Made by a program: the position numbers and the translations under genes
NCBI RefSeq assembly: GCF_000317145.1
Contig: NC_019697.1
Coordinates: 6,189,889 to 6,253,888, forward strand
Length of the DNA stretch: 64,000 bases
Reading direction: 5' to 3'
Source: Chamaesiphon minutus PCC 6605
GTDB lineage: Bacteria; Cyanobacteriota; Cyanobacteriia; Cyanobacteriales; Chamaesiphonaceae
The notes under the pieces: model-generated
The model's input: only the letters and a program-made list of their open reading frames with translations
The model's database searches: none
What the model was told of the DNA's origin: nothing
In this document: piece by piece, positions 1 to 64,000 of the stretch
Position numbering within the stretch: the stretch's first letter is position 1
Layout: each line of letters starts with the position of its first letter

Positions 1-551
1 AATCTATGACTACTCCCATTTTTCCCGCTAGTTGTCCGATTGGCACATCAGATAAGCTATCTAATTTCTTGAATATCGCTTCCAATGTGGAGCCATCACA
101 TGCCCAAATCCGCTCAAATTTTGCTTGAGCAAATTCAATGCTTTGTGGCAAACAATCGCTGTTTTCTCTGGTGCCACTTCACTCTAAATTCTGGCAGTAA
201 TTCCTTAAACACTCTCTCAAATAACTCAGATGGAAAGGTCAGAAATCTTTGTGCAATCGCCTGTTGACTTACTTGTGTTGGCTCACACCACAAAAATCCT
301 TCTCGCCCTAACATTCGGCTTAGTTCTCTGACTCCTGGCACATTCCGCCACAGTAGCGTCAGCACTGCTGCCATCATCAAGGGTAAATTTAACAGCCGAT
401 TTCTCAGCCCTAATTGTCGGTAGTAATGACTTTGATTGAAAATTGCTGGTGTCAATAAAGCCTCTACTTGAGCGGCGATGATCTCATCTTCCACACCTGG
501 TTGGTGGTTCTTTTTGGCGTGGTCGCGGTTACTTCTTCGGCGGCTGGTCAT
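1..551 (-). pseudogene. IS4-family transposase, frameshifted and cut by the window edge
   Basis: The 5' part (551 down to 135) encodes 138 residues resembling the IS4 transposase N-terminal domain (IIAAQVEALLTPAIF, LWRNVPGVRELSRML). It stops at TGA 135-137. The homologous continuation lies in another frame from about 150 down to 1 and reads IWACDGSTLEAIFKKL, which holds the first catalytic Asp of the DDE domain. The two frames join at a TTT run near 143-155; one T fewer would restore R-L-L-P-Q-S. I infer a 1-bp insertion, though a sequencing error or programmed frameshift is possible. The rest of the transposase and the far element end lie outside the window. The element appears to have cut the neighbouring GNAT gene. 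Confidence 0.8.
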
Positions 552-631
552 CAGGCCTCTATTCCCTCAAACTCTTGACTAGAAACAGTTTGGCATCTTT
601 TTATTACCTTTTTGACAAATCTCTGATTTTC

Positions 632-883
632 TTAACTTGTCACGAATGGGGGTAGACAAAAAGAAATAAATCCAATTATGTGCCCAAACTCGTCTGCTGC
701 TACTAAAGTAGTCTCAAGTGGCAGATCGATCCGCCGCCAAGCTGCTTGTCCGACAATCAAGGAATCGACTTGGTAGCGATCGTATTTCCGAAACTGAGCG
801 GGTAAGTTTGCTAAAGATTTGGTCTGAATCTCGATAATTGTATCTAGATCTGTGGTTCTGGCTGGGCGAATACTAACTTCCAT
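632..883 (-). pseudogene. GNAT acetyltransferase fragment, 3' truncated by the IS
   Basis: The 83 codons begin as a normal GNAT N-acetyltransferase: IRPARTTDLDTIIEIQTKSL, then strands ending in TLVAADEFGHIIGFISF. The acetyl-CoA binding motif A (R/Q-x-x-G-x-G/A) and everything after it are missing. The last residues (CLPPFVTS) look like read-through into the IS end, so I place the IS boundary near 650. A typical member has 140-170 residues. The fold-defining part is lost, so the product is probably non-functional. Confidence 0.65.
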
Positions 884-1168
884 TCCTGGTGAGGGGGCTG
901 TACCTCTTCACTGTTACAGCAGCTACTTCAAAGTGCTGTGACATCATCGGTAACCTCAAGTGACAGCCGCCGATCGTTTGTCAATCCGCTTGCAAATCGC
1001 TGGGATCGCCAAATGCTAACATTTACCCTCTGCCCTCTGCCTTCTGCCTCGATCGAACGTGACAAATAGCGGAAAAATTTAAGAAATGCTCTTGTGTCCC
1101 CGCGCTCTGGTAGACTGATAAACGACTGAAATCCCTATAAATAAAGCCCTTTAGGAGAGCGAATAGCA

Positions 1169-2206
1169 GTGGAAAATAGCTTAGGTTTAGAAATTATAGA
1201 AGTAGTAGAACAAGCCGCGATCGCGTCAGCGCGCTTAATGGGTAAGGGCGACAAAAATGAAGCCGACCGTGTTGCAGTCGAAGCAATGCGCGAACGCATG
1301 AACAAAATCTATATGCGCGGACGCATCGTGATCGGGGAAGGCGAACGCGACGATGCTCCCATGCTCTACATCGGTGAAGAAGTAGGTATTTGTTCTCAGC
1401 CTAATGCTGCTGAATTATGCTCGATCGACGAACTGCTCGAAATCGACATCGCTGTCGATCCTTGTGAAGGTACCAACTTGTGTGCATACGGACAACCTGG
1501 TTCGATGGCTGTACTCGCGATCTCCGAGAAAGGTGGCTTATTTGCTGCGCCCGACTTCTACATGAAGAAACTCGCCGCGCCCCCAGCCGCTAAAGGTAAA
1601 GTAGACATCAATAAATCTGCGACTGAAAACCTGAAAATCTTATCGCAATGTCTCGATCGGGCGATCGAAGAGCTAGTTGTCGTCGTCATGAAACGCGAAC
1701 GTCATAACGACTTAATCGCTGAAATTCGGGCTGCTGGCGCGCGCGTTGCCTTAATTAGCGACGGTGACGTTGGTGCGGCAATCAACTGTGGTTTTGCCGG
1801 AACTGGCATTCACGCCTTAATGGGTATCGGTGCTGCGCCTGAAGGAGTTATCTCCGCAGCGGCACTCCGGTGTATGGACGCTCACTTCCAAGGACAATTG
1901 ATCTACGATCCCGCAGTTGTCAAAACTGGCTTGATCGGCGAAAGCAAAGAAGCGAACATCGATCGCCTCAAGTCCATGGGCATCAACGATCCCGATAAAG
2001 TCTACACCGCTGAAGAACTCGCTTGTGGCCAAAACGTGCTGTTTGCTGGTACTGGGATTACCTCCGGTAACATCATGGATGGCGTTCGCTTCTTCAAAGG
2101 TGGCGCACGGACTCACACGCTGGTTATTTCCAGCCAGTCCAAAACCGCACGGTTCGTCGATACCATTCACATGAATGGCAAAGGCGGCACAATCGCTCTG
2201 AAATAG
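1169..2206 (+). CDS. glpX: class II fructose-1,6-bisphosphatase / sedoheptulose-1,7-bisphosphatase (F/SBPase)
   Basis: This 345-residue protein matches the cyanobacterial bifunctional F/SBPase along its whole length. It dephosphorylates fructose-1,6- and sedoheptulose-1,7-bisphosphate in the Calvin cycle and gluconeogenesis, in the cytosol. Visible motifs are the metal-site GEGERDDAP (about 56-64), DPCEGTN (97-103), MGIGAAPEG and the C-terminal [12 protein letters not shown]. The start is GTG at 1169, preceded by AGGAG at 1153-1157. Cysteines at 75, 84, 99 and 105 cluster round the active site, as expected for a redox-regulated enzyme, though regulation itself is inferred. A heptamer repeat block follows the stop. 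Confidence 0.96.
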
Positions 2207-2210
2207 GCAT

Positions 2211-2400
2211 TAGGGAATAGGGGATAGGGGATAGGGAATAGATAAAATGGATAGTGGGGAAGCGTAGATCCTACCCACCCCGCCCTTCTCTTCGAGACGC
2301 TACGCGAACGGGCACCCCTCCTTGGAGGGGAATTTTTCACTATCCCCTAATCCCTATGCCCTAATCTCTATCCCCTATTTCCTATTCCCTATCCCCTAGT
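2211..2400. repeat. inverted heptamer arrays bracketing a nested hairpin repeat
   Basis: GGGGATA/GGGAATA heptamers run from 2214 to 2245, and their complement (CCCCTAA, TCCCTAT) runs from 2341 to 2398, so the block could fold into one long stem. Between the arms lies a copy (2271-2337) of a repeat whose relatives are at 21688-21733 and round 38830-39050. It contains hairpins CGCCC...GGGC and CCCCTCC...GGAGGGG. In this copy the first loop carries an extra palindromic insert (2286-2309, with GACGCTACGCG) that the 21.7-kb copy lacks. No gene is visible here. Confidence 0.75.
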
Positions 2401-2594
2401 GAAGAACCATAACAAAGCATTTACAAGTCGTCAGGATTAGAGCAATATAGACAGCGATTATATACAATAACTTAAGTTGGCTTACCACTGGAGCGAAACG
2501 TACCTTATCGGTCTATAGTGCGTTGTTAGCAGTGAAATATCCGTAACTTAAATAACAAAACTTTAAAAATCCTTTTTTTGAACGCGGAGTACAC

Positions 2595-3893
2595 ATGAAT
2601 ATTGCTGTTATCGGTTTGAGTCACAAAACCGCCCCTGTTGACATCCGAGAAAAACTCAGCGTTCCCGATACGCAGATGGAAGCGGCAATTCAAACCCTCT
2701 GCAATTATCCCCACATCAAAGAAGCGACGATCCTCAGCACTTGCAATCGCTTGGAACTTTACATCGTCACTACCACAGCCGATCGCGGCGTCCAGGATGC
2801 GATTCAGTTTCTGTCAGAATATAGTAAAATCCCCCTCAAAGATCTCCGACAGCACTTATTCATGCTGTTGCACAAAGACGCAGTAATGCACCTGATGCGT
2901 GTCGCTGGTGGGTTGGATAGTTTGGTATTGGGCGAGGGTCAAATCTTGGCACAAGTCAAACAAACCCACAAAATTGGCCAACAATATCAAGGGATGGGAT
3001 CGATTCTCAATCGGTTATTTAGGCAAGCTATGACTGCTGGTAAACGCGTCCGTACCGAAACTAGTATCGGAACTGGTGCGGTATCGATCAGCTCGGCGGC
3101 GGTAGAATTGGCACACATGAAGGTTGGTAATTTTGCCAATCATCGGATCGCAATCTTGGGTGCTGGTAAGATGTCGAGACTCTTGGTACAACATCTCATT
3201 TCCAAAGGTGCGACAGATATTACCATCCTCAATCGATCGACAAAGCGTGCCGAAGAACTCAAGGTAATGTTTACCGCGATCGATCTTCAACTCCAACCGA
3301 TCGGCGATATGATGAGTGCGATCTCGACTTCAACGATCGTCTTTACCAGCACGTCAGCCACAGAGCCGTTATTAAATGCGGCTAAATTAGAAGCCGTCCT
3401 CGATCCGCATCACTCATTAATGATTTTTGATATCTCCGTACCGCGCAACGTTCACAGCGATGTCAACGATTTAGTTAATATCCAATCCTTCAACGTAGAC
3501 GATCTCAAAGCCGTCGTCGCTCAAAACCAAGAGCGTCGCCAGCAAATGGCTCAAGAAGCCGAAGGCATCCTCGAAGAAGAAGTCGAAAACTTTAATAGCT
3601 GGTGGCAATTACTAGAAACCGTACCCACGATCAATTGCTTGCGCGATAAAATGGAAACTATCCGGATGCAAGAACTCGAAAAAGCTCTATCCAGATTGGG
3701 TGCCGAATTTGGCGAACGCCATCAAGAAGCGATCGAAGCTCTTACCAAAGGCATCGTCAACAAAATCCTCCAAGATCCGATGGTGCAACTCCGCGCTCAA
3801 GAGGACGCCGATACCCGCCGCAAAGCCATGCGTACTCTGCAAGTCTTATTCAATCTCGATAGCGAACAGCTCGGCGCGAATACGAATGCGTAG
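2595..3893 (+). CDS. hemA: glutamyl-tRNA reductase
   Basis: This 432-residue enzyme reduces glutamyl-tRNA(Glu) to glutamate-1-semialdehyde with NADPH, the first committed step of the C5 route to heme, chlorophyll and bilins. It opens with [16 protein letters not shown]. Catalytic Cys50 sits in [27 protein letters not shown] (about 94-112) and the Rossmann motif [12 protein letters not shown] (about 183-194) follow, and the helical dimerisation domain occupies the C-terminus. The ATG is preceded by GGAG at 2586-2589. The length is normal. The upstream 2401-2594 stretch is a plain leader in which I recognise no regulatory site. Confidence 0.97.
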
Positions 3894-3896
3894 CTG

Positions 3897-4016
3897 GGGA
3901 ATAGGGAATAGGGGATAGGGAATAGTGAGCAAGACTGCTCGATTGTATCAACCATAGAGTTACCACTAAATAATAACTAATCCCTAGCCCCTAGCCCCTA
4001 GCCCCTATCCCCTCGC
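3897..4016. repeat. heptamer array pair (GGGAATA/GGGGATA and the complement)
   Basis: GGGAATA-type units occupy about 3897-3927 and the complementary CCCCTAG/CCCCTAT units about 3978-4015, again allowing a long stem. The second arm ends directly at the ATG of the next gene (4018). The repeat therefore replaces any normal ribosome binding site there. Confidence 0.8.
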
Positions 4017-4017
4017 T

Positions 4018-4509
4018 ATGGATATTTCCGAAACGATCGATCGCTCAATCGGGGCTGCTTTTAACCAGTGGTTGGTAGCACATCCATATCTAGCCTGGAT
4101 CGTCGCTCATCCACTAGCTAGCGTGGGATTGTTATTACTGACAATCTTCTCTCTATGGGGGCTAATTAAGGCGATCGGGCGGGGAATCGAGCAAACATGG
4201 GTGTTTTTACTGACGACACCATTTAAGCTGCTCCAGCCGATTTTTGGCCTAATGTGGAGATCGATCCGGCGAGTATTTGGGCACACTAAAGCTAGTGTCG
4301 ATCGAGTAGAATTTGAATTAGTATCCGATGCACCAGCAGAGCGAATTGCGACCATTGTCGATCGATTGCAGAGCCTCAATCAAGAACAGGAAATGCTACT
4401 ACAAGAACTAGCGACGCTGACAGATTCAACCTCAGACATACTTAGAACCAATACGGTATCTGATACTCAGTACAAAGATATGTACGCCAAGTTACCGAAA
4501 TTAACCTAA
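4018..4509 (+). CDS. hypothetical membrane protein
   Basis: I do not recognise this 163-residue protein. One or two hydrophobic segments are visible (about 34-52, WIVAHPLASVGLLLLTIFSLW, and a weaker one round 60-80), followed by a charged linker and an amphipathic helical tail (about 105-150, ERIATIVDRLQSLNQEQEMLLQELATL) that could form a coiled coil. A small inner-membrane protein with a cytoplasmic helical tail is a reasonable picture. The ATG lies immediately after a heptamer array and has no recognisable Shine-Dalgarno sequence, so the start is less certain than the frame. Confidence 0.65.
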   Translation: MDISETIDRSIGAAFNQWLVAHPYLAWIVAHPLASVGLLLLTIFSLWGLIKAIGRGIEQTWVFLLTTPFKLLQPIFGLMWRSIRRVFGHTKASVDRVEFELVSDAPAERIATIVDRLQSLNQEQEMLLQELATLTDSTSDILRTNTVSDTQYKDMYAKLPKLT

Positions 4510-4598
4510 TCTCACCATTTTTTAACAAATACTGTCTAGATGGATATGTCATAATTAATAACTAGATCGTTTGTGTAGCGTCTGCCACAGCAGGTTGG

Positions 4599-4898
4599 AT
4601 GTCTTTGACTTTGCTTTTTTCAAACCTTTTTACCAGAACTTTAAAATTGCACGATTGTAATTCAGTGGAAAGATTAATTAACGTACACATCGAGAAGCTA
4701 CCTGAAGGCTATTACCTAGCCACATCGGAAGCTTTACCTGGATTGGTCGCTCAAGCTGAGAGTTTGACAGAAACACTCGAAATCGCGCAAGATGTTGCTA
4801 AGCAAATTTTGGCAGCAATGGCAGAACGGAACCAGCTAATTGAGTCTTTTCCCGCGATCGCCGATGAATTTGACTGTCCGCTCGTATTGACAAAATAG
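4599..4898 (+). CDS. hicB: HicB-like antitoxin
   Basis: The core (NVHIEKLPEGYYLATSEALPGLVAQAESLTE) has the partial RNase-H-like fold of HicB/DUF1902 antitoxins, followed by the helix AQDVAKQILAAMAER. It sits 5 bp before a HicA-like toxin on the same strand, so the pair is probably translated together. The ATG at 4599 gives 99 residues. A GTG at 4665 in the same frame would begin just before the conserved domain and may be the true start, since the first 22 residues look unlike the family. No DNA-binding ribbon-helix-helix or HTH is evident at the C-terminus. Confidence 0.75.
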   Translation: MSLTLLFSNLFTRTLKLHDCNSVERLINVHIEKLPEGYYLATSEALPGLVAQAESLTETLEIAQDVAKQILAAMAERNQLIESFPAIADEFDCPLVLTK

Positions 4899-4903
4899 AA
4901 GCG

Positions 4904-5134
4904 ATGGGTAGGTTATCGGGATTCAGATATCGAGAAGTAGCCAAAGTATTGCGAGTCTACGGATTCGCACTCGATCGTCAAGCTTGTGGCAGCCACGAAA
5001 TCTGGTTCAATGATGCTAGTGGCAAATATACCACCGTCCCCAATCACAATGGCGATATGCCCGAAGGTACGCTCCGCCAAATCCTCAAACAAACGGGGAT
5101 TGAGGCGGATGATTTTTTGTACCATTCTCACTAG
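4904..5134 (+). CDS. hicA: HicA-like mRNA interferase toxin
   Basis: This 76-residue protein has the HicA double-stranded-RNA-binding-like layout: helix KVLRVYGFALDRQ, then CGSHEIWFN with the catalytic-type His, strand GKYTTVPNHNGD and the final helix GTLRQILKQTGI. HicA cleaves mRNA and is neutralised by HicB. The order here is antitoxin first, toxin second, which is common outside E. coli. The stop codon is followed immediately by a GGGGATA heptamer array (5135-5168). Confidence 0.82.
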   Translation: MGRLSGFRYREVAKVLRVYGFALDRQACGSHEIWFNDASGKYTTVPNHNGDMPEGTLRQILKQTGIEADDFLYHSH

Positions 5135-5168
5135 GGGATAGGGGATAGGGGATAGAGAATAGGGAATA
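5135..5168. repeat. GGGGATA/GAGAATA heptamer array
   Basis: About five seven-base units (GGGGATA x3, then GAGAATA, GGGAATA) start directly at the hicA stop. The array belongs to the same class as those at 2214, 3897, 43845 and 46085. Confidence 0.85.
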
Positions 5169-5225
5169 GTAAAGCTGGTTCGATCGAATCGAGACAACGA
5201 GCGTAGACCGGAATTTGAACAAAGA

Positions 5226-5414
5226 GTGTCAAATCTATTTTTTACGACCGAACAGGCGATCGTCGGGCTGAGGCTATGTCACAATGTCACCAATATGTAC
5301 CAAGCGATTCAACTAATTAGAATCGACGAGCGTACTCAGGATTTACTAATTTTGGTAGGTACAGAAATAGAAATAATAGTTTCCCCCAATGGTAAATGGA
5401 GATTCGATCGATGA
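5226..5414 (+). CDS. small protein resembling DUF6888
   Basis: The 62 residues (FTTEQAIVGLRLCHNVTNMYQAIQLIRID, then DLLILVGTEIEIIVSPNGKWRF) resemble the small cyanobacterial DUF6888 family from memory. No function is known to me. The start is GTG at 5226. Its last codon and stop overlap the ATG of the next gene by four bases (5411-5414), so the two are probably translationally coupled. The architecture of two tiny overlapping genes resembles a toxin-antitoxin cassette, but nothing in either protein proves that. Confidence 0.65.
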   Translation: MSNLFFTTEQAIVGLRLCHNVTNMYQAIQLIRIDERTQDLLILVGTEIEIIVSPNGKWRFDR

Positions 5415-5602
5415 AACCAGACTTTACTGTGATGACAAAGGCAGAGTTACGTTCTTACGTATTAACTCATCGAGAGGATACAGAGGCTTTCCAGGCTTTG
5501 GCAGATCGCATTTATGCTAATCCCAATCCTCAATGGTATCAGCCAGAAGAAACAGAAAAAATTGTCGATCTCTTATCTAGTAACGGCTCGACGAATATTT
5601 AG
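5411..5602 (+). CDS. small protein resembling DUF6887
   Basis: From the ATG at 5411 this reads MKPDFTVMTKAELRSYVLTH and ends in a short acidic helix; 63 residues in total. It resembles DUF6887, which in cyanobacteria usually stands next to DUF6888. An in-frame ATG at 5396 exists, but the ATGA overlap with the upstream stop makes 5411 the better start. The product is soluble, with no membrane segment and an unknown role. A palindromic repeat begins 18 bp after the stop. Confidence 0.65.
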   Translation: MKPDFTVMTKAELRSYVLTHREDTEAFQALADRIYANPNPQWYQPEETEKIVDLLSSNGSTNI

Positions 5603-5620
5603 AATTAAACACAATCTAGA

Positions 5621-5648
5621 GTAGGGGTAACTCATGAATTACCCCTAC
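5621..5648. repeat. palindromic repeat, GTAGGGGTAA-type, copy 1
   Basis: The 28-bp inverted repeat GTAGGGGTAA...TTACCCCTAC is centred on CATG, with one mismatched pair. It is the first of three related palindromes (others at 6234-6275 and 17876-17925). This copy and the 6234 copy flank the YefM/YoeB genes. Confidence 0.9.
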
Positions 5649-5677
5649 CTTATATCTGTGCTATCTAGAATTATTTG

Positions 5678-5944
5678 TCAGATATCGTAGTGATACCGAC
5701 AAGAGATAACGGTAATATACTCATCTTCGACTGCGTAAATTAACCGATTTGTATCGTCAATGCGTCGCGACCAAAACCCAGCTAAATTTTCTCGCAGAGG
5801 TTCTGGCTTACCGATGCCTTCAAAGGGTTTGCGCATCGTCGCTTCGATAAGTTTAGTGATTCTTTTGAGCGTCTTTTTATCTTGACTTTGCCAGTAGAGA
5901 TAACTATCCCATGCTTCATCCGTCCAAGCCAGTCTTCTAGCCAT
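5678..5944 (-). CDS. yoeB: YoeB/Txe-family mRNA interferase toxin
   Basis: This 88-residue RelE-superfamily toxin has the YoeB hallmarks: WTDEAWDSYLYWQSQDKK at the N-terminus, GIGKPEPLRENLAGFWSRRI in the middle and the C-terminal CRYHYDI, where E. coli YoeB ends in a similar RYHY with the catalytic His. It cleaves mRNA at the ribosomal A site. Its ATG overlaps the end of the antitoxin gene by 8 bp. The length is typical (84-90). Confidence 0.93.
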   Translation of the reverse strand: MARRLAWTDEAWDSYLYWQSQDKKTLKRITKLIEATMRKPFEGIGKPEPLRENLAGFWSRRIDDTNRLIYAVEDEYITVISCRYHYDI

Positions 5945-6191
5945 CTAGTAAGTCTCGCTCTACCGCCGTTCCGGCTTTATATTGAGCGATCGATCGAGCT
6001 AAATGAGCGGCGTTTGCTGGAGATTTCAACAAATGAACTGTTTCCATCAAACTATTAAAAGATTCCAGAGACATCACCACAACGTCATCAGCATCGCGTC
6101 TGGTGACGATCGTATAATCTGCATCTTCAACTACTCGATCGAGTACCGCCTTGAGGCTATTTCTTGCTTCACTAAAGGATACAACTTTCAT
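5937..6191 (-). CDS. yefM: YefM/Phd-family antitoxin
   Basis: MKVVSFSEARNSLKAVLDRV followed by DADYTIVTRRDADDVVVMSLESFNSL is the YefM DNA-binding and dimerisation domain; the C-terminal tail neutralises YoeB. I chose the ATG at 6191. Upstream in-frame starts at 6200 and 6215 would fall within or beside the operator palindrome at 6199-6226. Autorepression of the pair is expected from the family and fits the operator. The gene precedes and overlaps yoeB. Confidence 0.9.
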   Translation of the reverse strand: MKVVSFSEARNSLKAVLDRVVEDADYTIVTRRDADDVVVMSLESFNSLMETVHLLKSPANAAHLARSIAQYKAGTAVERDLLDG

Positions 6192-6198
6192 AGTTACC

Positions 6199-6226
6199 AT
6201 AATTGTACAATCCACTGTACAATTAT
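6199..6226. promoter_or_regulatory. YefM-YoeB operator palindrome
   Basis: Two perfect 11-base arms (ATAATTGTACA at 6199-6209 and TGTACAATTAT at 6216-6226) are separated by 6 bp. Each contains the hexamer TGTACA (6204-6209 and 6216-6221, 12 bp apart), the core recognised by E. coli YefM-YoeB. It lies at the antitoxin start, where autorepression would act. Confidence 0.8.
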
Positions 6227-6233
6227 AGCAAGA

Positions 6234-6275
6234 ATTTAGGGTAGGGGCAATTCATGAATTGCCCCTACCCTAAAT
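6234..6275. repeat. palindromic repeat, zero-loop, copy 2
   Basis: A perfect 42-bp palindrome with no loop (arms 6234-6254 and 6255-6275), core GGGGCAATTCATGAATTGCC. It lies just upstream of the YefM/YoeB operator and could form a cruciform or act as a bidirectional hairpin. Confidence 0.95.
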
Positions 6276-6304
6276 ACCATGTTCGAGATCCTACGAATTA
6301 TCTG

Positions 6305-7003
6305 CTACTTACCAGCCGATTTGAGTTTCTTTCTCATCCGCAGTGCTGCCGTACCACCGACTAATGTACCGATAATCGTAAATGGTTCAGGGACAGATGT
6401 GGCAGCAGTAGGACTAGCAGTGCTAAATGTAAGGTTATCGAACAATTTGCTATATGCGAAAGAAGGCTCTACAGAAAAAAATGCAATGTTTTTAGTGGAA
6501 GTAATGCCAAAGAATTGACGAGTGGGAATAGTACTCAGTAATTCAAATGTTCGTGTAAATGTCCGTGTAAATGTCTCACCCGATCCATCCTCAAATGCGA
6601 CACCAAAGGTGAACGGCTCGACTTGACCTAACGGAACAAGACTCATAAAATCGATGCCAGCCGCAGTTACCCCAGTGGGGAAACCCCTGAAATCTACTGT
6701 TAACCTTTGTATGGAACCGAAGCCAAGAACTGCGCCAGAACCCCAAGCATAAGGATATTGATAGGCTACATTCTCTGGAGGGGGAGCGGCTGAATCTACA
6801 ACATTAACGGTGTAAGTACCATTACCCCTTACATCGGTAATGAGGGAAAGTCCTGTGGGGTTATTAAAACTGGTAAGCACAGAACCTCCTGCTGGAGCTA
6901 TGCCTTCAAAGTCGATATTGGTTAGCCCAGTTGTATTGGCTTGAAATGATGCCAAATCTGTAAACTGTACTGTCGCAGATTGAGCTGAATCTGCCACATT
7001 CAC
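6305..7003 (-). CDS. PEP-CTERM exported protein, possibly phase-variable
   Basis: The C-terminus carries a PEP-CTERM sorting signal (SVPEPFTIIGTLVGG, hydrophobic stretch, RMRKKLKSAGK), as in proteins handled by an exosortase. The body is a beta-rich secreted domain of unknown role. The open frame continues upstream of 7003 into a signal-peptide-like stretch (LNVCLTTLTSLSLVNVADSAQ) and then into 11 tandem GATGC units, but it meets no ATG, GTG or TTG. A suitable start, GTG at 7110 (GTG-AAA-ACA, like the MK start of the other PEP-CTERM gene here), is out of frame. Losing one repeat unit would put it in frame. A start at 7003 would lack the signal peptide. Confidence 0.7.
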   Translation of the reverse strand: MNVADSAQSATVQFTDLASFQANTTGLTNIDFEGIAPAGGSVLTSFNNPTGLSLITDVRGNGTYTVNVVDSAAPPPENVAYQYPYAWGSGAVLGFGSIQRLTVDFRGFPTGVTAAGIDFMSLVPLGQVEPFTFGVAFEDGSGETFTRTFTRTFELLSTIPTRQFFGITSTKNIAFFSVEPSFAYSKLFDNLTFSTASPTAATSVPEPFTIIGTLVGGTAALRMRKKLKSAGK

Positions 7004-7045
7004 CAGAGATAGCGACGTTAGAGTAGTGAGGCAAACATTAAGAAC

Positions 7046-7100
7046 GATGCGATGCGATGCGATGCGATGCGATGCGATGCGATGCGATGCGATGCGATGG
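7046..7100. repeat. pentanucleotide tandem repeat (GATGC) x 11
   Basis: Ten perfect GATGC units and a final GATGG form a 55-bp microsatellite. Read on the minus strand it lies between the best start codon (GTG at 7110) and the rest of the PEP-CTERM frame. A five-base unit changes reading frame with every gain or loss. Confidence 0.97.
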
Positions 7101-7280
7101 ATGTTTTCACAAAATTACTTAATCGGGGTTGTAAGACAGAATTATAGATGCAGTAAAGGTAATTTGTACACCTTTGTAGTTAAGTTTTCCAAAATTCATC
7201 GATCGCGAACGAGCACAGCTAAATATCCCGTAGAATATAGACAGATCTAGTAGCGATCGAATCTCGCGATCGAATTCAGT

Positions 7281-7523
7281 ATGACACAAGCGCAAAATCC
7301 AGATGACAGGGATCGTCAAGTAGATCGGGAGTTAAGAGCTTTAAACCGTAGAGTAGACCGATTAGAATATACTCAGGTATCGCCCCAAGAGTTCCGACAA
7401 GCCTTTGAGCGAGTTTATGATGAGATTGACGATCTTAAAGACGAAGTGAGAGAAATGAGATCGGAACTAAACGGTAAGAGCGATATCATCATGCGCCATA
7501 TTACCGGACAGGGAAACTCTTAA
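7281..7523 (+). CDS. small coiled-coil protein
   Basis: This 80-residue, highly charged protein is nearly all helix (RQVDRELRALNRRVDRLEY, then QAFERVYDEIDDLKDEVREM), with heptad spacing typical of a coiled coil. There is no membrane segment or signal peptide. I do not recognise a named family; similar short proteins occur in cyanobacteria. Composition fits the genome. Confidence 0.6.
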   Translation: MTQAQNPDDRDRQVDRELRALNRRVDRLEYTQVSPQEFRQAFERVYDEIDDLKDEVREMRSELNGKSDIIMRHITGQGNS

Positions 7524-7655
7524 TCGAGTCTGTGGGTGAGAGATAGCCTACACCTTTTGCTCAAAAGTCGCTAAAATTGTTTGAGCTAGGTCGATCGTGA
7601 GTATTTTTGAACCATATACTGTATACTCTTTGACATAGCACTGTGAGTATTTCTC

Positions 7656-7689
7656 TCTCCCAACCCTCAACTCTCAACTCCCAACTCTT
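7656..7689. repeat. CAACTCC/CAACTCT heptamer array before recQ
   Basis: About four to five units of CAACCCT/CAACTCT/CAACTCC run up to the recQ ATG at 7690. They occupy the position where a ribosome binding site would be. Confidence 0.75.
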
Positions 7690-9921
7690 ATGCTTGCTGG
7701 CTCGAACCAATTTGAAACCCTAGAACATGCCTTAAAACATTACTTCGGGTATGACGAGTTTCGATCGGGACAGCGCGAGATTATTACGACGGCTTTAGCC
7801 AATCGCGACTTGTTAGTCGTGATGCCGACAGGTGGCGGTAAGTCGTTATGTTTTCAGTTACCAGCGTTACTTAAAAACGGCGTAACGATCGTGGTTTCGC
7901 CGTTGATTGCGCTGATGCAAGACCAAGTGCAATTGCTAGCGAATAATGGCATTCCGGCGACTTTTTTGAATAGTAGTATTACTACCGAAGAAAAACGCGA
8001 TCGAGTGGCGGCAATCCATAATGGTGAAATCAAACTTTTATATGTCGCTCCCGAACGATTGAATCAGGAGTTTATCAGTAACTTTTTGGTCGATTTGCAC
8101 CAAGAAGTGGGGATTGCTGGCTTTGCGATCGATGAGGCGCATTGTGTTTCGGAATGGGGTCACGATTTTCGGCCAGATTATCGCAAATTAGCGCAATTAC
8201 GGCATTATTTCCCGAAGGTGCCCTGGTTGGGATTGACGGCGACAGCGACCGATCGGGTACGCTCGGATATTATCAATCAGCTAGAACTGCGCGAGCCACA
8301 CGTTCATATTGCCAGCTTCAACCGTCCGAATTTATATTATGAAGTTAGGCGCAAAACAACTGCACCTTATAAAGAATTACTCGCCCAAGTCAAGCAGTCG
8401 GAAGGATCGGGAATTATCTACTGTTTGAGTCGGAAGAAAGTAGACGAATTGACGACTAAACTCAAGCAAGATGGGATTAAAGTAGTACCCTATCATGCGG
8501 GATTAGATGGTGAGACTCGGACTAAAAATCAGAATAGTTTTATTCGCGATGATGTGAAGGTGATAGTCGCGACGGTTGCCTTTGGGATGGGTATTAATAA
8601 ACCCGATGTGCGGTTTGTGATTCACTACGATTTGCCGCGCAATATTGAGGGTTATTATCAAGAATCGGGACGTGCGGGACGGGACGGCGAACCCGCTCAT
8701 TGTACGTTGTATTTTGGGATGGGCGATATCAAGACGATCGAGTATTTAATCGCCCAAAAGGTCGATCCCGAAACGGGGATGGCTCTGGAAGACGAACAGC
8801 GTATTGCAACGCAACAATTGCGGCGGGTAATTAATTATGCCGAAGCGACGGAATGTCGGCGGATTATTCAGTTGGGTTACTTTGGCGAAAGCTTTCCTGG
8901 TAACTGCGACAATTGCGATAATTGTAAATATCCGCGCCCAATTTCGGACTGGACGATCGAAGCTCAAAAGCTGTTATCGTGCGTTTATAGATTTGGCGAA
9001 CGCCATAATGGTAGAACTTTTGGACTGGCACATACGATCGATGTTTTGCGCGGTTCTAAAAATGATAAAGTCCTCAAGAACGGACACGATACCCTGTCCA
9101 CTTATGGCATCGGTAAAGATCGGAGTGTCGATGAATGGCGGATGCTGGGCAGATCTTTACTGCATCAAGGTTTAGTCGATGAAACCAGCGATGGTTACTC
9201 CGTCTTGACGCTCAATGGGTTGAGTATGGAAATTCTCAAAAGCCAGCGCAAAGTTGAAATCGCCATCTCTCCCATCAAACCCAGCGTTGCAGCTAACGAA
9301 GTCAGCACCAATACCGCCGAAATTCAGGCTCTCTACAACCGCCTGCACAAACTTCGCAAACAATACGCCGATGCCAATAAAGTGGCACCTTATGTCATCT
9401 TTGCCGATTCGAGCTTGAGATTGATGGCTCAACAACAACCCCAAACCCTCGCCCAATTCGCCCAAATTTCCGGCGTAGGGGCACGAAAACTCGCTCAGTA
9501 TGGGGAAATGTTTACAGGCGAAATTAGAGCCTTTAGAGCCGAATCTGGCTTGCCCGTGCTAACGGAATCCGATCCTACCCCACCACTACCCGTCAGCGCA
9601 CCGACAAAAAGCGATGTTTCCCACACCCACTTGCAAACCCTGGATTTGTACAATCAAGGGTTGAGCCTAGCCGCGATTGCTAAAAAACGCTCCGTGCAGG
9701 AGAATACTATTTACGATCATCTCGTCAAATTGTTGGACTGCGGCTACGAAGTCGATCTCGATCGCATCGTACCATCCGATCGAGCTGCCGCGATCGCGCA
9801 AGCAATTACAGCAGTCGGCGACGAGAAACTCACCCCAATTAAGGCACATTTAGGCGATGACTATAGCTATGAAGAAATCAAACTAGTCAGAGCGAAGATT
9901 AAGCCGCGTAGTGGGGAGTAG
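7690..9921 (+). CDS. recQ: ATP-dependent DNA helicase RecQ
   Basis: This 743-residue superfamily-2 3'-5' helicase works in recombination and fork repair. Walker A is MPTGGGKS (K51), the DEAH box is at 148-151 (IDEAHCVSEWGHDFRPDY), and motif VI is QESGRAGRDG. The zinc-binding RQC segment supplies C-R-R near 388 and CDNCDNC near 405-411. A winged helix, an HRDC domain (about 545-620) and a C-terminal HTH_40-like segment (about 650-740, LYNQGLSLAAIAKKRSVQENTI) follow. The long form with a terminal HTH is common in cyanobacteria. The start follows a heptamer array without an obvious Shine-Dalgarno. Confidence 0.97.
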   Translation: MLAGSNQFETLEHALKHYFGYDEFRSGQREIITTALANRDLLVVMPTGGGKSLCFQLPALLKNGVTIVVSPLIALMQDQVQLLANNGIPATFLNSSITTEEKRDRVAAIHNGEIKLLYVAPERLNQEFISNFLVDLHQEVGIAGFAIDEAHCVSEWGHDFRPDYRKLAQLRHYFPKVPWLGLTATATDRVRSDIINQLELREPHVHIASFNRPNLYYEVRRKTTAPYKELLAQVKQSEGSGIIYCLSRKKVDELTTKLKQDGIKVVPYHAGLDGETRTKNQNSFIRDDVKVIVATVAFGMGINKPDVRFVIHYDLPRNIEGYYQESGRAGRDGEPAHCTLYFGMGDIKTIEYLIAQKVDPETGMALEDEQRIATQQLRRVINYAEATECRRIIQLGYFGESFPGNCDNCDNCKYPRPISDWTIEAQKLLSCVYRFGERHNGRTFGLAHTIDVLRGSKNDKVLKNGHDTLSTYGIGKDRSVDEWRMLGRSLLHQGLVDETSDGYSVLTLNGLSMEILKSQRKVEIAISPIKPSVAANEVSTNTAEIQALYNRLHKLRKQYADANKVAPYVIFADSSLRLMAQQQPQTLAQFAQISGVGARKLAQYGEMFTGEIRAFRAESGLPVLTESDPTPPLPVSAPTKSDVSHTHLQTLDLYNQGLSLAAIAKKRSVQENTIYDHLVKLLDCGYEVDLDRIVPSDRAAAIAQAITAVGDEKLTPIKAHLGDDYSYEEIKLVRAKIKPRSGE

Positions 9922-9931
9922 GGAGTAGGGA

Positions 9932-9983
9932 GCGGCTCGCAGCCGGGAGGTTTCCTCCCGGATTATGCGAGACAAGACAGCGG
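9932..9983 (+). repeat. ACAAGACAGCGG-tailed hairpin repeat, copy D1
   Basis: The structure is GCGG, outer stem CTCGCA/TGCGAG (9936-9941 with 9966-9971), inner hairpin CCGGGAGG-TTT-CCTCCCGG (9943-9961), then GACAAGACAGCGG (9971-9983). It is one of about seven related elements whose stems differ in sequence but still pair. It lies between recQ and the next gene. Confidence 0.8.
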
Positions 9984-10046
9984 GGAGAGGGGGAGAGAAC
10001 ATGGTAGTTCCAATCCAAAATCCAAAATCCCTACCCACTCATCTAT

Positions 10047-10379
10047 CTACCGCACGGGAGGATTCTCCGACAAAGAGGTATTAAAAGGATTGGGGAGATC
10101 GCGAGTGCGAACTGGCTCGCCACCGCGTTGACGGATTAAATCTTGATAAATGCGGTTGACAGAGCGACTATCGTTGACAGCTTCTAGATCGGGATAGCTC
10201 AAACCAAACAATAATGTGAATTGACGATCGATCCCGGTATTGCGATAGATATCGCCAGATTGCTCGAATACAGCGCGGCTCATGGCATCGGAAATCGACT
10301 CAGCCTGTGCGGAAGATGCCAAACAGCCAGTCGCAGCCGCAGCTAAAGCGATGCAGCAGATAGTTTTTAATTGCTTCAT
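10047..10379 (-). CDS. small exported protein
   Basis: The 110 residues begin with a clear signal peptide (MKQLKTICCIALAAAATGC, cleavage probably after SSAQA). A short mature domain follows (ISDAMSRAVFEQSGDIYRNT, DRQFTLLFGLSYPDLEAVND) with a proline-rich tail. It should be periplasmic. I recognise no domain; similar small secreted proteins occur in cyanobacteria. It stands alone, divergent from pyrE. Confidence 0.75.
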   Translation of the reverse strand: MKQLKTICCIALAAAATGCLASSAQAESISDAMSRAVFEQSGDIYRNTGIDRQFTLLFGLSYPDLEAVNDSRSVNRIYQDLIRQRGGEPVRTRDLPNPFNTSLSENPPVR

Positions 10380-10507
10380 GGTTAAACCTCTATATCACTT
10401 GTTTACTTTATTCACTCGATCGAGGACTGCATCGGGAATAATTAGATCGAGATCGTCGCTAGTCGCTAGGATAAGATCTAACTTCCAATCTCTCAATATC
10501 TAAAATT

Positions 10508-11113
10508 ATGCAGTCACCTGTTGGCAATATTCCCTATCCGACGATCGATCTAACTATTTTGCGCCAACATCTGCTTGACTTGCTGTGTCAGTTGGCTTAT
10601 AAAGAGGGCGATTTCACCCTCTCTTCCGGCCAAAAAAGTACTTATTATATCAATGGCAAACAAGTTACGCTCCACCCCGAAGGATCTGTCGCCACTGGGC
10701 GGATCTTACTCTCGATGCTACCAGATGATACCGATGCCGTGGCAGGTTTGACACTCGGAGCAGATCCGATCGTGTCTTCAGTGAGCGTAATATCTGTATA
10801 TGAGGGCAAATCTATTCCCGCCTTAATTATCCGCAAAGAAGCCAAGGGACACGGGACCCAAGCCTATATCGAAGGCGCAACTCTCAAACCAGGTGCCAAT
10901 GTTGTCGTCTTAGAAGATGTGGTGACTACCGGACAATCGGCGATGAAGGCGGTAGAAAGACTCAGAGCGGCAGGTTATACTGTCGATCGAGTATTAACAT
11001 TAGTCGATCGCGAACAAGGTGGTGCTGAGTTTTACGCCAGTCAGGGGTTAAACTTCGAGACGATATTTACTATTAAAGATTTACAAGCTAGGTATCGAGA
11101 ACTGGGGCTTTAG
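10508..11113 (+). CDS. pyrE: orotate phosphoribosyltransferase
   Basis: The 201-residue enzyme joins orotate to PRPP to make orotidine 5'-phosphate in pyrimidine synthesis. The N-terminal FTLSSGQKSTYYINGK binds orotate, and VVVLEDVVTTGQSAMKA is the 13-residue PRPP-binding signature. TLGADPIVSSVS and IRKEAKGHGT match the family. The length is normal for a stand-alone PyrE. GGCTTTA heptamers follow the stop directly. Confidence 0.96.
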   Translation: MQSPVGNIPYPTIDLTILRQHLLDLLCQLAYKEGDFTLSSGQKSTYYINGKQVTLHPEGSVATGRILLSMLPDDTDAVAGLTLGADPIVSSVSVISVYEGKSIPALIIRKEAKGHGTQAYIEGATLKPGANVVVLEDVVTTGQSAMKAVERLRAAGYTVDRVLTLVDREQGGAEFYASQGLNFETIFTIKDLQARYRELGL

Positions 11114-11172
11114 GCTTTAGGTTTTAGGTTTTTGGCTTTAGGCTTTAGGCTTTAGGCTTTAGGCTTTAGGGT
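11114..11172. repeat. GGCTTTA heptamer array
   Basis: About eight units of GGCTTTA and variants (GGTTTTA, GGTTTTT) begin at the pyrE stop. The period is seven, as in the other arrays of this window, but the consensus is different. Confidence 0.9.
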
Positions 11173-11204
11173 TGGAGAGAGCCAGAAAAGCCCCCCTTTA
11201 GAAG

Positions 11205-11506
11205 GCTACGGTGTATACACAAGTATGGTTGACTTCGTTTTTAGATCTAAATCCCCCAAACCCCCTTAAGAAGGCTACCGTGTATACACAAGTCTGATTG
11301 ACTTCGTTTCTAGATCTAAATCCCCCAAACCCCCTTAAAAAGCTTGCTCAGATCCGGTCAAAGTCCCCCTTTTTAAGGGGGATTTAGCGGCTCCCGTAAC
11401 TCCTTTGGAGTGGCTGCGCCAACGTCGGGTTCCCCGACGGATTAGGGAGACAAGACAGGGGGATTTCTAGGGTTTTCGCTTTTATCCAGACTTGTGTAAC
11501 GGTAGC
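11205..11506. mobile_element. MITE copy 1 (302 bp, left end duplicated, carrying a nested hairpin repeat)
   Basis: The terminal inverted repeats read GCTACGGTGTATACACAAG on the left and, complemented, CTTGTGTAACGGTAGC on the right. The element is flanked by the direct repeat TTTAGAAG (11197-11204 and 11507-11514; 9 bp if the shared G/C is counted). A second left end starts at 11274, so the first 69 bp are tandemly duplicated. Inside lies an ACAAGACAG-tailed hairpin repeat (about 11387-11459), inserted as in the 49.9-kb copy. There is no ORF. The right end is about 70 bp upstream of the asparagine-synthetase-like gene. Confidence 0.85.
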
Positions 11507-11576
11507 TTTAGAAGGGGGGGTTGGGGGGGAACACGGGATTTCGATCGCCACAGATAAAATTTACAGGCTCGTCTAG

Positions 11577-13349
11577 ATGCTATTCGGACGGAATAAAAAG
11601 CAAGCAACCCCCTTACCTTTCCCACGCTGGTTGGTTTCTGTTGGCGAAGCAGGCGGGTGGACTTCTTGGTTTCCTTATCCGATTCCGTCGGGAATCGTTC
11701 ATTGCAAACCGCCGCACTGGTGTTCGCAACTCGATATTCAATCGACATGGTGTCGAGACAATTTTGGGATTCATCGAGCCGCGACTGGCTGCTGGGCACT
11801 CAGTCCCAGTGGTAGATTTATGCTCGTGGGGGACGTGTGGTTGAGCAACCGTCAGGAGTTGCTAGCAACATTGCAGATTGCCTCAGATCTCCCCGATATC
11901 GAACTCCTGGCGCAACTTTGGGATAAATGGCAACTCGATACGCCCCGCCAGCTCCAAGGGATGTTTGGCTTAGTTGTCTGCGATATCGAAGCGGAGCAAA
12001 TCTCGATCGTCCGCGATCCGGTGGGGGCGAGAACCGTTTATTATACTGCTGGCAAAACTTGGTGGATCGTACCTCAACTTAGCAGTCTAAATCCTTATCG
12101 ATCCGATCGATTAGATCCGATCGCCTTACGCGATTATCTGACTTGTTCGTTTGTCCCTGGGGAGCGGACGATGTGGCAGGATGTACGGGAAATTCGTCCA
12201 GGAACCATCCTCAAATTGCCCGGAGAGCAAATCGTATCCTACTGGCAATTACAACAGCAGGTGGTCGATTTGGAGTCTTTAGAGTGGCATGGCGATAGAT
12301 TGCGATCGCAATTAGAACTAGTCATGAGGGAATATTTACCCACACAGGAATCTGTGGGTGTGTTTCTATCAGGCGGATTGGATTCGAGTTGCATTACGGC
12401 TCTAGCTACCCAATTACACGATGCCCCCATTCATACTTATTCGATTCATTTTGGTGCCGAATGTGCCAATGAATTGGAGTTTTCGAGCCTAGTCGCCAAT
12501 CATTGTCAAACCCACCATCACATCTTAGAAATTACCTTCCAAGATATGTGGGACAAATTGCCGGAAACGATGGCATATTTAGACGATCCGATCGGCGATC
12601 CGTTGACAGTTCCTAATTTATTAGTCGGACGATTAGCCAGTCAGGATGTATCGATTACCCTCAATGGTGAAGGTGGCGATCCATGTTTTGGTGGCCCCAA
12701 AAATCAACCAATGTTAATCGATAGTTTATATAATACAGGCAATAATTACGACCCTTTGCAAGCTTATCTAATCTCATTCCAAAAGTGTGCGGGAGATTTG
12801 CCGCAATTACTCAAGCCAGATATTTGGCAACAAGTTCAGCAACCGTGGATTTTTGAAGCAGACTTAAATTCAGACATGAGTTTTCTGAATCGGTTGATGG
12901 CTCTAAATATCAAATTCAAAGGTGCCGATCAGATCTTGACTAAAGTAAATAATCTCACTCAGGCGGCTGGAGTGCAAGGTCGATCGCCATTATTTGACAG
13001 GCGGATTGTCGAGCTGAGTATGACTATTCCCCCAGAATATAAACTCTCAGGCATCAGGGAAAAAGCCGTATTAAAACAAGCAGTTGCAGATTTATTACCA
13101 GCCGCAATAATCGATCGACCCAAAAGTGGCATGATGGTACCAGTCCAACTCGGTTTTCGGAAATATTGGCAACGTCAGGCTCGATCGATTTTACTAAATC
13201 GGCACGCATTAATTACACCATATATCGATCGAGATCTAATTAAAGAATGGTTGAGTTTTCGCGGCGACGTGTGGGGTAGATATGGCGTGAAATTATGGTT
13301 GTTAGTTAGTTTGGAAATGTGGCTACAGGCGAATTATAATCGGAAGTAG
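11577..13349 (+). CDS. asparagine-synthetase-like amidotransferase without the Cys2 nucleophile
   Basis: The 590-residue protein has an N-terminal class II glutamine-amidotransferase-like half (GMFGLVVCDIEAEQISIVRDPVG, about 128-150) and a C-terminal AsnB-type synthetase half with the pyrophosphate loop SGGLDSS (265-271) and GEGGD. The catalytic Cys after the initiator Met is absent (MLFGRNKK), so glutamine hydrolysis is unlikely. It may use ammonia, or belong to the beta-lactam or lasso-cyclase side of the superfamily; the substrate is unknown. A MITE ends about 70 bp upstream. The downstream gene starts 35 bp after the stop. Confidence 0.85.
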   Translation: MLFGRNKKQATPLPFPRWLVSVGEAGGWTSWFPYPIPSGIVHCKPPHWCSQLDIQSTWCRDNFGIHRAATGCWALSPSGRFMLVGDVWLSNRQELLATLQIASDLPDIELLAQLWDKWQLDTPRQLQGMFGLVVCDIEAEQISIVRDPVGARTVYYTAGKTWWIVPQLSSLNPYRSDRLDPIALRDYLTCSFVPGERTMWQDVREIRPGTILKLPGEQIVSYWQLQQQVVDLESLEWHGDRLRSQLELVMREYLPTQESVGVFLSGGLDSSCITALATQLHDAPIHTYSIHFGAECANELEFSSLVANHCQTHHHILEITFQDMWDKLPETMAYLDDPIGDPLTVPNLLVGRLASQDVSITLNGEGGDPCFGGPKNQPMLIDSLYNTGNNYDPLQAYLISFQKCAGDLPQLLKPDIWQQVQQPWIFEADLNSDMSFLNRLMALNIKFKGADQILTKVNNLTQAAGVQGRSPLFDRRIVELSMTIPPEYKLSGIREKAVLKQAVADLLPAAIIDRPKSGMMVPVQLGFRKYWQRQARSILLNRHALITPYIDRDLIKEWLSFRGDVWGRYGVKLWLLVSLEMWLQANYNRK

Positions 13350-13384
13350 GGAAGCAGTATAAAATAAATCGGGAGAAAATTGCC

Positions 13385-13621
13385 ATGACTTCGACAACAC
13401 CAAATATTAGTCCGATCGAAAGCACTGAAGCAATGGCTCGCAGAATCGAGGCTGCCGCTCAAAAACAAGTTGCAGAAGATATCGCTCGTCTGAAAGCAAT
13501 GGGTAAGCCAATTCACTATATAATCGGTCAAAAATTAGTGAGAGAAGAAGCTAATGGGCAAAAATTTGAGATTCAGATTGGAGTAGATGGCACCGTAGAA
13601 ATTATTGGTGAGCTTATTTAA
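13385..13621 (+). CDS. small protein upstream of zeta-like kinase (possible antitoxin)
   Basis: The 78 residues form an N-terminal helix (EAMARRIEAAAQKQVAEDIA) and a C-terminal beta pair (GQKFEIQIGVDGTVEIIGEL). I do not recognise a named domain. It ends 3 bp before a zeta-toxin-like gene, and this two-gene arrangement recurs in cyanobacteria, so an antitoxin or regulatory role is plausible but unproven. Confidence 0.65.
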   Translation: MTSTTPNISPIESTEAMARRIEAAAQKQVAEDIARLKAMGKPIHYIIGQKLVREEANGQKFEIQIGVDGTVEIIGELI

Positions 13622-13624
13622 ATC

Positions 13625-14188
13625 GTGCCAATCCTCACTATTATTGCCGGAGCCAATGGATCTGGTAAATCGACACTAACAAAGCGGATTGCTGGCGATA
13701 TCTCACTCATCGATCCTGACGCAATCGCCAAAGAAATCGATCCACTCAATCCATCATCTGCTGCAATTGCGGCAGCTCGGCAAGCTCTAATCCTTTGCCA
13801 ACAGTATACCCGAGCGGAGCAAAGCTTCACGATCGAAACGACACTGGCTGGTAATACCTACCTTAATCTGATGCGTGAGGTAAAACAGCGAGGATGGACA
13901 GTTGAGCTAATTTACATCGGTATCGATAATCCTAACATTAATGTTTTACGCGTTGGCGATAGAGTTACTCTAGGCGGTCATGATGTGCCGAGGTTTGATA
14001 TTTTACGCCGCTATGAACGTAGCCTTAATAACCTAATTAAAGCTGCTAAAATCGTCGATAAATTGACTCTATATGATAATTCTACCAGTGCCGGACATCA
14101 ATTAGTAGCAATACGCGATCGAGAGCAAACAACTCTCTATATGCAAGAATTACCTGGATGGCTCGATCGATCGAATTTAAATCTATAA
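13625..14188 (+). CDS. zeta-toxin-like P-loop kinase
   Basis: This 187-residue protein has the Walker A motif GANGSGKST near the N-terminus, DPDAIAKEIDP (a zeta-like substrate or Mg site), FTIETTLAGNTYLNLM and a lid with RVGDRVTLGGHDVPRFDILRRY. This is the UDP-GlcNAc-kinase-like or polynucleotide-kinase-like group annotated as zeta toxin family, though many members are probably not toxic. The start is GTG at 13625, 3 bp after the upstream gene. A GNAT gene follows after 3 bp, so the three genes form a tight operon. Confidence 0.85.
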   Translation: MPILTIIAGANGSGKSTLTKRIAGDISLIDPDAIAKEIDPLNPSSAAIAAARQALILCQQYTRAEQSFTIETTLAGNTYLNLMREVKQRGWTVELIYIGIDNPNINVLRVGDRVTLGGHDVPRFDILRRYERSLNNLIKAAKIVDKLTLYDNSTSAGHQLVAIRDREQTTLYMQELPGWLDRSNLNL

Positions 14189-14191
14189 ATT

Positions 14192-14752
14192 ATGGCAGAA
14201 CTAATCGAATTTGAAACTGAGCGACTGCGGTTGCGCCAATGGCTTGAATCAGATCGAGATCTGTTTGCTCGACTCTGTGCCGATCCGCAAGTGATGGAAT
14301 TTTATCCTAGTCTACTCGATCGAGCCGCTAGCGATGCAATGGTCGATCGAGTTCAAACATTAATACGCGATCGCGGTTGGGGCTTATGGGCGGTAGAATT
14401 AAAGGCAGATGATGAATTCATCGGATATGTCGGTTTGCACGTCCCTACGGCTAATTTACCCTGCTCTCCATGCGTAGAAATTGGGTGGAGATTGGCATCG
14501 GCATATTGGGGTAAAGGCTACGCATCAGAGGCGGCTAGAGATGTATTAAAGGTGGGATTCGATCGACTCAAGCTGCCAGAAATCGTCTCTTTTACTGCTA
14601 CTCTCAATCGCCGTTCTTATACTTTAATGGAACGTCTGGGGATGATTCGCGATGCTGAAACATTCGAGCATCCTAGCGTTCCCATTGGGCATCCACTTCG
14701 AGAACATTACCTCTATCGATTATCGAGAGAGCAATGGCAATTCGATCGATAA
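14192..14752 (+). CDS. GNAT N-acetyltransferase (RimJ/RimL type)
   Basis: This 186-residue Acetyltransf_3 enzyme starts ETERLRLRQWLESDRDLFARL, has the strand PCVEIGWRLASAYWGKGYASEA (acetyl-CoA loop) and NRRSYTLMERLGM near the end. It acetylates an amine, perhaps a protein N-terminus or a small molecule; the substrate cannot be told. It starts 3 bp after the zeta-like kinase. Confidence 0.9.
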   Translation: MAELIEFETERLRLRQWLESDRDLFARLCADPQVMEFYPSLLDRAASDAMVDRVQTLIRDRGWGLWAVELKADDEFIGYVGLHVPTANLPCSPCVEIGWRLASAYWGKGYASEAARDVLKVGFDRLKLPEIVSFTATLNRRSYTLMERLGMIRDAETFEHPSVPIGHPLREHYLYRLSREQWQFDR

Positions 14753-14871
14753 AATAACGCATTCGGCGATTTTTTTAATCTTTTACTTGGCAGAATGAAG
14801 ACAGCCTATTTAAGATACATCCTAGAAAATAAATAGATAAGATAGTATTTTTCGTCCACCCAAAAGTAAAA

Positions 14872-15212
14872 CTAGCGACTGAGCGTAGATGCCCAAAACA
14901 TAAAGCAACATGAGATTAGTATCCCAGTAGCAATAAAAAATCGATGTTTGCCAAAGGGAGTTGCATCATAGTGCAGGCGGGGACGATTAATACCCCGATA
15001 AATGAATGAGTAGTCCTGATGCGATAGTTATTAGATTGTAAAATCAGTGCAGGAATGAGGTAATCGATATCTGGTATAGATGCGATCGTAATTAGCCCAG
15101 CTAGCCACGGTAAATTATGCCGAATCGATCGATCTTAACGAATTGGCTGCAACTCGATCGTTGTCAGATATACTATCAAACCTGCCAAACTATGACCGAC
15201 AAATGATGACAT
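14872..15212 (-). pseudogene. remnant of a DUF457/YdjM-like membrane metal-dependent hydrolase
   Basis: From the ATG at 15212 the frame reads MSSFVGHSLAGLIVYLTT, meets an in-frame TAA, and continues HNLPWLAGLITIASIPDIDYLIPAL, then IRTTHSFIGVL. This resembles the His/Asp-bearing start of DUF457-type hydrolases (GHS, DIDYLIP, THS). A second frame then gives HYDATPFGKHRFFIATG and a hydrophobic end stopping at 14872. The gene has therefore suffered a nonsense change, a frameshift and internal loss; an intact relative is far longer. It is not expressed as one protein. Confidence 0.5.
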
Positions 15213-15220
15213 AATAATCT

Positions 15221-16534
15221 CTAACCAAAACTTTCGACAGTATAAAAACCAGGACTATTATTGATAATTATCATGTCGCCACCCTCAACTACTGCTAATT
15301 CCCGACTTTCATTTATCGCGCGTTGTAAAATCTGGATGAGCTTTTGAGGGGAGAAAGATTCTAAGTCTAGATAGCAACCAGCATCGAGCCATACTAATTC
15401 GTCGGGATTGAGACTGGCGCGAATCTCTGGAGCTAGTTGCTGAGAGGTTAGTGCGGAGGCGTCAGATTGCGGCGTCATCACATCGGTATTTACCATAATT
15501 TGGCGCGGTAGAATACCGACATCGATAATCGGAATCTCTGGATTAGGAAACCAAGCTTCTTCGCGCAGACGATGAATTAATCTCACACCAGTCGGCGAAC
15601 AATTATGCAGAGCATAAACTTTGAGATCGGCATTTCGGTACAGCATCTCCATAGTGGTGGTGAAGATGCTTTGGGGATAACCATCGATCGTCAGAATCGC
15701 ACAGTTATTTTCAAAGTGGAAATTATTACTAATTAATAATTGGGCAACTTCTGGAGTATCGCAGATAACTACGCGATCGAAACTATAAGCAGTAACTTCG
15801 GGATTTGGGGCAGCAGGTAAGCTAGCTAGTTGCGGTGGTGATAAAATCTTTTCTGGTGAGTTATTAATGCTATTCCATTTGGCAAGCCAAGCTTCAAAAT
15901 CAGTAGACTTAACTAAAAAATCATCAAATATGTTGCTCTGTTTGCGTTTGCGATCCCAACTCAGCCAAATTGCAACTAATCCCAAACCGATCGAACCAAT
16001 AATTACTACAGAGGATTTTAAGATAATCCCGATTGGTAATCCAATTAATATGAGTATAGCTGAGATTGCAGTAAGCGTTTTAATATTTTGCTGGCGACTG
16101 CGCCGATTGAGATGGCGAGAAAGTGCATTTTGAGCTACCACCCAAATTAAACCAGCAGCAACTAAGCTAAACACAATTGGTGCAACTCGTTCTAAAGGTA
16201 TGCGAAAAAAACCACTCAACCAAAAACTGAAAAATATTGCCGGAAATGAGCTACAGCCGATCGATAAAATGGGATTATCTGTAAAATTACCCCGACTCAA
16301 TCGCGATCGTAGTCGTTTATCTAGTAAATAATAAAGTTGTCTGGGAGTAAAGAATAGCGTGTTATTTGCTGATGTATCGGCGATTAACTTTGCGAAAAAT
16401 GGATCGGTTAATCGCGTCTGCGTTGGCATTGCTGTCGGCTCGAAGGCAAAGGGATGATTGCAACTCTTGCATCTACCCATATTCGCGGTGCGATCTTTGA
16501 GGTTATTATCGGTATTGCAGTTAATACATTTCAC
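15221..16534 (-). CDS. membrane protein with zinc ribbon and cytoplasmic C-terminal domain
   Basis: The 437 residues start with a zinc ribbon (CINCNTDNN, then CKSCNHPF). A linker and about four membrane helices (roughly 90-195, including VAPIVFSLVAAGLIWVVA and ILILIGLPIGIILK) follow, then a soluble alpha/beta domain with VVICDTPEVAQLL, LTIDGYPQ and LKVYALHNCSPTGVRLIHRL. That domain looks TOPRIM- or Rossmann-like by eye, which is inference. The GTG start at 16534 has a strong GAGGAGG and overlaps the stop of the preceding PLP-fold gene by four bases, so the two are coupled. The function is unknown. Confidence 0.75.
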   Translation of the reverse strand: MKCINCNTDNNLKDRTANMGRCKSCNHPFAFEPTAMPTQTRLTDPFFAKLIADTSANNTLFFTPRQLYYLLDKRLRSRLSRGNFTDNPILSIGCSSFPAIFFSFWLSGFFRIPLERVAPIVFSLVAAGLIWVVAQNALSRHLNRRSRQQNIKTLTAISAILILIGLPIGIILKSSVVIIGSIGLGLVAIWLSWDRKRKQSNIFDDFLVKSTDFEAWLAKWNSINNSPEKILSPPQLASLPAAPNPEVTAYSFDRVVICDTPEVAQLLISNNFHFENNCAILTIDGYPQSIFTTTMEMLYRNADLKVYALHNCSPTGVRLIHRLREEAWFPNPEIPIIDVGILPRQIMVNTDVMTPQSDASALTSQQLAPEIRASLNPDELVWLDAGCYLDLESFSPQKLIQILQRAINESRELAVVEGGDMIIINNSPGFYTVESFG

Positions 16535-17805
16535 GATCGATCCTCCTCAAAGATTTGATTGGTTAATAAAGTAAGATAATCTTCTCGCAGTCTGATGAGT
16601 CGATGCAGATTGCCCTCTAATAATACTTCTGCTGGGCGCGGACGATTGAGAAAGTGGGAAGACATCGCATAACCGTAAGCTCCGACATCCTGAATAGCAA
16701 TAATATCGCCAATTTTGAGTCGCGGTAGCTGACAATTGCGCCCCAAATAATCGCGCGAATACGTAGTATTTCCGCAGACATCGGTGGTAAATAATTCGTC
16801 GCTATTTTGCCAGCTAATAATGTCTCGATAGCCACCATGTACCGATGGTACCGAGAGATTTGCCACGGTAGTATCGACACCAAGGATCTGTTTTTCTCCC
16901 TGCCATTTAGTTGAAACTACCCGCGCTAATAATACAGCACAACCCGCGATCGCCGCGCGTCCGGGTTCGATCGTTAATTGAATCTGTTTATCTAACTTGG
17001 CGAGTTTTTCAGTTAATATGTGCCCAAATTCCTGCCAATCAAAAGCTGCTTTGTCATGACGATACGGATAGCCAAATCCACCGCCGAAATCTAAATAAGC
17101 TAGATCTGGTAGCTGCATCGCGATCGTTAAAAGCGTGTCAATGGCATCTGTAAACGCCTGTGTCGCATTTGTACCCGTACCGCGATAGAAATGTAATCCT
17201 TCAATAGTTAAACCCGCTTGACGGGCGATCTCATTGGCTCGCTCGAATTCATCGGGATGCACGCCGATGCGACTTTCGCCAGTTAAAGCTGGGAAGTTCA
17301 AGCGCAATCCCAGTCGAGGTTGTGGATATACGGCAGTGTAAGGATTTACAAAAGTTTCCCGCACGGCTATCAAAGTCTCAAGTTGGCTCAGACTATCCAA
17401 ATTAAGCGAGTGAATCTCCCATGCCAAAATATCCCGCAGTTCGGATCGATCGAGATTGCTGCCACTATACACGATCCGATCCGGTGTAAAACCAGCAACT
17501 AGAGCCAGATGTATATCTCCTGGCGTATTGGCATGAATGCCCCAACCTTTGTTTTTAAAAACCTGGAGAAGGGCAACATTCCCATTAGTAACGCTAGCAA
17601 ACTGAAACTGGGTGTCGGGATAGGGAATCGAGTTGGTAATATGCTCGATCGTGTCACAGAGTCGATCGAGTTGGTAGACATATAACGGCGAACCATAGAC
17701 AGAGACTAACTCTTGCGCTGTAGACAGCGAAAATGGCAGAAAATCGTTATGGTGATGTTGGTGTCGCTCCATGTATCGATCTGCTTGGAGTATCGATCGC
17801 AGCAT
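16531..17805 (-). CDS. PLP decarboxylase-fold protein (DAP/Orn/Arg family 2) lacking the Schiff-base lysine
   Basis: The 424 residues follow the diaminopimelate/ornithine decarboxylase layout: SPLYVYQLDRL (39-49), the GGGFGYPY glycine loop, EPGRAAIAGCAVLL and GAYGYAMSSHFLNRP at the dimer interface. At the position of the PLP lysine (YAVKAN in the family) it reads FASVTN (69-74), with Val72 in place of Lys. The usual HFHVGS is HFYRGTGTN, and the Cys of the GPxC loop is changed. It may be a non-PLP or non-catalytic paralogue. It overlaps the downstream membrane gene. The alternative start Met12 is possible. Confidence 0.8.
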   Translation of the reverse strand: MLRSILQADRYMERHQHHHNDFLPFSLSTAQELVSVYGSPLYVYQLDRLCDTIEHITNSIPYPDTQFQFASVTNGNVALLQVFKNKGWGIHANTPGDIHLALVAGFTPDRIVYSGSNLDRSELRDILAWEIHSLNLDSLSQLETLIAVRETFVNPYTAVYPQPRLGLRLNFPALTGESRIGVHPDEFERANEIARQAGLTIEGLHFYRGTGTNATQAFTDAIDTLLTIAMQLPDLAYLDFGGGFGYPYRHDKAAFDWQEFGHILTEKLAKLDKQIQLTIEPGRAAIAGCAVLLARVVSTKWQGEKQILGVDTTVANLSVPSVHGGYRDIISWQNSDELFTTDVCGNTTYSRDYLGRNCQLPRLKIGDIIAIQDVGAYGYAMSSHFLNRPRPAEVLLEGNLHRLIRLREDYLTLLTNQIFEEDRS

Positions 17806-17875
17806 AGCATTAACTTTCTGTTTTGCTGGCGCAGGTGTCTTTTCAATAAGCTTTAATCGGGTGATGAATTACCCA

Positions 17876-17925
17876 CAAAAATCAGGGTAGGGGTAATTCA
17901 TGAATTACCCCTACCCTGATTTTTG
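17876..17925. repeat. perfect 50-bp zero-loop palindrome, copy 3
   Basis: The arms 17876-17900 and 17901-17925 are exact complements with no spacer. The core is GGGGTAATTCATGAATTACC, shared with the palindromes at 5621 and 6234. It lies between two minus-strand genes, and the T run at its right end would help a rightward terminator. Confidence 0.97.
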
Positions 17926-17985
17926 CAATCTATGTCGATATATCGATCGAACTGACGATCGAGCTATTCAATTTAATCTAGACGA

Positions 17986-18489
17986 TTAAGAAGCAGATAG
18001 AGCTGGTTCGCCTTTACTCAGAGCTGCTTGGAGTTTTGCTTCATCTTCTTTAGATAGCGAAGTGCGTAAAACTTTGCCTTCAAATTTGCTCAAGTTTTCC
18101 AGTACGCGATCGGGTGTAGATTTGCGTACTAGTACGAAGATTGCCGAAGTTCCTGGCTCGATCGTGCTGCCGAGATCGCGCATGAAATTATCATCGATCC
18201 CGATATCGCTCAATGCACCAGAGAGTGCCCCAGCCGCCGCGCCAACCAAAGCAAAAATGGGATTGAAGAAGAGGACACTCAATAAAAGTCCCCAGTAACT
18301 ACCACTGATAGCACCAGCAGCAACTAGTTCTTGTGCTTGCTTAATTTTGACTTTACCTTCTTGATTTCTGATGACAATAGCAGCATCTTCTAAGTCAACT
18401 AAGTACTCAGATTGAAGTCTTCTTAGTTCGTTCATTACCTCATCTGCTTTGAACTCGTCTTTAAACCCGACAACAATTAAGTCGCTCAT
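17986..18489 (-). CDS. DUF1269-family membrane protein
   Basis: The 167 residues begin SDLIVVGFKDEFKADEVMNEL and contain a glycine/alanine-rich membrane hairpin (SGSYWGLLLSVLFFNPIFAL, then GAAAGALSGALSD), as in DUF1269 proteins. SAIFVLVRKSTPDRVLENL follows. The family is linked to stress or membrane homeostasis, but its biochemical role is unknown. The length is normal. The gene stands alone. Confidence 0.85.
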   Translation of the reverse strand: MSDLIVVGFKDEFKADEVMNELRRLQSEYLVDLEDAAIVIRNQEGKVKIKQAQELVAAGAISGSYWGLLLSVLFFNPIFALVGAAAGALSGALSDIGIDDNFMRDLGSTIEPGTSAIFVLVRKSTPDRVLENLSKFEGKVLRTSLSKEDEAKLQAALSKGEPALSAS

Positions 18490-18614
18490 TTTACGATCCT
18501 TTAGTTATTTTTTTTGTTACGAACTTTGCAATTATAAAAAACACTTAGCAGTTATCCTCTCCTCCAACAGATAGAGATTCTTACCATTTTGGATTGGGGA
18601 TTGCGGATGGTGGA

Positions 18615-18794
18615 TTAGGAAAACTTTGCTGCAATGGGAGTCCGCGAGCCGATCGATCGCCAGTGTTTGTTAAATTGGGATAACTTGCAAATACTTTCTA
18701 CGCTGCCATTGCCATATTCACAGTCCTAGAGGCATTTGAGACAGGCATCAATGCAGGCTTCGAGTTGAGAATTTCGAGATTGAGTTGCAGTCAT
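18615..18794 (-). pseudogene. remnant of a four-helix Cys-rich (copper-binding-like) protein
   Basis: From the ATG at 18794, preceded by AGGAG, the frame reads MTATQSRNSQLEACIDACLKCL, then a TAG where CAG would give LQDCE, and runs on to TAA at 18615. The CxxxCxxC pattern resembles the start of four-helix-bundle copper-storage-like proteins (DUF326 type). A single C-to-T change accounts for the stop, but the 3' part is also no longer Cys-rich. I take it as decayed. The rest of 18490-18906 shows nothing. Confidence 0.45.
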
Positions 18795-18906
18795 AAGATT
18801 ACTCCTGAAGACATCGCTCGATATTTGAACTTCTACACTCTCTAGTTACGCCGATATGCGATCGAGAATAGATCGCTCGATCGATAGAGAAATTTAGGTG
18901 CTCAAT

Positions 18907-19386
18907 TTAATACTCTCGAACCACCATTACCGAGCAGGGTGCATGGTGTAAAACATAGCTACTAGTGCTGCCCAATAACATTTCACTCAACCGCGATTTC
19001 TGGTGGCTGCCAATCACAATTAACTCAGCAGCGAGATCTCTGGCAGTATCACAAATTACTCGTCCAGATTCACCAAAATTTTGAAGAATTTCGGCAGGGA
19101 CTTGACGATTTTGTGCCTGTTTTGCATAAAGCTGGAGGCGTTCTGTACCTTGTCTTTCGTAGTCTTGCCCCTCTGTTGGCGATTGTTGGATATTCAAGTC
19201 GTTGGCGATTGGTGAAATTCCCATCAACGAAGAATTACCTACTAATTCGAGACTGGTTGGTACTGGATGGAGAACGTGTAAGATCGCGATCTTGGCACCA
19301 AGTTTCTCCGCCAGCAGCAATCCAGTCTCGAAGATTTGATGTGCTTCTGAAGAGTCGCCAGTGGCGATTAAAATTTTTTGCAACAT
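18907..19386 (-). CDS. universal stress protein (UspA family)
   Basis: This 159-residue single-domain Usp starts MLQKILIATGDSSEAHQIFE, has KIAILHVLHP, and ends with the ATP-binding pattern IGSHQKSRLSEMLLGSTSSY followed by HAPCSVMVV. Such proteins respond to stress and bind ATP in the cytosol. A close paralogue is encoded at 53306-53797. Both stand near a DUF1816 gene, which may be more than chance. Confidence 0.92.
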   Translation of the reverse strand: MLQKILIATGDSSEAHQIFETGLLLAEKLGAKIAILHVLHPVPTSLELVGNSSLMGISPIANDLNIQQSPTEGQDYERQGTERLQLYAKQAQNRQVPAEILQNFGESGRVICDTARDLAAELIVIGSHQKSRLSEMLLGSTSSYVLHHAPCSVMVVREY

Positions 19387-19502
19387 GAAGTTGATGATTT
19401 AGATTCGGTAAGGAACTGAAAATAGACGATCGAACGCGTTCGATTGTTTTTAAAAAGCGGTCGAACCCGATCGAGCTGCATCGTAACAAAATTTTGATTT
19501 AT

Positions 19503-19919
19503 TTAAACGGCCTTGGCGTCGTCCCACTCTATTGTTAATCGATCGGGTTTACAGCGTTTAATCTGAGTCTGGATTCCTTGGGCAGACTCATTCTCTAAAT
19601 CTTGTATGTATCCCATAATCGCTCGATTTGCTGCTTCAGCATCTGCAAATGGGCCAAAATAGTAAGTACATCTAGGCCGATTTGTCACTACTTCCACCCA
19701 CCAAGCCTGACCAAAAAAATCTAAAACATTCGTCCAAATTTCCGAAATTCGATCGAGGATATCATTGCTTGAGATTCGAGTTTTCATTAATATTATTAAT
19801 AGATTGGTGTCTGTTGTTACGATCGATGCGTCATCGTAGTTCTTACTCATCCGATCGTAACTGTTGTTATCAGTCGATACATCACTCGATCGATGTAATT
19901 TTAACGTTCCATTTGACAT
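19503..19919 (-). CDS. DUF1816 domain protein
   Basis: The C-terminal 90 residues carry the DUF1816 pattern AWWVEVVTNRPRCTYYFGPF, then MGYIQDLENESAQGIQTQIK and DRLTIEW. The domain is found mainly in cyanobacteria and is sometimes associated with phycobilisome linkers; its function is unknown. I chose the ATG at 19919. An ATG at 19988 adds 23 residues that run through a repeat-like stretch, and an internal MKTRISSNDIL start is also possible. A paralogue lies at 56344-56760. Confidence 0.8.
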   Translation of the reverse strand: MSNGTLKLHRSSDVSTDNNSYDRMSKNYDDASIVTTDTNLLIILMKTRISSNDILDRISEIWTNVLDFFGQAWWVEVVTNRPRCTYYFGPFADAEAANRAIMGYIQDLENESAQGIQTQIKRCKPDRLTIEWDDAKAV

Positions 19920-19994
19920 ATATTCTTCGTTAGATAGAAGGCAGAGGGTAGGCTTTAGGGAAAAGGGGAAATAAACTACATTACCCATCCATTC

Positions 19995-21593
19995 CTAATG
20001 CCCTCCAGCAGCACCAGCACCTGGTTTAACTTTTTTGATAAATAAAATTGCCACTCCACTCAATAGCAAAGCAAACCCAATAAAGTAAAAACAATCGTTA
20101 AAAGCTAAGACAAAAGACTCGCGGCGCAGGATAGTATCGATCGATTTAAGGGCGCGAGCTTGGGCTGTGAGCAAATCGGCACCTCTGCTGACAAATAATT
20201 GAGTCAACTCATCGATGCGCTGCTGAGTGGCAGGATTGTATAGAGACACGCCTTCACCCAAGCGATTGGAATGAAACTGTTCGCGTTGTGTCAACAAAGT
20301 CCCCAGAGCAGCAATCCCAAACGAACCGCCCAAATTTCGCATCATATTAAACAAACCACTCGCCGAACCCGCTTGCTCCTTGGGCAGTCCAGCGGTAGCC
20401 ACACCAGATAGCGGTACCATAATTAGTGGTTGTCCCAACGCGCGAACTAGTTGCGACCAGCGCAGTTGCTCGATCCCAGTCAGATTGGTCAGGTCGGAAT
20501 TCATAAAACAACTGACTGAAAATAAACTAATCCCCACAGCAATCACCAATCGGGTGTCGACGATTTGAATGAGTTTAGGAACTAATGGAATTATAAATAG
20601 TTGCGGTATCCCCGCCCACATTAATACCTCACCAATTTGGAGAGCGTTATATTGTTGAATCTGCGCTAGATACAACGGCAAAATGTAAATAGAACCATAC
20701 AGCCCCACTCCCAAACAGACATTAATAATACTTGCCAATCCAAAATTGCGATTGAGTACCAGTCGTAAGTTAATAAATGGTTGCTTGCGAGTCAGTTCGA
20801 TCCAGAAAAATATCGATAAGAAAACGACCGCAGTTATGCCCAGGTTGAGAATAAATCCCGAACTAAACCAATCTTTACGAGCACCTTCTTCTAAAACTAC
20901 TTGCAAAGATGCCAACCCGATCGCCATAGACAGAATGCCCCACCAATCGCCTTGTTTGAGCAATTCTGGTTGCGGTGGTTGTTGCTTAATGCCGTACCAA
21001 ACACCCGCCAGTAATAATAAACCGGGAATAACATTGAGATAGAAAATATAATGCCAACTTAAGTTATTTGTCAGCCACCCACCCAAAGTTGGCCCGATCG
21101 AAGGTGCAAATGTTGCAGTCAGACCAAACAAAGCTAGCCCTACAGGCTGTTTGGCGGGCGGTAGACTCACTAACATGTTGGTAAATGCCATCGGAATCAA
21201 AATCCCTCCCGTTGCCCCCTGCAAGGCGCGAAAGGCAATCATCGATGACAGATCCCAAGCCGAAGCACAGCATACTGAAAAGAAGATAAACAGTGCCGCA
21301 TTGACTAAAATATAGCGGCGGATCGAGAATACCTGGGACAACCACCCAGTCAAGGGAATCACCACGATCTCCGCCACCAAATAAGCAGTAGAAATCCACG
21401 AACCCTCCTCCAATGTCGCCCCCAGAGCTGCCTGAATATCCTGGAGTGAGGAGTTGGTAATTTGAATATCCAACACCGCCATAAATGCGCCGAGCATACT
21501 CGCAGCGACCCCAATCCAAGTTCGCAACGGCACTCGATCGGGTTGAATGCTAGGATGTTGACGTCGATCGTCGATCGCCCTCGAATTTGCCAT
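19995..21593 (-). CDS. DHA2-family MFS drug efflux transporter (EmrB-like)
   Basis: The 532-residue permease has about 14 membrane helices. The N-terminal LDIQITNSSLQDIQAALG and TFAPSIGPTLGGWLTNNLSW (motif C) are typical of the EmrB/QacA drug:H+ antiporters. With the HlyD-type adaptor encoded upstream it should form an EmrAB-like pump across the cell envelope. The minus-strand order here is MarR, HlyD, MFS, EmrB. Substrate unknown. Confidence 0.93.
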   Translation of the reverse strand: MANSRAIDDRRQHPSIQPDRVPLRTWIGVAASMLGAFMAVLDIQITNSSLQDIQAALGATLEEGSWISTAYLVAEIVVIPLTGWLSQVFSIRRYILVNAALFIFFSVCCASAWDLSSMIAFRALQGATGGILIPMAFTNMLVSLPPAKQPVGLALFGLTATFAPSIGPTLGGWLTNNLSWHYIFYLNVIPGLLLLAGVWYGIKQQPPQPELLKQGDWWGILSMAIGLASLQVVLEEGARKDWFSSGFILNLGITAVVFLSIFFWIELTRKQPFINLRLVLNRNFGLASIINVCLGVGLYGSIYILPLYLAQIQQYNALQIGEVLMWAGIPQLFIIPLVPKLIQIVDTRLVIAVGISLFSVSCFMNSDLTNLTGIEQLRWSQLVRALGQPLIMVPLSGVATAGLPKEQAGSASGLFNMMRNLGGSFGIAALGTLLTQREQFHSNRLGEGVSLYNPATQQRIDELTQLFVSRGADLLTAQARALKSIDTILRRESFVLAFNDCFYFIGFALLLSGVAILFIKKVKPGAGAAGGH

Positions 21594-21687
21594 AACTTTT
21601 ACTCCAGAAATTGTCTGAAAACTAGATATAGAGGTGCAAACAACCTTCCTTGGTGCTGTCTAAGTTTGGTAGAGTTACTGCGGAAAT

Positions 21688-21733
21688 CTACCCACCCCGC
21701 CCTACGGGCACCCCTCCCAGGAGGGGATTTTCC
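21688..21733. repeat. uninterrupted copy of the CCCGCCC...GGAGGGG hairpin repeat
   Basis: The sequence CTACCCACCCCGCCC-TAC-GGGC is followed by ACCCCTCC-CA-GGAGGGG and ATTTTCC. It is the empty version of the site into which the 38.8-kb MITE inserted, and of the nested insert in the 2.27-kb copy. No gene is seen in 21594-22068 apart from repeats. Confidence 0.8.
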
Positions 21734-21860
21734 ATCCCAGCCCTCCGATGTAAAGCTCCCTCGATCGGGCTATCTATTACTTACAGATCGATGACTGGGC
21801 ACTAATGCGTAGCGCGCTACGCTACGCACAAATAAACCCTTCGGAGGGGGTTTGGGGGAA

Positions 21861-21912
21861 GCGGCGCATCGAACGGCAGGGAACCTCCCGTTTGTGTGCG
21901 ACAAGACAGCGG
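21861..21912 (+). repeat. ACAAGACAGCGG-tailed hairpin repeat, copy D3
   Basis: The structure is GCGG, CGCA pairing with TGCG before the tail, an inner hairpin round GGGAACCTCCC, then ACAAGACAGCGG at 21901-21912. A GCGTAGCGCGCTACGC palindrome lies just upstream (about 21805-21826). Confidence 0.7.
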
Positions 21913-22068
21913 GCGTCCCCCAACGGGGGGCTGGGAGGATGTCTCCCCCAGATCCGGGTTCTATAGCACCAGCAACTTACAACTAAGCACTAGTCCAAAC
22001 AATCCGTGGGTAACTTAAGAAGGGGGGATTAGAGAGTAACTTAACCTCAAACGTAGCCACCCTAACAA

Positions 22069-23328
22069 CTAGTCGATGATACCTTTGCGATGGTAAATTT
22101 CGCGGACTATTTTTCCTAATGCTGGTAATTGTCGGCTGAAGTAAAACGATCCTAACAAACAAGCACTGCCAGCAATAATTAATGTCGGCGTAACACCAAT
22201 GCGATCGGCCAAAGTACCACCCAAAAGATTGCCAAATGGCACCACTCCCAGAAAAGACATCGTATAAATACTCATCACGCGTCCGCGCTTATCATCATCG
22301 ATAATTGTCTGTAAAACGGTATTACCAGACGCAATTTGTAAAATCGTCCCCAAACCAATAAAGAACATTGCCAGCAAGGATAGCGGCAAATAACGGGAGA
22401 TTGAAAAGACAATCAAACCCATTCCCAATAATGCTGGCCCCAACACAATTAATTTACCCAAGCCCACTACCGTTTTGCGCGTAACTAAATAAATCCCACC
22501 CGATATCGCACCTACTCCCGAAGCTGCCATCAAAAAGCCTAAAGTTTGGGCATCGCCTTTGAGAATTTTATCGGCAAAAACTGGGACGAGTACGGTATAT
22601 TGCATCCCCAAAAAACTGACGATCGCCGAGAGCAGTAAAATAGCTCTAATTGGCGGACAGCCAAAGGCATAAGTAAATCCATCTTTAATTCTTTCCAACG
22701 GGCTGCCAGTAATTACTGGCATTTTCTTGGGTTTGAATCGCATCGCTAATAAAGCGGTAATTACGGCAATATAACTAACGCCATCGATTAAAAAACAATA
22801 AGCTTCTCCCACTCTAGCAATCAACAATCCCCCGATTGCAGGGCCGACCAAGCGCGCGCCATTAAACATTGTCGAATTAATCGCGATCGCATTGGCCAAA
22901 TCTTCCGGTCGATCGACTAATTCGGTAACAATTGCTTGTCTGGCTGGTGCATCTATCGCATTAATCATACCTTGAAATAAGCTCAAAACCAGCAAATGCC
23001 AGATTTGAACCACGCCAGTTAAAGCCAGCGCAGCCAATGTTAATGATTGTACCATCGCCAAAATTTGGGTAACGATTAAGATCCGTTGGCGCGGGAATCG
23101 ATCGACCAATACGCCCCCAAAAGGTGTTAGCAAAAAGTTAGGAATTTGGCTGGTAAATCCCACTATGCCCAGCATTAAAGCCGAGCTAGTGAGATGATAA
23201 ACCAGCCACACTGTCGCGATTTGCGTCATCCAGGTACCAATGAGTGAGATCCCCTGTCCGGCAAAAAACAACTGATAATTTCGCGATCTCAGAGCTGGTG
23301 GTAGATATTTGGAGTCGATTGCTTGCAT
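22069..23328 (-). CDS. MFS transporter (EntS/MFS_3-like)
   Basis: The 419 residues form 12 membrane helices. LRSRNYQLFFAGQGISLIGTWMTQIATVWLVYHLT at the start, FGGVLVDRFPRQRILI (motif A) and GTILQIASGNTVLQTIIDDDKRGRVMSIYTM in the second half are typical of the MFS_3/TMS5 exporter group (EntS-like). It stands between the HlyD adaptor and the EmrB-like permease and may add a second export route. Substrate unknown. Confidence 0.9.
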   Translation of the reverse strand: MQAIDSKYLPPALRSRNYQLFFAGQGISLIGTWMTQIATVWLVYHLTSSALMLGIVGFTSQIPNFLLTPFGGVLVDRFPRQRILIVTQILAMVQSLTLAALALTGVVQIWHLLVLSLFQGMINAIDAPARQAIVTELVDRPEDLANAIAINSTMFNGARLVGPAIGGLLIARVGEAYCFLIDGVSYIAVITALLAMRFKPKKMPVITGSPLERIKDGFTYAFGCPPIRAILLLSAIVSFLGMQYTVLVPVFADKILKGDAQTLGFLMAASGVGAISGGIYLVTRKTVVGLGKLIVLGPALLGMGLIVFSISRYLPLSLLAMFFIGLGTILQIASGNTVLQTIIDDDKRGRVMSIYTMSFLGVVPFGNLLGGTLADRIGVTPTLIIAGSACLLGSFYFSRQLPALGKIVREIYHRKGIID

Positions 23329-23567
23329 GTCATATTAGCGGCTTAGTGGTCTTGGGCGGGGCATTGGGAGCGGGGAGCAAAGTGAGGACTACCTGGGTTT
23401 TCGATCGCCAAAGAAGGGTTTGTGAAGCGGATTTAGGATGAAAGACAATCTTCCAACTCATGCTGCCTACTACTAGTACAAAACGGCGTAAACGAAGCTA
23501 CCAATAATAATTGCCCCATTTGCCCCGCTCCCCACCGAACTAGTAACTAGATTTAAGCCGTAGACTA

Positions 23568-25022
23568 CTAGTTGGTTTCTACCGTAACTTCAGCAGACAT
23601 CCCTGGAGCTAGCCGCGTTTGATAGCCTTTCATACTATTGGGATCGAGTCTGATTTTGACTGGAATCCGTTGGACTACTTTGGTAAAATTACCAGTTGCA
23701 TTATCAGGTGGTAAGAGTGAAAATTGCGCGCCAGAAGCAGGCGAAACGCTATCTATATAGCCTTTAAATAAATGGCTGGGGAAAGCATCTAACTTAACTT
23801 CCACCGCTTGTTTCGGCTTCATCTTATTGAGTTGAGTTTCTTTGAAATTTGCTACTACCCAATAATCATTGTCCACAACTGCCATTAGTGGCGAGCCAGC
23901 TTGAATCCGGTTGCCGACTTCTACATTTTTGCGACCGATGCGTCCGTTGCTGACAGCCGTAATATTTACGTAAGATAGCTGCAATTGAGCATCTTTGAGG
24001 GCGGCTTGAGATTGGGCAATGGCCGATTGTGCCGCTGCATACTGGCTGCGGCTGACGGTGGTTTGTTGACCGCTGGCTGTGGCTTGTTGCAAGCCACCTC
24101 TAGAAGCTGCAAGTTTTGCTCTGGCACTAGTAATCCCTTCTTGGGCTTGTGCCAGTTTAGATTGAGCTTGTGCTACCCCAACTTTGGCGGCGGCTAATCG
24201 GGCTTGGGCTTGTTGCACGCCTTGGAGTGCGGAGCTTTTTTGACCCTGGGCGACTGCATAGGCGGCTCTGGCTGTATCCAATTGCTGACCGGAAATCGCC
24301 CCCGATTTGAACAAGCTATTATAGCGATTGAAGTCAGCTTGAGCTTTTTGGAGATTGGCGTCGGCTTGCGCTACCTGCGATTGTGCCAGTGGAATACCAG
24401 CTTCTGCTTCTTGAACGGCGGCTTGCGCTGCGGGAATACCAGCGCGTGCTTCCGCCACGACGGCTTGTGCTGTCGAAATTCCCGCTTGAGCGGTGCTAAC
24501 ATCACCCTGCGCCTGACTGGTTTTACCTGTAGTCGTTTGGGACGCGAGCGCGATATTCGCTCGAGCGGCATTTGCCTGACGTTTTGCCGATTCTAGTGCG
24601 GCTTGGGCTTGCTGCACCTTATTTTCGTAGTCTTTAGGATCGAGCTTGATTAATAATTGTCCGGGTTTGACTTGCTGGTTGTCATTTACCATCACCTCTG
24701 TCACCGTGCCTGCAATTTTGCTGCTGATTTGGTGAATATGTCCGTAAACAGCGGCATTATCTGTCGTCTCGTGGGTGGAGATAAATTCCCAGTATCGATA
24801 ACCAAATATCCCCGCAACTGTCGCACCGATGCCCAATCCTGCCAAAATCAGCGCGAGCCGCTGATTGCGCTTGCTCGCTGGTTTTTCGCTTTGTGGCACT
24901 ACAAAGGGAGTCTCTGTCTCGACTTTGGCTGGTGGCACTATTGTATTTAGCAGATTTGTATCTAAATTGTGACTGTCAAGGTTATGACCATTTTGTTCGC
25001 TGGCTGTCGTTGTGCTTTGCAT
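23568..25022 (-). CDS. HlyD/EmrA-family membrane fusion protein
   Basis: The 484-residue adaptor has a cytoplasmic N-terminus, one membrane helix (about 52-74, LALILAGLGIGATVAGIFGY), a lipoyl half-motif (HQISSKIAGTVTEVMVNDNQ), a very long alanine/glutamine-rich coiled-coil hairpin (about 135-330) and a beta-barrel domain near the C-terminus. The hairpin holds near-repeats such as AQAGISTAQ, ARAGIPAAQ and AEAGIPLAQ, suggesting internal expansion. It links an inner-membrane pump to an outer-membrane channel. It lies between MarR and the MFS genes. Confidence 0.93.
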   Translation of the reverse strand: MQSTTTASEQNGHNLDSHNLDTNLLNTIVPPAKVETETPFVVPQSEKPASKRNQRLALILAGLGIGATVAGIFGYRYWEFISTHETTDNAAVYGHIHQISSKIAGTVTEVMVNDNQQVKPGQLLIKLDPKDYENKVQQAQAALESAKRQANAARANIALASQTTTGKTSQAQGDVSTAQAGISTAQAVVAEARAGIPAAQAAVQEAEAGIPLAQSQVAQADANLQKAQADFNRYNSLFKSGAISGQQLDTARAAYAVAQGQKSSALQGVQQAQARLAAAKVGVAQAQSKLAQAQEGITSARAKLAASRGGLQQATASGQQTTVSRSQYAAAQSAIAQSQAALKDAQLQLSYVNITAVSNGRIGRKNVEVGNRIQAGSPLMAVVDNDYWVVANFKETQLNKMKPKQAVEVKLDAFPSHLFKGYIDSVSPASGAQFSLLPPDNATGNFTKVVQRIPVKIRLDPNSMKGYQTRLAPGMSAEVTVETN

Positions 25023-25392
25023 AAAGATCGCCTAGTTAAATTAATTGAGAATTGAGAATTGGGTTCTTAAGTTATTAAGTGGCAGACCCAGTAGTGTGAC
25101 GACCAGACTAAAACTGTGGGGAAAGCGATCGTCAAAGTATTACTAGCTGTTACTTTCATGTCTTAAATGCCCACATTTTTAGTCTGTTCGCGCCAGTAGG
25201 GTGGGGAGTTCCCACCAAGTAGGTTTCAGGTACGATCTGTTTGATAAATATTGGCGATCGCCTACTTGGAGCGATTATTTAGGATGCGTAGTATTAATCT
25301 TAAAAAATTATATCGATACGCATTATTCTCCCAGTTTGAAGTCGATAAGGCTTCCCTCAATCGGATGAACATCGCCACGCGATCGAGGTATC
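25023..25392. other. intergenic, 370 bp, between HlyD and MarR genes
   Basis: It holds a short TTGAGAA heptamer run (about 25046-25061) and little else. A plus-strand 80-codon frame (25251-25493) overlaps marR antisense and looks like a shadow. I recognise no promoter or operator. Confidence 0.5.
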
Positions 25393-25860
25393 TTAAGATA
25401 GATTGGCGATGGCACGATCGAGCGAGCGAGAAAACTGTTCGCGATCGCGCTGCGAAACACCTTCCCACGTCTGTGCGTGCAAGTCAGCGGTGATTTGTGG
25501 GAGTACTTGCTCTAGCTCCATTCCCACATCCGTCAACCAAATCCTACAGATCCGCCGATCGAGCGGATCGCGTTCTCTCCGCACGAAACCCCGTTCTTCC
25601 ATCCGATCTAATACGCCAGTCAAGGTACCGCCAACTTGTTGCAATTTTTCGCCAATCGCCGAAGTTGGTAAGCCATCTTCTTGCCACAAACAACACAGCA
25701 CCAACCAGTGAAACGGCGTCAATCCAAACGGTTCCAATCGATCGCTAAACTGACGATACAGCAACTGCGATAGTAATTTGATCCGGTACCCAGTGCTATA
25801 TGGTGCCCGAAATTCTTGCCCAGATGTAGACGATACCGACTCGATCGATTTAGGTTTCAT
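25393..25860 (-). CDS. MarR-family transcriptional regulator
   Basis: This 155-residue winged-helix protein has the MarR core: TPFHWLVLCCLWQEDGLPTSAIGEKLQQVGGTLTGVLDRMEERGFV (wHTH), then the wing RRERDPLDRRICRIWLT. It most likely represses the downstream efflux genes and responds to their substrate. That follows the family and the gene order; I could not pick out a convincing operator palindrome. Confidence 0.9.
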   Translation of the reverse strand: MKPKSIESVSSTSGQEFRAPYSTGYRIKLLSQLLYRQFSDRLEPFGLTPFHWLVLCCLWQEDGLPTSAIGEKLQQVGGTLTGVLDRMEERGFVRRERDPLDRRICRIWLTDVGMELEQVLPQITADLHAQTWEGVSQRDREQFSRSLDRAIANLS

Positions 25861-26342
25861 AGGGCTAATTACTTAGCGTGCGTACTATTATGTTTGCATA
25901 AATTAGGAATGATGTCAAGCTCGGACGGCGATCGGTATGATGTACGAATACATACACATTAAGCGAGCGATCGCACTTACCTAAATTGGAAATATTAGTG
26001 AAAATTATTTAGCAGTTTGAGTATTATGAAAATTCTTATCTAGTTTTTGTAAAGCACGTACTAAATTAGACATGCGCATTAATTAAAGATAGACATTAGA
26101 CCTATCAAAGGATTGAGAATTAAGAGTCGATTATCTATACTAAATTGACATGCCTTCGAGTTTGTCCCCAACCGAATATATTATCGTTGCGATTGTTAAA
26201 AACATCGAGATCGACAACAAACAACGCTTGACATTTACATGATAAGAGTATAATTTTAGAGTGCCGATCGTAGAGTAAATACCCGGTCGGTAATTTTCAC
26301 AAAACCACCCCGTTTTCTCTTCTCAGGTAGATTACTAAAAAA
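25861..26342. other. intergenic, 482 bp, between divergent MarR and PEP-CTERM genes
   Basis: This AT-richer stretch contains the promoters of both flanking genes. I see no coding frame of interest, no repeat family member and no clear terminator. Confidence 0.45.
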
Positions 26343-27143
26343 ATGAAAAATATCTTGTCGATCGGCAGCATCGCTGTAACTTCGCTTGCGCTGAATTTGA
26401 TTCCAGTTGGGCAGGCACAAGCAGTAACTCTCCAAAATGGCGGCTTTATTCCCAGCGGAATCTCGCAATCAGCTTATTTAGGTAATACTCCTACTAATGG
26501 TCGGACAGTTGTCACTATTCCTGGTTGGACTTTTGCCCCCGCTCCGCCAAACAGTGGTAATAATGGTTATAACTTTATCGTGCCAGATGGTACTGCGTTT
26601 AAGACCAACATGGCCGCACTGGGCAACGCCCCCTATGGTGGCTTGAGTCTTTATGGTGGGAGCAGCCAGACCGTCAACAGTGTCGATGGTTCTGGATGGT
26701 TTATCGCCGCAGATGGGGCTTTCGAGGAAGGTTCTATCAGTCAGCAGTTGAACGATTTGACGCCAGGTAATCGCTACGACGTAAATTTTTGGCAAGCAGC
26801 CGGACAGCAATCTGGTTTTGAGGGAGATACCACAGATCGCTGGCGGGTAAGTTTGGATGGAGTCAGTCAGCTATCAGCTTTAATCGAATTGCCTAGTAAA
26901 GCGAATGTTACTCCTTGGCAGCGACAAACATTGACATTCACAGCAACTAGTTCGAGTCAAGTACTGAGTTTCTTGGCTGTAGGCACTCCAACTGGATTGC
27001 CGCCCTTTTCATTATTGTCTGGCGTCTCAGTTACTGCTGCCGTCCCCGAACCTTTGACCATTGTCGGCACTCTAGTTGGTTTGGGTTTTGGTGCTGGTCT
27101 AAGATCGAAGCTAACTAAGAAGAAGTTAGCAGAAAATGAGTAA
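26343..27143 (+). CDS. PEP-CTERM exported protein
   Basis: The 266 residues begin with a signal peptide (MKNILSIGSIAVTSLALNL, cleavage after GQAQA). A galactose-binding-like beta-sandwich resembling DUF642 or choice-of-anchor proteins follows (LQNGGFIP, IPGWTFAPAP, YDVNFWQAAGQQ). The protein ends with AVPEPLTIVGTLVGLGFG and basic LRSKLTKKK, a PEP-CTERM sorting signal. It is probably surface- or matrix-associated. Its signal peptide and tail resemble those of the repeat-disrupted PEP-CTERM gene at 6305. Confidence 0.85.
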   Translation: MKNILSIGSIAVTSLALNLIPVGQAQAVTLQNGGFIPSGISQSAYLGNTPTNGRTVVTIPGWTFAPAPPNSGNNGYNFIVPDGTAFKTNMAALGNAPYGGLSLYGGSSQTVNSVDGSGWFIAADGAFEEGSISQQLNDLTPGNRYDVNFWQAAGQQSGFEGDTTDRWRVSLDGVSQLSALIELPSKANVTPWQRQTLTFTATSSSQVLSFLAVGTPTGLPPFSLLSGVSVTAAVPEPLTIVGTLVGLGFGAGLRSKLTKKKLAENE

Positions 27144-27226
27144 TCGCGACTAGTGATTTTCTAATGCGATCGCTCGCTAGAGTCGATACATACTTAGGTT
27201 ATTACTCGATCGACTGAAGTGAGAAT

Positions 27227-27691
27227 TTATAGCTCATAGGTACCGATCGAGCGGGCTTGTTCGATGATATGGGGCGCGATCCGATCGAGTAACCGTTCGC
27301 GATCGAGTCCGGGTGCTAAATCGAGAGCTGTATCCAAAGTATACAGCCAGAAATAGTAATGATGCAACCCATGCCCTGGTGGTGGTGCGGGGCCAGTATA
27401 ACCGATACTCTCTATACTATTGATGCCTTCGGTAAATCGGCTACCACCACCTTCGCCGATCGCGTTAACATCTGGTGGGATGCCATATACCAGCCAATGG
27501 GTGAAGCCTCTAGCTAGAGGTGCATCTGGGTCGTAACAAATCAGCACTAATTGCTGAGTATTAGTCGGGACGCCCGTCCAAGCAATTGGTGGCGAAATAT
27601 TTTCACCTTTAGATGTATATCGATCGGGTATTCTAGTTAGCGGTTCAAAAGCAGGACTACTAATTCGGAGGTCTTTGATGTTTAATTTCAT
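27227..27691 (-). CDS. YbhB/YbcL-family Raf-kinase-inhibitor-like (PEBP) protein
   Basis: From the ATG at 27691 the protein has 154 residues: MKLNIKDLRISSPAFEPLTRIPDRYTSKGENISPPIAW, then DPDAPLARGFTHWLVYGIPP and PGHGLHHYYFWLYTLD, all signatures of bacterial PEBP proteins. A ligand pocket with the DPDAP and HHYYF elements is intact. The biological role is poorly known. An upstream in-frame start at 27754 runs through heptamer repeats and is unlikely. Confidence 0.92.
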   Translation of the reverse strand: MKLNIKDLRISSPAFEPLTRIPDRYTSKGENISPPIAWTGVPTNTQQLVLICYDPDAPLARGFTHWLVYGIPPDVNAIGEGGGSRFTEGINSIESIGYTGPAPPPGHGLHHYYFWLYTLDTALDLAPGLDRERLLDRIAPHIIEQARSIGTYEL

Positions 27692-27781
27692 GGTGGATCG
27701 TGGGTAGTGGCTAGTCAATCGTGGATAGTGAATAGTCGATAAGCCGCAATCCACAATCCAAAATTCACAATCAGATCGTCG

Positions 27782-28975
27782 CTATTTTGTTTCGGGCATG
27801 GCGAACCACAGCCAGAGCGCGCCGATAGCAGCGATCGCGGAGAGGGTAAAGAAGGCGATCGAAAATCCGGCGGTGCTAGCCAACCACCCGACAGCTAAGT
27901 TACTCAAAGCTGCACCCAGTCCGATCGTCGTATAGATGCCGCCTTGGGCGAGATTGAAGCGTCCCGTACCCTGAGTGAGATCGGCGACCACTATCACGAT
28001 CGTGACGGCAAAGATCCCCGAACTTAGACCATCGAGGGTTTGCACCCAGACGACAAACCAGGGGTCGGTATTAAGAGCATACAGAAAAGCCCGTAGCGTC
28101 GTGGCGGCAAAAGCCAGTAATAACAAGGGCTTGCGACCCCAGATATCAGCAGCCTTACCAGCCCAAGCCGCCACTGGAATCGTGGTGAATTGGGCGACAG
28201 CAATGCTAGCAGAGATAAACCCAGACGGCGTAGCAGCTTGTTGTCCGCCCGTGAGTTTTTGACTCAGCAGGGGCAGCAGAGCCGCATTAGCCATATAAAA
28301 TAAGAACACCGCCAAACTGAATACCTGTAACGGGCAATCGTGCAGTAAATCTTTGCCAGTAGTCTGTGAGTGACCGGAACGAGCCGTCGTATGATTAATA
28401 TCGCGATCGCGAATCTGAAACACCAGCACGATCGTCGCGATACACAGCAATATCAATAGATAAAAGATCCATGCCAGTCCGGTAATTTGCGCCAGAATGC
28501 CAGCGACTACCGCAGTGACCGCATTTCCCGATCGATTGAAGGCTTCATTGCGCCCCACCCGTTGGTTCAATCCCTTTTGGCCGACTAATCCCAGCGAGAT
28601 TGCCTCAATTGCGGGAATCACCGTCACCGCAGCCACGCCGATGCCCACTTGCGCCGCTAGCACCGCCGGAAACGCGCTGAAATTAATTATTAGCAAGTAG
28701 CTAATGGCAATTACCGCACTGGCGATCGCAATTAGTAACCGCTTATGCTTGGTGGCATCGACGACCGCCCCAATCGGCGTTTGGGCGAGGATGCCAGCCA
28801 GATTGCCGATCGCCAGCGCGATGCCAACTTGCGCTGGATCGAGCTGTCGTTCGGCGGTGAGGAAAATTGCCAGGTAAGGTTCAAAGACATCCCGCACGTC
28901 ACCCAGGGTCAGATTGAGGCGATCGAGTGCTTGCAAGCTGCGTCGAGGTGATGGTGCGGAAGTTTTGGTCGGCAC
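27782..28975 (-). CDS. MFS transporter
   Basis: The 397 residues form 12 predicted membrane helices. It begins LTLGDVRDVFEPYLAIFL and has GILAQTPIGAVVDATKHKRLLI (motif A), AWAGKAADIWGRKPLLLL (motif A of the second half) and LDGLSSGIFAVTIVIVVADLT. The start appears to be GTG at 28975. The substrate is unknown. It is a separate gene from the EmrAB-like cluster. Confidence 0.88.
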   Translation of the reverse strand: MPTKTSAPSPRRSLQALDRLNLTLGDVRDVFEPYLAIFLTAERQLDPAQVGIALAIGNLAGILAQTPIGAVVDATKHKRLLIAIASAVIAISYLLIINFSAFPAVLAAQVGIGVAAVTVIPAIEAISLGLVGQKGLNQRVGRNEAFNRSGNAVTAVVAGILAQITGLAWIFYLLILLCIATIVLVFQIRDRDINHTTARSGHSQTTGKDLLHDCPLQVFSLAVFLFYMANAALLPLLSQKLTGGQQAATPSGFISASIAVAQFTTIPVAAWAGKAADIWGRKPLLLLAFAATTLRAFLYALNTDPWFVVWVQTLDGLSSGIFAVTIVIVVADLTQGTGRFNLAQGGIYTTIGLGAALSNLAVGWLASTAGFSIAFFTLSAIAAIGALWLWFAMPETK

Positions 28976-28999
28976 AGACGGGTGGGTGAATGGGTCTAA

Positions 29000-29521
29000 T
29001 TAGCGTGGGTTAGGAGTAGTTTGTGCTGGATCGGCTGTTTGGGTGGGACTAGTGGTGCGGGTGTCGCTGTCTGTTTTGGTCGGATTATTGGGCGTGGTAT
29101 TAGTCGATCGCGTTGGTGTAGTCGAGCGGTTAGGATTGATAGTCTGAGTGGGGCTATTCGAGCGGGTGCGACTGTTGGTTTTGGTGGGATTATTTCTTCT
29201 GGTAGGTTTAGTCGATCGCGTCGGATTAGTGGTTGGCGTTGGACTCGCAGTTTGGGTGGGGCTAGTAGTGCGGGTATCGCTATCCGTTTTGGTCGGATTA
29301 TTTGGTGTTGTATTAGTCGAGCGCGTAGGCGTGACGGGCGTCTGCGGGCTGCTACTGGGTTTGGTCGGACTATTGGGTGTCGTTGGGCTAATCGGCGGCA
29401 ACTGACTATCGGGTGTTGACGGGCTATTTTGAGCCGTAGCGGGCAAGACCGCCCCTAGATTTACCATTCCCAAAATGCAGGCGGTAGCTAAGAAAAGTTG
29501 ACGAGAAAGAATGGATTTCAT
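29000..29521 (-). CDS. exported Thr/Pro/Asn-rich repetitive protein
   Basis: The ATG at 29521 gives 173 residues. A signal peptide (MKSILSRQLFLATACILGMV, cleavage near PATAQ) is followed by a low-complexity domain built from NPTKT, TRSTN and SPTQT units. A block of about 26 residues beginning TRSTNTTPNNPTKTDSD occurs twice. It is probably an extracellular or wall-spanning stalk, possibly O-glycosylated; this is inference from composition. No folded domain is visible. Confidence 0.7.
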   Translation of the reverse strand: MKSILSRQLFLATACILGMVNLGAVLPATAQNSPSTPDSQLPPISPTTPNSPTKPSSSPQTPVTPTRSTNTTPNNPTKTDSDTRTTSPTQTASPTPTTNPTRSTKPTRRNNPTKTNSRTRSNSPTQTINPNRSTTPTRSTNTTPNNPTKTDSDTRTTSPTQTADPAQTTPNPR

Positions 29522-29868
29522 GCTCAATAAATAGTTAAGTTTGAATGCGTCAAGACGATCGCGATCGTCAAGAACGCGATCGCCGATGGAAGTAACAGCG
29601 GGATTAAATAATCGCGCTAAAATTAGTTGTTACCTCGGATATTTCCGGCGATATGCCTGGTGGCATTCGATCCAATTGGCTTTGGCCGATTGGTATTTGT
29701 TGCGAGGTTTGTCTGGGTAAGCTGATGCTAACCACTTTATTTTTGTAGTGTTCGAGAGTCCAAAAAAGAACTCTTTTGGCTATCTATATTCAGGATATTC
29801 ATGTTGAGAATCGATGATATCGGTCTAAAGATAGAAATTGAATTTGTAGAGGTTTAACTCAGCTACAA
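29522..29868. other. intergenic, 347 bp
   Basis: It contains two GCGATCG-type HIP1 words near the left end and a weak hairpin (CCAAAA...TCTTTTGG) near 29760-29780. I see no gene. Confidence 0.45.
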
Positions 29869-31017
29869 TTAGTTATTACCAGCCGGATCGGCAGCATTAA
29901 TTAGTTCGGCTTTTTGCTGCTGTGGGGGTCGCTCGATAATTTGTGCTGCACTGGGACGACGGTCTCGTTGGGGAAGGTTGAGTGTAATAAAACCGCCCGT
30001 GGCGATCGAATCATACAAAGCGCGAATAATTCGCACGTCCATCAAACCTTCGGCTCCCGATGGCTCTGGTTCGCGATCGTGGATAATGCAATCGGAAAAA
30101 TAGACAAATTCAGCCGCTACCTGATCGCTAGATCCAAAAGTGTGAGTTTCGGTATCGGCTTCGATGGTAATCTTATGCTCGATTTCACCGCAGGAGGCAT
30201 AGGCTGGCTTAACGTACAAGTCGCCAATCGTCCCGATGACTTGATAGGTAGATACCTTTGCCGCACCAAAACTACAGACAAAAGTTGCCAGCCGATCGCC
30301 AGGAAAGCGCATAATTGCACTAGTCATTTCCGGTACTTCGGCAAAGCGTTCTTCGCCATTATTGGCACTAGTGGCAAAAACTTCGATCGGCTCGGATTGA
30401 AATAGGTATCGTGAGGCATTGATGCAATAGATCCCGATATCTTCAATCGTCCCGCCACCCAGTGTGGCGGAGAGTCGGCTATTGCCGCCTTCGGTTTGTT
30501 GACAAAATACCGAGTTAAAAATCCGAGGTTCGCCAATTTTACCCGATCGAATTACTTCGATCGCGTGCATATTAGCTGGCTCGAAATGCAGGCGGTAAGC
30601 AATCATTAATTTGACATTATTGTCTTGAGCCGCTGCGATCGCCCGTTCGCACTCTTCCACACTCACAGCCATCGGCTTCTCGCACAGTATGTGGATGCCC
30701 GCTTGAGCCGCTCTGACGATATAATCGCAATGTAGATGATTGGGCAAAGCAATGTAGACAGCATCAATGTTGCCACTAGCTAGCAACCGATCGTACTCAT
30801 CGTAACTATATGTATGTTCGATCCCATATTTTTTGGCAATTTCGCTTCGCTTAGTCGGATCGTCAGAAACGATCGCTACTAGCTCGGAGTTTTCGGCGTG
30901 CTCGAAAGCGGGTAATGCTGCCGCCTGTGCGTACCAGCCTAGACCTACCACAGCATAGCGGATCTTTGGCTGGGAAGTTGAAGCAGATGGGTTCGATCGA
31001 ACTGAAGCATTTATCAT
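29869..31017 (-). CDS. Gfo/Idh/MocA-family oxidoreductase
   Basis: From the ATG at 31017, which has a strong GAGGAGG, the protein has 382 residues. The Rossmann start IRYAVVGLGWYAQAAALPAF, the catalytic-type ILCEKPMAVSVEEC, and the C-terminal GGGTIEDIGIYCINASRYLF are typical. Members oxidise sugars or sugar nucleotides with NAD(P); the substrate is unknown. An upstream in-frame start at 31053 is less likely. The preceding small gene ends 28 bp upstream, so the two probably share a transcript. Confidence 0.93.
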   Translation of the reverse strand: MINASVRSNPSASTSQPKIRYAVVGLGWYAQAAALPAFEHAENSELVAIVSDDPTKRSEIAKKYGIEHTYSYDEYDRLLASGNIDAVYIALPNHLHCDYIVRAAQAGIHILCEKPMAVSVEECERAIAAAQDNNVKLMIAYRLHFEPANMHAIEVIRSGKIGEPRIFNSVFCQQTEGGNSRLSATLGGGTIEDIGIYCINASRYLFQSEPIEVFATSANNGEERFAEVPEMTSAIMRFPGDRLATFVCSFGAAKVSTYQVIGTIGDLYVKPAYASCGEIEHKITIEADTETHTFGSSDQVAAEFVYFSDCIIHDREPEPSGAEGLMDVRIIRALYDSIATGGFITLNLPQRDRRPSAAQIIERPPQQQKAELINAADPAGNN

Positions 31018-31045
31018 GTTGTCCCTCCTCGTGCTGCTAATGGAA

Positions 31046-31348
31046 TTAACCAAATTGTGGATCTGGGGTAGAGCCGCTGCCTGGGAGAGTAGCTAGATTC
31101 ATCCAACTGCTCGCAGGTCGTTCCAGCGATTGGCGAGCCTGCTCGGTCGATATTATCGTCCATCCAGCTTGTAAAAGTTTCTGACATGTTGCCCAACCCT
31201 TGGTGCCGTTGGGAATTTGATAGTCTGGTACGCATAAATGGGGAAAAGCTGTGTGGGGTTTCCAGGGATGGTAAGATTCGAGCCGTAGATGAAGAGACAG
31301 TTGGCCATTAGAGCCAAGCTTGGAAATCCAACAAATTTGTCCAGCCAT
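31046..31348 (-). CDS. conserved-looking small hypothetical protein
   Basis: The 100 residues (GQICWISKLGSNGQLSLHL, ESYHPWKPHTAFPHLCVPDYQ, LLQAGWTIISTEQARQSL) look like a genuine folded protein. They follow an excellent AGGAGG 8 bases before the ATG. I recognise no named domain. It sits directly upstream of the Gfo/Idh/MocA gene on the same strand, which suggests a joint transcript. Confidence 0.65.
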   Translation of the reverse strand: MAGQICWISKLGSNGQLSLHLRLESYHPWKPHTAFPHLCVPDYQIPNGTKGWATCQKLLQAGWTIISTEQARQSLERPASSWMNLATLPGSGSTPDPQFG

Positions 31349-31987
31349 TTAAGTGTCCTCCTAATTTTCAATAGAGCTTCTATCGATCGGCGATGTCGCT
31401 GGCCTGTCGAGCGGTTAAAAATCGCTCGATTGCCAAAAGTCAAGTGTTTTTTTACATGACTTATATTTCTAAAGCTACTTAAAAAAAAATTAAAACAGCT
31501 CTGTCAAAGGTAAGAGCTTGTTAAATAGAAATAAATCTCTAATCATCCGAGCGAATTAACTGGCGATCTCCATTGGCAGTCAATCATCGAGTAAATAAAA
31601 CCGCTCGGATCGTAAAAATTTCCGGCCTACTCGATCGACAATTCACAATTTAATTTCTTTAGTACATGTATCATTTGGTAGAGTAATGCCATCGATCCGA
31701 ATTAGGGGATCGCTAAAATGTATTCGATCGAGCGATCTGCCACTGATGCTTAAATAGAAACTATCAATTTGCTCTAAACTTTTTTCAGTCAGATTTAAAC
31801 AAAAGCTGGAATAAATGAACTTAGCAAACAGCAAATCTAGCGATCGTCGGTTGCTGGTAGAGAATGGCCAAATTGCTACAAGACAACACAATATTTCTGC
31901 ACTCACAAAAATCAGGGGTAGCAGGCGTAAGGTTCAATTTCTCGACCCTCATCCGCTGCTCCCCCCTCTCCTCAAAATAGTAGACTA
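31349..31987. other. gene-poor stretch, about 640 bp
   Basis: It is AT-rich with a poly-A tract near 31484-31492 and scattered CGATCG words. A minus-strand 87-codon frame (31643-31906) has no Shine-Dalgarno and no recognisable similarity, so I left it out. It could be decaying coding sequence. Confidence 0.4.
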
Positions 31988-32323
31988 CTAGCGATCCTGC
32001 AAAGGATCGTGACCCCAATTCATTAACGAAAACCGCCACCGCGTATCCTCGACATTCCCTTGCGGACGCTGCGCCGAATGCCGCCGCACATAACTGACTA
32101 CCTTCCGCATGTGGGCAATTTCTTCCTCGCTGTATTCGGACTCATCCCGCTCCAACAACTTTACAATCTGTCGCCCAGATTTATGTCCGGTCGATTCGTC
32201 TCCATCGTTCTTCTGTCCCACCTCTTGCGAATCCTCAGTCTTCAACCAGCGCGATAACTGCTGCGGACTCATATTCACTACTTGGTGAAAATCCTCAATA
32301 ATTGACTTGCGATCTTCAGCCAC
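31988..32323 (-). CDS. DUF3140-family protein
   Basis: The 111 residues (SIIEDFHQVVNMSPQQLSRWL, GHKSGRQIVKLLERDESEYSEEEIAHMRKVVSYVRRHSAQRP, RWRFSLMNWGHDP) match DUF3140, a small helical family often adjacent to DUF2945. It begins 3 bp after the DUF2945 gene. Its function is unknown; SPQQLSRWL and RRHSAQRP suggest nucleic-acid contact, which is inference. Confidence 0.85.
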   Translation of the reverse strand: MAEDRKSIIEDFHQVVNMSPQQLSRWLKTEDSQEVGQKNDGDESTGHKSGRQIVKLLERDESEYSEEEIAHMRKVVSYVRRHSAQRPQGNVEDTRWRFSLMNWGHDPLQDR

Positions 32324-32326
32324 AAA

Positions 32327-32542
32327 TTAGTCCTCCCGCTCACTCAACGATTCGGGTTTATGAGCTGCCTCTTTACCTGTTTTGTTGCTTTTTACTAAAT
32401 ACTGAGGATCTTCTTTTGAAGCATCGACATGATGCTTTTTAATAGCTGTCGGCTCGGTCAATTTTTTCTCGACAGTACCTTCGATCGTGCCCTGAGAACT
32501 TTCCCATTGCACCTTGTCACCTTTGCTAAACTCAGTTGACAC
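32327..32542 (-). CDS. DUF2945 (HVA1 TUDOR-like) protein
   Basis: This 71-residue protein has the SH3/TUDOR-like pattern FSKGDKVQWESSQGTIEGTVEKKL, then DPQYLVKSNKTGKEAAHKPESL. It matches DUF2945 (hypervirulence-associated TUDOR domain), commonly paired with DUF3140 as here. It is small and soluble, and its biochemical role is unknown. Confidence 0.88.
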   Translation of the reverse strand: MSTEFSKGDKVQWESSQGTIEGTVEKKLTEPTAIKKHHVDASKEDPQYLVKSNKTGKEAAHKPESLSERED

Positions 32543-33570
32543 GATTTACTTTACTCCAGGAATTTTTGTAGGTATAGTCAATTAAATACTATCAATAATT
32601 GCAATTAGCAACATCTATCTTTGTTGGTATTTATACCTCCTCTGTGCCGCCTAAAACCTAAAATCTCAAGCCTAAAACCTTCCCTCTTAATTACCCAAAA
32701 TCCATCCAAAGATAGAGCGGCCAAAACCCGTCGCTCGGAGATCTAAAGAAGCATCCACACAGTTTTAATCGCGGAGAAACTGGCATCTATCCACTACTTT
32801 GCATTGGCTTCGGACTACGATGGAACTCCAGATCCAGACGGGATAGGGGAGAGTGGACGCAAGCAACCTTTGGCTATCTATTACCTATTAACCATTGCCC
32901 ATTACCCATTCACCCCTTGTCTGTCTAAAGACAGACAAAAAAAGCTCATCCGACCGACTATCATCCAATGGGTAGATAAGTAAATTTGGATTAAGATCGT
33001 AACAGCTACGCTACAGGATCGACGATCGACAGCATTCGATCCTCAATTTAACCTGAGTTCGGGTTAAAGATGTTTGCTGTGCTCCAGCACCGCCTCCGAT
33101 TGTGTCCGATCTCGCTCGCTCTGCGGAGGAAACCTCCGCAGAGCGAGCCGCAAATCGGGAGTTTGCATCACAAGCCGAGACTTCCAGTCTCTAGGCAACT
33201 CTTAACCTGTTGGCGTAGCCTCTTTGCTAGCAGAAACTGACGTTAATTTAGATATTCACTCGCGATCGTTACGCAGATAAATTCGATCGGATCGATCGAG
33301 CTTAATTAGTTGATAGTTGATAGTTGATAGTTGATAGCGAAGTTTTTAGGATGGGGATTTAAACCCCACCCTAAAAACAATCCGCCTAAAGGTGGGGGAT
33401 TTAGACCCCTGTTATCTGTTAAATCCTCTCAGAATGAGGGCTAGCTCTGACTTTTCCGGCGTCGCTAATCCAAGATCCAGTCTGCTGTGTTCGCACTTGC
33501 AATACAGTTATCTCTCAACTCCCCGCTCCCCGCCTAATTGTCCGGTAGAAAACTTCACGGAGTAAAACTT
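32543..33570. other. long intergenic region (1.0 kb) rich in repeats
   Basis: No gene is recognised. It holds CCTAAAA heptamers (about 32650-32685), CCCATTA-type heptamers (about 32885-32915), a GTCTGTC/GACAGAC hairpin (about 32919-32939), the 16-bp-armed hairpin at 33114-33148, a GTTGGCGTAGCC repeat (33213-33224), TTGATAG heptamers (about 33309-33336) and an imperfect palindrome centred on TTTAAA (about 33342-33377). Confidence 0.6.
33114..33148. repeat. strong hairpin related to the D repeat (tail lost)
   Basis: Arms 33114-33129 and 33133-33148 are 16 perfect pairs with an AAA loop. On the minus strand it begins GCGGCTCGC and has an inner GGAGG-TTT-CCTCC like copy D1, but the ACAAGACAGCGG tail is absent. 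Confidence 0.7.
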
Positions 33571-36045
33571 ATGACTGTTGCAACTTCCACCAGGCCACAA
33601 CCGTTGAGTGCCGATCTACTGCAAAAAATTCACGCCTATTGGTGTGCGGCAAATTATCTTTCTGTCGGTCAGATTTATCTCCTCGACAATCCGCTGTTAC
33701 AAGAACCATTAAAGATCGAGCACATCAAGCCCAGGCTATTGGGGCACTGGGGGACGACTCCAGGTCTGAATTTTATCTACGCTCACCTCAATCGGGTGAT
33801 TAAGGCTCAAGATCTCAATACCATTTATATCGCAGGGCCAGGGCACGGCGGGCCAGGGATGGTCGCGAATACCTATCTAGAAGGGACTTACAGCGAATTC
33901 TTTCCTAATATTTCCCAAGATACGGCGGGAATTAAAGCTTTATTCAAACAGTTCTCATTTCCAGGTGGCATTCCCAGCCATGCGGCCCCCGAAACACCCG
34001 GTTCGATTCATGAGGGTGGAGAATTGGGCTACGCGCTGGTTCATGCTTATGGCGCGGCGTTTGACAATCCCGATTTGCTGGTGGCTTGTGTAGTCGGCGA
34101 TGGCGAGGCAGAAACGGGACCATTGGCAACTAGCTGGCACTCAAATAAGTTTCTCAATCCGGCGCGGGATGGCGCGGTTTTACCGATTTTGCATCTCAAT
34201 GGTTATAAGATTGCCAATCCGACCGTCTTGTCGCGGCTCCCACAGACGGAATTGGAGAGTTTATTTGTGGGATATGGCTACAAGCCCTATTTTGTCGAGG
34301 GTTCAGAACCCGCAGAGATGCACCAATTAATGGCAGGAACGCTAGATACCGTCATCGCCGAAATTAAAACCATTCAGCGCGAAGCGCGGGTGCATGGCTA
34401 TCAGCAACGAGTTCCCATGCCCATGATTATTTTACGATCGCCCAAAGGGTGGACGGGGCCAAAAGAAGTAGATGGCAAGAAAACTGAGGACTACTGGCGA
34501 TCGCATCAAGTCCCATTTTCCGAGATGAAAAGCAATCCAGAGCATATCACATTGCTAGAAAGCTGGATGAAAAGTTACAAGCCCGAAGAATGCTTTGACT
34601 CTCGCGGCAAACTGATTCCCGAACTGGCAGAACTGGCTCCTACAGGCGATCGACGGATGGGGGCAAATCCTCATGCCAATGGCGGGATGCTGCTTCGCGA
34701 TCTCAAAATGCCCGACTTTCGCGATTATGCGATCGAAGTTACCAAACCCGGTACTGGCATCGCTGAATCGACACGCACGCTGGGTGAATTTCTACGGGAT
34801 GTGATGAAGCTGAACTTAGAGAGCCAAAACTTTCGGGTGATGAGTCCCGACGAAAATAATTCCAATCGCCTGAATGCGATCTTGGAAGTCACCGAACGGA
34901 TGTCTACAGCCGAAATATTGCCCACAGACGATCGTGTTTCGCCCACCGGACGGGTCATGGAGGTTTTGAGCGAACACATGTGTCAGGGCTGGCTAGAGGG
35001 CTATCTGTTGACCGGACGGCACGGCTTTTTCTCCTGTTATGAGGCATTCATCCACATCGTCGATTCGATGTTCAACCAACATGCCAAGTGGTTGGAAAGC
35101 TGCGATGATATTCCCTGGCGGCGACCGATTGCTTCGCTCAATTATCTACTGACTTCCCATGTCTGGCGGCAAGATCACAATGGTTTCAGCCACCAAGATC
35201 CCGGCTTTATCGATGTGGTGACTAATAAGAAAGCCAAAGTCGTGCGGGTATACCTCCCACCCGATGCTAATACCCTACTAGCAGTTGCCGACCACTGCCT
35301 GCGTAGCCGTCAGTATGTGAATGTAATTATCGCTGGCAAACAGCCCGAATTGCAGTGGCTAGATATGGATGCCGCGATCGAGCATTGTACGGCAGGATTG
35401 GGCATTTGGGAATGGGCGAGTAACGATCGTCATAGCGAACCCGATGTCGTGATGGCTTGTGCGGGTGACGTCCCCACCCTCGAAACCTTAGCAGCGGTAG
35501 ACTTTTTGCGATCGCATTTCCCTAACCTTAAAATTCGGGTAGTTAACGTTGTCGATCTGATGACACTCCAACCCCAAAGCGAACATCCCCACGGTTTAAC
35601 AGATACCGAATTCGACTCGATTTTCACTCCCGACAAACCAATTATCTTTGCCTTCCACGGCTACCCCTGGTTGATCCATCGCCTCACCTACCGCCGCAAC
35701 AATCACGAAAATATCCACGTACGCGGCTATAAAGAAGAAGGTACCACCACCACACCATTCGATATGACCGTAGTTAACGATCTCGATCGTTTTCATCTTG
35801 CACAAGATGCGATCGATCGTACTCCCAAACTCAAAAATATCGGAGCCTACGTCAAACAAGAAATTCGTAATAAACTGATCGAACACCATCGGTATATTAC
35901 TACCTACGGTGAAGATCTGCCCGAAGTCACCGACTGGAAGTGGGGCTATTATATGGGCACAGAATCGAGTGACGGTTCGCAACCGACTTCGACCGATTCA
36001 CCCTCTACTGAAGGCGGGGAAGGCGCAGCCAATTCTCGCGCATAA
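33571..36045 (+). CDS. xfp: xylulose-5-phosphate/fructose-6-phosphate phosphoketolase
   Basis: From the ATG at 33571 (CGGAG at 33558-33562) the enzyme has 824 residues, near the family's usual length. It splits Xu5P or F6P with phosphate into acetyl phosphate and G3P or E4P, using thiamine diphosphate. The ThDP motif [18 protein letters not shown], the N-terminal [25 protein letters not shown] and [26 protein letters not shown] are all present. The Ser/Thr-rich C-terminal tail of about 25 residues looks like an extension. A strong terminator follows. Confidence 0.97.
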
Positions 36046-36060
36046 CATCTTTATTTAGGC

Positions 36061-36108
36061 TGCCAAAACATAGCCCTGACGTAAATGAGTCAGGGCTATG
36101 TTTTGGCA
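36061..36108 (+). terminator. intrinsic-terminator-like hairpin after phosphoketolase
   Basis: TGCCAAAACATAGCCCTGAC (36061-36080) pairs perfectly over 20 bp with 36089-36108 across an 8-base loop. It starts 16 bp after the stop codon. The A- and T-rich edges of the stem would serve transcription from either side. Confidence 0.85.
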
Positions 36109-36230
36109 ATTAATTAGGCTAGCAAAAACATTTATAACCTCCAAAAAGTCTACAACCTATGTGGTGAGCACTACCCACCCTACCTCTACGGATGCTTGAC
36201 ATTTTTGGTGCCTTGGACACTATTAGCAAA

Positions 36231-36794
36231 TCAGCTCCAGCCGTCTTTTACTTTAACATTAAATACTCTTCTAGTTGCACTTTCAAAATAGTGAACTGAA
36301 ACTTTATTAGTTCCGACGTATCCATTTCTATAAACCTTATACCACTTACGTGGTTCGATCTTTCTCAACTCTCGTACTAGTTCTCGGTGATTTATCTCCA
36401 CTTTTTGGGTTCCATTTGGAGCAGAGCGAAAGCCTCTAGGAAAGTCAGGTGACTTATTAAGAGAAGAATATACATTCCTTACAGGTATATTTGAAGAACT
36501 TGGACTCTGGCTGGGGGTGTTAATTCTGCCACGGCCAACAGGACTACCACCGCCGCCACCAGGACCACCTTCCATTCTCCGCGCTGTCAGCGTTTTTGGG
36601 AGCAAACCCGATCGATCGTCGCTCTGATGTTCCGGAGTAGCTATAATTAATTCACTAGGGAGATTTTGAAGATAGCGACCTATTCTTAACGGAGTGGAGT
36701 TTTGAGTAGCAATCGCTTTGAATGGAGCGATCGGTTGGATTAAAATTGATGCTCCGGCGATTGTTAATAAACTCTGAAAAATAAATTTTCTCAT
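36231..36794 (-). CDS. exported hypothetical protein
   Basis: The 187 residues start with a signal peptide (MRKFIFQSLLTIAGASILIQ, cleavage probably near AIATQ). A low-complexity Gly/Pro/Ser linker (GGPGGGGGSPVGRG) and a C-terminal basic beta-rich domain (WYKVYRNGYVGTNKVSVHYF, RRVFNVKVKDGWS) follow. The C-terminal part resembles a small secreted toxin-like or polymorphic domain by shape only; I do not recognise it. Confidence 0.6.
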   Translation of the reverse strand: MRKFIFQSLLTIAGASILIQPIAPFKAIATQNSTPLRIGRYLQNLPSELIIATPEHQSDDRSGLLPKTLTARRMEGGPGGGGGSPVGRGRINTPSQSPSSSNIPVRNVYSSLNKSPDFPRGFRSAPNGTQKVEINHRELVRELRKIEPRKWYKVYRNGYVGTNKVSVHYFESATRRVFNVKVKDGWS

Positions 36795-36805
36795 TTTATA
36801 CGCTC

Positions 36806-37072
36806 CTAAAATTCGGAGGTTTGAGTGATGTAACGTAGTAATTCCAGATGCTTCTTAGCTCGATAATAGACTGCTAATGATTTGGAACTAGACTTAGCTA
36901 ACTTTAAGCTGACAGAAAAGTTGCGGTCGCCAGAAACACCGATCTCTACGCTCGATCGCAAATAACCATTGGTAAAGATTTTTCCGCCGCTGCTGCCCAA
37001 AAAGGCCAGGAATTTGGTGGCGTTAGCAGCAACTCGCTCAATACCATAATGATAGTTACAAAAATTGACCAA
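36806..37072 (-). CDS. doubtful small ORF overlapping the thioredoxin 3' end
   Basis: The 88-codon frame lies between thioredoxin and the exported protein on the same strand. It contains FLAFLGSSGGKIFTNGYLRSSVEIGVSGDRNF and KAKKHLELLRYI-like helices, so it reads like protein. It has only a TTG start at 37072 inside the thioredoxin end. It may be a real small gene with a later start, or the 5'-truncated remnant of one. Confidence 0.35.
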   Translation of the reverse strand: MVNFCNYHYGIERVAANATKFLAFLGSSGGKIFTNGYLRSSVEIGVSGDRNFSVSLKLAKSSSKSLAVYYRAKKHLELLRYITQTSEF

Positions 37073-37373
37073 TTCGATCGATTAATTGTTCGGCGGGTAA
37101 GACTCCTTCCAATCGATCGACAGATTGTCCGCCTTTAAATAAAACTAGAGTTGGCAATGCCTGAATCTGATAATTAGAAGCAATTTGGGGATACTTGTCG
37201 GTATCGATTTTCATGATTCTCACTTGCCCATTGAGTTCGATATTGACTTGTTCTAATATCTTGGCCATCATCTGGCAAGGGCCGCACCAAGTCGCATAAA
37301 AATCAACTAAAATCGGTAAGTCACTATTGGCGATCGCATCTTCAAAGCTAGTAAACTGTTGCTTGACTGCCAT
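37056..37373 (-). CDS. thioredoxin
   Basis: This 105-residue thioredoxin has the WCGPC redox site at 29-33 (DFYATWCGPCQMMAKIL), then KIDTDKYPQIASNYQIQALPTLVLFKGG with the cis-proline. It reduces protein disulfides in the cytosol. The sequence is nearer to the shorter cyanobacterial trx types than to TrxM, but I cannot assign the subtype with certainty. Confidence 0.94.
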   Translation of the reverse strand: MAVKQQFTSFEDAIANSDLPILVDFYATWCGPCQMMAKILEQVNIELNGQVRIMKIDTDKYPQIASNYQIQALPTLVLFKGGQSVDRLEGVLPAEQLIDRIGQFL

Positions 37374-37585
37374 AATATTGTCCTAAAACGAAGTTGGGAT
37401 AACTCGATTCTAAACAGTTTTGCCGCGAACTGACAGGCAGCGATAGAAAAAGATAAACAACCCAAGCTGTTCAGGAGGCTTTAGGCTTTAGCCTAAAGCC
37501 TACCCCCTACGATAAAATGGCTACAGATGCCAGACTCGTGCGGTTTCGATAGAATATATAGGTGCCAAACCGCAGCAAACGAATA

Positions 37586-38770
37586 ATGTCTCTATCTTCG
37601 TATCAGATCCGCTGGTTCAATAACTTAGCAGACATTCCACAAGAGGATTGGGATGCGCTGGCTGTACCGTTAAAGACTCCTTTTCTAGAGTGGGAGTGGT
37701 TGAATAATTTAGAGACTTCTGGCAGCGTTACCGCCGAAACTGGCTGGTTGCCGACGCATTTGACAGTCTGGAAGGGGCAAACATTAGTTGGAGCCGCGCC
37801 TTTATATGTCAAGGGACATAGTTATGGTGAATTTGTCTTCGACAATCAGTGGGCAGAATTGGCGCAGCGGATGGGCATTAGGTATTATCCCAAATTGGTG
37901 GGGATGACTCCAGTTACTCCATCTGAAGGGTATCGGTTTTTGATTGCGCCTGGAGAAAATGAAGCCAAGATTACCGAATTAATGGTGCGCTCGATCGATG
38001 ATTTTTGTAAGACGCATCGGTTATCGGGATGTCACTTCTTATATGTCGATCCCGAATGGCGATCGCAGATGAACGAATATGGATATAATACTTGGGTCAA
38101 TCATAATTATGTCTGGCAAAACCAAAAGTATCAGAATTTTGATGATTATTTAGGCGCGTTTAATGCCAATCAACGACGGAATATCAAACGGGAGCGTAAA
38201 TCTGTACGCGAGGGTGGCTTAAATTTGACTACCGTCACAGGAGAGCAAATCGCACCGCAGTTATTTTCCCAAATGTATAATTTTTATGCCGATACCTGCG
38301 ACAAATTTGGCTGGTGGGGAAGTAAATATCTCACTCCCGAATTTTTTGATGGCTTGCACGCAAAATATCGGCATCGGGTAGTATTTGTCACGGCGACGGG
38401 CGAAGATCCTTCTATCCCCGTCGGCATGTCTTTTTGTATTACTAAAGGCGATCGATTGTACGGTCGTTATTGGGGTAGCAGTGAAGATGTTGATTGTCTC
38501 CATTTTGATGCTTGCTACTATACCCCGATCGAGTGGGCGATTGAAAACAAAATCGAGATTTTCGATCCTGGTGCGGGCGGCAGACACAAAAAGCGGCGCG
38601 GTTTTCCGGCAACTGCTAATTACAGTTTGCATCGTTTTTACCATCCCCGCTTTGGGCAAATCTTGCGCGATCATCTAGCTGAATCTAATGAGTTGCAACA
38701 GCAACAAATTGTCGCCATCAATCAAGATTTACCGATGAAGCCAGGTAAGGAGTTGATAGTTGATAGTTGA
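37586..38770 (+). CDS. GNAT/FemAB-like protein (peptidogalycan biosynthesis, DUF482 type)
   Basis: From the ATG at 37586 it has 394 residues. IPQEDWDALAVPLKTPFLEWEWLNNLE, VGAAPLYVKGHSYGEFVFDNQWAELAQR, NQRRNIKRERKSVREGGL and FDPGAGGRHKKRRGF are hallmarks of the DUF482/FemAB-like acyltransferase family. The role is unclear; FemAB relatives add amino acids to peptidoglycan precursors. A GTG at 37562 is an alternative start. The last codons and the stop (VDS) are supplied by a TTGATAG heptamer array (38754-38775), so the C-terminus may have been altered by the repeat. Confidence 0.88.
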   Translation: MSLSSYQIRWFNNLADIPQEDWDALAVPLKTPFLEWEWLNNLETSGSVTAETGWLPTHLTVWKGQTLVGAAPLYVKGHSYGEFVFDNQWAELAQRMGIRYYPKLVGMTPVTPSEGYRFLIAPGENEAKITELMVRSIDDFCKTHRLSGCHFLYVDPEWRSQMNEYGYNTWVNHNYVWQNQKYQNFDDYLGAFNANQRRNIKRERKSVREGGLNLTTVTGEQIAPQLFSQMYNFYADTCDKFGWWGSKYLTPEFFDGLHAKYRHRVVFVTATGEDPSIPVGMSFCITKGDRLYGRYWGSSEDVDCLHFDACYYTPIEWAIENKIEIFDPGAGGRHKKRRGFPATANYSLHRFYHPRFGQILRDHLAESNELQQQQIVAINQDLPMKPGKELIVDS

Positions 38771-38848
38771 TAGTTGGGAGTTGGGACTTAACCTACCCCC
38801 TTTAAAGATCTACCTCCCTCCCCTTAGATCGGGAAAATCCCCTCTTGG

Positions 38849-39003
38849 GCTACCGTGTATACACATCTCTAGAAAAAAGCGAAATTGGTGTAAATTCCCC
38901 TTAAAAAGGGGGACTAAGACCGGATCTTAGCCCCCTTTTTAAGGGGGTTTGGGGGATTTAGATCTAGAAACGAAGTCTAGCCGACTTGTGTATATACCGT
39001 AAC
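38849..39003. mobile_element. MITE copy 2 (155 bp, without nested hairpin repeat)
   Basis: The element starts GCTACCGTGTATACACA and ends GACTTGTGTATATACCGTAAC. It is flanked by the exact 9-bp direct repeat CCCTCTTGG (38840-38848 and 39004-39012). Joining the flanks restores the hairpin repeat found uninterrupted at 21688-21733 (complement strand). The internal AAATTCCCC site is intact, whereas the other two copies carry an 81-bp insertion with duplication there. Confidence 0.92.
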
Positions 39004-39012
39004 CCCTCTTGG

Positions 39013-39338
39013 GAGGGGTGCCCGTAGGGCTGCTGGTAGGGTGAACCGCCCAATGGGGTGCAGATCTAAGCATTCACTCAAGCACTATCGCCTGTCGATC
39101 GACATAAATGCCACTTCTCAAGTTTCGTCAACAGCAAACCCTTGTAGATTGCCAGTGACGATCGATTCTAACTACGATAACGCCTAAAGATCGATGCTAG
39201 CCTAGCATATAGCACTTATCCCCAAAGTCTAGAAGCGAACATTTTTAGCCAAAAAAATCGAAAATCCGCCCAAAACAGACACAAATCGCAAACAAATCGG
39301 TTAATCTAGATCTAATGTAATTATTTAAGCTCACATTC
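39013..39338. other. intergenic after the MITE, about 325 bp
   Basis: It begins with the right half of the interrupted hairpin repeat (GAGGGGTGCCCGTAGGGC...). After that I see only unique sequence with CGATCG words and no gene. Confidence 0.45.
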
Positions 39339-39722
39339 ATGACTTTATTAACCACTAATTTAACCGCGATCGATAACGAATTATCCAATCGGGATATCGC
39401 ACTCGATCCGCAGGGCTACTTTATTATTTATGTCGATCGAGCAGATGGTTTAATCTGTGCCAAGCACTATACTAACATCATCGACGATCGCGGTTTGGCA
39501 GTCGATCCCGAAACTGGTAAAGTCATCCCCGCCAAAGGCAAAGTAACTCGGACTAATACCACTTTGTATGTCGGACGAACTGCTAAAGAGTTATGCGTGA
39601 AAATTCTCGAACAAACCGAACCATCGCCAGTAAGTATGTTAGACCATGCGGCATATCTGGGACGAGAATTTGTGCGTGCAGAGATAGCGTTACTCTCAGG
39701 GGCAGAATATATTCAGGACTGA
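39339..39722 (+). CDS. DUF4346-like protein
   Basis: The 127 residues (DIALDPQGYFIIYVDRADGLICAKHYTN, DPETGKVIPAKGKVTRTNTTLYVGRTAKELCVKILE, HAAYLGREFVRAEIALLSGAEYIQD) resemble the cyanobacterial DUF4346 family. It is soluble and of unknown function; elsewhere the domain is sometimes fused to dihydropteroate-synthase-like proteins. It is monocistronic. Confidence 0.8.
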   Translation: MTLLTTNLTAIDNELSNRDIALDPQGYFIIYVDRADGLICAKHYTNIIDDRGLAVDPETGKVIPAKGKVTRTNTTLYVGRTAKELCVKILEQTEPSPVSMLDHAAYLGREFVRAEIALLSGAEYIQD

Positions 39723-39898
39723 TAAACTGCCCTGACATTTCGATTGCTTATTAAAATTCTTGAAAGCGGGGAGCGAGGAAGAGGTAAGTAAATTAAATGA
39801 CTAACAGCTTATCAAGTTGTGGCTGATGGTTAGTGACAATACGACAGATAGTATTATCGATCGCCAATAACCAATCGCCAATTATCGACAACCGATCT

Positions 39899-40606
39899 CT
39901 AACTTTGATTTTGATACCACCACCAAGTTGCCATCGGAATCACTGTCGCTAGAATTAACAGCCCAATGACGATAACCAAAAAGTTGGTACGATTGGCTTG
40001 AGTTTCTTCTGCTTTAAGATAAGTTCTACCCACCTCTGGAGTTGAAATAACCACTGGCGGACCGGGATCTGGTTTTCCAGACAATACTGCGATAAGTCTG
40101 TCAGCCCCATCGCTAAAAGCTTGATTGTATTTATTCCCACTGCGTAAAGGTGCCTGCATCGTTTCATTGATAATGCTGGTAGCAATTGGATCTGTGAGCG
40201 TCGATTTAACCTCAGCACCAGATTGAATCCCGATCGTATTAGTGACATTATCCAAGACAATTAGCACTTGATTGGCTTGTTCGGCGTCCGTTGCAAACCA
40301 TTTTTTAAACAGTTTATCGGTAAAAACCTGAACGGTATCGCCATAATCGAGACGATGGATGGTGACAAATCGGACTTCTTTACCCGTCTGCTTGGCGAGT
40401 TGTTCTAAGGTACCTTTGACAGAACCCTTCGTCGATAAGCTCAAAACATCGGCTTTATCGATTACCCAAGTCGGTACGCCAGCAGAGACAACTGGAATCT
40501 CGTAGACAGCAGTAGCCCGAGCGGGAAGCGCGAAGATGCCAATGGCGATCGCGATCGTCACCAGCGATAATAGTAGTCGATTGAGATAAGAACGAATATG
40601 TGACAT
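39899..40606 (-). CDS. psb32: TPM-domain protein, Psb32-like photosystem II repair factor
   Basis: From the ATG at 40606 it has 235 residues: an N-terminal signal or anchor (LLLSLVTIAIAIGIFALPAR), the TPM domain (WVIDKADVLSLSTKGSVKGTLEQLAKQTG, VRFVTIHRLDYGDTVQVFTDKLF, VLIVLDNVTNTIGIQSG) and one C-terminal membrane helix (LVIVIGLLILATVIPMATWWW). This is the Psb32 layout, a thylakoid protein that protects PSII during photodamage. The longer 258-codon frame starts without Shine-Dalgarno support. Confidence 0.88.
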   Translation of the reverse strand: MSHIRSYLNRLLLSLVTIAIAIGIFALPARATAVYEIPVVSAGVPTWVIDKADVLSLSTKGSVKGTLEQLAKQTGKEVRFVTIHRLDYGDTVQVFTDKLFKKWFATDAEQANQVLIVLDNVTNTIGIQSGAEVKSTLTDPIATSIINETMQAPLRSGNKYNQAFSDGADRLIAVLSGKPDPGPPVVISTPEVGRTYLKAEETQANRTNFLVIVIGLLILATVIPMATWWWYQNQS

Positions 40607-40795
40607 AGAAATGAGCGCGAATATCTGTTTTAACTCTAGCAGAATCACATCCGCGTTTCCGTCGGCTGGGCGCAACGAACATCAATTTTCGGCTTCAAAT
40701 GCTACCCATCCGCACAAAGTTTACGAGATCGAACGGGTACGATCGATCGATGAATAGTATCCTGTTATTTGTTAACTTCCTCGATCGAAAATTTT

Positions 40796-41794
40796 ATGAC
40801 ACGCTACGATGTATACGGACTAGGTAACGCGCTGCTCGATGTCGAATGTGAAGTCGAGCCAGAAGTACTGGTAGAACTAGGCATCGACAAAGGTGTGATG
40901 ACACTACTCGATGAAGCCAGTCAGAACAAAATTCTCGCTCGGCTGGGAAATGCGGCTAGCAAGCGAACGTGCGGTGGTTCTGGCGCAAATACGATCGTAG
41001 CTGTGAGTCAATTTGGCGGTAAGGCATTTTATTCTTGTAAGGTTGCCAAAGACGAACCAGGCGAATACTATCTCCAAGACTTATTAGCATCTGGCGTCGA
41101 TACCAATCTCAAAGTTCACCCGCCCGAACCCGGAATTACGGGTAAATGCCTGGTATTTGTTACTCCCGACGCCGATCGATCGATGAATACTTTCTTAGGT
41201 ATTTCTTCTAGTTTATCTGAAGTCGAATTAGTTCCAGAGGCGATCGCCAACTCTGCTTATACTTATATCGAAGGTTATTTAGTCACTGGCGAAACCAGTA
41301 AACAAGCAGCAATTACCGCCAGAGAAATGGCCGTTGCAGCAGGTCGAAAAGTCGCTTTGACCCTTTCCGACCAAAACATGGCTAAGTTCTTCAAACAGGG
41401 ACTGCTAGACATGCTCGGCCCTGGTGTAGACTTATTATTTGCCAATGACAGCGAGGCATTTGAGATGGCTGGCACTCAAGATTTAGCAACCGCGATCGAG
41501 TATTTAAAAACCATTTCCAAGACTTTTGCCCTCACTCTCGGTGCCAAAGGTTCGGTGATTTTCGACGGTCAAACATTACTTGAAATTGCCCCTTTTCCTG
41601 TTAAAGCGATCGATACCGTCGGTGCTGGCGATATGTACGCTGGTGGGGTATTGTATGGCATTACCAATGGCATGGATTGGGTCGCGGCTGGACGGCTGGG
41701 TTCGCGAGCTTCGGCGCAGTTAGTGACAATTCTAGGCGCGCGGATGGAAACAGCAAATCTGCAAGCTTTATTGAAAGAAGTTAAGGGTATTTAG
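40796..41794 (+). CDS. PfkB-family carbohydrate kinase (adenosine-kinase-like)
   Basis: From the ATG at 40796 it has 332 residues: MTRYDVYGLGNALLDVECEV, GGSGANTIVAVSQFGGKAFYSCKV and the catalytic DTVGAGDMYAGGVLYGI (anion hole and base Asp). Cyanobacterial homologues are annotated as adenosine kinase or a PfkB sugar kinase; the sequence alone does not fix the substrate. A hairpin with a 12-bp stem follows the stop. Confidence 0.9.
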   Translation: MTRYDVYGLGNALLDVECEVEPEVLVELGIDKGVMTLLDEASQNKILARLGNAASKRTCGGSGANTIVAVSQFGGKAFYSCKVAKDEPGEYYLQDLLASGVDTNLKVHPPEPGITGKCLVFVTPDADRSMNTFLGISSSLSEVELVPEAIANSAYTYIEGYLVTGETSKQAAITAREMAVAAGRKVALTLSDQNMAKFFKQGLLDMLGPGVDLLFANDSEAFEMAGTQDLATAIEYLKTISKTFALTLGAKGSVIFDGQTLLEIAPFPVKAIDTVGAGDMYAGGVLYGITNGMDWVAAGRLGSRASAQLVTILGARMETANLQALLKEVKGI

Positions 41795-42410
41795 CTCTGT
41801 AGACTGGGTCGAACTCTGGCTCGACCCAGTCTGGACAAAATCGCCTCATAAGCCAGACTTACACCATCCTCGGCACTGACAATGCGACCGACTTCTGCGG
41901 CTTTAGCTGCATAGCTGGGATTGGCGAGCAATGCACTCAATTCTTTGACAGCACGATCGATAGTGTAGTTTTCGCGGGCAATCGTCCGCGATCCTCCCAG
42001 TCGTTCGGCGCGAGCGGCATTATCCGGTTGGTCGTGGCTGTAAGGCATAATTAACGTCGGACGACCCGATCGCAATCCCTGCGCCGTCGTACCGATGCCG
42101 CCTTGATGGACGATCGCTGCCGCACGCGCAAAGAGTTGGGAATATGGGGCATAATCGATCGCCATTAACTCTGGTGGCAGATTTTCTGGTGGCGATCCAT
42201 CATCTTGGCCACCATTTCCGGATCGTCAACGTTCATGAAATCTTCCCCCAGCGGCTGAAATTCAAATCCCACTGCTTCGATCGCGGCTTGATAGTCTTTA
42301 ATCGTCACAAATACAATCTCGTGACCCCGATCTCGCAATCCTAACCCCAGTGCAATATAGGGATGGAGATCGCCCAGCGAACCCAAGGTCGTCAACAAAA
42401 TTCGACTCAT
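41791..42410 (-). pseudogene. glycosyltransferase (UGT/GT-1 type) with internal deletion
   Basis: The 5' piece (42410 down to 42165) encodes the N-terminus MSRILLTTLGSLGDLHPYIAL...GHEIVFVT and stops. The 3' piece (to 41791) encodes the C-terminal donor-binding end APYSQLFARAAAIVHQGGIGTTAQGLRSGRPTLIMPYSHDQPDNA. An intact enzyme has about 420 residues, so roughly 200 are missing, and the two parts are in different frames. At the junction TCTGGTGGC occurs twice in 19 bp (round 42170-42195), which could mark the deletion. The remnant is probably inactive. Confidence 0.8.
41801..41832. terminator. hairpin between convergent genes
   Basis: AGACTGGGTCGA (41801-41812) pairs with TCGACCCAGTCT (41821-41832) across an 8-base loop. 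It begins 6 bp after the kinase stop and lies within the 3' end of the convergent glycosyltransferase pseudogene. No T run follows, so termination is only likely. Confidence 0.5.
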
Positions 42411-42592
42411 TCAAGACTTATCCAGCGAAAAAATACCTACTTCCCTATCATCTTAGCGAAGCCAGCAGGCAAGAGCAGCAGCTCGCGACCCAATCCCCAA
42501 TCGATCGATCTACCCAAAATGGTCGTTCTGCTTTTCTTGTCAATGTTAGATAATAAATCTTAAGGAAACATTTCCCATGAGAGCGACACAAT

Positions 42593-42643
42593 CCGCTGTC
42601 TTGTCTCTCTAAACCGTCGGGTTTCCCGACGAGCGAGAGCCGC
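42593..42643 (-). repeat. ACAAGACAGCGG-tailed hairpin repeat, copy D4
   Basis: On the minus strand it reads GCGG, CTCTC, inner hairpin GTCGGG-AAA-CCCGAC, GGTTTA, GAGAG, ACAAGACAGCGG. CTCTC and GAGAG form the outer stem. It lies just upstream of the petD-like gene, followed by AATCCAC heptamers. Confidence 0.8.
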
Positions 42644-42679
42644 AATCCACAATCCGCAATCGAATGGCAGGAGTAAATC

Positions 42680-43162
42680 ATGACCCAACTCGATCGACAA
42701 CCTACCGATAAGACCGATCGCTCGCAGACTCCCGTTACCGTACCAAAACGCACAAGTCGCCATCGGTGGGCGTGGCTGAACAATTTCTTGTATCTGTTTC
42801 CGACAGTAGGATTGGGTACCGTCGCGCTGTGTATTGGTTTAGCCGTGCTAAATCCAGTTGCCATGAACGATCCGGCCGATCCATTTGCGACACCCGAACA
42901 TCTACTCCCCGAGTGGTATCTGCTCCCCGTATATCAGCTCGTGCGGCTGATACCCTACAAGATCGTGGGGATCGTGACGATGGTGGCATTTGCGACGGGA
43001 TTGTTACTGTTACCCATCATTGAAAACCTCGTGCGGTTCGATCCGCGCTTGCGGCGGGGGGTATCGATCGCGATTTTCTCATTTAGTACGATCGTGACGC
43101 TGTGGCTGGGCTTTGGGGCGCGGTTGCCGATCGAAGATACGTTTTCACTAGGTCTGTTTTAG
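42680..43162 (+). CDS. divergent PetD-like cytochrome b C-terminal-domain protein
   Basis: The 160 residues match subunit IV of the cytochrome b6f complex: LFPTVGLGTVALCIGLAVLNP, then the Qo-site PEWY (77-80) in HLLPEWYLLPVYQLVRLIPYKIVG, IENLVRFDPRLRRGVSI and a final helix. Three membrane segments are expected. It differs strongly from canonical PetD, has a 30-residue hydrophilic N-terminal extension, and precedes rather than follows its PetB-like partner. Its stop overlaps the partner's AGGAGG. It is probably a paralogue of the main petBD genes, which are not in this window. Confidence 0.85.
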   Translation: MTQLDRQPTDKTDRSQTPVTVPKRTSRHRWAWLNNFLYLFPTVGLGTVALCIGLAVLNPVAMNDPADPFATPEHLLPEWYLLPVYQLVRLIPYKIVGIVTMVAFATGLLLLPIIENLVRFDPRLRRGVSIAIFSFSTIVTLWLGFGARLPIEDTFSLGLF

Positions 43163-43174
43163 GAGGTTGAACCG

Positions 43175-43792
43175 ATGATAAAAAATACTACAGTAAGGCT
43201 GCAACAACTAGCGACCATCATCGCCGTGTCCATTCTCTCGCTCGTACTTACTGCGGCGATTTCTGGCTTGTTACTGGCGTTTTACTACGAGCCGAGTGCG
43301 GGTGCTGCTTATAATTCACTCAAACAGATCGATACCCGAATCAATTTTGGCTGGTTGATCCTGACGGTGCATCACTTAGCCGGAAATGGCTTTTTGATTT
43401 TGGCATTGATTCAAATCATCGTGATGTTTTTTGGCGAGCAATTTCGTCCGGCGTGGATCGTCGCTTGGGTGAGTGGAATTTTATTAACGCTCAATGCTGT
43501 GGGTTTGGGGTGGACATCAATGATTCTCGATTGGTCGCAGCAGGGCTTCTGGCGGTTTAAAATCGAGCTAGGGACGATCTCCGCTATCCCTCTGATCGGC
43601 CCGACTCTGAGCACCATTCTGACTGGCGGCGAGGCGATCTCTACCGAAACAATCGTTCACCTTTATACTTTACACAGTTACGTTTTGTCGATCGTCGCGA
43701 TCGGGTTATCGATTTTCCATCTCGCTGGATTATCGGTTCAAGAGCAAGAAATCGAGACAGAGATCGCCCCCGAACTCGATCCACCAGCCTAG
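43175..43792 (+). CDS. divergent PetB-like cytochrome b N-terminal-domain protein
   Basis: The 205 residues align with cytochrome b6: FYYEPSAGAAYNSLKQIDTRINFGWLI, VHHLAGNGFLI, FWRFKIELGTISAIPLIGPTLSTIL and LYTLHSYVLSIVAIGLSIFHL. Heme-ligand positions are His66, His167 and His182, but the fourth (His100 of PetB) is Gln80. There is no cysteine anywhere, so the covalent heme c-n site is missing. A good AGGAGG precedes the ATG, and it is co-transcribed with the PetD-like gene. A role in quinol or quinone electron transfer is inferred. Confidence 0.85.
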   Translation: MIKNTTVRLQQLATIIAVSILSLVLTAAISGLLLAFYYEPSAGAAYNSLKQIDTRINFGWLILTVHHLAGNGFLILALIQIIVMFFGEQFRPAWIVAWVSGILLTLNAVGLGWTSMILDWSQQGFWRFKIELGTISAIPLIGPTLSTILTGGEAISTETIVHLYTLHSYVLSIVAIGLSIFHLAGLSVQEQEIETEIAPELDPPA

Positions 43793-43864
43793 ATGAATTG
43801 TGGATTGCAGATTGTGGATTTTTGATTGATTAACCCCTAAAGCCTAACCCCTATTCCCTAATCT

Positions 43865-45382
43865 CTAATCCCTATCCCCTCGGTAACCTGCTGGCTGCTG
43901 AAAATTGCCAACTATTCGATCGAGTTCCCGCGCGATCTCCAATAAATCTAGATCCTGCCAGCGTTTCCCCACGATCTGCATTCCGATCGGCAATCCACTC
44001 TGAGTTTGACCGTTGGCGTAGCCTCCGCTTCGCGGAATGGGGATGACAACTACCGGATGCCCAGTCAGGTTAAATGGCACTACATAAGCCCCCGAAGCCA
44101 TCGAATAGGGGACATGGCGATCGTCAACCTGAATCGCCGCACCGCGATCGCGATGGGTAAATGCTGGTGTCATCGCTACCGGACACAGCCAGACATCCCA
44201 TTGGCTCAACGCTTCATCCATCTGGGTGGTAAAACGATCGCGCTGTGTTAGCGTTTCAAAATAGCCTTTGAGCGTCGGATTGAGGGAAATCGGCACTCCA
44301 ATCTTAGCCAGATTACCCAGTTTGCGAAATTCGCGATCGCCTTGAGTAGCCTCCCGCCATAAAAAAGCCAAATTCTGGCGAATATCGGCCATAGTTAGCG
44401 ATCGAGCGTAGACGAGATTGTAGGTGACTAGCTCGTAATAAGTTTGCCATGCCGCCAGAAAATCAAAATCGGGTACCCACTCTTCGACGGCAACACCCGC
44501 TCCTGTCAGCTTGGTGGCAACCGATCGCATGGCAGATTTAATCTCGGTAGCCACGGGATAGTTTGCCCATTCATCTACCCAGGCAATTCTCAGATTCTCC
44601 AGTGGTTTAGCGATTACATGCCCCAGTGAAACGGGTGGAATGTCAGGTTGAAATCGATCGGCACCCGCGATGATTTGCAGACACAGACTTAAATCCTCGA
44701 TCGATCGCGCTAGTGTACCCACCGTCAGCATTTGCCGCAGACAACGCGGCGCGCCTGGAACTTCGGGAATATGCCCCGTCGTCGGCACGAGCCGATCGGT
44801 TGGTTTGAAGCCATAAATACCGCAGAAATGAGCGGGTTGACGGATCGAGCCACCCAAATCGGAACACAGATCGATCGGTGCAAGTCCCGCCGCGATCGCC
44901 GCCGCACCGCCACTAGAAGTTCCCCCTGGCGTGTACTCCAGATTCCACGGGTTATTTACGCGAGGAAAAACATCATTTAGTCCCTGATAACCGCCTGCTA
45001 GATCGCCGATATTGGTTTTGCCAAGCACGATCGCGCCTGCCGATCGCAGCCGAGCGACTGCGGTGGCATCCTGTTGGGGAACATAGTCTTTTAGAGACAC
45101 CGATCCTGCTGTCGTTCGCAGTCCCGCCGTTGCAAATACATCTTTGACGGTAATCGGTACGCCATGTAACGCACCCCAATTTTCGCCGTGAGCTAATGCT
45201 GCATCTGCTTGCTGCGCTTTGCTGCGAGCCGTGTGTTCGTCCGAGGTGCAAATCGCGTTCAGCTTCGAGTTGTATTTGGCAATTTGAGCCAGATACGCAT
45301 CCACAACTTCTACCGCCGAAACTTGGCGATCGCGAATCATCTGCGCCAATTGATGAGCGGGCAAAAAAACTAAGTCACTCAT
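43865..45382 (-). CDS. amidase-signature-family hydrolase
   Basis: The 505-residue enzyme has the Ser-cisSer-Lys triad of the amidase family: Lys80 in GVPITVKDVF, Ser156 in TPGGTSSGGA and Ser179 in DLGGSIRQPA, at spacings close to GatA. It hydrolyses an amide bond; the substrate is unknown and it is not gatA by context. Near the C-terminus PRSGGYAN is encoded by a dispersed GTTGGCGTAGCC repeat (about 44017-44040), apparently an in-frame 24-bp insertion between VVVIPI and GQTQSGLPIGMQ. Confidence 0.92.
   Translation of the reverse strand: MSDLVFLPAHQLAQMIRDRQVSAVEVVDAYLAQIAKYNSKLNAICTSDEHTARSKAQQADAALAHGENWGALHGVPITVKDVFATAGLRTTAGSVSLKDYVPQQDATAVARLRSAGAIVLGKTNIGDLAGGYQGLNDVFPRVNNPWNLEYTPGGTSSGGAAAIAAGLAPIDLCSDLGGSIRQPAHFCGIYGFKPTDRLVPTTGHIPEVPGAPRCLRQMLTVGTLARSIEDLSLCLQIIAGADRFQPDIPPVSLGHVIAKPLENLRIAWVDEWANYPVATEIKSAMRSVATKLTGAGVAVEEWVPDFDFLAAWQTYYELVTYNLVYARSLTMADIRQNLAFLWREATQGDREFRKLGNLAKIGVPISLNPTLKGYFETLTQRDRFTTQMDEALSQWDVWLCPVAMTPAFTHRDRGAAIQVDDRHVPYSMASGAYVVPFNLTGHPVVVIPIPRSGGYANGQTQSGLPIGMQIVGKRWQDLDLLEIARELDRIVGNFQQPAGYRGDRD
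44017..44040. repeat. GTTGGCGTAGCC short dispersed repeat inside the amidase gene
   Basis: GTTGGCGTAGCC is followed by TCCGCTTCGCGG, itself palindromic. Removing 24 bp would leave the amidase frame intact. Relatives are at 33213, 45940 and, as GTTGGCGCAGCC, inside the 49.9-kb and 11.2-kb MITEs. Confidence 0.65.
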
Positions 45383-45456
45383 CGATCGATTTCACCTCGT
45401 GCATAATTGAGTTCATTATATCGATTATTAGTTAACGTAGTTAACTTTGCAAACGA

Positions 45457-45645
45457 ATGAACGATCGTCTCAAAATGGCCATGAAAAAAGTAGCAGCGTT
45501 TGGCAATACTGGCGGCGGTAAATCAACCCTTAGTAAAAACCTAGCAGAAATAACTGGTTTGCCGCTATATATTTTAGACACAAACGCCTCATCACAGGTA
45601 AATTTCAGTCGCCAGCGGGTTAGCCAGAAAATAGTCCGCTGCTAA
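45457..45645 (+). pseudogene. 5' fragment of an adenylate-kinase-like P-loop gene
   Basis: The frame encodes MAMKKVAAFGNTGGGKSTLSKNLAEITGLPLYILD, the Walker A start of AAA_17/topology-modulation kinases, then unrelated residues and a stop. Relatives have about 160-180 residues, so at least two thirds of the gene are missing. The bases after it (45646-45754) show nothing coding. Confidence 0.6.
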
Positions 45646-45754
45646 AAAGTTCGCTGACATTGTGGTTGTGTCATGAATATATGACCCCCAAATATCGCGA
45701 GTAGATCGAGTTTCACAATTTATCGTATCGATTTCTATCGATCGATGAGTGCAG

Positions 45755-46031
45755 CTACAATCGACACAAGTCATTCAGTCTGGTGGCAAATACTCTCAGC
45801 CCTTCGGGACGATAGGTTTCGATCGCACACCAACGCTGTTTGGTACTCTCATGCAATCGATCGAATGTGGCATACACGTATGGCAATTTTGCCGGATCTG
45901 AATTGGGGGCGGGATGAGCGTATGTCGGATCGTCATTGAGTTGGCGTAGCCTACCGTAGGTAATCGCGAAACTCTTTGGCGGCGGGACTACTCGGGCGCG
46001 TATCGGGATCGCATACGATTAGGTGTTTCAT
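45755..46031 (-). pseudogene. small gene frameshifted by a short repeat insertion
   Basis: From the ATG at 46031 the frame reads MKHLIVCDPDTRPSSPAAKEFRDYL and stops. A second frame continues LNDDPTYAHPAPNSDPAKLP, VYATFDRLHESTKQRW, ETYRPEGLRVFATRL and ends at 45755. Removing the 19-bp repeat at 45940-45958 joins them into one coherent 85-residue protein (EFRDYLNDDPTYAH). I do not recognise the family. The frameshift is therefore best explained by the repeat insertion. Confidence 0.6.
45940..45958. repeat. GTTGGCGTAGCC short dispersed repeat causing a frameshift
   Basis: GTTGGCGTAGCC-TACCGTA sits within an otherwise continuous coding frame. The unit (19 bp by best joining) is not a multiple of three. 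It contains the palindrome CCTACCGTAGG with its right flank. Confidence 0.65.
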
Positions 46032-46104
46032 AGTTTCACCTCACTGACGATCGAAAAATTAAGTTTTGTGGAACTAATCAAATCCCGACTCTATTCCCTA
46101 TCCC

Positions 46105-46848
46105 CTATCCTCTATTCCCTATTCCCGTCGCCGAGCGACGACTTTGCATCACGATCGATCCGGTGGGATAGCGGCTAGTTTCCGACGATTCTACCGTAAC
46201 GAATAATCCAGAGATCCCTTGATAAAAGTCGGCAGGCATCCAGAATTTGTCCATGACCTTGCCTTGGGGACTAATTTTCACAGTACCACAGGGAATTGTT
46301 TCGCCATCGACGATCGCCCACAGTCGATAGAATTTACCTGAAGGTGGAGCCGCCAAGTTTTGCGCTGCGAGAATCCCGTGTCTTTTCCCTAAATTAACGA
46401 CAAAGCTCCCTGTAGCTCGATCGGACTTAGTTGCAGCCTGAAGCGAGAAAAATTGCGTCTGAGGCTGTTCTAGGAGGGTTTTGATGTCGCCAGCGATGCG
46501 AAAATCCTGTCGCAAGCGATAGTTATCTACTCCTAGATACAGAATCAGCAGTGCTGCGGCACCACCCATGACAGTCCGCCAGCGGAACCTCGACTCGCGC
46601 GGGGATGGTGAGACAGGATTGTTCGCCGCAGCCACGATCGCCGCTTGGAGTTGGGGCGGTGGTTCGACACTATTTAAGTCATAAATCACCCGATCTAAGG
46701 TTGTCTCTAGTTGCTTTACTTCTGCCTGTAATTCTGGGTTATCTGTTAGTAATTGCTGGAAAATTTCTACCTCGCGACGATCGAGATCGCCGATGACATA
46801 GCCTGCGGTGAGGGCGGCAATTGCTTCGGGAGTCAGGGGTTCGTTCAT
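46105..46848 (-). CDS. membrane anti-sigma factor (RskA/anti-sigma-K type)
   Basis: The 247 residues have a cytoplasmic zinc-less anti-sigma N-terminus (EAIAALTAGYVIGDLDRREVEIF), one membrane helix (about 93-110, VMGGAAALLILYLGVD) and the C-terminal RskA-type domain (SFVVNLGKRHGILAAQNLAAPPSGKFYRLWAI, KFWMPADFYQGISGLFVTVE). It should hold the adjacent ECF sigma factor at the membrane. It starts 4 bp after that gene's stop. The last residues (GIGNRG) come from a heptamer repeat. Confidence 0.9.
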   Translation of the reverse strand: MNEPLTPEAIAALTAGYVIGDLDRREVEIFQQLLTDNPELQAEVKQLETTLDRVIYDLNSVEPPPQLQAAIVAAANNPVSPSPRESRFRWRTVMGGAAALLILYLGVDNYRLRQDFRIAGDIKTLLEQPQTQFFSLQAATKSDRATGSFVVNLGKRHGILAAQNLAAPPSGKFYRLWAIVDGETIPCGTVKISPQGKVMDKFWMPADFYQGISGLFVTVESSETSRYPTGSIVMQSRRSATGIGNRG

Positions 46849-46852
46849 AAAC

Positions 46853-47494
46853 TTACTCGATCGAATTCTCTAAAATTTGCTTCAGTTTCAGAAGTCCTTG
46901 GCGAGTCCAGCTTTTGACAGTACCGAGGGGTTCGTTGAGGCGTTTGGCGATTTCTGATTGGCTCAATCCGGCATCATAAGCTAGCTCGATCGCTTCTCTT
47001 TGGCGATCGGAAAGTTGGCTTAAGGCTTGCCGCACATGCTGCGATCGCTCGTTGACAACCGCTCGATCGAATGGAGTCGGCTCGGTGGTTTCTGCTGTGA
47101 CATTTTGTCCCCAGCGTTGAACTAAGTTGAGGTTACGAGTGCGCGATCGTAATTTATCGATCGCGCGAGATCTTGTCATGGCAATTAAGTAGCGCAGCAA
47201 ATGACCTTGTTTATCGGGAGCGATCGGTCGCTGCCATAATGATAGAAAAATTTCCTGCGTGAGATCTTCAGCTTCTGGCTGGTTTTGTAATACTTTTAAA
47301 CTGACTCCATATACCAAACTACCATAGCGATCGTAGAGACACTTCAAAGCTTCTGGCTGCTTGAGCTGCAAGTTCTGTAATAGCTCGGCATCAGTTACGG
47401 CAGACTGAGCAGATAGATGGCGATCGTCAGAACTCAGCTCCATTGCTTTCCCTGCCAGAGTACTTAATGCCGTAGTGCTGTCAATCTTAGGCAT
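46853..47494 (-). CDS. ECF-type sigma-70 factor (SigK-like)
   Basis: The 213 residues contain region 2 (LKCLYDRYGSLVYGVSLKVLQNQPEAEDLTQEIFLSLW, then RAIDKLRSR) and region 4 (ALSQLSDRQREAIELAYDAGLSQSEIAKRLNEPLGTVKSWTRQGL). This is an alternative sigma factor, probably controlled by the downstream anti-sigma protein. It is transcribed away from the 47.9-49.8 kb cluster, which is a plausible target. Confidence 0.94.
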   Translation of the reverse strand: MPKIDSTTALSTLAGKAMELSSDDRHLSAQSAVTDAELLQNLQLKQPEALKCLYDRYGSLVYGVSLKVLQNQPEAEDLTQEIFLSLWQRPIAPDKQGHLLRYLIAMTRSRAIDKLRSRTRNLNLVQRWGQNVTAETTEPTPFDRAVVNERSQHVRQALSQLSDRQREAIELAYDAGLSQSEIAKRLNEPLGTVKSWTRQGLLKLKQILENSIE

Positions 47495-47894
47495 ATTACA
47501 AGCATAGAATACATTCCCCCTTATCTTTAAAACGATTGATGAAGTTAATCGGATGAGCTGTCGGCCAAAGTTTTTATGTAGATTCGATCGCAGTTATTAA
47601 CTCAAACCTTAGTAGCGAGGACTTTTGAGACATCCGCTGAGAAAGTTTTGCCAAATTCACATCCAAAACTCGAAACGAGTCGTTTTAAAGATAGAGACAA
47701 ATGAATAACTCACTGGCACTATTTCCAGGCATAAGTTGCAACTAGATTCTGGAGACACCCCTAACTGCTTATTTGTTTGCTCCCATAGCTTTTTCTTAGA
47801 TCGTATTTTACATATTCGATAGCCTGAGTTCGATCTAGCTGTTGAATGTGGGTGAATTTGCTATGGCTAAATAACCGATCGCCGAGGTGATTCT
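47495..47894. other. divergent intergenic region, 400 bp, between sigma factor and exported-protein cluster
   Basis: It should hold promoters for both sides. I could not identify an ECF-type -35/-10 pair with confidence, and there is no repeat member or ORF of interest. Confidence 0.45.
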
Positions 47895-48212
47895 ATGAAA
47901 CGCATGATGTTTATCCCGATCGCTACACTCATATTTACGGGAGCCATGTTTCCAGTCGCAGCACATGCTCAAAGCACAGCCAACCAAATTACACCCTTTA
48001 ATTTGACATATATTGCCTACCAAGGTTATTTCAAAGATTGGGGTATTCCATCTGCTGGCGGACTAATTGACGCGATCGTCTCCAAACAGATCGTTGCTCA
48101 AGATTTGATTCAGGCTGCTGTTAAGACACATCAATTATCAGTCCAAATTTTAAACGATGGAGACTACATCTCTAATCTCGAAAGTCAAATGAAAGGATTG
48201 ACAGAAAACTAA
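47895..48212 (+). CDS. exported small protein
   Basis: The 105 residues have a signal peptide (MKRMMFIPIATLIFTGAMFP, cleavage after AAHAQ) and a compact mature domain (ITPFNLTYIAYQGYFKDWGIPSAGGLIDAIV, AAVKTHQLSVQILNDGDYISNLES). It is the first gene of a plus-strand group ending with a metallophosphoesterase. I do not recognise the domain. A periplasmic location is expected. Confidence 0.75.
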   Translation: MKRMMFIPIATLIFTGAMFPVAAHAQSTANQITPFNLTYIAYQGYFKDWGIPSAGGLIDAIVSKQIVAQDLIQAAVKTHQLSVQILNDGDYISNLESQMKGLTEN

Positions 48213-48260
48213 CAAGTAAAGCTAATAAAGCATTGAATTTATCCCAAAATTTAACTTGAA

Positions 48261-48554
48261 ATGACTAATATTATTCAGAGAAAATCTATCGAAAGCAAAG
48301 TAATTAAGCTCATTTATCGTGGCATTACCTATAATTACGATCCCGATCGCGTTAGAGCTAATTCTCCATTGCCACACTCTCGCAAATCCTCCCGCAACTT
48401 GATTTACAGGGGTGTCGCTTATCGCTTCGATCTAGCCCTCGCCAAACCCGATGTTGTCAAACCATGCAGTTATGAATTGATTTATAGGGGCAGCACTTAT
48501 CAAGCGCATCGCAATGAAAAAGGTGAAGTTAGTTATCAGCGAACAAGTCATTAA
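48261..48554 (+). CDS. DUF4278 repeat protein
   Basis: The 97 residues contain three copies of the DUF4278 motif: LIYRGITYNYD, LIYRGVAYRFD and LIYRGSTYQAH, the last near RNEKGEVSYQ. DUF4278 is a short cyanobacterial motif of unknown function, normally one or two copies per protein. It stands between the exported protein and the membrane protein. Confidence 0.88.
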   Translation: MTNIIQRKSIESKVIKLIYRGITYNYDPDRVRANSPLPHSRKSSRNLIYRGVAYRFDLALAKPDVVKPCSYELIYRGSTYQAHRNEKGEVSYQRTSH

Positions 48555-48581
48555 AGTTTGAAATCTTTTGAGAAGGAAATG

Positions 48582-48854
48582 ATGAAAAATACTTTCCGTA
48601 AATACCATCGACAGATTGCCACACTCTTTTGTTTGCCGATCTTCTTTACCGCTCTGACTGGTATAAGCATTACCATTGCCGAAAAATGGCTGCACCAACC
48701 AGAACTCGCGGCTATTTTTACCAGCATTCACACCTTCAAAATTTTCAAATTCGATGCGATTTTGCCAGCATTAAATGGTCTGGCACTAATTGGCTTAGTT
48801 ACCACCGGACTAAGTATGACCGGACTATTTACCCAACATCGTCAACCTAGATAG
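48582..48854 (+). CDS. small membrane protein (PepSY-TM-like)
   Basis: From the ATG at 48582 (AGAAGG five bases upstream) it has 90 residues: FRKYHRQIATLFCLPIFFTALTGISITIAEKW and ALNGLALIGLVTTGLSMTGLF form two membrane helices. The first resembles the opening helix of PepSY-associated TM proteins. An ATG at 48579 and a TTG at 48558 are alternative starts. It probably shares a transcript with the metallophosphoesterase 46 bp downstream. Confidence 0.7.
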   Translation: MKNTFRKYHRQIATLFCLPIFFTALTGISITIAEKWLHQPELAAIFTSIHTFKIFKFDAILPALNGLALIGLVTTGLSMTGLFTQHRQPR

Positions 48855-48900
48855 AGACACTGACAGTTATACCCCAAACCAACTAACTGGAGGAATACCC

Positions 48901-49812
48901 ATGCAACGCAAAAAATTTATCGAACATGTGAGCTGGACTGGACTCGGTATCGTCTGGGCAGTCGGTTCAAATGGCTTATTCACCGCATGTAGTGTTGGCG
49001 AACAAACTGCCCAAACACCATCTAAAGCCTCCCCGCTGTCCTTCGTTCAAATTAGCGATACGCATATCGGCTTCAAAAAACCTGCTAACGAACATGTCAC
49101 CGATACAATGCAAAAAACGATCGCGGCAATTAATGCGCTAGCCACACCACCTGCTTTTGTCGTTCATACCGGAGATATCACCCATTTGTCCAAACCCGAA
49201 GAATTCGATCTTGCCAAACAACTGATGTCTCAATTGAAAGTCCCGTTGTTTACTTTAGCAGGAGAACACGACACGATCGGCGATCGCGGTACAACCTACG
49301 CCGCAGCCTTCAAACCCAAAGATGTCAAAGAAGGTTTGCAAATCTGGAACCAAGCTGGAATACATTTTTTAGCGGTGACTAACGTGCTGGATTTTGCAGC
49401 CAGCGGCAAAGGTGTACTCGGACAAGCACAACTAGATTTACTCACCAAAGATTTGACAGCTCAGAAACAAGATACCCCGATCGTCATTTTTAGCCATCTG
49501 CCCTTATACGATCTCTATCCCCAATGGGGCTGGGCAACCGCCGATTCTGCCAAATTGCTCTCCCTCCTGTCTCGGTTTGCCTCTGTCACCGTATTGAGCG
49601 GTCACATCCATCAAGTCGTTAGACATCAAGAAGGTAATATTCAGTTCCACACCGCAGCCTCAACCGCCTTTCCCCTCCCCACTCCTGGCAACGGCGAGCA
49701 TCCCATCCCCGTCAAGCTACCCGAAACCAGTCTATTGAAAGAGATCGGATTTCATTCGATCGATCTCATCCCTGGCAAAGCTACCAAAATCAGCCACCGC
49801 CCTCTAGGGTAA
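48901..49812 (+). CDS. exported metallophosphoesterase (calcineurin-like)
   Basis: The 303 residues have an RKKF-type (Tat-like) signal and a possible lipobox FTAC near residue 30. The metal-site motifs of the family follow in order: QISDTHIGF, HTGDITHL, AGEHD (normally GNHD), FSHLP and SGHIHQ. It should hydrolyse phosphoesters outside the cytoplasmic membrane. The GNHD-to-GEHD change replaces the usual Asn metal ligand region and is worth noting. It ends the four-gene group divergent from the sigma factor. Confidence 0.9.
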   Translation: MQRKKFIEHVSWTGLGIVWAVGSNGLFTACSVGEQTAQTPSKASPLSFVQISDTHIGFKKPANEHVTDTMQKTIAAINALATPPAFVVHTGDITHLSKPEEFDLAKQLMSQLKVPLFTLAGEHDTIGDRGTTYAAAFKPKDVKEGLQIWNQAGIHFLAVTNVLDFAASGKGVLGQAQLDLLTKDLTAQKQDTPIVIFSHLPLYDLYPQWGWATADSAKLLSLLSRFASVTVLSGHIHQVVRHQEGNIQFHTAASTAFPLPTPGNGEHPIPVKLPETSLLKEIGFHSIDLIPGKATKISHRPLG

Positions 49813-49889
49813 TGGCTGCGGTGTTTGCATAAGTATAAATCAGCTTCGTTTTGGGTTGATTTACCCCCCCCAACCCCCCCTTATAAAGG

Positions 49890-50125
49890 GCTACCGTGTA
49901 TACACAAGTCTGGAGGGAAGCGAAAGCCCTAGAAATCCCCCTGTCTTGTCTCCCTAATCCGTCGGGGAACCCGACGTTGGCGCAGCCACTCCAAAGGAGT
50001 TACGGGAGCCGCTAAATCCCCCTTTTCAAGGGGGACTTTGACCGGATCTTAGCCCCCTTTTTAAGGGGGTTTGGGGGATTTAGATCTAGAAACGAAGTCA
50101 ATCAGACTTGTGTATACACGGTAGC
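49890..50125. mobile_element. MITE copy 3 (236 bp, with nested hairpin repeat)
   Basis: The ends are GCTACCGTGTATACACAAG and its complement CTTGTGTATACACGGTAGC, flanked by the exact 9-bp duplication TTATAAAGG (49881-49889 and 50126-50134). Relative to the 155-bp copy it contains 81 extra bases: the hairpin repeat 49942-50013 plus a second AAATCCCCC. The element has no ORF. Confidence 0.95.
49942..50013 (-). repeat. ACAAGACAG-tailed hairpin repeat nested in the MITE
   Basis: The 72-bp insert reads, on the minus strand, GCGG, CTCCC, a GTTGGCGCAGCC-type sub-repeat, GTCGGG-TT-CCCCGAC, GGATTA, GGGAG, ACAAGACA. It is bounded by AAATCCCCC on both sides (49933-49941 and 50014-50022), present once in the 38.8-kb MITE. 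The hairpin repeat itself therefore transposed with a 9-bp duplication. Confidence 0.8.
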
Positions 50126-50190
50126 TTATAAAGGGAAGGGAGCCGGATAAGCCGGGGGTGCGGTAAAGGACTACGCCACAACTCAAATAG

Positions 50191-50382
50191 CTAAAGACGG
50201 ATTTAGGTAAAGGCTTAATCGCGCTAGGACACGTTTTAGAACCAGTTACCGAAATTGGTGCCGCGACGGGGATTTCGTTCGCGTAGCGTTGCAGAATGCA
50301 AATCGCTCCCAATGGTCGAATTACGGCAGCAGCCGAACCCGTTCGCAGGGGTGGCGGATCGGCAATGACGGTGAAGCGTTAA
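50191..50382 (+). pseudogene. C-terminal remnant resembling gamma-glutamyltransferase
   Basis: Reading 50191-50382, one frame gives LKTDLGKGLIALGHVLEPV, TEIGAATGISFA, a stop within TTCGCGTAGCG, then MQIAPNGRITAAAEPVRRGGGSAMTV. The GHxLEP and AAAEPVRRGGG pattern resembles the end of gamma-glutamyltranspeptidases. The stop lies in a short GCGTAGCG-type repeat. The upstream part is absent, and the MITE stands where it would be. The assignment is from memory and tentative. Confidence 0.4.
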
Positions 50383-50454
50383 GTGGGTGTCAATTAAGCT
50401 GTTTGAGATCGATCTAATTTTCATCTCTTTAGTTAAGTTTAAAGGAAGTTTGAT

Positions 50455-51147
50455 ATGAATAGCTACGGTCGTCAGTTTTCAACTCGTCAGATTGGTTTAT
50501 TAGGAAAATTGCGAATTTTAAATGTATCGATATCGATCGGGATTTTTTTACCAACCATATTCACCCTCATTCTCTGCTCTCCAGCAATGGCAGCGAAGGT
50601 AGATGACTTTAAACAAGCTGCTGCAATAAACAGTGGTTGCGATAGTATTCCGTACAAGGGTTTCAATGAAGATTTGAATAAAAAATGTAAAGACTTGTCA
50701 GAATACAAAAATAAAATCTGTAATAATTTCGGTATTGACAGACCAAAAGTAGAGAAAACTCTCGAAAACTACCTCGATAGCCGTAAAAAGCTTCGGGATG
50801 CAATCGATCGAAAAAATACAGGAGCAATTTCAGGACTTAAGCAGCAGATTCAAGAAGGTGATGAAAAGCTTTCTGACTATAAGAAAACTGCTAAGGATCT
50901 CTCGGATAGAGCATCGGAATGTCTTGCTGCTAGAGAAAATGTTCAGCGAGTATTTTCAGATGCCAAAGAACTTCTCAAAAAAGAGACCGATCCAGATTTG
51001 AAGCAGTATATCTCGACGATATTAGATACATACGAGAAGGGTCAACGGGAGCACATTAAGGCGATGCAGAACACGACAACATCGATGGAAAATTCTAAAT
51101 GGGTTAGCCAGCTCGGTTGGGATCGATCTGAGATAGTTGAAAAATAG
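50455..51147 (+). CDS. exported helical protein
   Basis: The 230 residues have an N-terminal signal (ISIGIFLPTIFTLILCSPAMA, cleavage after AMA) and a lysine-rich mature part that is almost entirely helical (VEKTLENYLDSRKKLRDAIDRK, KQQIQEGDEKLSDYKKTAKDL). Four cysteines in the mature chain could pair. It is probably a periplasmic coiled-coil protein. I recognise no family. Confidence 0.7.
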   Translation: MNSYGRQFSTRQIGLLGKLRILNVSISIGIFLPTIFTLILCSPAMAAKVDDFKQAAAINSGCDSIPYKGFNEDLNKKCKDLSEYKNKICNNFGIDRPKVEKTLENYLDSRKKLRDAIDRKNTGAISGLKQQIQEGDEKLSDYKKTAKDLSDRASECLAARENVQRVFSDAKELLKKETDPDLKQYISTILDTYEKGQREHIKAMQNTTTSMENSKWVSQLGWDRSEIVEK

Positions 51148-51223
51148 ATCGAAGTTGACTGCGAACGAGTTGTATTATCCAGAAAGTTCCCTGACGATCG
51201 CTAGTTAGACGGCTGCACGCATT

Positions 51224-51589
51224 ATGAGATCGATTCGATTTATGTGGATGGACACACCGCTACAACCGCTGAGGATTCCGGCTGGATGGACAGTTGCGCA
51301 CAATGAAGGTCTCTTTGAGATAGATCCCATCCCCGATAAGATTCCAGACGAGGAGCATATTTGCTTCTTTCGGGAGGACATGCTCCAAATGAAGAATCAG
51401 GATCGCAACAGACTACTCGATGTCGGTTGGTATCCCGAAGGTGATTTGGAGCGCGGTGAGTATGCGCTCCATATTCACGAAGGAGATTGGTGTGGACGTT
51501 TGTTGCACGAATTCAGAACGCGAGACCGACAATCGTTAGTTATCGAAATCGAGCGCGTATTTATCGCTATCACGGAAGGTCAGTTATGA
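51224..51589 (+). CDS. hypothetical protein
   Basis: The 121 residues (MWMDTPLQPLRIPAGWTVAHN, EEHICFFREDMLQMKN, WYPEGDLERGEYALHIHEGDWCGRLLHEFRTRDRQSLVIEIERVF) look like a soluble alpha/beta domain. The pattern resembles small immunity or SMI1-like proteins only loosely. Its TGA overlaps the ATG of the lipoprotein gene (ATGA at 51586-51589), so the two are translated together. Confidence 0.7.
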   Translation: MRSIRFMWMDTPLQPLRIPAGWTVAHNEGLFEIDPIPDKIPDEEHICFFREDMLQMKNQDRNRLLDVGWYPEGDLERGEYALHIHEGDWCGRLLHEFRTRDRQSLVIEIERVFIAITEGQL

Positions 51590-52104
51590 CAAAATATCTT
51601 TATCTACCCATACTTATCATCTTATTTTCATTGGCAGGTTGTAATACTAAATCGGAACCACCAACTGTCGGTCAAAAAGTCAGTTTCGATCGCATCTGCG
51701 ATCGCAGTAACGATGATAAACGCATCGCAGTTGAAGGGTTTTTAACATTACCAGAGAAAGTTTCTAGCAAAGATAAAATGTCGGTACTGCTAGAAATTCG
51801 AGCGGTAAAAGATGTCAATAAACCCGGACGCGTGGGCATCTGGACGACATATGGCACGGCAGCAAATCGGGTTGCCCCGATCGATACCGCACTGCGCGCG
51901 CCAAATAGCACCGAAAAAGCCAAGCTTCAAGATTGGAGCAAATCCAAATTCTCTTATACCCATGCTGATTTAAAAGTGACAACTAATGATGGCAAATCGA
52001 TCGGCTATCTCGATCGAGTTCGTGTTTCTGGCAAGGTCGGTTTTCCTAGTAAAGTTAGCGTTTCTCCTTGCGTATTGAATAATCCATTAATTGAAAAAAT
52101 TTAG
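51586..52104 (+). CDS. lipoprotein with OB-like fold
   Basis: From the ATG at 51586 (GGAAGG upstream) it has 172 residues. The lipoprotein signal ends in SLAGC (Cys about residue 18). The mature domain (VSFDRICDRSNDDKRIAVEGFLTLPE, VGIWTTYG, LKVTTNDGKSIGYLDRVRVSGKV) is a beta-rich, nucleic-acid-free OB-like domain by pattern. It overlaps the upstream gene by four bases. Function unknown. Confidence 0.78.
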   Translation: MTKYLYLPILIILFSLAGCNTKSEPPTVGQKVSFDRICDRSNDDKRIAVEGFLTLPEKVSSKDKMSVLLEIRAVKDVNKPGRVGIWTTYGTAANRVAPIDTALRAPNSTEKAKLQDWSKSKFSYTHADLKVTTNDGKSIGYLDRVRVSGKVGFPSKVSVSPCVLNNPLIEKI

Positions 52105-52225
52105 ACTGGCGATCGCTTCAAAACTGTTACCTTGATTTGGATAGTCCAAACTATTAACCGTTCGCGAAGTGTCTGTGCCAGAGAATCGACTACAATCGAG
52201 GACACTTGCCAACTTGTGGATCGAT

Positions 52226-52471
52226 TTAAGCGGAATAATTACGAGCGATATCGAGGTTTGGTCTGTCTGGTTGGGCAGATAGCAAGCCCGCGACCGCCTC
52301 AAAGCATCGTCCGCCCGACCAGCGGACATCGACCTCACTCGGATCGAGCGGGAACGGCGGCTCGACCACGATGCCAATACCTTGCCCGCGACCCCACGCA
52401 TCGAAATCGTTTGGTTGCCAAGTCTTGGGGTTTTTTACTACTCTATCTCCGACTTGAATAGCCCGCTCCAT
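52226..52471 (-). CDS. small hypothetical protein with SH3/KOW-like pattern
   Basis: From the ATG at 52471 (GAGGG seven bases upstream) the 81 residues read ERAIQVGDRVVKNPKTWQPNDFDAWGRGQGIGIVVEPPF, then VDVRWSGGRCFEAVAGLL. The GDRVV...GIGIV...VRW spacing resembles SH3-like or mind-bomb-like barrels. A longer frame to 52603 passes through a palindromic repeat and is less likely. Confidence 0.6.
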   Translation of the reverse strand: MERAIQVGDRVVKNPKTWQPNDFDAWGRGQGIGIVVEPPFPLDPSEVDVRWSGGRCFEAVAGLLSAQPDRPNLDIARNYSA

Positions 52472-52706
52472 TAATGAACCCTCTAACTGAAATAGTTTAA
52501 GTCGATCGATTACCTCTCGGCGCGGCTCCGCCAACGGCAATTTGTGGGTCTGGAGCCGTTGCCGATCGAATCTTGAAACCCGCTCCAGCAAAACTAATCC
52601 CAAAAATCACGATCTCCTCCGAATCTAAATGCTCGCACAATGTCGAGCGTCATGCCCGATCTGCCGGAAGTCACCGTTGAAGATCGCAGTTCTAGCTGTC
52701 CGAATA

Positions 52707-52883
52707 TCAGGCAGCAAGCACGGGCTGGGCAGCAGCACCGAAGGCTGAGAGTGCGAGGTTGCAGGCTACCCACTCGCTTCTGACACTAGCGTGAAGTCGC
52801 TGGCATTTACCTTGATAGTGACCTTCTGGTTGGAAAAAAAGACAATTTTTACACGTTGGCGCGGGATCTAGATGAGTTTTCAT
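52707..52883 (-). CDS. 58-residue Cys-rich small protein
   Basis: The ORF runs from the ATG at 52883 to the TGA at 52707. It begins MKTHLDPAPTCKNCLFFQPE, then HYQGKCQRLHASV and WVACNLA: CxxC plus two further cysteines that could bind zinc or an Fe-S cluster. The composition is protein-like, and similar short proteins occur in cyanobacteria from memory. The Shine-Dalgarno is weak (GAGTAA), so I am only moderately sure. Confidence 0.55.
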   Translation of the reverse strand: MKTHLDPAPTCKNCLFFQPEGHYQGKCQRLHASVRSEWVACNLALSAFGAAAQPVLAA

Positions 52884-53305
52884 AAAGTTTACTCAAGTTA
52901 ATTGTGCTGAATCGATCTCAATCCGAGCAGCCAGAGGTCATACCGTTGTAAAACTCTCGATCGTCACCTTGACTTCACCCACCATTAAAACAAACAAAGA
53001 TGAGGAAGTTGTGAAGTCGAGCGACTCGATCGTGAAATTTTAAATTTATGAATCTAAGGAGGTGGGTTCGATCGTTAATAATTCAATTAACTCGATCGGG
53101 TCAAAAGTGCAATCTTTCTGAGAGTATTGCTAATAAAAATATTTTAAAGATCGTTAACTATCGAGCGATTTCGATCTCAATGTCTTAGAATTGAATTAGA
53201 TCGCTATAAATGGCTAAAAAGAACGATAGCAGCATCTGCCCAAGGGATCGACCCTCGACAGTCCGGTTTTAAAATCGATTATTTTATAGTTGAGAGCGCG
53301 TCTAT
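52884..53305. other. intergenic, 422 bp, upstream of uspA
   Basis: It is AT-rich with many CGATCG words. I see no ORF, repeat family member or clear promoter. Confidence 0.45.
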
Positions 53306-53797
53306 ATGTATCAAAAAATCTTAATTACCATTGCCGATTCTGATGAGTCCGAATTAGTACTAGCAGCGGGACTAACCTTAGCGGAGAAGTTTGAATCCCA
53401 GGTCTTACTTTTGCATGTCATCAATCCATCTCTACCATCTGGTTTTAGTCCATTAGTGGGTGGGATGTTCCCCATTGTCAACGATCTGGCCATCGAACAG
53501 TATGCCAAAGAGTGGAAAGAATACGAAAGCAACGGGATCGAACGACTCCAGGCTTGCGCGCAACAGGCACGATCGCGCGGGATCGAAGCCGAAGTTTCGC
53601 AAAACTTTGGTGATGCTGGACGCATAATTTGCGAAGTAGCCAAAAGTTGGTCGGCAGACTCTATTGTGATGGGCAGAAGAGATCGACAATCGATTTTGAG
53701 TGAAATTTTGGTTGGTAGCACGAGTAACTATGTCTTGCATCACGCACCTTGTTCGACGATCGTGATTCAGCCACCAGCATCATCGCAACATCCTTAA
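53306..53797 (+). CDS. universal stress protein (UspA family)
   Basis: This 163-residue paralogue of the protein at 18907-19386 shares KILITIADSDESELVLAAGLTLAE, the linker EWKEYESNGIERLQ, QNFGDAGRIICE and the nucleotide site GRRDRQSILSEILVGSTSNYVLHHAPCS. It is a cytosolic ATP-binding stress protein. It is monocistronic and followed by a hairpin repeat (53846-53890). Confidence 0.93.
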   Translation: MYQKILITIADSDESELVLAAGLTLAEKFESQVLLLHVINPSLPSGFSPLVGGMFPIVNDLAIEQYAKEWKEYESNGIERLQACAQQARSRGIEAEVSQNFGDAGRIICEVAKSWSADSIVMGRRDRQSILSEILVGSTSNYVLHHAPCSTIVIQPPASSQHP

Positions 53798-53845
53798 AGC
53801 GGGCAGAGTTGAGATCGGATCTACCCTTGTTGCACTCTGTTATCC

Positions 53846-53890
53846 CCGTTGTCTTGTCTTGATTCGCTTAACTAAGGGCGTGCGCGAATC
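53846..53890 (-). repeat. ACAAGACA-tailed hairpin repeat, divergent copy
   Basis: On the minus strand GATTCGC pairs with GCGAATC (53884-53890 with 53861-53867), and AAGACAAGACAACGG follows. The stem sequence differs from all other copies, but the pairing is kept. Confidence 0.6.
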
Positions 53891-54031
53891 GCTCCCTGCC
53901 CCCCACTCCCATCTCTAGCTTTTTATACCTATAATACAGCAACACCAAATTTCAAAACCAGAAACATCATCCTCTTTCAATACTGGCATACCTATGGCAC
54001 GATCGATCGACAGTATTCGGGAGATGAGTTT

Positions 54032-55984
54032 ATGAGAATTCTAGTGGTTGAGGACGATCCGGCCATTGCTTTCCTCATCGAGACTCTTTTAGAGACTCAC
54101 AAATACACCATCGATTTGGCTAGCGACGGCCAAGTAGGTCTCGACCTGAGCGATGCTTACGCATATGATGCGATCCTGCTGGATGTGACCTTACCCAAAA
54201 AAGATGGGGTGAGTGTCTGTCGCGAGATTCGCGCCCGAGGCAATAGCGTCCCGATTTTACTACTGACTGCGCTAGATTCGCCAGCAGATCGCACGCGGGG
54301 ACTAGATGCTGGGGCTGATGATTATTTGGGCAAACCGTTCGATCGCAACGAATTACTCGCGAGAATTAGGGCACTATTGCGCCGCTCGCACGATTCTACA
54401 CTTCCGATTTTGACCTGGGGCAGTTTACAACTCGATCCAGTGAGTACCACTGTCACCTTTGACGAGCGATTAGTCCCCTTAACGCCAAAAGAATACTCCT
54501 TACTAGAACTTTTTTTACGCAATAGCAAGCGGGTATTTAGCTGTAGTGCCATTCTCGATCGCCTGTGGTCGGAAGACAGTCCCAGTGAAGACACTATCCG
54601 CACCCATATTAAAGGATTGCGACACAAACTTAGAGCCGCTGGTGCCGCAGCCGATTTTATCGAAACGGTTTATGGCATTGGTTATCGACTCAAACCCCTC
54701 GAAGCACCAGGGACGCCTCTACTGACTGAGGCTTGGGAAAAATTCAAAGGACAAGTATCCGAGCAAGTCGCTACCTTAGAGCAATTAGCCCAGAAAGTTT
54801 TAGATCGAGAGGTTCTACCCGATTGGCAAGAGCGCGGTAAGCAGATCGCCCACTCGCTGACTGGCTCGCTCGGTACATTTGGCTTTTCCCTGAGTTCGGA
54901 ATTGGCTCGTCAAATTGAAAAGTTATTAGGCGAGCCACAAGATTGGAGAGCCGATCGCGGACGATTGCTATACTCGATCGTCACAGCTCTGCGAGAAGAG
55001 TTAGAGAGATCGGCACCTGTCGCCAATCTCCCAGGTTTTGAATCGGAGTTGAAGCTGGATATTCTGTTAGTCTCAGCCGCAGATCCACAAGGCGAGCGCA
55101 TCCAATCTCTGGCGTCAACACGAGACTGGCTCGTGCAAATCGTGCCGACGATCGCCGCCGCTCGTTCGCAATTGCAACAGTATCGCATTCGCAGTATCGT
55201 GTTGACGCCAGATGCGCTCGACCGGACGGAGGAAGTTTTGCGGCTATTAGTCGAAGTCAACAAACAAGTTCCGCCGATTCCGGTCATTGCCCTGACTGCT
55301 GCTAGTTTGCACCCAGCGATCCGGCAATTGGGGACTTTGCAGCCAGTCGATCCCTTGGGGAACGTCGATCCGATCGAGTCGATCGAGCGAGCCATTGCTG
55401 AGGCCGAGTCCAGTCAGACTCATATTTTGGCAGTCGATGACGATCTGAAGATTTTGGCAATTTTACGCGCTTTATTAGTCCCGTGGGGTTATCGCGTGAC
55501 GACTTTAGCCGACTCCCAAAAATTATGGGAGGTGTTGCCCATTACCCAGCCAGATCTACTGATTTTAGATGTAGAAATGCCGCTCGTAGGCGGCTTAGAT
55601 GTGTGTCGATCGATCCGCGATCGCCCAGAGTGGTCGCATTTACCGATTATTGTGCTGACTGCGCACACCGAACCGACCTTAATTCAACAAGTGTTTGCGA
55701 TCGGGGCGGATGATTTTGCCACCAAGCCTGTAATCGGGCCAGAAATTATCGCCCGGATTACCAATTTGCTGGAGCGTCAGCAGGTGCAACGATTGAAAAC
55801 CGATCGCAAGCAGCAACAAGTGGCAACCGCTCGCATCCAGCTAGCCGATCGGGTCAAAATTCAAGCCGCCTTGATGGCGATCGAGGCTGCACTCCAATCC
55901 GAACAACCGTTCCAGCCCGATCGGCATCGTCAAATCCTAGAGCAAGTAAACATCTTACGCCAATTATTATTGCCTGATTTGTAA
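54032..55984 (+). CDS. multidomain response regulator (REC-wHTH-HPt-like-REC)
   Basis: The 650 residues contain a receiver (1-120, acidic EDD, phospho-Asp51, GKPF Lys), an OmpR-type winged helix (about 130-222, VPLTPKEYSLLELFL, ETVYGIGYRLKP), an HPt-like helical segment (about 232-325 with KQIAHSLTGSLGTFGF, His in HSLTGS), a degenerate receiver (about 345-435) and an intact receiver (about 460-585, phospho-Asp near 513), ending in a coiled coil. Such chains occur in cyanobacterial phosphorelays. No histidine kinase is adjacent. Confidence 0.92.
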   Translation: MRILVVEDDPAIAFLIETLLETHKYTIDLASDGQVGLDLSDAYAYDAILLDVTLPKKDGVSVCREIRARGNSVPILLLTALDSPADRTRGLDAGADDYLGKPFDRNELLARIRALLRRSHDSTLPILTWGSLQLDPVSTTVTFDERLVPLTPKEYSLLELFLRNSKRVFSCSAILDRLWSEDSPSEDTIRTHIKGLRHKLRAAGAAADFIETVYGIGYRLKPLEAPGTPLLTEAWEKFKGQVSEQVATLEQLAQKVLDREVLPDWQERGKQIAHSLTGSLGTFGFSLSSELARQIEKLLGEPQDWRADRGRLLYSIVTALREELERSAPVANLPGFESELKLDILLVSAADPQGERIQSLASTRDWLVQIVPTIAAARSQLQQYRIRSIVLTPDALDRTEEVLRLLVEVNKQVPPIPVIALTAASLHPAIRQLGTLQPVDPLGNVDPIESIERAIAEAESSQTHILAVDDDLKILAILRALLVPWGYRVTTLADSQKLWEVLPITQPDLLILDVEMPLVGGLDVCRSIRDRPEWSHLPIIVLTAHTEPTLIQQVFAIGADDFATKPVIGPEIIARITNLLERQQVQRLKTDRKQQQVATARIQLADRVKIQAALMAIEAALQSEQPFQPDRHRQILEQVNILRQLLLPDL

Positions 55985-56046
55985 TCTCACATCTTGCACC
56001 AGCCGAATCCCCTCTTCCCCAATACGGTTCGGTTAAGCAAATATAT

Positions 56047-56109
56047 TAGTCCGCGTAGGCGACGCGCGCTCCTCGGCTTTGCCGAGGGTTTAGCGCGACA
56101 AGACAGCGG
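56047..56109 (+). repeat. ACAAGACAGCGG-tailed hairpin repeat, copy D6
   Basis: The outer stem CGCGCT/AGCGCG, the inner hairpin CCTCGG-CTTT-CCGAGG, GGTTTA and ACAAGACAGCGG (56098-56109) are all present. It lies in the 55985-56343 intergenic region, which otherwise holds only the hairpin at 56244. Confidence 0.75.
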
Positions 56110-56243
56110 ACTTTGCATCATAAGCGGCGGTTTCAACCGCTGACCAAATCACTAACCGAACCGTATTGCCCTCTCCCCTATCCACAACAGGTAACAAAAC
56201 TACAAACTGAGCGGGGTGTCATAGGCTGTCGCTTTTGACTACT

Positions 56244-56263
56244 CCTCGCCGTGAACGGCGGGG
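56244..56263 (-). repeat. IS200/IS605 right-end-like hairpin, solitary
   Basis: On the minus strand GAATCCCCGCCGT-TC-ACGGCGAGG is followed by AGTAGTCAA. This looks like the right-end hairpin of IS200/IS605-type elements (the 3' end of the TnpB-associated omega RNA). No tnpA or tnpB is found nearby, so it is probably a relic or a small non-autonomous derivative. The assignment rests on remembered consensus. Confidence 0.45.
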
Positions 56264-56343
56264 ATTCCCTAGCTTCGCAACTAGGTTTTCTGTAAAATTA
56301 GATTGGGCGTTGCTGAATTGATGTATGAAAAGTTAGAGAGTGT

Positions 56344-56760
56344 ATGAAAACAAGGAATCATACATTAAATCAGCAATACCACTTTTTACTACATTCTGTA
56401 GCTCGATCTTTCTTCACAAGTTCTTCATCTAATGGCGGTACCATTGTCAGACAACTAGTCGATCGAAAGAGGCTCGTTCTTATGGACAGCGACAACTACA
56501 AATCTCTGATATCTAACGCCCGAGATTATTGCACTCCAGCTTGGTGGATCGAAATTTTTACCGCACAGCCCAAATGTACCTATTATTTTGGCCCATTCGA
56601 TCGGATCTGGGAAGCTGAAACGGCAGTCTCTGGCTACTTGGAAGATCTCCAGAGCGAACTCGCCCAAGGTATTCAAGCGCAGATAAACAAATGTTGCCAG
56701 CCCGATCTCCTGACAATCGAATACGATCCGAGCGATAATTCCCCATCCCAAATGGTCTGA
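56344..56760 (+). CDS. DUF1816 domain protein
   Basis: The C-terminal 85 residues carry the DUF1816 pattern PAWWIEIFTAQPKCTYYFGPF, VSGYLEDLQSELAQGIQAQINK and DLLTIEYD, close to the paralogue at 19503-19919. The ATG at 56344 gives 138 residues. The ATG at 56482 would give 92 residues starting just before the domain and may be the true start, since the preceding part is low in family-like features. Confidence 0.8.
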   Translation: MKTRNHTLNQQYHFLLHSVARSFFTSSSSNGGTIVRQLVDRKRLVLMDSDNYKSLISNARDYCTPAWWIEIFTAQPKCTYYFGPFDRIWEAETAVSGYLEDLQSELAQGIQAQINKCCQPDLLTIEYDPSDNSPSQMV

Positions 56761-56869
56761 CATCAGCCTACTGCTATTCGATAACTCGATCGTCACTTGG
56801 CAACTTACTCCCTGCCCACTCAAGCAATAGGCAATTCGTTCGTTTATCCACCGATCTCTATTCACTTAA

Positions 56870-57097
56870 TTAGGGATTGACTTTGAAACTTGCGATCGTG
56901 GAACTCAAACGCTTTGCTTTTAACCATCTATATGCTAGATATTGGGGTTGATTATTACGTCCATAAAGATAGTTATATCGAAAGAAATCTTGGCCTTCAG
57001 CAGGAAATAAATCGATAAAAACTCTTGCGGCTGATAGATAATCCGTCGCTCCAGCTATTGCTAGTTGCTGTTGTCTGTCAGGAAATTTTTTAACCAC
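56870..57097 (-). CDS. small hypothetical protein
   Basis: The 75 residues (FPDRQQQLAIAGATDYLSAARVFIDLFPAEGQDFFRYNYLYGRNN, YLAYRWLKAKR) are helical and soluble. The sequence looks genuine, but I do not know the family. It lies between the DUF1816 gene and the polysaccharide region, on the opposite strand. Confidence 0.55.
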   Translation of the reverse strand: MVKKFPDRQQQLAIAGATDYLSAARVFIDLFPAEGQDFFRYNYLYGRNNQPQYLAYRWLKAKRLSSTIASFKVNP

Positions 57098-57376
57098 GAT
57101 CCGATCGATCCTTACAATTTAGGTGTAAATAAATTTGGTGTGTAAGTAGATGTTAGAAATACATCTACCAGCCGATTTGCACTAACGATCGTCAAACATA
57201 CGATCGATTTTTGGCTGGCTTTACACCTATATTATCTCCGCGAAAATACTTTCAACCTCAGCTAATTGACGCAACACAATTTTGACCACAGATAGATCGG
57301 TATCTAGTGGTCTACGGCGTAAATCTAGGTAATTTTGATGGGGAGGGAGCGAGGAACGTTTAGCGGTAAGGCTGCG

Positions 57377-59698
57377 CTACGACCGCACTTTCCGTTTTGT
57401 TGAATTCTGCCCGTAGTTCGCCACGATCCCCGGATCGTCAACCATATTCACAACCGTACCCAAAACTGCAACTTTAGAGACTTCCAAGGTTCTTAATGCA
57501 TTTCTCAAGGCTTCGCGGTGAACTTTGCCAAGCCTGGTAACCATTAAAAGTCCATCAGTTTGGGGGATTAATAGTAGTGAATCTGCAAAATTCAGCGGTA
57601 CGGTATCATAGATTACTAGATCGAAATTATGCTCGCAATTCTGGACTAGCTCCTGCATTTTTTTTGAACTTAAAATACTAGTCGGATCTAAAGTCACAGA
57701 ACCTGCCAGGAGCACGAATAAGTTTGTCTCCCCAGGTAAGAGTTGTACTGTATCCATTAGCTTCGTCGTTCCAGCAATTACATCTGTCAGGCCCTCTAGT
57801 GTCTCTCTATTATGGTGTCGATCTACTAGATTTTGCAAACTGGGCTTGCGCAGATCGGCATTAACTAATAATACCCGCTGACCCATGGCCGCCGCCGCTT
57901 GAGCGAGTTGGATGGCGATAGTTGTTTTACCCTCATTGGGTAATGCCGAACTCACAACTAGCGATCGAATCGGCAGATCCGGATTGAGGAGGCGCAGTTG
58001 TGAATTTAGGGCGCGGAAGGACTCAATGAATGGCGAGAATCGGTAGTGATGGACGATCTCATCGTCTTCACTCAGCGGGGGAAGTATCCCTTTGTCTTTT
58101 CTAGAATTAGCATGTTTGAGGGCCTTCCGTTCATCTTCTCGCTGCGGAATTAATCCCAAAATAGCAATATTGATTTCTTCTCGCAAGTCTTTAATTGAAT
58201 AAATAACATCATTCATTTTATCGACAACTAAAGCAGCCCCACTCCCGATCAGCAAGCCAAGAATCGAGCCTAAAACTACATCCTTTAATAATCCAGAAGA
58301 TGATACCGCGCCAACTGAAGGAGCTGCAATTATCTCCCATGGTACTTCTTGACGAGCTGCATTGATCATCAACTCTTCACGTTTTTGCAGAAACTTGCTT
58401 AGTTGTTCTGTGGCAATCTTTAATTGTCTTTGCAGATTTTCATATTGACGAGAGATGATTGGTAGCTTACCTGTTTCGGTAGCTAGGATTTGACTTGCTT
58501 CATTTAGACTTTTGAGCTTGGCTTCCAAAACTTTCACTTGGGTAGCAACAGCGATAAACTGCTTGCTCAGATCTTGACGCAGTGCATTTTGATAGGGCAG
58601 AGATTGGGCGTTGGGAGTACTCTGAGATAGGTTGCTACCCAAGAGGCTATCGGATTTTGCCTGTAATAGCGGCAGCAATTTTTTTCTTTTTTCCCGCAGC
58701 GAAATTATTTTCGGATGCTCGTCTGTCAATTCAGCCGATAGACCCTCTAATTCCACATCAATGTCCTGAATTTGTTTGACCAATTGTTGATATCCAGGAG
58801 CCTCACTCAGCACTGAAGCTGCTTCAGCACTTTTTGGCTGAAGTTGAAGCTGCTGTTCCAAAGAGCGATAGAGTTGTTTGGCTTTGGCTAACTCTACTTG
58901 CGTTGTTTGTTGCTCTTGCTTGGTGTTGCTCATTTGAACGCCAAGTTGAGATCCTAATGTAGTTGGATCGATTAGCTGATTTTTTTCGCGAAAATTCTGT
59001 AATGCTGACTCTAAATAGCTGACTTGAGTTTTGACGTTGGGTAGTTGGTCGTCTACAAATTTAATCGCTCGACGCACATTTGTTTGGCGTTCGCTCAAGC
59101 TATATTGGATATATGCATTAGAAACGAGATTTAGTACCTGTTTTGTCTCATTTTCCGATCGAGAGGCATATCGGACTTCCAGAATTTTAGTTTCTGTTGT
59201 GTCTTTAAGGCGACCAATTGTTAGAGATGCCTTGAGTTTTTCGTAAGAAATTTGTGGATAAGTGGGTTTAAGTTTGGTAGCTACAGGAAGTAAAATTTTA
59301 CTGCTTAGAAGTAATTGGATTTGAGTTGGATAATCTAATGTAGTTTTTGAAGAATGGGCACCGTCTAAATCTTGGGCTTCAACACTTGCCCGAGTGCCAG
59401 TTACCGCAGAAACTACTTGACCCTCTACGGTAACTGGCTCGATCAATACTTTGAAGCTGCCTTCATACGCAGGCGGTCGAGTGCGATTCCAGACGATCGT
59501 GGCCCCGGTGGCGAGGATAGTGATTGCAATGACGATCCGAATCCGTCTCTGGATCGCACCAAAAACTTGACTGAAATCTAAACCACCTTCATCGGAGTTA
59601 GTACCGAGTGTATCGGCATTGAGCATACCGCTGTGCGATTGCCGATTTAGATGACTTTCCTGCCCATTATCTTCACCCGGTTTTACGACAATACTCAT
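57377..59698 (-). CDS. polysaccharide co-polymerase / tyrosine autokinase (Wzc, BY-kinase type)
   Basis: The 773-residue inner-membrane protein has a Wzz domain between two membrane helices (about 52-71 and 470-490), a periplasmic coiled coil, and a C-terminal BY-kinase domain. Walker A is SALPNEGKTT (about 578-590), A' is VLLVNADLRKP and B is LVIYDTV. It sets chain length and export of surface polysaccharide. The usual C-terminal Tyr cluster is nearly absent: only one Tyr (ANYGQ) lies in the last 20 residues, so the autophosphorylation site may be reduced. Confidence 0.92.
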   Translation of the reverse strand: MSIVVKPGEDNGQESHLNRQSHSGMLNADTLGTNSDEGGLDFSQVFGAIQRRIRIVIAITILATGATIVWNRTRPPAYEGSFKVLIEPVTVEGQVVSAVTGTRASVEAQDLDGAHSSKTTLDYPTQIQLLLSSKILLPVATKLKPTYPQISYEKLKASLTIGRLKDTTETKILEVRYASRSENETKQVLNLVSNAYIQYSLSERQTNVRRAIKFVDDQLPNVKTQVSYLESALQNFREKNQLIDPTTLGSQLGVQMSNTKQEQQTTQVELAKAKQLYRSLEQQLQLQPKSAEAASVLSEAPGYQQLVKQIQDIDVELEGLSAELTDEHPKIISLREKRKKLLPLLQAKSDSLLGSNLSQSTPNAQSLPYQNALRQDLSKQFIAVATQVKVLEAKLKSLNEASQILATETGKLPIISRQYENLQRQLKIATEQLSKFLQKREELMINAARQEVPWEIIAAPSVGAVSSSGLLKDVVLGSILGLLIGSGAALVVDKMNDVIYSIKDLREEINIAILGLIPQREDERKALKHANSRKDKGILPPLSEDDEIVHHYRFSPFIESFRALNSQLRLLNPDLPIRSLVVSSALPNEGKTTIAIQLAQAAAAMGQRVLLVNADLRKPSLQNLVDRHHNRETLEGLTDVIAGTTKLMDTVQLLPGETNLFVLLAGSVTLDPTSILSSKKMQELVQNCEHNFDLVIYDTVPLNFADSLLLIPQTDGLLMVTRLGKVHREALRNALRTLEVSKVAVLGTVVNMVDDPGIVANYGQNSTKRKVRS

Positions 59699-59976
59699 TT
59701 ATAACTAACCCTAAAAAGTCCAAGCAGGTTGAAATACTTGTCAAAATGTATCCTTAGATACAATCTGTAGTGAGCAACTTCTCAACACGAGCCGATCTCG
59801 ATCGCAACAGCCGTTAAGTATTTCTATCTCTAAGTTATTACTCGGAGTTGACACTCGTCAATTTTAACAATTTGAATACCTATTTGTGCGACAATTCAGC
59901 TATAAAGCCGATCGTACGATCTTCACAACTTGACGCCTTTATCGAGTACTAAGTTGTCGGGAAATCCCGCTCTCGC

Positions 59977-61914
59977 CTATTTTTCGATCGGATATCCAAC
60001 ATAAAGTGGGATCTGTTTGCCACTACCTACATAATTGGGCAAACTGCTACCAGTTAGATCGCGGACGAGCTTACCCCTTATTTCCCTGACATAGGTTGTA
60101 TAATTTGGACTACCACCATGATTAACTTCTCCCAAGGTAATTGAGATGGAAGAATCATTATTGATAAACATCGGATAGTTCTGCGTTCCATCTGGGCCGA
60201 CTGTCGTGCTATAAGCCAAACCGCCTAGCAACTCAGTTTTACCACCACCTTTCGTATCGATAAGCGTGCCACCCCGCTCGGTTTTTAGTCCCAAAATCCA
60301 TAGTTTCCCACCGTTATTGGTGATGTGAGTGCCTGTATTTTCGACGTTAAACTGTCTAGCCCACACGTTTTGTCGATTAAATGTCCAGGTTTGCCAAGGG
60401 TTGGAGACCACATTTTCGATAAATACATCTCCCGATCCTGTCATGTTACCAGATACATTCGTAGCGTCGCGAATAACCAGCGTTCGTGACGAAGCATTTT
60501 CTAAAGTTGTAGTGGGATTGTAACCACTGCCGATGCGCTCGAACACGACGATCGGATTTTTCCCACCAATGACTTTAAAGCCAGGATTAACTGTCTTTGG
60601 GACCTCAACGATCGCCTCTGTACCAACTATCCGCCGGACATTGTTACGAATTAAGATCGTCTTGTTTAAATGATAGACTCCAACAGGCAAGTAAACGGTA
60701 GTCTTCCCCGAATCAATGGCAGCCTGGATCGCGGCTGTATCATCTTTCCCATCACCAGGAATCGCCCCGAAGGAGCCGACATTCGCCCAAGCAGTTTGAG
60801 CTGGATTATCCCAAGGAACATCAGGAGTTTCTTTAATTGGCAGATTGAGTGTTTGCCGTGGTGATGGGAACTGATTTATGGTTCCTCCAGAAGATATAAA
60901 CTCAGCGATCGTCGCACCGACTTGAGGCCGATCCTGATTCTGAATTGCGACTTGATAGCCTGATGTTTTGAGGTTGCGGACAAGCAGGTCGAGCGGGAAA
61001 TCGCTGCGAATTGCTGGTTGACGCGAAGCTGCACCAGTACCGTTCAAAGCAGAATCCAGCAAAGTCATTCGCCCACCAGCGTTGTAAATAGCGGTGACAG
61101 TATTATCACTTTTTAAACCGCGAATATTGACGATCTGACCTGTATTATATAAACCATAAACGCTCTGATTTTGAAGCGAAATGTTTTCAAGTGTTTGACT
61201 GTTAATCCGAAAGCCAGTTCTGATCCCATACTGAAATCCGATTACGGTCAGGTTCTTGACTAGGAGGGGGCCGATTTCATCGGCAAAATTCATGTCTAGA
61301 CCATTAATACCCTGCCCATCCTGAGATTGAATGGTGACGTTGCGGAGCGATCCTTGATTATTGGCGTTAAACTGAATGCCGATCGCTCCAGGATTATTAG
61401 TTCCCGTATCGACAGTGAGATTGCGAATCGAGTTACCAAATCGCTGGGCAGGAGCGGGACCCGTGAAAATAACTGCTTTGGGGGTAGTGGCGATCGTAAA
61501 GCCTGCCGCACTGTCTTTGAGCTTGATAGTTACACCGCTCTGGCTCTGTCCTTGCAGGATGGTATTCTTATATTCGTTGCCTTTGCCCGGTGTACCTGGT
61601 GGCCAGACGATCGTTTGGGAGACCAAGTAGGTGCCATTGGGCAGATAAATAATCCGCCCACCGTTGGGGTGAGCATTTAGTAAAGATTGAATTGCGGCTG
61701 TGTCGTCGGTCATACCATCTCCCTTGGCCCCAAAGTTCTTGACATTGAGTACGCCAGCATCTGCTGGGAAAACAATATTCTCCCGATGGCGATCGATTTT
61801 ATTAGTTTTATTGAGTTTGTATTGTCTGTTTTGCTTGCTCGCAGAGACAAAACCCAGTGGCAAGATCGAAATTGCACCTAGAATTAATAATTTGACAATT
61901 ATTGAAACTTTCAT
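59977..61914 (-). CDS. exported right-handed beta-helix protein (pectate-lyase superfamily / GH55-like)
   Basis: The ATG at 61914 gives 645 residues (a TTG at 61923 is an alternative). A signal peptide (MKVSIIVKLLILGAISILPL, cleavage near FVSAS) is followed by two pectate_lyase_3 segments, each starting with the typical FGAKGDGMTDDTAAIQSLL (about 60) and SFGAIPGDGKDDTAAIQAAI (about 380), then beta-helix coils. It may trim or bind exopolysaccharide; it lies next to the Wzc-like gene and glycosyltransferases. No activity can be assigned. Confidence 0.88.
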   Translation of the reverse strand: MKVSIIVKLLILGAISILPLGFVSASKQNRQYKLNKTNKIDRHRENIVFPADAGVLNVKNFGAKGDGMTDDTAAIQSLLNAHPNGGRIIYLPNGTYLVSQTIVWPPGTPGKGNEYKNTILQGQSQSGVTIKLKDSAAGFTIATTPKAVIFTGPAPAQRFGNSIRNLTVDTGTNNPGAIGIQFNANNQGSLRNVTIQSQDGQGINGLDMNFADEIGPLLVKNLTVIGFQYGIRTGFRINSQTLENISLQNQSVYGLYNTGQIVNIRGLKSDNTVTAIYNAGGRMTLLDSALNGTGAASRQPAIRSDFPLDLLVRNLKTSGYQVAIQNQDRPQVGATIAEFISSGGTINQFPSPRQTLNLPIKETPDVPWDNPAQTAWANVGSFGAIPGDGKDDTAAIQAAIDSGKTTVYLPVGVYHLNKTILIRNNVRRIVGTEAIVEVPKTVNPGFKVIGGKNPIVVFERIGSGYNPTTTLENASSRTLVIRDATNVSGNMTGSGDVFIENVVSNPWQTWTFNRQNVWARQFNVENTGTHITNNGGKLWILGLKTERGGTLIDTKGGGKTELLGGLAYSTTVGPDGTQNYPMFINNDSSISITLGEVNHGGSPNYTTYVREIRGKLVRDLTGSSLPNYVGSGKQIPLYVGYPIEK

Positions 61915-62185
61915 GTTTGACAATTTAGATAAATTAACAACACGTCCTTCGATCGAAGATTAAAAGTCGTAAGTACAAATTTGTTCAAAGATCGGCTTTT
62001 ATGCGGAATTATTTGACTGAAATTTTTGATAAGATTAGATAATAAATTAATGTATCGTTCGAGCGATACTTTGTCTGTATCTATGTTTGACTGATGGAGA
62101 ATAAAGCCGATCGGATGAAGGGTCTATGATTCTCAAAATTGATAGCTGAGTTTGTGAGTAAATTAACTTTCTTTTGTTTAGAACA

Positions 62186-63424
62186 GTGAAACGATTAAAA
62201 GTTCTAATATCTGCTTATGCTTGTAGACCCGGAGAAGGTTCCGAACCTGGAGTTGGTTGGAATGTCGTTCGAGAGTTGGTCGAGTATCACGATCTTTGGG
62301 TACTGACGCGATCGGATAACCGGACATCGATCGAATTAGCATTAACCCGCGATCCTTTGCCGGGATTGCATTTTATCTATTGCGATCCCCCTCTCCTCGT
62401 TCAAAGGCTAAACTACAATTACAAGTTAGTTCATTTGCATTACTACGCATGGCAAATTGCTGCATACATGGTAGCCCGTAATTTACATAAAGAAATAAAT
62501 TTTGACATAGTACATCACGTTACTTATGTGAGGTATTCATCGCCTAGTTTTCTCGCGCTCCTGCCCGTGCCGTTTATCTGGGGGACAGTTGGTGGTGGCG
62601 AGTCAGCCCCTAAAGCTTTTTGGGAAGATTTTAGCTGGCGGGGAAAAGTTTATGAGTTGACCCGTAGTTTAGCGCACCGGATCGGGGAACTCGATCCCTT
62701 TACGCGGTTGACTGCTCGACGAAGTATCCTGGTACGCGCGACAACGGAGGAGACAGCCACTCGGTTGCGTCAAATGGGTGCGAAAGATGTCGAGATTTTT
62801 CCAGAATCAGGCTTGTCCGAGGTCGAAATCGAGCAGTTAGCTCAAATTCCATTACCGATCGATCGATCCAACATCCGCTTTATCAGTATGGCAAGACTGC
62901 TGCATTGGAAAGGACTGCATTTAGGCATTCGTGCCTTTGCTCGCGCAAATATTCCTAATAGCGAGTATTGGATTTTAGGCGATGGTGTTGAAAAACAGCG
63001 ATTAGAAGCCTTGGTGGTAAGCTTGGGGATCGAAGATCGAGTAAAATTCTGGGGTCGCCTCCCACGGCAGGACACTTTACAAAAACTAGCCGAATCTACT
63101 GTATTACTTCATCCGAGTTTGCATGACTCTGGGGGCTGGGTCTGCTTAGAAGCTATGGCAGCAGGTCGCCCCCCGATCTGCTTGAATTTGGGAGGTCCAG
63201 CAACTCAAGTAACCACAGAAACTGGTTTTAAAATTTCGGCTCAAACACCCGATCTCGCAGTGGCTGGTTTGGCAGCGGCGATGACTCAATTAGCTGGGGA
63301 TCGGGAGTTATTGGCGAGCATGAGTCAGGCCGGACGAGAGCGGGTGAAGGAGGTTTATAGTTGGCAACACAAAGGTTACCTATTAGCGCAGCTCTACAGC
63401 ACAATTGGGTGTGTTGATGAATAA
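62186..63424 (+). CDS. glycosyltransferase family 4 (GT-B fold)
   Basis: From the GTG at 62186 it has 412 residues (a TTG at 62174 is an alternative). The N-terminal acceptor domain begins KVLISAYACRPGEGSEPGVGWN. The C-terminal donor domain has RFISMARLLHWKGLHLGIRAFA, YWILGDGVEKQRLEAL and the E-x7-E region LHDSGGWVCLEAMAAGRPPICL. It transfers a sugar from a nucleotide sugar during surface-polysaccharide synthesis; the sugar is unknown. It is convergent with the next gene. Confidence 0.92.
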   Translation: MKRLKVLISAYACRPGEGSEPGVGWNVVRELVEYHDLWVLTRSDNRTSIELALTRDPLPGLHFIYCDPPLLVQRLNYNYKLVHLHYYAWQIAAYMVARNLHKEINFDIVHHVTYVRYSSPSFLALLPVPFIWGTVGGGESAPKAFWEDFSWRGKVYELTRSLAHRIGELDPFTRLTARRSILVRATTEETATRLRQMGAKDVEIFPESGLSEVEIEQLAQIPLPIDRSNIRFISMARLLHWKGLHLGIRAFARANIPNSEYWILGDGVEKQRLEALVVSLGIEDRVKFWGRLPRQDTLQKLAESTVLLHPSLHDSGGWVCLEAMAAGRPPICLNLGGPATQVTTETGFKISAQTPDLAVAGLAAAMTQLAGDRELLASMSQAGRERVKEVYSWQHKGYLLAQLYSTIGCVDE

Positions 63425-63434
63425 CGATCGAATT

Positions 63435-64000
63435 TTAGCTCAGACGCTGATAAATTTCGATTAACTGTTGGTAATTTTGGGTAGCTGTATACTTAGCTTC
63501 ATATTCAGCGCGGGCGCGAGCGCGCATTTCTAGGACTGAGTTGGGATGGTTCAAACACCATTCAACTTTTTCAGCCAAGTCTTGAGGATCGCTAGGGTTA
63601 AAACACAGTCCGGTTTGATAAGGATCGATCAGCTCGGCGATCGCCCCGATATTAGATGCAATTACAGGTGTTCCTTTGGCAAATGCTTCGATCGCCACCC
63701 GACCGAAAGTTTCATACCATTTTGATGGGAAAATCAAAAACATCGCCTCGCCCATCAACCGATGCACCTCTGCAATGGGTCTTTTTCCCAGCCACTCGAT
63801 GTGTGGCATTCGCTCGATCGCGTCCATCACCAGTTCTGCTAATGGACCCTCCCCAACAATCTTCAAAGGAACTTTATCACTCAGACGTTCCCAAGCAGAT
63901 AGCAGGACATCCAAGCCCTTTTCGACTGAGAGTCTACCAACATACAAAGCATAGCCACCACTCCCGCTGCCAACTCCTGGATCGGGGTGGACAAAATTAG
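63435..64000 (-). CDS. glycosyltransferase family 4, C-terminal part (runs off the window)
   Basis: The frame continues to the window edge, so only the donor-binding half is seen (188 codons). YVGRLSVEKGLDVLLSAWERL, LKIVGEGPL, FLIFPSKWYETFGRVAIEAFAKGTPVIASNIGAIAELI (E-x7-E) and the final helix EAKYTATQNYQQLIEIYQRL are typical GT4 elements. It belongs with the surface-polysaccharide genes. The start lies beyond 64000. Confidence 0.92.
   Translation of the reverse strand, partial: NFVHPDPGVGSGSGGYALYVGRLSVEKGLDVLLSAWERLSDKVPLKIVGEGPLAELVMDAIERMPHIEWLGKRPIAEVHRLMGEAMFLIFPSKWYETFGRVAIEAFAKGTPVIASNIGAIAELIDPYQTGLCFNPSDPQDLAEKVEWCLNHPNSVLEMRARARAEYEAKYTATQNYQQLIEIYQRLS

Follow-up and report, generated by a model that had tools for sequence, protein, structure and literature searches.

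A cyanobacterial cytochrome b6 paralogue family lacking a bH heme ligand, and its PetD-like partner in Chamaesiphon

Bis-histidine coordination at both b-heme sites (His86/His187 and His100/His202 in the numbering of cytochrome b6, which is used below for alignment columns) was seen in each of the 26 cytochromes b used for comparison, once two very divergent loci were set aside. The nearest described departures from this pattern are engineered mutants of bacterial cytochrome bc1, in which the histidine ligand of heme bH was replaced (H212N, H212K), the change to asparagine being known as a 'heme bH knock-out' (PMC4807273). In the PetB-like protein described here, one axial histidine of bH is likewise replaced by a non-histidine residue. 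However, the bc1 mutants are single laboratory changes, whereas the change in the PetB-like protein is natural, affects the ligand on helix B instead and is accompanied by wide remodelling. A cytochrome b split over two proteins is likewise seen in the ExtP/ExtQ b-type cytochromes of selenite/tellurite operons (NF040969, NF040970). ExtP gives the joint best NCBIfam score for the PetB-like protein (111.7 bits), but membership of ExtP/ExtQ was rejected given that the scores fall far under the cut-offs (111.7 of 290 and 20 of 150 bits), and no NCBIfam model names the protein at its cut-off. A literature search found no description of a PetB paralogue family, although one could exist in subscription journals, which are mostly outside the coverage.

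The petD-like/petB-like locus of Chamaesiphon minutus

The locus lies in a 64,000-nucleotide stretch of the 6.76 Mb genome of Chamaesiphon minutus PCC 6605 (contig C1, 6189889-6253888), hereafter the window. A PetD-like gene (160 aa; window positions 42680-43162) is followed on the same forward strand by a PetB-like gene (205 aa; 43175-43792). An earlier note on this DNA had described a reversed petD-petB-like pair with an intact PEWY motif, and both reading frames are indeed found there, 12 bases apart. Direct reading of the sequence reveals a ribosome-binding-like AGGAG ahead of the PetD-like start (42664-42679) and an AGGAGG within the intergenic gap ahead of the PetB-like start (43163-43174), such that ribosome sites ahead of both frames are plausible. 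On the reverse strand beside the pair (41791-42410), two open reading frames resemble the beginning and end of a single glycosyltransferase that lacks its middle, probably a pseudogene, and C. polymorphus carries a remnant of the same end part (L054, 2176-2370).

The PetB-like protein matches Pfam PF00033 (E 6.5e-27). Alignment to cytochrome b6 places His66, His167 and His182 on His86, His187 and His202, and Gln80 on the bH ligand His100; the protein contains no cysteine. These assignments and the Pfam, NCBIfam and PDB comparisons agree with the earlier note, as does the host's own canonical PetB (C1:5517898-5518563), which retains Cys35 and all four heme histidines. Canonical petB-petD occurs at one locus in this genome.

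Distribution, ligand conservation and ancestry of the PetB-like family

The matches from a search of 390 cyanobacterial genomes fell into two well-separated sets: ordinary PetB, which is about 30% identical (E of roughly 1e-25 to 1e-29), and a set with 48-63% identity (E <1e-54), which constitutes the PetB-like family. By a count from the match list, the family is present in about 79 of the 390 genomes, two of which carry two copies. A scan of named genomes gave 226 relatives, of which 80 were kept, all cyanobacterial (Leptolyngbya-type, Nostocales, Chroococcidiopsis-type, Pleurocapsa-type, Microcoleus, Okeania and others). The plasmid-borne relatives are just ordinary cytochromes b, with about 22-31% identity.

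The bH ligand is lacking throughout the family. Of 109 distinct members, 102 have Gln at position 80, six have Glu and one has Ala, and none has His, so that no member possesses two bis-histidine sites; an isolated mutation or an error of sequencing at Gln80 was rejected on the same count. The remaining ligands are nearly constant, with His66 in 109/109 members, His167 in 106 (Asn in three) and His182 in 108 (Asn in one). Thus, the earlier observation of three kept histidines stands for the Chamaesiphon protein but does not extend to the whole family. The aligned members shown have no Cys at the Cys35 column. The three changes of the p-side ligand His167 to Asn (motif YTINSY) are in Nostoc-type members (L096 9974-10618, L108 9974-10633, L136 4298-4897). 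One genome (G419) has two copies (L157 4619-5365, L158 4420-5115), of which one carries Ala and one Glu at position 80. Three members have open frames of about 300 aa (L046 446-1432, L047 9415-10308, L048 9481-10398), with some 80-115 extra residues ahead of the first helix and putative start codons, and the frame in L047 is directly preceded by a PadR-type regulator gene.

The ancestry of the family has been examined in a tree that also included canonical PetB, cytochromes b from non-photosynthetic lineages of the same phylum and, from other bacteria and one archaeon, plasmid-borne cytochromes b. The PetB-like proteins form one group (support 100/100) with a stem length of 3.1 changes per site, apart from canonical PetB and from the other Rieske/cytb cytochromes b, and do not group with cyanobacterial PetB. 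The exact root of the clade is uncertain because the stem is so long. Nevertheless, given that the clade spans cyanobacteria, a recent duplication of the Chamaesiphon canonical PetB was rejected, and the PetB-like proteins are not a recent offshoot of it. The dN/dS values among three Chamaesiphon genomes are 0.07-0.21 for the PetB-like and 0.10-0.19 for the PetD-like gene; both are under purifying selection, and a decaying pseudogene was rejected as the frames are also conserved in relatives. Neither of the refuting conditions named in the earlier note, His at position 80 in homologues or loss of the reading frames in close relatives, was found, which supports a second, separately conserved cytochrome-b6-type protein, and it is close to certain that the family is a distinct, conserved cytochrome b6 paralogue. 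A non-photosynthetic relative (G486) carries two adjacent, very divergent cytochrome b genes (L204 1391-2521 and 3034-4371), one of which has Arg aligned at the bH ligand position in a weak alignment.

Changes on the n and p sides of the PetB-like protein

A single-chain AlphaFold2 model of the PetB-like protein (pLDDT 93) adopts the four-helix cytochrome b6 fold. VIA-align places its residues 1-194 on residues 25-214 of cytochrome b6 (2e74_A) with a Z-score of 20.6, and b6 chains are the best matches. Residues 1-24 of cytochrome b6, the first n-side stretch and helix, have no counterpart. The likeness to PetB thus comprises the predicted fold, the helix plan, the equivalents of His86, His187 and His202, Gly51, the cd1 motif W-x-Q-x-G-Y/F-W and about 30% identity. 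In the comparison with the 26 other cytochromes b, the PetB-like protein has kept Gly51, Tyr58, Pro60, Gly79, His86, Trp118, Gly121, Leu138, Trp140, Gln142, Trp146, Pro159, His187 and His202, and has lost Gly37, Ala90, Ser91, His100, Arg103, Gly135, Tyr136, Pro139, Arg182 and Pro192. Also lost is the n-side bc loop (108-115) with K111, P113, Arg114 and E115, Arg114 being present in 26/26 of the others, and the canonical C-terminal R207/K208 and Cys35 are gone.

The lost residues are concentrated on the n side (Cys35, His100, Gly37, Arg103, Arg114, R207/K208 and the first helix), and most positions that are conserved elsewhere at the bH site and the n-side bc loop have disappeared. The p side is kept in large part, with the heme-contact Gly135 changed to Ala or Ser, Arg83 mostly lost, Pro139 mostly replaced by Asp and Arg182 by His. 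Furthermore, the family differs from PetB in its shorter N-terminus and in invariants of its own, namely G70, L78, W94, W113, R127, E131 and S168 in the 26-cytochrome comparison, together with N71; W94, R127 and E131 occur in 109/109 members and W113 in 108.

The PetB-like protein is best explained as an ancient, neofunctionalised cytochrome b6 paralogue that retained the four-helix fold and the p-side bis-histidine pair (His66/His167). Given that this pair is kept, one b heme is probably bound on the lumenal or periplasmic side. The n-side half appears to have been lost with the bH ligand (Gln80), the heme c-n cysteine, the n-side arginines and the first n-side helix, and most likely there is neither a bis-histidine bH heme nor quinone reduction on the n side. 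The H212N precedent taken with the lost n-side residues would leave no more than one ordinary b heme and would exclude a quinone reductase on the n side, and without the latter there would be no Q-cycle. A p-side single-heme cytochrome b6 paralogue that lacks the n-side quinone reductase half and a Q-cycle is accordingly a reading with about an even chance of being correct. That the family is a widespread natural 'half' cytochrome b6, which would carry out quinol or electron-transfer chemistry on one side, with no Q-cycle, in roughly one in five cyanobacteria, is a tentative proposal whose chance falls slightly short of even. The p-side heme is not certain, because Gly135, Arg83, Pro139 and Arg182 are changed and three Nostoc-type members have Asn instead of His167, and the same four changes leave the p-side quinol site unproven. 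The 'quinol-handling' protein with 'one normal b heme' put forward earlier may prove correct within these bounds.

Simple heme loss would not explain the near-invariant His182 at the n-side site, which keeps a five-coordinate heme thinkable. The n-side heme would then persist as a high-spin b heme held by His182 alone, with Gln80 near its open face, and would react directly with quinone, O2 or NO in place of heme c-n. The retention of His182 (108/109) and mostly of Gly101 after the partner ligand changed to Gln, Glu or Ala is in keeping with such a heme, as is the preference for Gln and Glu over other residues at position 80. However, some members have Ala at position 80 or Val at position 101, Gly37 and the n-side arginines conserved elsewhere are gone, and Asn in place of the bH ligand abolishes the heme in bc1 (PMC4807273), and we consider a five-coordinate heme unlikely.

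A non-catalytic paralogue, with residual heme or none, could act in assembly or regulation, or take the place of PetB in the b6f complex, or cap it there, as a structural stand-in. This would fit a protein that occurs alone in most species beside a canonical b6f complex, its very long stem branch, its patchy spread over about 20% of genomes and the few members without His167. The new invariants on a redox-type scaffold (W94, R127, E131 and W113) and the near-invariant histidines suggest instead a chemical function, which makes a non-catalytic role improbable.

The p-side single-heme protein, if such it is, could plausibly shuttle electrons between the quinone pool and a soluble carrier, e.g., plastocyanin or cytochrome c6, or alternatively serve next to the b6f complex as a subunit with a redox-sensing or modulating role. 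The family offers a natural experiment on the capabilities of a cytochrome b deprived of its n-side half, since the bH ligand and the c-n cysteine have been given up while the fold and the other histidines are under purifying selection. It also represents a candidate electron-transport component in cyanobacteria such as Nostoc and the Leptolyngbya-type group, some of which are genetically tractable.

The PetD-like partner and the gene neighbourhood

The PetD-like protein resembles subunit IV (PetD) of the b6f complex, with 48-55% identity to canonical PetD, a TIGR01156 (subunit IV) score of 155.4 bits against a cut-off of 127.05, and PEWY in all three orthologues. In subunit IV, the N-terminus and the loop between the last two helices both lie on the n side. 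Both stretches, GHNYYGEPAWPND at the N-terminus and NKFQNPFRRP in the loop of the canonical protein, are replaced in the PetD-like protein, whose changes crowd on the n side (about 25 of 40 in residues 2-33 and 113-129). In a midpoint-rooted tree, it falls on a long, separate branch outside the canonical PetD crown, and a recent duplication of the Chamaesiphon canonical PetD is thus not supported.

The gene is found in C. minutus, C. polymorphus and Chamaesiphon CAN_BIN19, always directly 5' of the PetB-like gene and with a short gap, the reverse of the canonical petB-petD order; the pair is 94-96% identical to that of C. polymorphus CCALA 037. No orthologue was detected in 389 other cyanobacterial genomes, and the partner was not found in 59 other genomes carrying the PetB-like gene. 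Elsewhere in the genus and family, a more distantly related PetB-like gene occurs with no PetD-like gene. A dedicated petD-petB pair, as the earlier note had it, is therefore confined to Chamaesiphon. There, the PEWY-bearing PetD-like protein, probably encoded in the same operon, would likely complete the p-side quinol pocket; in other species, the PetB-like protein may use canonical PetD or act alone.

For Chamaesiphon only, the two proteins might instead form an alternative b6f-type complex that shares cytochrome f and recruits an extra Rieske protein. The adjacent genes with a short gap in three genomes, the kept PEWY and several Rieske-type genes in the host genome (open frames of 168-205 aa) are compatible with such a complex. 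Against these stand the single cytochrome f gene of the genome, the altered n-side heme site and the absence of a Rieske gene from the window, which had been noted earlier and holds, the nearest match being at C1:6058141. The Rieske distance is a weak test, as the canonical petC-petA of the host is likewise unlinked to petB. On balance, an alternative complex seems very unlikely.

In most genomes, the PetB-like gene adjoins no other cytochrome-complex gene, and most species have no second PetD, Rieske or cytochrome f gene beside it. Its flanking genes in Nostocales and certain other groups encode an alpha/beta hydrolase (same strand, 50/80 loci) and a cation/proton antiporter (opposite strand, 43/80). 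In Nostocales, psbV, petE (plastocyanin) and a gene for a petJ-type cytochrome c6 also precede it at a distance of a few genes. All of these names were assigned by reading sequences rather than by family search. The antiporter or hydrolase linkage recurs beyond Nostocales, and part of the gene order is therefore old. This neighbourhood is suggestive of an electron-transport role for the PetB-like protein, although the psbV-petE-petJ arrangement, found in Nostocales only, could be mere retention of an old gene order.

Three genomes (G025, G054 and G419) carry, in addition to an ordinary PetD, an extra PetD-type gene near an AraC-type regulator gene (L143 5070-5552, L144 4881-5138 and L146 4735-5220, respectively), the G054 copy being short. 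These were rejected as the missing partner of the PetB-like protein, as none has petB beside it, all lie near the AraC-type regulator, and the G025 and G419 copies group with canonical PetD.
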